NCBI GenBank assembly: GCA_024860865.1
Contig: JACRDV010000081.1
Location: 1 to 13,531, forward strand
Direction of reading: 5' to 3'
Length of the DNA: 13,531 nucleotides
Source of the DNA: JACRDV01 sp024860865 [NCBI: Methanobacteriota archaeon]
GTDB taxonomy: Archaea; JACRDV01
This document shows, in pieces, positions 1 through 13,531 of this stretch. Below the pieces are notes generated by a model that saw nothing but the letters and a program-made list of their open reading frames with translations, did no database searches and had not been told where the DNA came from. The position numbers were made by a program, and so were the translations under genes. Numbering within the stretch: position 1 is the stretch's first letter; each line of letters opens with the position of its first letter.

Positions 1-54
1 AATTGCTTCTCTAGGCTTAATTCCGGCTAAAGATCTCCTATTTGGGTTGTTCAT
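1..54 (-). CDS. 5' end of an unidentified leftward gene (partial)
   Basis: On the minus strand an ATG at 54-52 opens a frame that runs uninterrupted off the window edge (18 codons, MNNPNRRSLAGIKPREAI). A TATA-like TTTAAA lies at 79-84, centred about 27 nt upstream of this ATG. That is the spacing expected for an archaeal leaderless start and is the main reason for calling a gene from so short a piece. The gene would be divergent from mfnF. I do not recognise the protein from these residues. A chance open frame of 18 codons is possible. Confidence 0.45.
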   Translation of the reverse strand, partial: MNNPNRRSLAGIKPREAI

Positions 55-70
55 CAACAATGAAATGCAA

Positions 71-84
71 TAAATACCTTTAAA
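71..84 (-). promoter_or_regulatory. TATA-like promoter of the partial leftward gene
   Basis: Read on the minus strand, 84-71 is TTTAAAGGTATTTA. The TTTAAA core is centred about 27 nt before the ATG at 54, so a transcript starting about 26 nt downstream of the TATA centre would begin at or next to the start codon (leaderless). This is a positional inference only. Confidence 0.35.
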
Positions 85-180
85 TCTTTTCATTTAATTG
101 ATTTCCTGCTCCAGAGTGTTGCAAAATTTAATTTTTAAAAGTTTGGGAAACTCAGCACAGAAGAAAATTTTGGCTTATCT

Positions 181-1203
181 ATGAAGGTTTTGGGGCTAGA
201 CGTTGGCGGCGCGAATACGAAAATTGCTTTTCTTAAATATTCTGAGAACAAAATCCAAAGTTTAAAAACAAAATCAAAATATTTTCCAATTTGGAAAGCA
301 CCAAAAAAATTGCCAAAAATTTTAGTCGAGTTATCTAAGCCATTCAAAGGAGAATACACTGGAGTTACTTTAACTGCTGAACTCTCAGATATATTTCCAA
401 ACAAGTGCGAAGGCGTGCTTTCAGTTTTAAAAGCAATCGCTCAAGTTTTTGATAGAGAGAAAACTAGAATTATTGATGTAAATGGAAATTTGTTATCTTT
501 TGAGCAAGCTATTAAAGATCCATTAAGCGTTGCAGCTGCTAATTGGCAAGCAACTGTTCAAATGATTAAGGAAACAATGCCAAGTGGTATTTTAGTAGAT
601 ATCGGCAGTACAACAACTGATATAATACCAATTAAGAATGGAAAGGCAACTGCGTATAAAACTGACTTTGAAAGGTTAGCTAATTATGAACTCGTTTATA
701 CCGGATTACTGAGGACTAGCCTCAGTTCAATTACTGACAAAATAATAATTGACGGAAAATATGTTAATGTGTCTGCAGAATTTTTTGCAATTGCTGCTGA
801 TATTCACCTAGTACTTAACAATATTTCGCCAAATGATTATACTTGTGATACACCTGATAATCGAGAAAAAACTAAAGAAGCATCAATTAGGAGACTCGCT
901 AGAGTTGTTTGTGCAGATTTAGACCAATTGACTGAAGGACAGATTTTCCAAATTGCAAAATATATCTATCAAATGCAAGTTAGTAAAATTTCTGAAGCAA
1001 TTTCTACTATAAAATTGCGAGACGAACTCAACAAAGTTATGGTTACTGGAATTGGAAAAGATATCCTAGGAAAAGTTGCTGCACAAAAAGCAAACATTTC
1101 AGAAATTCTAGACATGGCTGATCTGATTGGAGATGAAGCTTGCAAAATTGCTCCAGCTGTTGGAGTGGCATTAATGGTGGCAAAAATTGAAAGTCGCAGT
1201 TAA
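181..1203 (+). CDS. mfnF: MfnF-like methanofuran biosynthesis enzyme (hydantoinase/oxoprolinase family)
   Basis: This 340-aa protein is an ASKHA-fold member of the hydantoinase/oxoprolinase family, known in methanogens as MfnF. MfnF joins the aminomethylfuran diphosphate to gamma-glutamyltyramine late in methanofuran synthesis. Visible motifs are the first phosphate loop GLDVGGANTKIA at residues 5-16, GVTLTAELSD at 61-70 and the second phosphate loop VDIGSTTTDIIPI at 139-151. Length matches the family. The ATG at 181 puts the first motif at the expected N-terminus; no strong Shine-Dalgarno is seen, and a TTTTTAAAA tract at 132-140 could be the TATA box, giving a short leader. The last 17 nt overlap mfnE, and the pairing with mfnE is the best support for this function over another ASKHA role. 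It implies a methanofuran-linked C1 pathway. Confidence 0.85.
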   Translation: MKVLGLDVGGANTKIAFLKYSENKIQSLKTKSKYFPIWKAPKKLPKILVELSKPFKGEYTGVTLTAELSDIFPNKCEGVLSVLKAIAQVFDREKTRIIDVNGNLLSFEQAIKDPLSVAAANWQATVQMIKETMPSGILVDIGSTTTDIIPIKNGKATAYKTDFERLANYELVYTGLLRTSLSSITDKIIIDGKYVNVSAEFFAIAADIHLVLNNISPNDYTCDTPDNREKTKEASIRRLARVVCADLDQLTEGQIFQIAKYIYQMQVSKISEAISTIKLRDELNKVMVTGIGKDILGKVAAQKANISEILDMADLIGDEACKIAPAVGVALMVAKIESRS

Positions 1204-1840
1204 GGTTGGGGGAAGTTTAGCAGATTTTGCAAAGCCATTGCTCGAGACTCTCTTTCAGGCTATTTCAACATGTTCTATACTGATTGTTCCTGGTGGATGG
1301 AAATTTGCTGAGTTGGTTAGAGAAATTGATCGAAAATATAAGCTTTCAGCAGAAGCAGCGCACACAATGGCTATTTTAGGAATGGATCAATATGGGATAT
1401 TTTTATCAAATCTCGCTCCTTTTACCGAGATAGTAACGACAATTAAAGAAGCGGAAAAAGTAAGTAATAAACTCCCAGTTATTTTGCCAGCTCAGTTGGC
1501 CTTGAGAGCAAATTTTGAACCTTCATGGGATGTAACATCCGATACTATAGCAGCTTATATTGCAAAGCTGTTTAAAGCCGATAAATTTATAATAGCAACA
1601 GATGTTGATGGTATACTCACCTCCGACCCGAAGATGAAACAAACAGCTCAATTTATTCCTAAAATTTCAGCTGAGGAACTATTGAGTTGGGGCAGAAAAA
1701 CTTCGGTTGATAAAGAATTACCAAAATTTCTGCTCGAAGAAAAAATATCGTGTTGGGTTGTTAACGGCAAATATCCAGAGAGGTTAATTTCAATTATTGA
1801 AGATAAAAAAACAATTGCAACTGAAATATTTGGTGAATAA
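1187..1840 (+). CDS. mfnE: MfnE-like amino-acid-kinase-family enzyme of methanofuran biosynthesis
   Basis: This 217-aa protein has the amino acid kinase fold. In methanogens MfnE phosphorylates aminomethylfuran phosphate to the diphosphate used by MfnF. It shows KVGGSLAD at residues 6-13 (phosphate-binding Lys and Gly-Gly-Ser), IVPGGWKF at 33-40, SWDVTSDTIAAYIA at 113-126 and ATDVDGILTSDPK at 137-149 (nucleotide site). The start is TTG at 1187. It places the KVGGS strand at the N-terminus as the family requires, and GGTGG at 1176-1180 gives a Shine-Dalgarno match 6 nt upstream. No ATG start is available upstream of the motif in this frame. The gene overlaps mfnF by 17 nt, which suggests translational coupling. 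A different small-molecule kinase is possible, but adjacency to mfnF makes MfnE likely. Confidence 0.82.
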   Translation: MKVAVKVGGSLADFAKPLLETLFQAISTCSILIVPGGWKFAELVREIDRKYKLSAEAAHTMAILGMDQYGIFLSNLAPFTEIVTTIKEAEKVSNKLPVILPAQLALRANFEPSWDVTSDTIAAYIAKLFKADKFIIATDVDGILTSDPKMKQTAQFIPKISAEELLSWGRKTSVDKELPKFLLEEKISCWVVNGKYPERLISIIEDKKTIATEIFGE

Positions 1841-2014
1841 ATGGAAGCAGCATCAATTGAAAAGATATGTACAAGTTGCGGCGGAAACCTAGACCTAGGA
1901 TCAATTGAATTTCCGTGCCCGAATTGCGGGGATGTAATAATAGTTAGATGCTCTCGTTGTAGGCAAGTTAGCAATCGTTATAAGTGCGTAAAATGCCAGT
2001 TTAGTGGGCCGTGA
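1841..2014 (+). CDS. small Zn-ribbon protein (COG2888-type, translation-associated)
   Basis: A 57-aa protein begins at the ATG immediately after the mfnE stop codon. It contains four CxxC-type knuckles: CTSC (residues 10-13), CPNC (26-29), CSRC (37-40) and CVKC (49-52), enough for two zinc sites. This is the pattern of the archaeal COG2888 Zn-ribbon proteins, predicted to bind RNA and routinely encoded next to aEF-1beta, as here. The stop TGA (2012-2014) lies 4 nt before the aEF-1beta ATG. It is cytoplasmic, with no signal or membrane segment. The molecular role is not established from the sequence. The gene is short and easily missed, but the cysteine pattern and context are distinctive. Confidence 0.85.
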   Translation: MEAASIEKICTSCGGNLDLGSIEFPCPNCGDVIIVRCSRCRQVSNRYKCVKCQFSGP

Positions 2015-2018
2015 GAAT

Positions 2019-2285
2019 ATGGCTAAAGTCTTAATAGAAATCAAAATATTCCCAGAAGATATTGAAACAAATTTAAATCAATTGAAGCAAGAGATTCAAG
2101 TAGCTCTCCCTAGCGATGCAAAGCTCCAAAAAACTGAAGAAGAACCGATTGCTTTTGGGCTAAAGGCATTAAGGGTTTATGTTATTGTTAAAGATGAGGA
2201 AGGGACGGCTGAAGCAGTGGAAAGTGCTATTTCAAAAGTAAAAGGAGTAAGTCAAATCCAAGTTGAAATGGCTACCAGGTTATGA
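2019..2285 (+). CDS. ef1b: translation elongation factor aEF-1beta
   Basis: This 88-aa protein is the archaeal guanine-nucleotide exchange factor for aEF-1alpha, reloading it with GTP during elongation. It has the ferredoxin-like fold signature: KVLIEIKIFPED at the start, the conserved segment EEPIAFGLKALRVYVIVKDEEG in the middle, and a C-terminal GVSQIQVEMATRL strand that contacts the partner. Length is typical (about 90 aa). I chose ATG 2019 over an in-frame GTG five codons upstream because family members begin with a few residues before the first beta strand. GTGAG at 2011-2015, overlapping the upstream stop, can serve as ribosome binding site. It is the last gene of the mfnF-mfnE-Zn-ribbon run and is convergent with argF across 41 bp. 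Confidence 0.93.
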   Translation: MAKVLIEIKIFPEDIETNLNQLKQEIQVALPSDAKLQKTEEEPIAFGLKALRVYVIVKDEEGTAEAVESAISKVKGVSQIQVEMATRL

Positions 2286-2326
2286 AATATCAATCGTCAG
2301 GTCTTTTATCGCCAAGTGGATAAGTT

Positions 2327-3268
2327 TTAACTCGTAAGTAATTCACGACCAGAGAGAAGCCAAATTAGAATAGCTTTTTGAGCGTGAAGTCTATTCTCAG
2401 CTTGATGCCATATGATGGAGTGTTTAGTGTCATCTATGATTTCATCGGTCACTTCCTGCCCACGATGTGCAGGTAGGCAATGCATGAAAATATAGTCTTG
2501 TTTAGCGTGCGCTGCTAACTCCTTGTTTACTTGATAAGGCGGGAATATTTTGAGTCTCTCTTTAGCTTCATTTTCCATCCCCATCGATATCCAAGTGTCA
2601 CAATATATTATATCAGCATTTTTGACTGCTTCTTTAGGCTCAACAATAATTTGAATTGTAGCACCGGAGTTCTCAGCAAGTTGTTTTGCTTTATCTGCAA
2701 GCGCTGGTTCATAACCTTTAGGACATGCCACTTTCATGTTAACACCAGTAAGTGCACAACCTAACAAAAGCGAGTTGCAAACGTTATTTCCATCGCCAAT
2801 CCAAGCTAGGTTTAGTCCTTTAAAGCGACCTTTATTCTCTAAAATAGTAAAAAGATCACTGATAACCTGGCATGGATGCTCTAATGGAGAGAGCGCATTT
2901 ATTATTGGCACAGTCGAATTTTTAGCCAAACTGACTATTGTTTCGTGCTTTTTAACTCGAGCAACTATTGTATGTACATACCCGCTAAGAACCTTTGCCA
3001 AATCTTCTATACTCTCGCCCCTGATTAGTTGTAGAGTTTCAGGTTCTAAAAATAAAGGATATCCCCCTAATTCACTAATTCCGACGGCAAAACTTATTTT
3101 TGTGCGAGTTGAGGGTTTTTCAAATAATAAAGCAATTGCTTTTCCCTTTAAAAGATTTGACGTTCTCCCTCCTTTTCGTTCTTTTTTTAATTTTTTAGAA
3201 AGCTTAAAAATATTATTGATATCATCTCTGCTGAAATCCCCAACAGAAATCAAATCACGTTTGTTCAA
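2327..3268 (-). CDS. argF: ornithine carbamoyltransferase
   Basis: This 313-aa enzyme makes citrulline from ornithine and carbamoyl phosphate in arginine synthesis. The carbamoyl-phosphate motif STRTK is at residues 53-57 and HPCQ at 131-134. DTWISMG at 224-230 carries the SMG ornithine loop that separates this enzyme from aspartate carbamoyltransferase. HCLP is at 263-266. Length is normal and all key residues are present. The start is TTG at 3268, giving MNKRDLISVGDFS; the RDL segment lines up with the N-terminus of other archaeal enzymes. An upstream ATG (3280 region) is in another frame and stops quickly. The gene lies 144 bp downstream of pyrE on the same strand and may have its own promoter, since an AT-rich TTTAAAAATTTA tract and an inverted repeat lie in the gap. 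Confidence 0.93.
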   Translation of the reverse strand: MNKRDLISVGDFSRDDINNIFKLSKKLKKERKGGRTSNLLKGKAIALLFEKPSTRTKISFAVGISELGGYPLFLEPETLQLIRGESIEDLAKVLSGYVHTIVARVKKHETIVSLAKNSTVPIINALSPLEHPCQVISDLFTILENKGRFKGLNLAWIGDGNNVCNSLLLGCALTGVNMKVACPKGYEPALADKAKQLAENSGATIQIIVEPKEAVKNADIIYCDTWISMGMENEAKERLKIFPPYQVNKELAAHAKQDYIFMHCLPAHRGQEVTDEIIDDTKHSIIWHQAENRLHAQKAILIWLLSGRELLTS

Positions 3269-3375
3269 GAAAATCGCCCATAAATTTTTAAATGTGTATC
3301 AAAGATTTCTTTTTGCTTTCCTTCCAAAATACACTTCTCTCAAGGTTTTTAAAACTGCAAATGTTTTTTGGTAAT

Positions 3376-3389
3376 ATAGATGGATCTAT
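3376..3389. promoter_or_regulatory. inverted repeat upstream of argF (candidate operator)
   Basis: ATAGAT-GG-ATCTAT is a perfect 6-bp inverted repeat with a 2-nt centre, located between the pyrE stop and the argF start, about 110 nt upstream of argF. Its right half continues into GATCTATCTT (3383-3392), a 10-mer that recurs exactly at 7202-7211 in the trmB/tes-like intergenic region. Whether it binds a regulator is inference. Confidence 0.3.
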
Positions 3390-3412
3390 CTTAAAGTATT
3401 TACATATTTAAT

Positions 3413-3940
3413 TTATTTTCTAACTCCGAGATCTTGAACAGTGATTAATGGAACAAGAATAATGCCATGCATTTTTAGACTCTCGCTAGCTCCTTCAAGT
3501 CTATCCACAACAACGAATGCTTTTTCTACAATTCCACCCAAATCCCTAACCGCTTTTGTTGCTTCAATAATGGATCCGCCTGTTGTGCTAACATCCTCAA
3601 TTATAACAACTTTTTCGCCGAGATTAATCTCTCCTTCAACTAGGCGCTCAATTCCATGTTCTTTTGTTTGCTTTCTAACTATTACCATAGGGATATTTGT
3701 TCTCAAACTAATTGCAGTTGCAATTGGAATTGCTCCAATAGCAATGCCTGCAATTTTTGCTGGCTTTTCTTTTTTAACTAATTCGCTCATATCTCCAGAA
3801 ATCATGTTAAGCAAAGCGGGATCTGTAGCAGCTTTTTTAATGTCAATATAATAATTGCTTTTTCTTCCTGAAGTTAAAGTAAAATCTCCAAATTTAATAA
3901 CACCCTTTTCTTTTAAAGCATTTGTAAGGGCTCGTAACAT
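3413..3940 (-). CDS. pyrE: orotate phosphoribosyltransferase
   Basis: This 175-aa enzyme converts orotate and PRPP to orotidine 5'-monophosphate in de novo pyrimidine synthesis. The PRPP-binding motif VVIIEDVSTTGGS occupies residues 111-123. The N-terminal GVIKFGDFTLTSGRKSNYYID (13-33) and RKQTKEHG (89-96) are standard for the enzyme, including the catalytic-loop Lys and His. Length is typical for the short archaeal form. The ATG at 3940 puts the first helix at the correct place. The gene overlaps the 3' end of the upstream 95-aa gene by 28 nt, so the two are probably co-translated. Confidence 0.93.
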   Translation of the reverse strand: MLRALTNALKEKGVIKFGDFTLTSGRKSNYYIDIKKAATDPALLNMISGDMSELVKKEKPAKIAGIAIGAIPIATAISLRTNIPMVIVRKQTKEHGIERLVEGEINLGEKVVIIEDVSTTGGSIIEATKAVRDLGGIVEKAFVVVDRLEGASESLKMHGIILVPLITVQDLGVRK

Positions 3941-4200
3941 ATGATTAGCTCCTTCTCATCAGCTTGAATTTTCCTTAATGTTTGAGCAAAGTCATACTTA
4001 ATTTTAGTTCGAATTCTATTGCTCAGTGGTAAATTAAGTTTCTCAAATATGAAACTATATAATAGCTCTGAGTTCGCAAAGAAGAGCGCCCCCAATCCTG
4101 GCTTTAAAAGGGCACGAATTCCAATTTCACCAAATCTGTTTAAGTAGTTCTTTCTTAACCACTCTTCAAATTCTGTAATTGATATTTTTAATTCTTTCAT
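3913..4200 (-). CDS. 95-aa protein of unknown function between DUF512 radical SAM gene and pyrE
   Basis: I do not recognise this 95-aa protein. It is mostly helical by eye, with an amphipathic charged N-terminus (ITEFEEWLRKNYLNRF), a central glycine- and aromatic-rich segment (LLKPGLGALFFANSELLYSF) and a basic C-terminal half. There are no cysteine clusters, signal peptide or clear membrane span. The gene is supported by tight packing: its ATG overlaps the upstream radical SAM stop codon (ATGA, 4197-4200), and its 3' end overlaps pyrE by 28 nt. This argues for a real translated gene rather than a shadow. A role linked to pyrE or to the radical SAM protein is possible, but the sequence does not show one. 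Confidence 0.75.
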   Translation of the reverse strand: MKELKISITEFEEWLRKNYLNRFGEIGIRALLKPGLGALFFANSELLYSFIFEKLNLPLSNRIRTKIKYDFAQTLRKIQADEKELIICYEPLQML

Positions 4201-5288
4201 ATTCGCTCAAGTATATTTTTTATTTGGGCTAGTTTCTCAGGTACTTGAACAATAAAACCATAATTTATCAAAAGTTTTCTAGTTAACTCGTTTAAATGAA
4301 TGCCATCTAAAGTATAACCTTCTGTATCAAACATTGCACTTGGCAAAATCATAGCTTTAATTGAGGGAGTCCCATTCAAGCTCTTAGCACATCTCAAGAG
4401 ATCTTTTGCAGTTAATAGACCGGTTGAACCAATGCTTTCTCCAAACACACTGTTTTTAACAGGCACTACCTTCACAGTCGGAAAGACTCTTTCTAAACTA
4501 TGTGCGCTTAGCTCTCCGGTTATTATATATGTTGGAATTTTTGGCCGAACTGAAAAAGGTTTAAACTCTGGAAAAAGGTCTTCGCCTATCATAGCCTGAA
4601 AAGCTGGTGAAAATTTAACTTCTAAGTTCAAATTTAGATCTTGAACTTTTTCTTTAATCATTAACAACTCATTTCTCGTTAAAGCTCTAATTTTTCTTTG
4701 AAGTTTTGTTATACCGACTGGAAATAATCTTGCCTCTTTTGCTTCAGCTTCATTTAGGTCCATGAGAGTTTGCCCAATTTCTTTCGCATTATAATTCGGG
4801 ACTAGAACCAAATCTGCAATTAACTCGATTTCACGCGCAGAGAATTCTGGCAAAAGTTCGATTAATTTGCCTGCATTCGGGTTTTGCACCAATTTAACTC
4901 TAGTTTTTGGATTTGTAGTATGAACTGAAATTTGAATTTGATCGAGGCCAGCTTTTGCTAAACTTGTTATCCTAGTTTTGTTTAGTTTTACATTCCCAGA
5001 AGTATCAGTTACTCTAACAATTTTAGCTCCAAGTTTTTTTGCAAGTTTGATCTTTTGTTCAAGTTTTATGTCGTTAAGAGCATCACGTTTTACCGTTATC
5101 ACTCGGCCGCGCGGCTTAAGTACCAGCTTTGGATTTTGGTCAATATAACAAAAGATGCATTTATTCCCACAATGCCCGGAGTCGGAAGATGTAGAAATAA
5201 TTGTTAACCCATCTGGTTCTGGTAAGCTGTCAAGTACATCAACTGCTATACAATGGAGTTTTTTGTCTTCACCAAGTTCACTTATCAT
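4197..5288 (-). CDS. DUF512-family radical SAM protein without the N-terminal PDZ domain
   Basis: This is a 363-aa radical SAM protein, counted from the ATG at 5288. The cluster motif CGNKCIFC (Cys 40, 44, 47) is followed by YIDQ. Later segments ISVHTTNP (about 120-127) and FPVGITK (about 189-195) and the C-terminal VVPVKNSVFGESIGSTGLL (from about 274) match the DUF512 family, best known in bacteria as PDZ-radical SAM-DUF512 proteins. Here the region before the first cysteine is too short for a PDZ domain. The substrate is unknown. Two starts are possible: TTG at 5300, overlapping the carS stop, or ATG at 5288, eight nt after a GGTAG. I prefer the ATG. It follows carS with almost no gap and overlaps the next gene by 4 nt, so it is probably in one operon with carS and pyrE. 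Confidence 0.85.
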   Translation of the reverse strand: MISELGEDKKLHCIAVDVLDSLPEPDGLTIISTSSDSGHCGNKCIFCYIDQNPKLVLKPRGRVITVKRDALNDIKLEQKIKLAKKLGAKIVRVTDTSGNVKLNKTRITSLAKAGLDQIQISVHTTNPKTRVKLVQNPNAGKLIELLPEFSAREIELIADLVLVPNYNAKEIGQTLMDLNEAEAKEARLFPVGITKLQRKIRALTRNELLMIKEKVQDLNLNLEVKFSPAFQAMIGEDLFPEFKPFSVRPKIPTYIITGELSAHSLERVFPTVKVVPVKNSVFGESIGSTGLLTAKDLLRCAKSLNGTPSIKAMILPSAMFDTEGYTLDGIHLNELTRKLLINYGFIVQVPEKLAQIKNILERI

Positions 5289-5293
5289 GTTTT

Positions 5294-5776
5294 CTACCAA
5301 GGTTCTTTTTTCAGGCCAAGCTTATATCCAGTAGCATTTACGGTGAAATGTGCCAACGGCGTAAAAACAACAAGTATGAAAAAAGTTGTAAGATATATTG
5401 GAACAATAAGCGAAGCTGCCAATATAGCTCCACAAACAAAGTCAAGCTGATCAAGAAGTGGGGCAAAAGCTCCTCTCGGCAATCCAAATCTCCTTTTTAT
5501 AAAAGCTCCAAAAACAGCGTCTCCAAAAATTGCACCAGCTCCTAAGCTGAGTCCCAATGGCAAATTTCCTTGGAGAGCTCCGATAAAGGCACCCCAGAGC
5601 ATACCTGCCAGTGAACCTTTGAAAGTCACCGATTCACCAAAAATTCTCTTGCCATCAAAGAAATTTTTGCCAAAATCAACTGGCTTACCACCACCGAAGA
5701 TTGCCGCTGACATATTTGCAAAGTAAGCTGGCAAGAAAAACCAAATTGTTTGAGCAAATAATTGTAAATAATCCAT
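5294..5776 (-). CDS. carS: CDP-archaeol synthase
   Basis: This 160-aa integral membrane protein transfers CMP from CTP to unsaturated archaetidic acid (2,3-bis-geranylgeranylglyceryl phosphate), activating it for polar headgroup attachment. Conserved CarS features are PAYFANMSAAIFGGGKPVDFG (16-36), DGKRIFG (41-47), GD at 85-86 with KRR (94-96) and RG (101-102), and the LLDQLDF segment (107-113). These residues line the CTP/Mg site. About five hydrophobic membrane segments can be seen, as expected (one each around 5-25, 55-75, 75-95, 110-128 and 125-145). Length is normal for the family. The ATG at 5776 is preceded by a TATA-like tract 29 nt upstream, making this the first gene of the leftward operon. 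Confidence 0.93.
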   Translation of the reverse strand: MDYLQLFAQTIWFFLPAYFANMSAAIFGGGKPVDFGKNFFDGKRIFGESVTFKGSLAGMLWGAFIGALQGNLPLGLSLGAGAIFGDAVFGAFIKRRFGLPRGAFAPLLDQLDFVCGAILAASLIVPIYLTTFFILVVFTPLAHFTVNATGYKLGLKKEPW

Positions 5777-5800
5777 AAATTACCGACTCAACTGAAGTGA

Positions 5801-5810
5801 TAGTATAATA
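5801..5810 (-). promoter_or_regulatory. candidate TATA box of the carS operon
   Basis: On the minus strand the tract reads TATTATACTA, centred about 29 nt upstream of the carS ATG. Archaeal transcription usually starts about 26 nt downstream of the TATA centre, so the mRNA would have almost no leader. This is inference from position and composition. Confidence 0.4.
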
Positions 5811-5868
5811 TGAGCAATTAATTATATCATAGGTGTTATTTAGGAATCTTGTTACTACAGTGGCTTTT

Positions 5869-6159
5869 CTAAGCGCGATAGAGTTTGTTTAATAATGCTT
5901 CAGCTTCATCATTAAATCCCTATCGCTGAAAATGTCTAAAGCTAAAGTTTCAACGTAGGGTATTGGCTCTTGGGCTGAAGGAGTTCGCGCTCCTCCAATT
6001 AATATTTCTTTCAATATCAGCGGTAGGCATTTCTTTTTGTATTTTAATAGACATCATATTCGAAAAGCCTTTCACTACTTTGTTCATCTTCAAAAGATCC
6101 AAAAAGGATAAAAAATTTGGGTAATTATGTGCCTCCGAAAATAAAAAGTCAAAAAAGTT
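5869..6159 (-). pseudogene. frameshifted gene remnant, unidentified
   Basis: No single frame is open across this stretch, but protein-like sequence continues through three minus-strand frames. The first, from 6159, reads through DFLFSEAHNYPNF, then LDLLKMNKVVKGF and IQKEMPTADIER. After a shift near 6005 it continues as EILIGGARTPSAQ and EPIPYVETLALDIFSDRD. After a second shift near 5916 it ends GFNDEAEALLNKLYRA and a stop at 5869. The joined product would be about 95 residues and lacks a clear N-terminus, because an in-frame stop precedes it at 6162-6160. I do not recognise the family. It may be a decayed gene, or an intact one broken by sequencing errors. Chance protein-like sequence is less likely but possible. 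Confidence 0.4.
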
Positions 6160-6181
6160 CTAAAATAAAACTCAGACTTAA

Positions 6182-6264
6182 GCAGTGGGTTGAGAAAAGT
6201 TATTTTTTATAACTTTTGGTACAATGAAGTTAGGTCCAGCGAGAACATTGACCCAACCCACTGC
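6182..6264 (-). ncRNA. candidate structured RNA: compact three-way junction
   Basis: Outer stem: GCAGTGGGTTG (6182-6192) pairs perfectly with CAACCCACTGC (6254-6264), 11 bp. Inside are two hairpins. One has a perfect 9-bp stem, AAAAGTTAT (6195-6203) with ATAACTTTT (6209-6217), and a 5-nt loop. The other is GGT-A-CAATG (6218-6226) with CATTG-ACC (6246-6253), 8 bp with one bulge and a 19-nt loop. The helices abut with only two unpaired bases at the junction. On the minus strand a TTAAATAA (6294-6287) is centred 26 nt before the outer stem, the normal archaeal TATA distance, and T-rich runs at 6176-6139 follow the 3' end. This favours a minus-strand transcript of about 83-125 nt. The sequence does not match tRNA, 5S, SRP, RNase P, or box C/D or H/ACA patterns that I know. 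A small mobile element with terminal inverted repeats is the main alternative. Confidence 0.45.
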
Positions 6265-6286
6265 AAAAAAACTTTAGTTAATCTAA

Positions 6287-6294
6287 TTATTTAA
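6287..6294 (-). promoter_or_regulatory. TATA-like element upstream of the candidate RNA
   Basis: The minus strand reads TTAAATAA here, centred about 26 nt before position 6264, the first base of the outer stem. The region is very AT-rich, so a TATA-like match by chance is easy; the spacing is what makes it notable. Confidence 0.35.
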
Positions 6295-6408
6295 GTTTTA
6301 AACAATTTTTCTTATTGGTTTTTAAATTTAAATCTGATTCTCTTATTAATCAAATAATCTAAAAATTTAGAGATTGCTTATACAAAAAACTACTTGAAAA
6401 GAAAAAAT

Positions 6409-7167
6409 TTAAAACATTAACTCAGTTGAATCTTTCCATAAATATTCAAAATACTCCTTTGCAAAGGTAGCGAGGCCTGGTTCATCTGACCAAATCCCAA
6501 GTTTCTCCTGCAGTGAAGCTAATAGCAATAAAATCTCTCTGCTATCAACAATCACCCCGCCGCCAAAAAGAGTTTCCTTGTATCTAACTTTAAGTTTAGG
6601 AAAAGGCTGCATGAACAATTTGATTTTTGGATTTTTTTCTGCAAATATCATTCGAACTTTAATTTCTTTTGTTTGAAAAACTTGAAGGAAAGGCTGGAGC
6701 CGAATTGCTTCAGGCTCCGTTAAACTCGGAACTACAACTAATACCTCATTCTGAGCGCGGCGCAACATTTCTTCTATTTTTGTTAAAACATTTCTAGCTC
6801 CGTGAATTATCCAAACATCTGGTCGCTTTGTCTCAGCTTGTTTTTCAAAAATGGGGTTAAGCTCTTGTAAAACGCTTTCTCCAGCTTGTGTAAGAGATCT
6901 TTCGAGTCTTTCTTGTGCTATTCTAATTGCATCTCCTGGTGGTTTAGCTCTGTATCTAATAGGCCTACCAGAATGAACTTCTAACCAACCTCTGTGTTCA
7001 AGTTTACTTAACACGTCATAAATTCTAGAGTAAGGAACACCGGCAATCTTACTTACATCACCTGCGGTCGAAGCACCAGCATTAACTAAGGCAACGTATA
7101 CCTTAATTTCATACTCCGTAAGACCAAATTGTCTAAGGGATTTTAGGACCTTTTCGCTAATTTCCAT
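6409..7167 (-). CDS. TrmB-family transcriptional regulator
   Basis: This 252-aa protein has an N-terminal TrmB-type winged helix (about residues 8-75), with LTEYEIKVYVALVNAGASTA followed by the recognition-helix region VPYSRIYDVLSKLEHRGWLEV. A helical linker follows (about 78-112). The C-terminal domain starts at WIIHGARNVLTKIEEMLRRA and resembles the phospholipase-D-like effector domain of the family. TrmB proteins in Thermococcales bind sugars and repress or activate transport and central-carbon genes; the ligand here is unknown. The ATG at 7165-7167 follows a purine tract (AAAGGGG). It is divergently transcribed from the tes-like gene, and a 6-8-6 inverted repeat lies 21-40 nt upstream of its start, so autoregulation and control of the neighbour are plausible. 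Confidence 0.88.
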   Translation of the reverse strand: MEISEKVLKSLRQFGLTEYEIKVYVALVNAGASTAGDVSKIAGVPYSRIYDVLSKLEHRGWLEVHSGRPIRYRAKPPGDAIRIAQERLERSLTQAGESVLQELNPIFEKQAETKRPDVWIIHGARNVLTKIEEMLRRAQNEVLVVVPSLTEPEAIRLQPFLQVFQTKEIKVRMIFAEKNPKIKLFMQPFPKLKVRYKETLFGGGVIVDSREILLLLASLQEKLGIWSDEPGLATFAKEYFEYLWKDSTELMF

Positions 7168-7187
7168 GTTTTTACCCCTTTAGGTGG

Positions 7188-7207
7188 TAGATCCAAAATT
7201 TGATCTA
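7188..7207. promoter_or_regulatory. candidate TrmB operator, TAGATC-N8-GATCTA
   Basis: This perfect 6-bp inverted repeat with an 8-nt spacer lies in the regulator/tes-like intergenic region. The known Thermococcales TrmB/TrmBL1 consensus, TATCAC-N8-GTGATA, has the same 6-8-6 architecture with different half-sites. It lies just upstream of the regulator start and about 65 nt upstream of the likely tes TATA box. Binding is inference. Confidence 0.45.
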
Positions 7208-7270
7208 TCTTGTTTCTGTTTGGAATACAAAAACGAAATAACTACTTTTCAGATTATGAAAAGTTTGATA

Positions 7271-7285
7271 ACATATTTATATTTA
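7271..7285 (+). promoter_or_regulatory. candidate TATA box of the tes-like gene
   Basis: ACATATTTATATTTA is the clearest TATA-like tract in the intergenic region. It predicts transcription from about 7303 and a leader of about 36 nt that contains the strong ribosome binding site at 7328-7333. Confidence 0.4.
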
Positions 7286-7327
7286 CTCCTAACAGTGGTA
7301 AATTCTAATTCTGATTTGTTTCTATCT

Positions 7328-7333
7328 GGAGGT
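7328..7333 (+). promoter_or_regulatory. Shine-Dalgarno GGAGGT deciding a GTG start
   Basis: GGAGGT sits 5 nt before the GTG at 7339. It is the strongest ribosome binding site in the window and fixes the start of the tes-like gene, since no ATG is present nearby in frame. Confidence 0.7.
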
Positions 7334-7338
7334 CCCTT

Positions 7339-8841
7339 GTGGTCAAAACTAAAAGCATTTGCCCTGAATGTTTGAAAGCAATCGAAGCTGTGGTTTTTGA
7401 AAGGGATGGAAGGATTCTAATCGAGAAAGAATGCCCGGAACACGGAAAATTCAGTGATACGTACTGGGGAGATGCAAAGCTTTATTATCGGGCGCAAAAA
7501 TTTGCCTGCGATGGAAAAGGCGTTGAAAACCCAGCAACTAACCACGAAAATTGCCCATGGACCTGCGGTCTCTGTAATGGTCATCTCTCTCATTCTGTCC
7601 TCGGAATAATTGATGTGACCAATAGGTGCAACCTAAAATGCGATTTTTGTTTTGCTAATGCTGGTGCTGTTGGATATATTTACGAGCCAAATCAAGAGCA
7701 AATTTGGGAAATGTTATTAGCGCTTCGAAATAATAAACCAGTTCCTTGCCCCAGTGTACAAATGAGTGGCGGCGAGCCTTTAATTCGAAGTGATATCGTT
7801 GAACTAATTAAGCTTGCTAAAAAAGCTGGCTTTCCTCACACACAAATCGCAACCAATGGATTGATGCTTGCCAACAAGCCAGAGTTAGCAAAAGAACTTC
7901 GAGAGGCTGATTTAAACACAGTTTACCTTCAGTTTGACGGAGTGACACCTGAACCTTACCTAAAAGAGCGTGGTCTTAATCTCCTGCCTGAAAAACTTAA
8001 AGTTATTGAAAATTGCAGAAAAGTTGGGCTTGGGATCGTTTTAGTTCCGACTCTTGCAAAGGGTGTCAATGACAGCCAAATTGGAGACATGATTAGATTC
8101 GCAGCAAAAAATGCAGATATCATTCGAGGAGTGAATTTCCAACCAGTTAGTTTTGCTGGTAGAATCGCAAAAGAAGAGCGAGAGCAAAGAAGGATAACAA
8201 TTCCAGATTTAATGAAGCTAGTCGAAGCACAAACCGACGGAGAGATCGCAGCTGAAGACTTCTATCCAATTCCAAGCATAATTCCTTTCTCTGAATTTGT
8301 TTCTGCTTATGAAGCAATACCTCAAGTTGAATTCACTACCCATGTATGCTGCGGCGCTGCTACTTATGTCTTCCTCCATGATGGCCATTTCGTTCCAATA
8401 ACTAGATTCGTTAATGTTGAAGCTTTCTTTAAATTAATGAGCGAACTTGCGGCCGATATAAGAAAGTGGGGAGTTTTAGGTAAAGCCAAGGCCATACTAA
8501 AAGCAACTACTTCTCTTTCAAAAATAGTTGATGAAAAAAATAAGCCGAAGTGGTTTGACTTTAAGGAATTGATCATTAACATACTTGAAAAACGAAATTA
8601 CGATGCACTTGCCGAGTTCCATTATAAGAGTTTATTTATCGGTTGTATGCATTTCCAAGATGCTTACAATTTTGATATTGAGCGGGTGAAGCGCTGTGTA
8701 ATTCACTATGCCGTCCCGGATGGGCGAATCATACCATTCTGTGCTATGAATACGATTTATAGAGAAAAGATTGAAAAGCAATTTAGTAAGCCATTGGTTA
8801 TCTCAACTGTTCCATCCGAAACAGCTGCTGTTCAGAGTTAA
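7339..8841 (+). CDS. tes: tetraether lipid synthase-like radical SAM enzyme (Tes/MJ0619 family)
   Basis: This 500-aa radical SAM enzyme matches the Tes (GDGT/MAS synthase) family, which couples the biphytanyl tails of two archaeol units through carbon-carbon bonds to make tetraether lipids. The N-terminal metal region has CPEC (Cys 8, 11) and CPEHG (Cys 32), a rubredoxin-like site, followed by CPWTCGLC (Cys 72, 76, 79). The radical SAM cluster motif CNLKCDFC uses Cys 97, 101 and 104, and the SAM-binding SGGEP is at 143-147. Further cysteines that could hold auxiliary clusters are 337, 338, 436, 453 and 468. Length fits the family. The GTG start follows GGAGGT. The gene is monocistronic and divergent from a TrmB-family regulator. 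Some relatives are only annotated as generic radical SAM proteins, so the product should be confirmed by phylogeny. Confidence 0.85.
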   Translation: MVKTKSICPECLKAIEAVVFERDGRILIEKECPEHGKFSDTYWGDAKLYYRAQKFACDGKGVENPATNHENCPWTCGLCNGHLSHSVLGIIDVTNRCNLKCDFCFANAGAVGYIYEPNQEQIWEMLLALRNNKPVPCPSVQMSGGEPLIRSDIVELIKLAKKAGFPHTQIATNGLMLANKPELAKELREADLNTVYLQFDGVTPEPYLKERGLNLLPEKLKVIENCRKVGLGIVLVPTLAKGVNDSQIGDMIRFAAKNADIIRGVNFQPVSFAGRIAKEEREQRRITIPDLMKLVEAQTDGEIAAEDFYPIPSIIPFSEFVSAYEAIPQVEFTTHVCCGAATYVFLHDGHFVPITRFVNVEAFFKLMSELAADIRKWGVLGKAKAILKATTSLSKIVDEKNKPKWFDFKELIINILEKRNYDALAEFHYKSLFIGCMHFQDAYNFDIERVKRCVIHYAVPDGRIIPFCAMNTIYREKIEKQFSKPLVISTVPSETAAVQS

Positions 8842-8956
8842 ATACAACAAAACTTCTCAAATATTTAAATTTTAGCCAGTTTAGTATAAAAATTTAAAAT
8901 TTATTGATAATTACTATACAATTGTTAAAATTATATAATCGTTATTAAATAAAAAT

Positions 8957-8997
8957 TCTTATTGTAAGATATTTATAATTATATATGCACAATAAGA
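8957..8997. promoter_or_regulatory. inverted repeat flanking the promoter of the first winged-helix gene
   Basis: TCTTATTGT (8957-8965) and ACAATAAGA (8989-8997) are perfect 9-bp inverted arms. They enclose an AT-rich TATA-like tract (ATTTATAATTATATAT, about 8971-8986) upstream of the gene starting at 9026. A dimeric winged-helix protein bound here would block the promoter, so autoregulation by the adjacent gene is a reasonable guess. The high AT content raises the chance of a random match. Confidence 0.35.
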
Positions 8998-9025
8998 CTA
9001 AAGCTAAAAAAATTAAAGGGTTATT

Positions 9026-9298
9026 ATGGTTTTTACAGTCAGAAAGCGCGCTATAGACATTTTAAAAATTATGGTAAAAGATAGAAAGCCAATTACAGCT
9101 AAAGAGATTTCTTTCCGAGGAAAACTGCCATTACCAACTGTTCATCAAACTATCAAAGTTTTAGAAGAAAGTAGATTAATTGAAAAAGAGAAAGAGGAAA
9201 GCGGAGAGGCCTATTGGAAAGTTGTTCCGAGAGAGAAAGCAAATAAACTAATTCTTCAATTTATTGATGAGATTTTAGACCAAGTGTACGCGAAATAG
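9026..9298 (+). CDS. small winged-helix DNA-binding protein, copy 1
   Basis: This 90-aa protein is essentially a single winged-helix domain: helix 1 AIDILKIMVKDR, ITAKEISFRGKLPLPTVHQ (helix-turn-helix, about residues 23-41), IKVLEESRLIEKEKE, and a wing EAYWKVV, with a helical tail ANKLILQFIDEILDQVY that could dimerise. It has no sensor domain. It is clearly paralogous to the next gene, sharing the PLP-(S/T) turn, the YWK-V wing and the DE-LD C-terminal helix. The ATG at 9026 is weakly preceded by AAAGGG. It is probably a transcriptional regulator; its target is unknown, though a 9-bp inverted repeat brackets its own promoter. Confidence 0.82.
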   Translation: MVFTVRKRAIDILKIMVKDRKPITAKEISFRGKLPLPTVHQTIKVLEESRLIEKEKEESGEAYWKVVPREKANKLILQFIDEILDQVYAK

Positions 9299-9315
9299 CC
9301 CTTTTTGTTTGTTTT
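9299..9315 (+). terminator. T-rich stretch after the first winged-helix gene
   Basis: CCCTTTTTGTTTGTTTT directly follows the stop codon. Archaeal RNA polymerase terminates at U-rich tracts without needing a hairpin, so partial termination between the two paralogues is plausible. Confidence 0.35.
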
Positions 9316-9355
9316 AACTTAGCTTCTTCAACGAAAATTATTTATTATTATTTTG

Positions 9356-9370
9356 TTATTATCATAATAA
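9356..9370. promoter_or_regulatory. palindrome upstream of the second winged-helix gene
   Basis: TTATTAT-C-ATAATAA is a perfect 7-bp palindrome ending 20 nt before the ATG at 9391. It may overlap the promoter or be an operator for the neighbouring winged-helix proteins. It is made only of low-complexity A/T triplets, so it may also be fortuitous. Confidence 0.3.
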
Positions 9371-9390
9371 TAGTGGTATTACATTCTATA

Positions 9391-9693
9391 ATGGGTTTTA
9401 TATTGAAAATAGTTCGGCTACATGATAGAGAGATAGATGTTTGGAAAACTCTTTGCAAAGAAAAGAGATCTCTCACTGTAAATGAAATTGCAAATATTAG
9501 CAAAATTCCACTGCCGAGTATCTACGACAATGTTCGAGAATTAGTTACAAAGAACCTGGTTATAAAAGACAAGGAAGAAGGTGGAGAAGTCTATTGGAAA
9601 GCTGTTTCAAGAGAAGAGGCGCGAAAGACCCTAGGGATATACGTAGACGAGGTTTTAGATGAAATTTTCGGGAAAGATAATGGATCGCATTAA
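9391..9693 (+). CDS. small winged-helix DNA-binding protein, copy 2
   Basis: This 100-aa paralogue of the preceding gene reads REIDVWKTLCKEKRSLTVNEIA, then ISKIPLPSIYDNVRELVTKNLV (helix-turn-helix), EVYWKAVSREEARK (wing) and YVDEVLDEIFGK (C-terminal helix). ATG 9391 is preferred to an in-frame GTG at 9373, because alignment with copy 1 leaves only a short N-terminal extension from the ATG. The recognition helix differs from copy 1 (SIYDNVRELV versus TVHQTIKVLE), which suggests distinct DNA targets after duplication. Its last 14 nt overlap the start of the KaiC-like gene, so the two are translationally linked. Confidence 0.8.
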   Translation: MGFILKIVRLHDREIDVWKTLCKEKRSLTVNEIANISKIPLPSIYDNVRELVTKNLVIKDKEEGGEVYWKAVSREEARKTLGIYVDEVLDEIFGKDNGSH

Positions 9694-10408
9694 ATCAGGC
9701 ATCATTGGTTTAGATTATATAATTGGAGGCGGCTTCTTCCAATCATCAACTATTCTTATTTCTGGCGGAGCCGGAACTGGCAAAAGCATTTTTGGAATCC
9801 AATTTTTATACAAAGGCGCCATGGAGCACAATGAAAATGGAATCCTTCTAGCTGTTGAAGAGCGACCGCGAGATATCCGGCGTTACATGCTTGGGTTTGG
9901 CTGGGACCTTAAAAAACTTGAAGACCAGAATAAACTTGTAATTATCGATGCCTCAGCTGCGAGGCTTGGAATTCCTAGTGGAGAAAAGTATGTAGAGATG
10001 CGGCCTTTTGAGTTAGATTCTTTAATGAGCACAATAATTAAAATAATAGAAAAAATTCAAGCAAAGCGCCTTGTAATTGATTCTATCCCCTCTCTATTTT
10101 TACAGCAAGAACATGAGCTTGCAATACGAAGAGAGATTCTCAGGCTAGGAGCTCTTTTGTCTGAAACAGGTTGTACTGCAATTTTAACAACTGAGGCAGA
10201 TACACAGGGAAACAAGCTCAGTAAATTTGGAGTGGAAGAATTCATTGCTCAAGGCCTTGTTCTATTGTCCCTGAAAGAGCAAGCTACAGAACTAAAGAGG
10301 AGCTTAATTGTATTGAAAATGAGGGGGACCAAACACAGTACGCGCAGATATCCTTTTGATATCACTCCCAATGGGATAGTTATGCACACCAGCGAAGAAG
10401 CCTATTAA
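9680..10408 (+). CDS. KaiC-like RecA-superfamily ATPase (single domain)
   Basis: This 242-aa single-domain KaiC-like ATPase has Walker A GGAGTGKS at residues 29-36, paired glutamates at 60-61 (VEERPRD) in the position of the KaiC catalytic glutamates, and Walker B LVIDS at 131-135. The C-terminal TKHSTRRYPFDITPNGIVMH is the usual end of the domain. Archaeal single-domain KaiC proteins are widespread, and most have undefined signalling or regulatory roles. There is no sign of a circadian system here (no KaiA or KaiB). ATG 9680 is chosen over an in-frame ATG at 9659, because MDRIKSGIIGLDYIIGG is the canonical start of the domain. The 14-nt overlap with the upstream winged-helix gene suggests the ATPase and that regulator work together. 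Confidence 0.9.
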   Translation: MDRIKSGIIGLDYIIGGGFFQSSTILISGGAGTGKSIFGIQFLYKGAMEHNENGILLAVEERPRDIRRYMLGFGWDLKKLEDQNKLVIIDASAARLGIPSGEKYVEMRPFELDSLMSTIIKIIEKIQAKRLVIDSIPSLFLQQEHELAIRREILRLGALLSETGCTAILTTEADTQGNKLSKFGVEEFIAQGLVLLSLKEQATELKRSLIVLKMRGTKHSTRRYPFDITPNGIVMHTSEEAY

Positions 10409-10410
10409 CA

Positions 10411-10431
10411 GTGATTTTTTTAAGTTTTTAT
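10411..10431 (+). terminator. T-rich terminator after the KaiC-like gene
   Basis: A seven-T run followed after AAG by a further T5 run begins 6 nt after the stop codon, in the gap before the convergent CBS gene. This fits archaeal U-tract termination. Confidence 0.45.
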
Positions 10432-10508
10432 TAAAAGTTATTGCTTATAGAGCTAAGAGAAATTGAAGCAGTTTAGTAATAAAAAAGATTTTGTAACAAG
10501 TTATACAT

Positions 10509-10943
10509 TCAGCCAAAAAGCCACTTGAAAGCCTCAAGATAAGAAATTCCACGCGAGACAGCGCTAACTATGTCATGGGAGCTTACTATCCCTACAAGTT
10601 TTTCGCCTTTGATCACTGGGAGATGTCGCACTCCTTTATTTTTCATAAGCTCTGCTGCTTCTTTTATTGTTGTATTCGGAGAACAAATGATAACTGGGCT
10701 TGACATAGTGTCCTTGACTTTAGCCTCACTAATTTCAATGCCTTTCGCGACAGCTTTGAGGAAATCGCTTTCGGTAACTATGCCTCTGACTTTGTCTTCT
10801 TCTATTACTACTAAAGAACCTATTTTACGTTCAGTCATCAATCTGGCAGCATCACTTAGACTTTTTCCAGGCTCTATTGTAACAACATCTTTTATCATTA
10901 TACTCTCAACAGTATCATATTCATAAACCAAGAGCTCACCCAA
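10509..10943 (-). CDS. CBS-domain pair protein
   Basis: This 144-aa protein consists of two tandem CBS domains and little else. Domain 1 runs from about residue 12 to 70 (IMIKDVVTIEPGKSLSDAARLMTERKIGSLVVIEEDKVRGIVTESD) and domain 2 from about 77 to 135 (PVIICSPNTTIKEAAELMKNKGVRHLPVIKGEKLVGIVSSHDIV). Such pairs bind adenine nucleotides and act as energy or ligand sensors, often through other proteins. No partner is visible here. The start is uncertain. TTG 10943 opens the frame, but GGTGAG (10940-10935) is a Shine-Dalgarno match that points to a second TTG at 10931. No ATG occurs before the first conserved segment. Confidence 0.88.
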   Translation of the reverse strand: MGELLVYEYDTVESIMIKDVVTIEPGKSLSDAARLMTERKIGSLVVIEEDKVRGIVTESDFLKAVAKGIEISEAKVKDTMSSPVIICSPNTTIKEAAELMKNKGVRHLPVIKGEKLVGIVSSHDIVSAVSRGISYLEAFKWLFG

Positions 10944-11090
10944 TTTTGAATAAGAATACGCGCTAATAAATCTTTTTTCAAAAATTCAAGAGTTCAAAGG
11001 ACCTTAAATGATTTAAAAATCTTAGAGATTCCATCACCATACCAGTATTTATGTGAGCCTAAAATTATCTCTTATTTAAAAATTCCAAAA

Positions 11091-11444
11091 TTATTTTTCT
11101 TGGAAAATTATTTGATTGCCGATTTCTATGCTTGTTTTTTTAATTGTGCCTGCTTGCAGCTCTACAATCCATTTTGCCTCCTGTTTTGGAAAATAAAATC
11201 GCCAAGGTTTGAGCTCTTTAATTAACTCAACTACTCGGCCAGTTCGATCTAAGAATAACACATCAATTGGAAAGAACATGAAAAATGTGTGGATGCCGTT
11301 TTTAGCCTGTAAATGGACCTCAATAACCAAGGCTGTGTCCTTTGGAAATTCCCTTTTAAACATGAGCCCAATCGCTCTAGAAAAGAAAGAGTGCGCAAAA
11401 TTTACTTTTCCAGCCAGCAATATGCCTTTTGTTTCGTTAAACAT
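11091..11444 (-). CDS. DUF192 (COG1430) family protein
   Basis: This 117-aa protein carries the DUF192 hallmarks: FFSRAIGLMFKREFP (about 20-34), HTFFMFFPIDVLFLDRTGRVVE (about 52-73), LKPWRFYFPK and the C-terminal VELQAGTIKK. The fold is a small beta barrel, and its function is not established. Many bacterial relatives carry a signal peptide; this one has none and is probably cytoplasmic. The ATG at 11442-11444 fits the family. Its start lies 48 bp from the divergent fen1 start, so the two promoters must overlap in the AT-rich AAAAAATTAATTTA tract at 11449-11462. Confidence 0.88.
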   Translation of the reverse strand: MFNETKGILLAGKVNFAHSFFSRAIGLMFKREFPKDTALVIEVHLQAKNGIHTFFMFFPIDVLFLDRTGRVVELIKELKPWRFYFPKQEAKWIVELQAGTIKKTSIEIGNQIIFQEK

Positions 11445-11492
11445 ACTAAAAAATTAATTTACCCCGAAGCCAATAATTCTTTTGGGATTGCT

Positions 11493-12539
11493 TTGGGAGT
11501 TCAATTAGGGGATCTAATCTCCAAGAAGGTCATTTCTTTTGATTTGCTGAGGGGGAAAATTATAGCGTTGGATGCTTACAATTGTTTGTATCAGTTCTTA
11601 TCGATAATTAGACAGCCAGATGGGACACCGCTCAAGACATCGAATGGTAAAATCACTTCCCATATCTCTGGCTTATTATATAGAACAATCAATCTAATTG
11701 AGCTCGGAGTTAAGCCAACTTATGTTTTTGATGGGGAGCCACACGAGCTCAAATCCTCAACAATTGAAGGGCGCCAAATTATTCGCAGACGGGCGAGAGA
11801 AGAATGGATAAAAGCAATTGAGATTGGAGCACCTGCTGAAGAGATTAGAAGAGTTGCGCAAGCATCTTCAAGGCTTTCTGAAGAGATGATTGAAGAGTCA
11901 AAACAGCTGCTGGAAATTATGGGTGTTCCATGGGTTCAATCGCCCTCTGAAGGCGAGGCACAAGCTGCTTATATGGCAAATAAAGGAACGGTCCACGCTG
12001 CTGGCAGTCAGGACTGGGATAGCATACTCTATGGAGCACCTAGGCTTGTTCGAAATTTGACTATAACTGGAAAAAGAAAGCTACCGAGAAAAAATGTTTG
12101 GGTCGAAGTTGAGCTAGAGCTCATTGAGTTGGAAAAAGTTTTACAAGAGCTCAATTTAACGCGCGAACAACTGGTCGACTTAGCAATTTTAATCGGTACT
12201 GATTATAATCCAGACGGATTGAAAAAAGTTGGGCCGAAAAGAGCACTTGAGTTGGTCCGAAAGTTCGGTTCAATTGAAAAGATGTTAAACGACCCTGAAT
12301 GGGAATCCCGTATTAAGGAGGAAATACTAGCTGACCCTTTGGAGATTCGAGAAATTTTCTTGAAACCAAAAGTTACAGACAAATACAAACTCCAATGGAA
12401 AGAGCCTCAGGCTGAGAAAGTAATTGATTTTTTGTACTCAAAGCGCGAATTCTCTGAAGAAAGAATAAAAAAAGCGTTGGAAAGGCTACAAAAAGCAATG
12501 GTTGAAAGAAAACAAGCGACATTAGAGAGATTCTTTTAA
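11493..12539 (+). CDS. fen1: flap endonuclease 1
   Basis: This 348-aa structure-specific nuclease removes 5' flaps during Okazaki fragment maturation and base-excision repair. Active-site acidic residues are all present: D27 (IALDAYN), D80 (YVFDGEP), E153 and E155 (SEGEA), D174 and D176 (SQDWDS) and D237 (GTDYNPDG), followed by the helix-hairpin-helix GLKKVGPKRALELV. The C-terminal QATLERFF is a PCNA-binding PIP box. I chose TTG 11493 because it yields the near-invariant N-terminus MGVQLGDLI. The frame is open 60 codons further upstream only because it overlaps the antisense DUF192 gene. Length is normal. It is convergent with pcm, with 13 bp between their stops. Confidence 0.95.
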   Translation: MGVQLGDLISKKVISFDLLRGKIIALDAYNCLYQFLSIIRQPDGTPLKTSNGKITSHISGLLYRTINLIELGVKPTYVFDGEPHELKSSTIEGRQIIRRRAREEWIKAIEIGAPAEEIRRVAQASSRLSEEMIEESKQLLEIMGVPWVQSPSEGEAQAAYMANKGTVHAAGSQDWDSILYGAPRLVRNLTITGKRKLPRKNVWVEVELELIELEKVLQELNLTREQLVDLAILIGTDYNPDGLKKVGPKRALELVRKFGSIEKMLNDPEWESRIKEEILADPLEIREIFLKPKVTDKYKLQWKEPQAEKVIDFLYSKREFSEERIKKALERLQKAMVERKQATLERFF

Positions 12540-12552
12540 ACCGGATTAGAAT

Positions 12553-13233
12553 TTATTCGCCCCAGCCATACTCGCCAACCAGCGGAACAAATGCACATGG
12601 CCCACGATTTTTCACATCAAATTTATCCTGGTCCTTTTTAATGGCCACTAGGAGGTCTTGAAGTGTATAGCCTCCCACCGGAATCACTATAATGCCCTCA
12701 ATTTTAAGTTGTTCACACAATGGCTTTGGGATTTCAGGTGCACCAGCTGTCACAAGAATTCTGTCATATGGGGCTTTTTGTTGGTAACCTTTACTCCCAT
12801 CGCTAGCTATTACAGTAACCAGTTTGCCATATCCAGTTAAAGCCAAATTTCTCTTTGCATTTTCAACAAGCTCAGGAATCCTATCGATTGTATAAACATG
12901 CCCTGCTTCTCCAATTATTTCTGCAATGACTGCGGAATGGTACCCTGAACCAGCTCCTATCTCAAGCACTTTCATGCCAGGGTTTAGATTAAGTAGCTCT
13001 GTCATCATTCCAACCATGTGGGGTGCAGAAATCGTTTGACCAGCTCCAATCGGTAGAGGGCGGTCATCGTAAGCATATAGCTTGAGTCTCTCTGGCACAA
13101 AAAGGTGCCTAGGAACTTTTCGCATTGCTTCAATAACTGGTTGCGAAGAGATATAACCAGTATCAATTAGCCTTCGAGTGAGCCTTTCCCGCTCATTCTC
13201 ATAAATGTCTACGGGCAAAATCCTCGCCATCAT
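12553..13233 (-). CDS. pcm: protein-L-isoaspartate O-methyltransferase
   Basis: This 226-aa SAM-dependent enzyme methylates isoaspartyl residues in damaged proteins so they can revert to aspartate. Conserved features are VPRHLFVPE (40-48), GQTISAPHMVGMMTELL (65-81), which contains the substrate-contact region, and the SAM-binding VLEIGAGSGYHS (89-100). Further on are YDRILVTAGAPEIPKPL and the C-terminal FVPLVGEYGW, both characteristic of the family. Two adjacent ATG codons (13233 and 13230) could each start translation. The gene is divergent from the DUF371 gene across 37 bp, which hold an AT-rich tract (CTTATTTAG) able to serve either direction. Confidence 0.95.
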   Translation of the reverse strand: MMARILPVDIYENERERLTRRLIDTGYISSQPVIEAMRKVPRHLFVPERLKLYAYDDRPLPIGAGQTISAPHMVGMMTELLNLNPGMKVLEIGAGSGYHSAVIAEIIGEAGHVYTIDRIPELVENAKRNLALTGYGKLVTVIASDGSKGYQQKAPYDRILVTAGAPEIPKPLCEQLKIEGIIVIPVGGYTLQDLLVAIKKDQDKFDVKNRGPCAFVPLVGEYGWGE

Positions 13234-13270
13234 AATTCTTTAATGCTTATTTAGATAAAACTTAGGGAAT

Positions 13271-13531
13271 ATGCGCATTATTGAAGTTATACTTGCAAAG
13301 GGGCATCCAAACATAACAGCAAAACACCCTACAACATTTGAAATAACTAAAGACCATGAAATTACCGAAAAAGCAGACTGTGTAGTGGCAATTAAGGCCT
13401 CAAAGGGCGCAAATGACCTAAATCCCAAGTTCAAAACACTGGCTCAAAAACAAAGCGCGAGAATTACCGCTATTTTTGAGGCTAAAGGTTTAAAAGAAAT
13501 AGTAAAAGGCTTTGGACACCCTAAATTATCC
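13271..13531 (+). CDS. DUF371 family protein, 3' end beyond the window
   Basis: From ATG 13271 the frame stays open for 87 codons to the window end. MRIIEVILAKGHPNITAKHPTTFEITKD, then DCVVAIKASKGANDL and a terminal GFGHPKL match the archaeal DUF371 (COG2090) family, whose members are about 140 aa with unknown function. About the last third is missing because the window ends. A TATA-like CTTATTTA lies about 21-25 nt upstream, which suggests a very short or absent leader. Confidence 0.85.
   Translation, partial: MRIIEVILAKGHPNITAKHPTTFEITKDHEITEKADCVVAIKASKGANDLNPKFKTLAQKQSARITAIFEAKGLKEIVKGFGHPKLS

Follow-up and report, generated by a model that had tools for sequence, protein, structure and literature searches.

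Between the genes for a TrmB-family regulator and the CDP-archaeol synthase CarS lies an 83-bp stretch of dense nested pairing, and the locus raises the question of whether this element encodes a structured RNA, acts as DNA, or is a product of chance or decay. The window (the whole stretch of archaeal DNA that was analysed, 13,531 nt) belongs to a 160-contig assembly (G000) of 92% completeness, and a preliminary description had put forward the element as a possible undescribed archaeal RNA on the minus strand. The element is a real, single-copy, orphan inverted repeat that folds into a three-way junction (Table 1).

Table 1. Positions of the element, its parts and the surrounding features in the window
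Feature	Position	Strand	Basis or remark
Whole three-way-junction element, 83 bp	6182–6264	−	Folds on the plus strand too
Outer 11-bp stem, 5' arm	6254–6264	−	Complementarity and MFE fold
Outer 11-bp stem, 3' arm	6182–6192	−	Complementarity and MFE fold
Inner hairpin 1: 8 bp, bulged base 6221, 19-nt loop	6218–6253	−	MFE fold
Inner hairpin 2: 9 bp, A/T-rich, 5-nt loop	6195–6217	−	MFE fold
Predicted rival hairpin, excludes the three-way junction	6221–6264	− only	6264–6250 pair with 6236–6229 and 6227–6221
BRE/TATA-like TAAAACTTAAATAA	6287–6300	−	Weak; lies 36–23 nt before the outer stem
T-rich tract after the element, possible archaeal U-rich terminator	6138–6181	−	Sequence
Partly coding-like, frame-shifted stretch, possible decayed or orphan small gene	5889–6110	−	Codon use
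Gap of 632 bp between TrmB and CarS	5777–6408		Gene coordinates
TrmB-family regulator	6409–7167	−	Annotation of window proteins
CarS, CDP-archaeol synthase	5294–5776	−	Annotation of window proteins
Tes, tetraether lipid synthase	7339–8841	Divergent from TrmB	NF045702

Structure of the element and strength of its fold

The perfect 11-bp outer inverted repeat of the preliminary description was borne out, with 6182–6192 and 6254–6264 complementary at 11 of 11 positions, and the minus-strand MFE fold reproduces exactly the two enclosed hairpins (one of 9 bp, the other of 8 bp with one bulge) and the two unpaired junction bases (6194–6193) that had been described. In this fold, 6253–6246 pair with 6226–6222 and 6220–6218 to form hairpin 1, 6217–6209 pair with 6203–6195 to form hairpin 2, and all of the base pairs in the element (28/28) are Watson-Crick and intact. 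Predicted pair probabilities for the outer stem are 0.96–1.0 in both an 83-nt and a 125-nt transcript; for a 436-nt transcript, the MFE fold differs from the three-way junction and the outer stem is kept in the centroid. Hairpin 1 is predicted to be gone at 70 °C and hairpin 2 to be gone as well at 80 °C. The G+C content of the element is 0.41, compared to 0.64–0.66 for three short tRNA matches in the same genome (L141, L143, and L145), a value that is not fatal to an RNA reading because the noncoding RNAs (ncRNAs) of Pyrococcus abyssi span 33–66% G+C in the set of PMC3124441.

The fold is strong on both strands, with −29.9 kcal/mol on the minus strand (z −5.73) and −31.0 kcal/mol on the plus strand (z −6.09), none of the shuffles folding as well in either case (0/200 each), and as single-stranded DNA the element has a fold z-score of −6.9. 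Fold z-scores were also computed along both strands for 1074 windows of 110 nt placed in steps of 25, with 25 shuffles per window. The two scan windows that contain the whole element came first and second (z −5.3 on the plus strand, −4.1 on the minus strand), and the third-ranked (z −3.6) overlaps it. By raw energy, the 83-mers starting at 6181, the nearest scanned to the element, rank fourth and fifth in the window, and coding DNA at 5531 and 5556 (near 5531–5640) folds to −30.9, ahead of them. A census of perfect inverted repeats (at least 11 bp, 30–90 bases between the arms) across 161,141 bases, composed of 15 stretches of the same genome and the window, recovered ten, of which the element alone has an MFE of −25 or lower, the next best reaching −20.3.

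Markov simulations (9.67 Mb each, MFE ≤ −29.9) were used to estimate how often comparable elements arise. With the dinucleotide composition of the genome sample there were 0.10 comparable elements per Mb when the span was limited to 83 or less and 1.76 without a span limit, while under the local gap composition the 9.67 Mb held none within the span limit and 0.10 per Mb without it. For the genome composition, the expected numbers are ~0.0014 per 13.5-kb window (0.024 without the span limit) and ~0.16 per genome of such size (2.7 without). The earlier claim that such dense pairing is unlikely by chance agrees with the expectation of 0.0014 for the window and with the first two scan ranks; the element is unusual at its own site, yet within reach of scanning many windows. 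The 1074-window scan makes the element stand out more within the window, but as it bears on both of the readings that rest on structure only, it leaves their relative standing unchanged.

Search for relatives and known classes

It had been suggested that no common RNA class fits the element, and the Rfam check agrees, with 0 matches to the Rfam 15 families in the window at the gathering cut-off and, at E up to 10 within 6050–6420, five matches to microRNA, snoRNA, mycoplasma, and HIV families that were taken as chance. A 131-bp query found only itself in its own genome, the only one matched among 101 genomes. A single-sequence covariance model likewise returned the element alone from its own genome (E up to 10) and from both strands of the window and 21 of the 80 fetched comparison loci (80 kept of 349, chosen by CarS similarity). 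The model gave one match among 28 genomes from the phylum of the Hadesarchaea locus L109 and, with stricter filters, two genomes with matches among 394, namely its own and the same site in G108 (apparently identical to G184) again. This site (C15:12291–12388; 25 bits, E 0.02 for one genome) was rejected as a homologue and taken as chance, having 66% G+C, a longer insert, several broken pairs, and other ORFs around it; neither TrmB nor CarS was seen by eye in the fetched stretch.

Searches with blastn found nothing better than E 0.66 for 220 bp of the gap among the 80 loci and no match to the element among plasmids and phages (E up to 1e-5), and the IMG/VR viral contigs held no exact-pattern match to it; six viral contigs have a 16-mer in common with the element and none of them fits the covariance model at E up to 1. 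The proposed search for relatives in related archaeal genomes thus produced no convincing one among the 394, and with no convincing homologue no compensatory change can be counted. The preliminary proposal is partly supported, in that the structure is real and has no Rfam match, and a functional undescribed RNA is one candidate reading of it. No description of such an element was found in the open literature searched, where one query on Hadarchaeota and noncoding RNA returned only an integron paper.

Several known classes were considered and set aside. A tRNA was rejected on the lack of an ARAGORN or RF00005 match, none of the 22 RF00005 places in the genome being on the contig of the window (0/22 on C26). 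C/D box sRNAs carry a box C (RUGAUGA) and a box D (CUGA), but in 6140–6310 both strands lack a box C, and one CTGA occurs, at 6175–6172 on the minus strand. The hammerhead ribozyme core includes CUGANGA and GAAA; no CTGANGA occurs on either strand, and one GAAA occurs on the plus strand. The attC sites of integrons carry a 5'-terminal RYYYAAC and a 3'-terminal GTTRRRY core motif; in the element the two are internal and in reverse order only, on both strands.

As separate observations on the tRNAs, many of the 22 matches to the tRNA model in the genome (L141–L162) are 84–119 nt long and intron-bearing in appearance, and two (L149 and L154; G+C 0.43 and 0.32) look like false positives. ARAGORN in bacterial mode found none in the 15 stretches, while the tRNA model places two in the C14 and C15 stretches.

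The TrmB–CarS gap and its signals

The 18 window genes listed leave 17 spacings, and the gap that holds the element is longer than any other; the next measures 187 bp. Among the 80 loci kept by CarS similarity, two from Hadesarchaea (L108 and L109) have Tes, TrmB, and CarS arranged as in the window, and there CarS starts a few bases at most from the TrmB stop. The best named match to CarS comes from a Hydrothermarchaeota genome (58% identity), and the relatives among the matches listed in the genome searches all share the domain only, with no close relative among them; gene order and similarity suggest that the lineage is deep and near the Hadarchaeota or Hydrothermarchaeota.

A TATA-like element before the outer stem had been noted previously, and while the sequence TAAAACTTAAATAA is present, it is not significant: among random 60-mers drawn from the local composition, 13% score as high. 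The promoter matrix was trained on the upstream regions of 18 of the 22 tRNA matches and is a poor model because the best positions in the training set scatter; on it TAAAACTTAAATAA scores 6.9 and the plus-strand side of the element 2.7. The T-rich runs reported past the element on the minus strand are present in the sequence, and a simple bacterial-type scan of the gap found no terminator-like site. The promoter-like site and the T-rich tract are no more than compatible with a minus-strand transcript, one in which transcription would start from the weak TATA-like site at 6300–6287 and end in the T-rich tract at 6181–6138.

Behind the element, minus-strand codon use from ~6110 to 5890 appears partly coding-like, with a change of frame partway; the best windows score 0.21 and 0.28. 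Real genes average 0.31, and off-frame scores average −0.29 with a 99th percentile of 0.27. Only the second exceeds the off-frame 99th percentile, narrowly, and a broken small gene is plausible but unproven, as these two are the best of ~100 scored windows. Searched at E up to 1, the pieces matched no family in Pfam, NCBIfam, or PHROGs, and they matched no plasmid or phage; among the matches listed from 297 genomes, 15 others were matched, all at E 0.08 or worse, and among PDB chains nothing was better than E 0.24. The alternative that the element is the leader of the decayed gene that follows is possible: the minus-strand frames 3' of the element are co-oriented with it and partly coding-like, yet broken and without a homologue.

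A second structured stretch occurs at 5880–5999 on the minus strand (z −4.1); it holds two hairpins, one of 13 bp with a bulge and one of 9 bp, and overlaps the possible broken gene. Together with the z-score of the 436-nt transcript (−4.2), it gives rise to the idea that the whole gap might be a single large RNA, against which the intervening 6046–6181, between the element and the second stretch, has no fold excess (z −0.5).

A predicted rival hairpin on the minus strand

Folding of growing pieces of the minus-strand RNA predicts a second structure that is newly found here and absent from the preliminary description, a 15-bp hairpin with one bulge in which nt 1–15 pair with nt 29–44. Its predicted energy is −17.3 kcal/mol for nt 1–44 and −18.0 for nt 1–47, and the 83-mer folds to −23.2 kcal/mol when its last 11 nt are kept unpaired, compared to −29.9 for the whole three-way junction. 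Two mutually exclusive folds are therefore predicted on the minus strand; the plus-strand RNA lacks a comparable rival (−11.6 for the first 72 nt), making the hairpin the single folding asymmetry in favour of the minus strand. Its stability was matched by 11 whole shuffles and by 24 controls in which the 5' arm was kept (n = 2000 each), and by 81 and 85 of 2000 controls in which all of the stems were kept and the loop alone was shuffled. With 0.5–4% of random controls reaching it, this post hoc evidence is suggestive, not decisive.

Were the minus strand transcribed, the nascent RNA would fold first into the 15-bp hairpin of nt 1–44 and, as the last 11 nt emerged, would refold by strand exchange into the three-way junction. 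Such refolding could time or switch an event, either the end of transcription within the U-rich tract or the accessibility of downstream sequence. The strongest form of the proposal would make the element an undescribed archaeal bistable RNA whose three-way junction forms immediately ahead of a U-rich, terminator-like tract and works as a timer or switch during transcription, in a deep lineage near the Hadarchaeota or Hydrothermarchaeota; this is improbable.

Competing explanations for the element

Two explanations stand at about equal probability, each credible and each short of an even chance. One is a structured RNA private to the lineage, with its template in the TrmB–CarS gap read as minus strand, which would be either stand-alone (~85–125 nt) or the 5' leader of a small, now-decayed gene behind the element; the other is a chance or relic inverted repeat without function in a long, A+T-rich, decaying intergenic region, a striking case picked from much sequence that folds well as would any DNA built of nested inverted repeats. 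The strength of the fold (z −5.7, 0/200 shuffles, first and second of 1074 scan windows, ~0.1 elements like it per Mb of simulated sequence under the span limit) argues for the RNA, as does a position in the longest spacing of the window (632 bp, with the others at 187 bp or less) where two Hadesarchaea loci have adjacent genes. The 28 intact pairs, amid a gap whose coding-like remainder is broken, the restriction of the rival hairpin to the minus strand, and the persistence of the outer stem in 83- and 125-nt transcripts point the same way. Against it, the exclusively Watson-Crick pairing and a plus strand that folds at least as well would fit an inverted repeat of DNA no less than an RNA, the coding DNA of the window reaches similar raw energies, the rival hairpin was recognised post hoc, and the 436-nt MFE fold differs from the junction. 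The RNA reading further has to contend with the lack of a convincing homologue and hence of covariation, a promoter-like site that is not significant, low G+C, and hairpins that would be lost at 70 °C and 80 °C. The same absence of a homologue, weak promoter, low G+C, and uniform Watson-Crick pairing favour a non-functional origin, for which 0.16 such elements are expected per genome with the span limit and 2.7 without; against it, the expectation for one window is 0.0014 (0.024 without the limit), local composition produced none in 9.67 Mb with the span limit, the next best of the ten real inverted repeats reaches −20.3, and the element takes the first two of the 1074 ranks.

Characterized archaeal RNAs offer partial parallels for a private RNA. 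The RNAs sRk11, sRk28, and sRk33 of P. abyssi (PMC3124441) resemble the element as small intergenic RNAs with predicted hairpins, but they are expressed and conserved in the Thermococcales with compensatory changes, whereas the element is known from sequence alone and without relatives; the comparison to these three was made via Rfam only. The same paper proposes that some P. abyssi intergenic ncRNAs derive from longer leader transcripts. A 5' leader able to adopt two mutually exclusive folds would work like the archaeal leader riboswitch candidates crcB/fluoride and TPP (named in PMC3124441 and PMC2864571); the element differs in that it has no Rfam match, its possible downstream gene is broken, and no conserved aptamer is definable from one sequence. 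If transcribed, the element would be one more orphan structured RNA, from a deep archaeal lineage, and a candidate for co-transcriptional refolding in archaea; if not, it would be a calibrated example of a dense nested inverted repeat in A+T-rich DNA with no known role.

The remaining explanations are less probable. An element acting at the DNA level, either the remnant of a miniature mobile element or a palindrome that a protein binds in duplex or cruciform form, is rather unlikely, though it would suit the perfect terminal repeats, the Watson-Crick pairing throughout, the equal folding of both strands and the single-stranded DNA z-score of −6.9, as well as the extra DNA between genes that are adjacent in two Hadesarchaea loci. 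Its short length and the perfect inverted repeats at its ends resemble archaeal miniature inverted-repeat transposable elements (MITEs), from which the element departs in its single copy and its lack of a target duplication; no full-length element with such paired ends was found. A MITE would have multiple dispersed copies, and one was found in the genome (covariance model, E up to 10); the multiple copies with target-site duplications that the preliminary description had suggested looking for came down to this one copy, its flanks (ending ...CTTAA and beginning AAAAA...) having AA alone in common, and the mobile-element alternative raised there was rejected as unsupported. Allowing one mismatch at most, ten places in the genome carry the outer repeat (control pattern, five), namely the two arms of the element and eight sites on eight other contigs; no pair of near-identical ends was found on one contig, though the contigs are short and a broken pair could be missed. 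The lack of a plasmid or phage match by blastn and of an exact match in the viral contigs also weighs against a mobile origin. A role as a 3' structure in ending or processing the TrmB transcript, or that of a former TrmB–CarS operon, is unlikely. The element is on the same strand as both genes, 144 nt past the TrmB stop, and the two genes are adjacent in two Hadesarchaea loci, but the intervening 144 nt are 16% G+C and T-rich on the minus strand, such that archaeal termination is probable there, and CarS has, by eye, its own TATA-like sequence just upstream of its start. Least probable by far, a very slim prospect, is a singleton attC site, to which the length and single-strand folding would be suited and for which there is a precedent in the integrons reported in 3–4% of Hadarchaeota and Hydrothermarchaeota genomes (PMC9668308); its core motifs are reversed and internal, it occurs as a single copy, and Pfam identified no integrase in 9 window proteins.

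Observations on the lipid-gene neighbourhood

The TrmB regulator is divergent to Tes in the window, L108, L109, and L114, and lies directly before CarS in L108 and L109, making the protein a candidate regulator of archaeal membrane-lipid genes. Within the open literature searched, no work combining ‘tetraether lipid synthase’ and ‘TrmB’ was found. In the Tes–TrmB spacer of the two Hadesarchaea loci (L108, 1150–1180; L109, 2529–2559), a conserved TTCACCACTYAAAGRGGTGAATATTTAAAAC palindrome adjoins a TATA-like box and is possibly a TrmB operator in the Hadesarchaea; by eye, the palindrome is not in the Tes–TrmB spacer of the window (7168–7338). In L115, from the same genome as L108, Tes carries what appears by eye to be an intein-like insertion past the radical SAM motif, and NCBIfam includes a model for intein-containing Tes.
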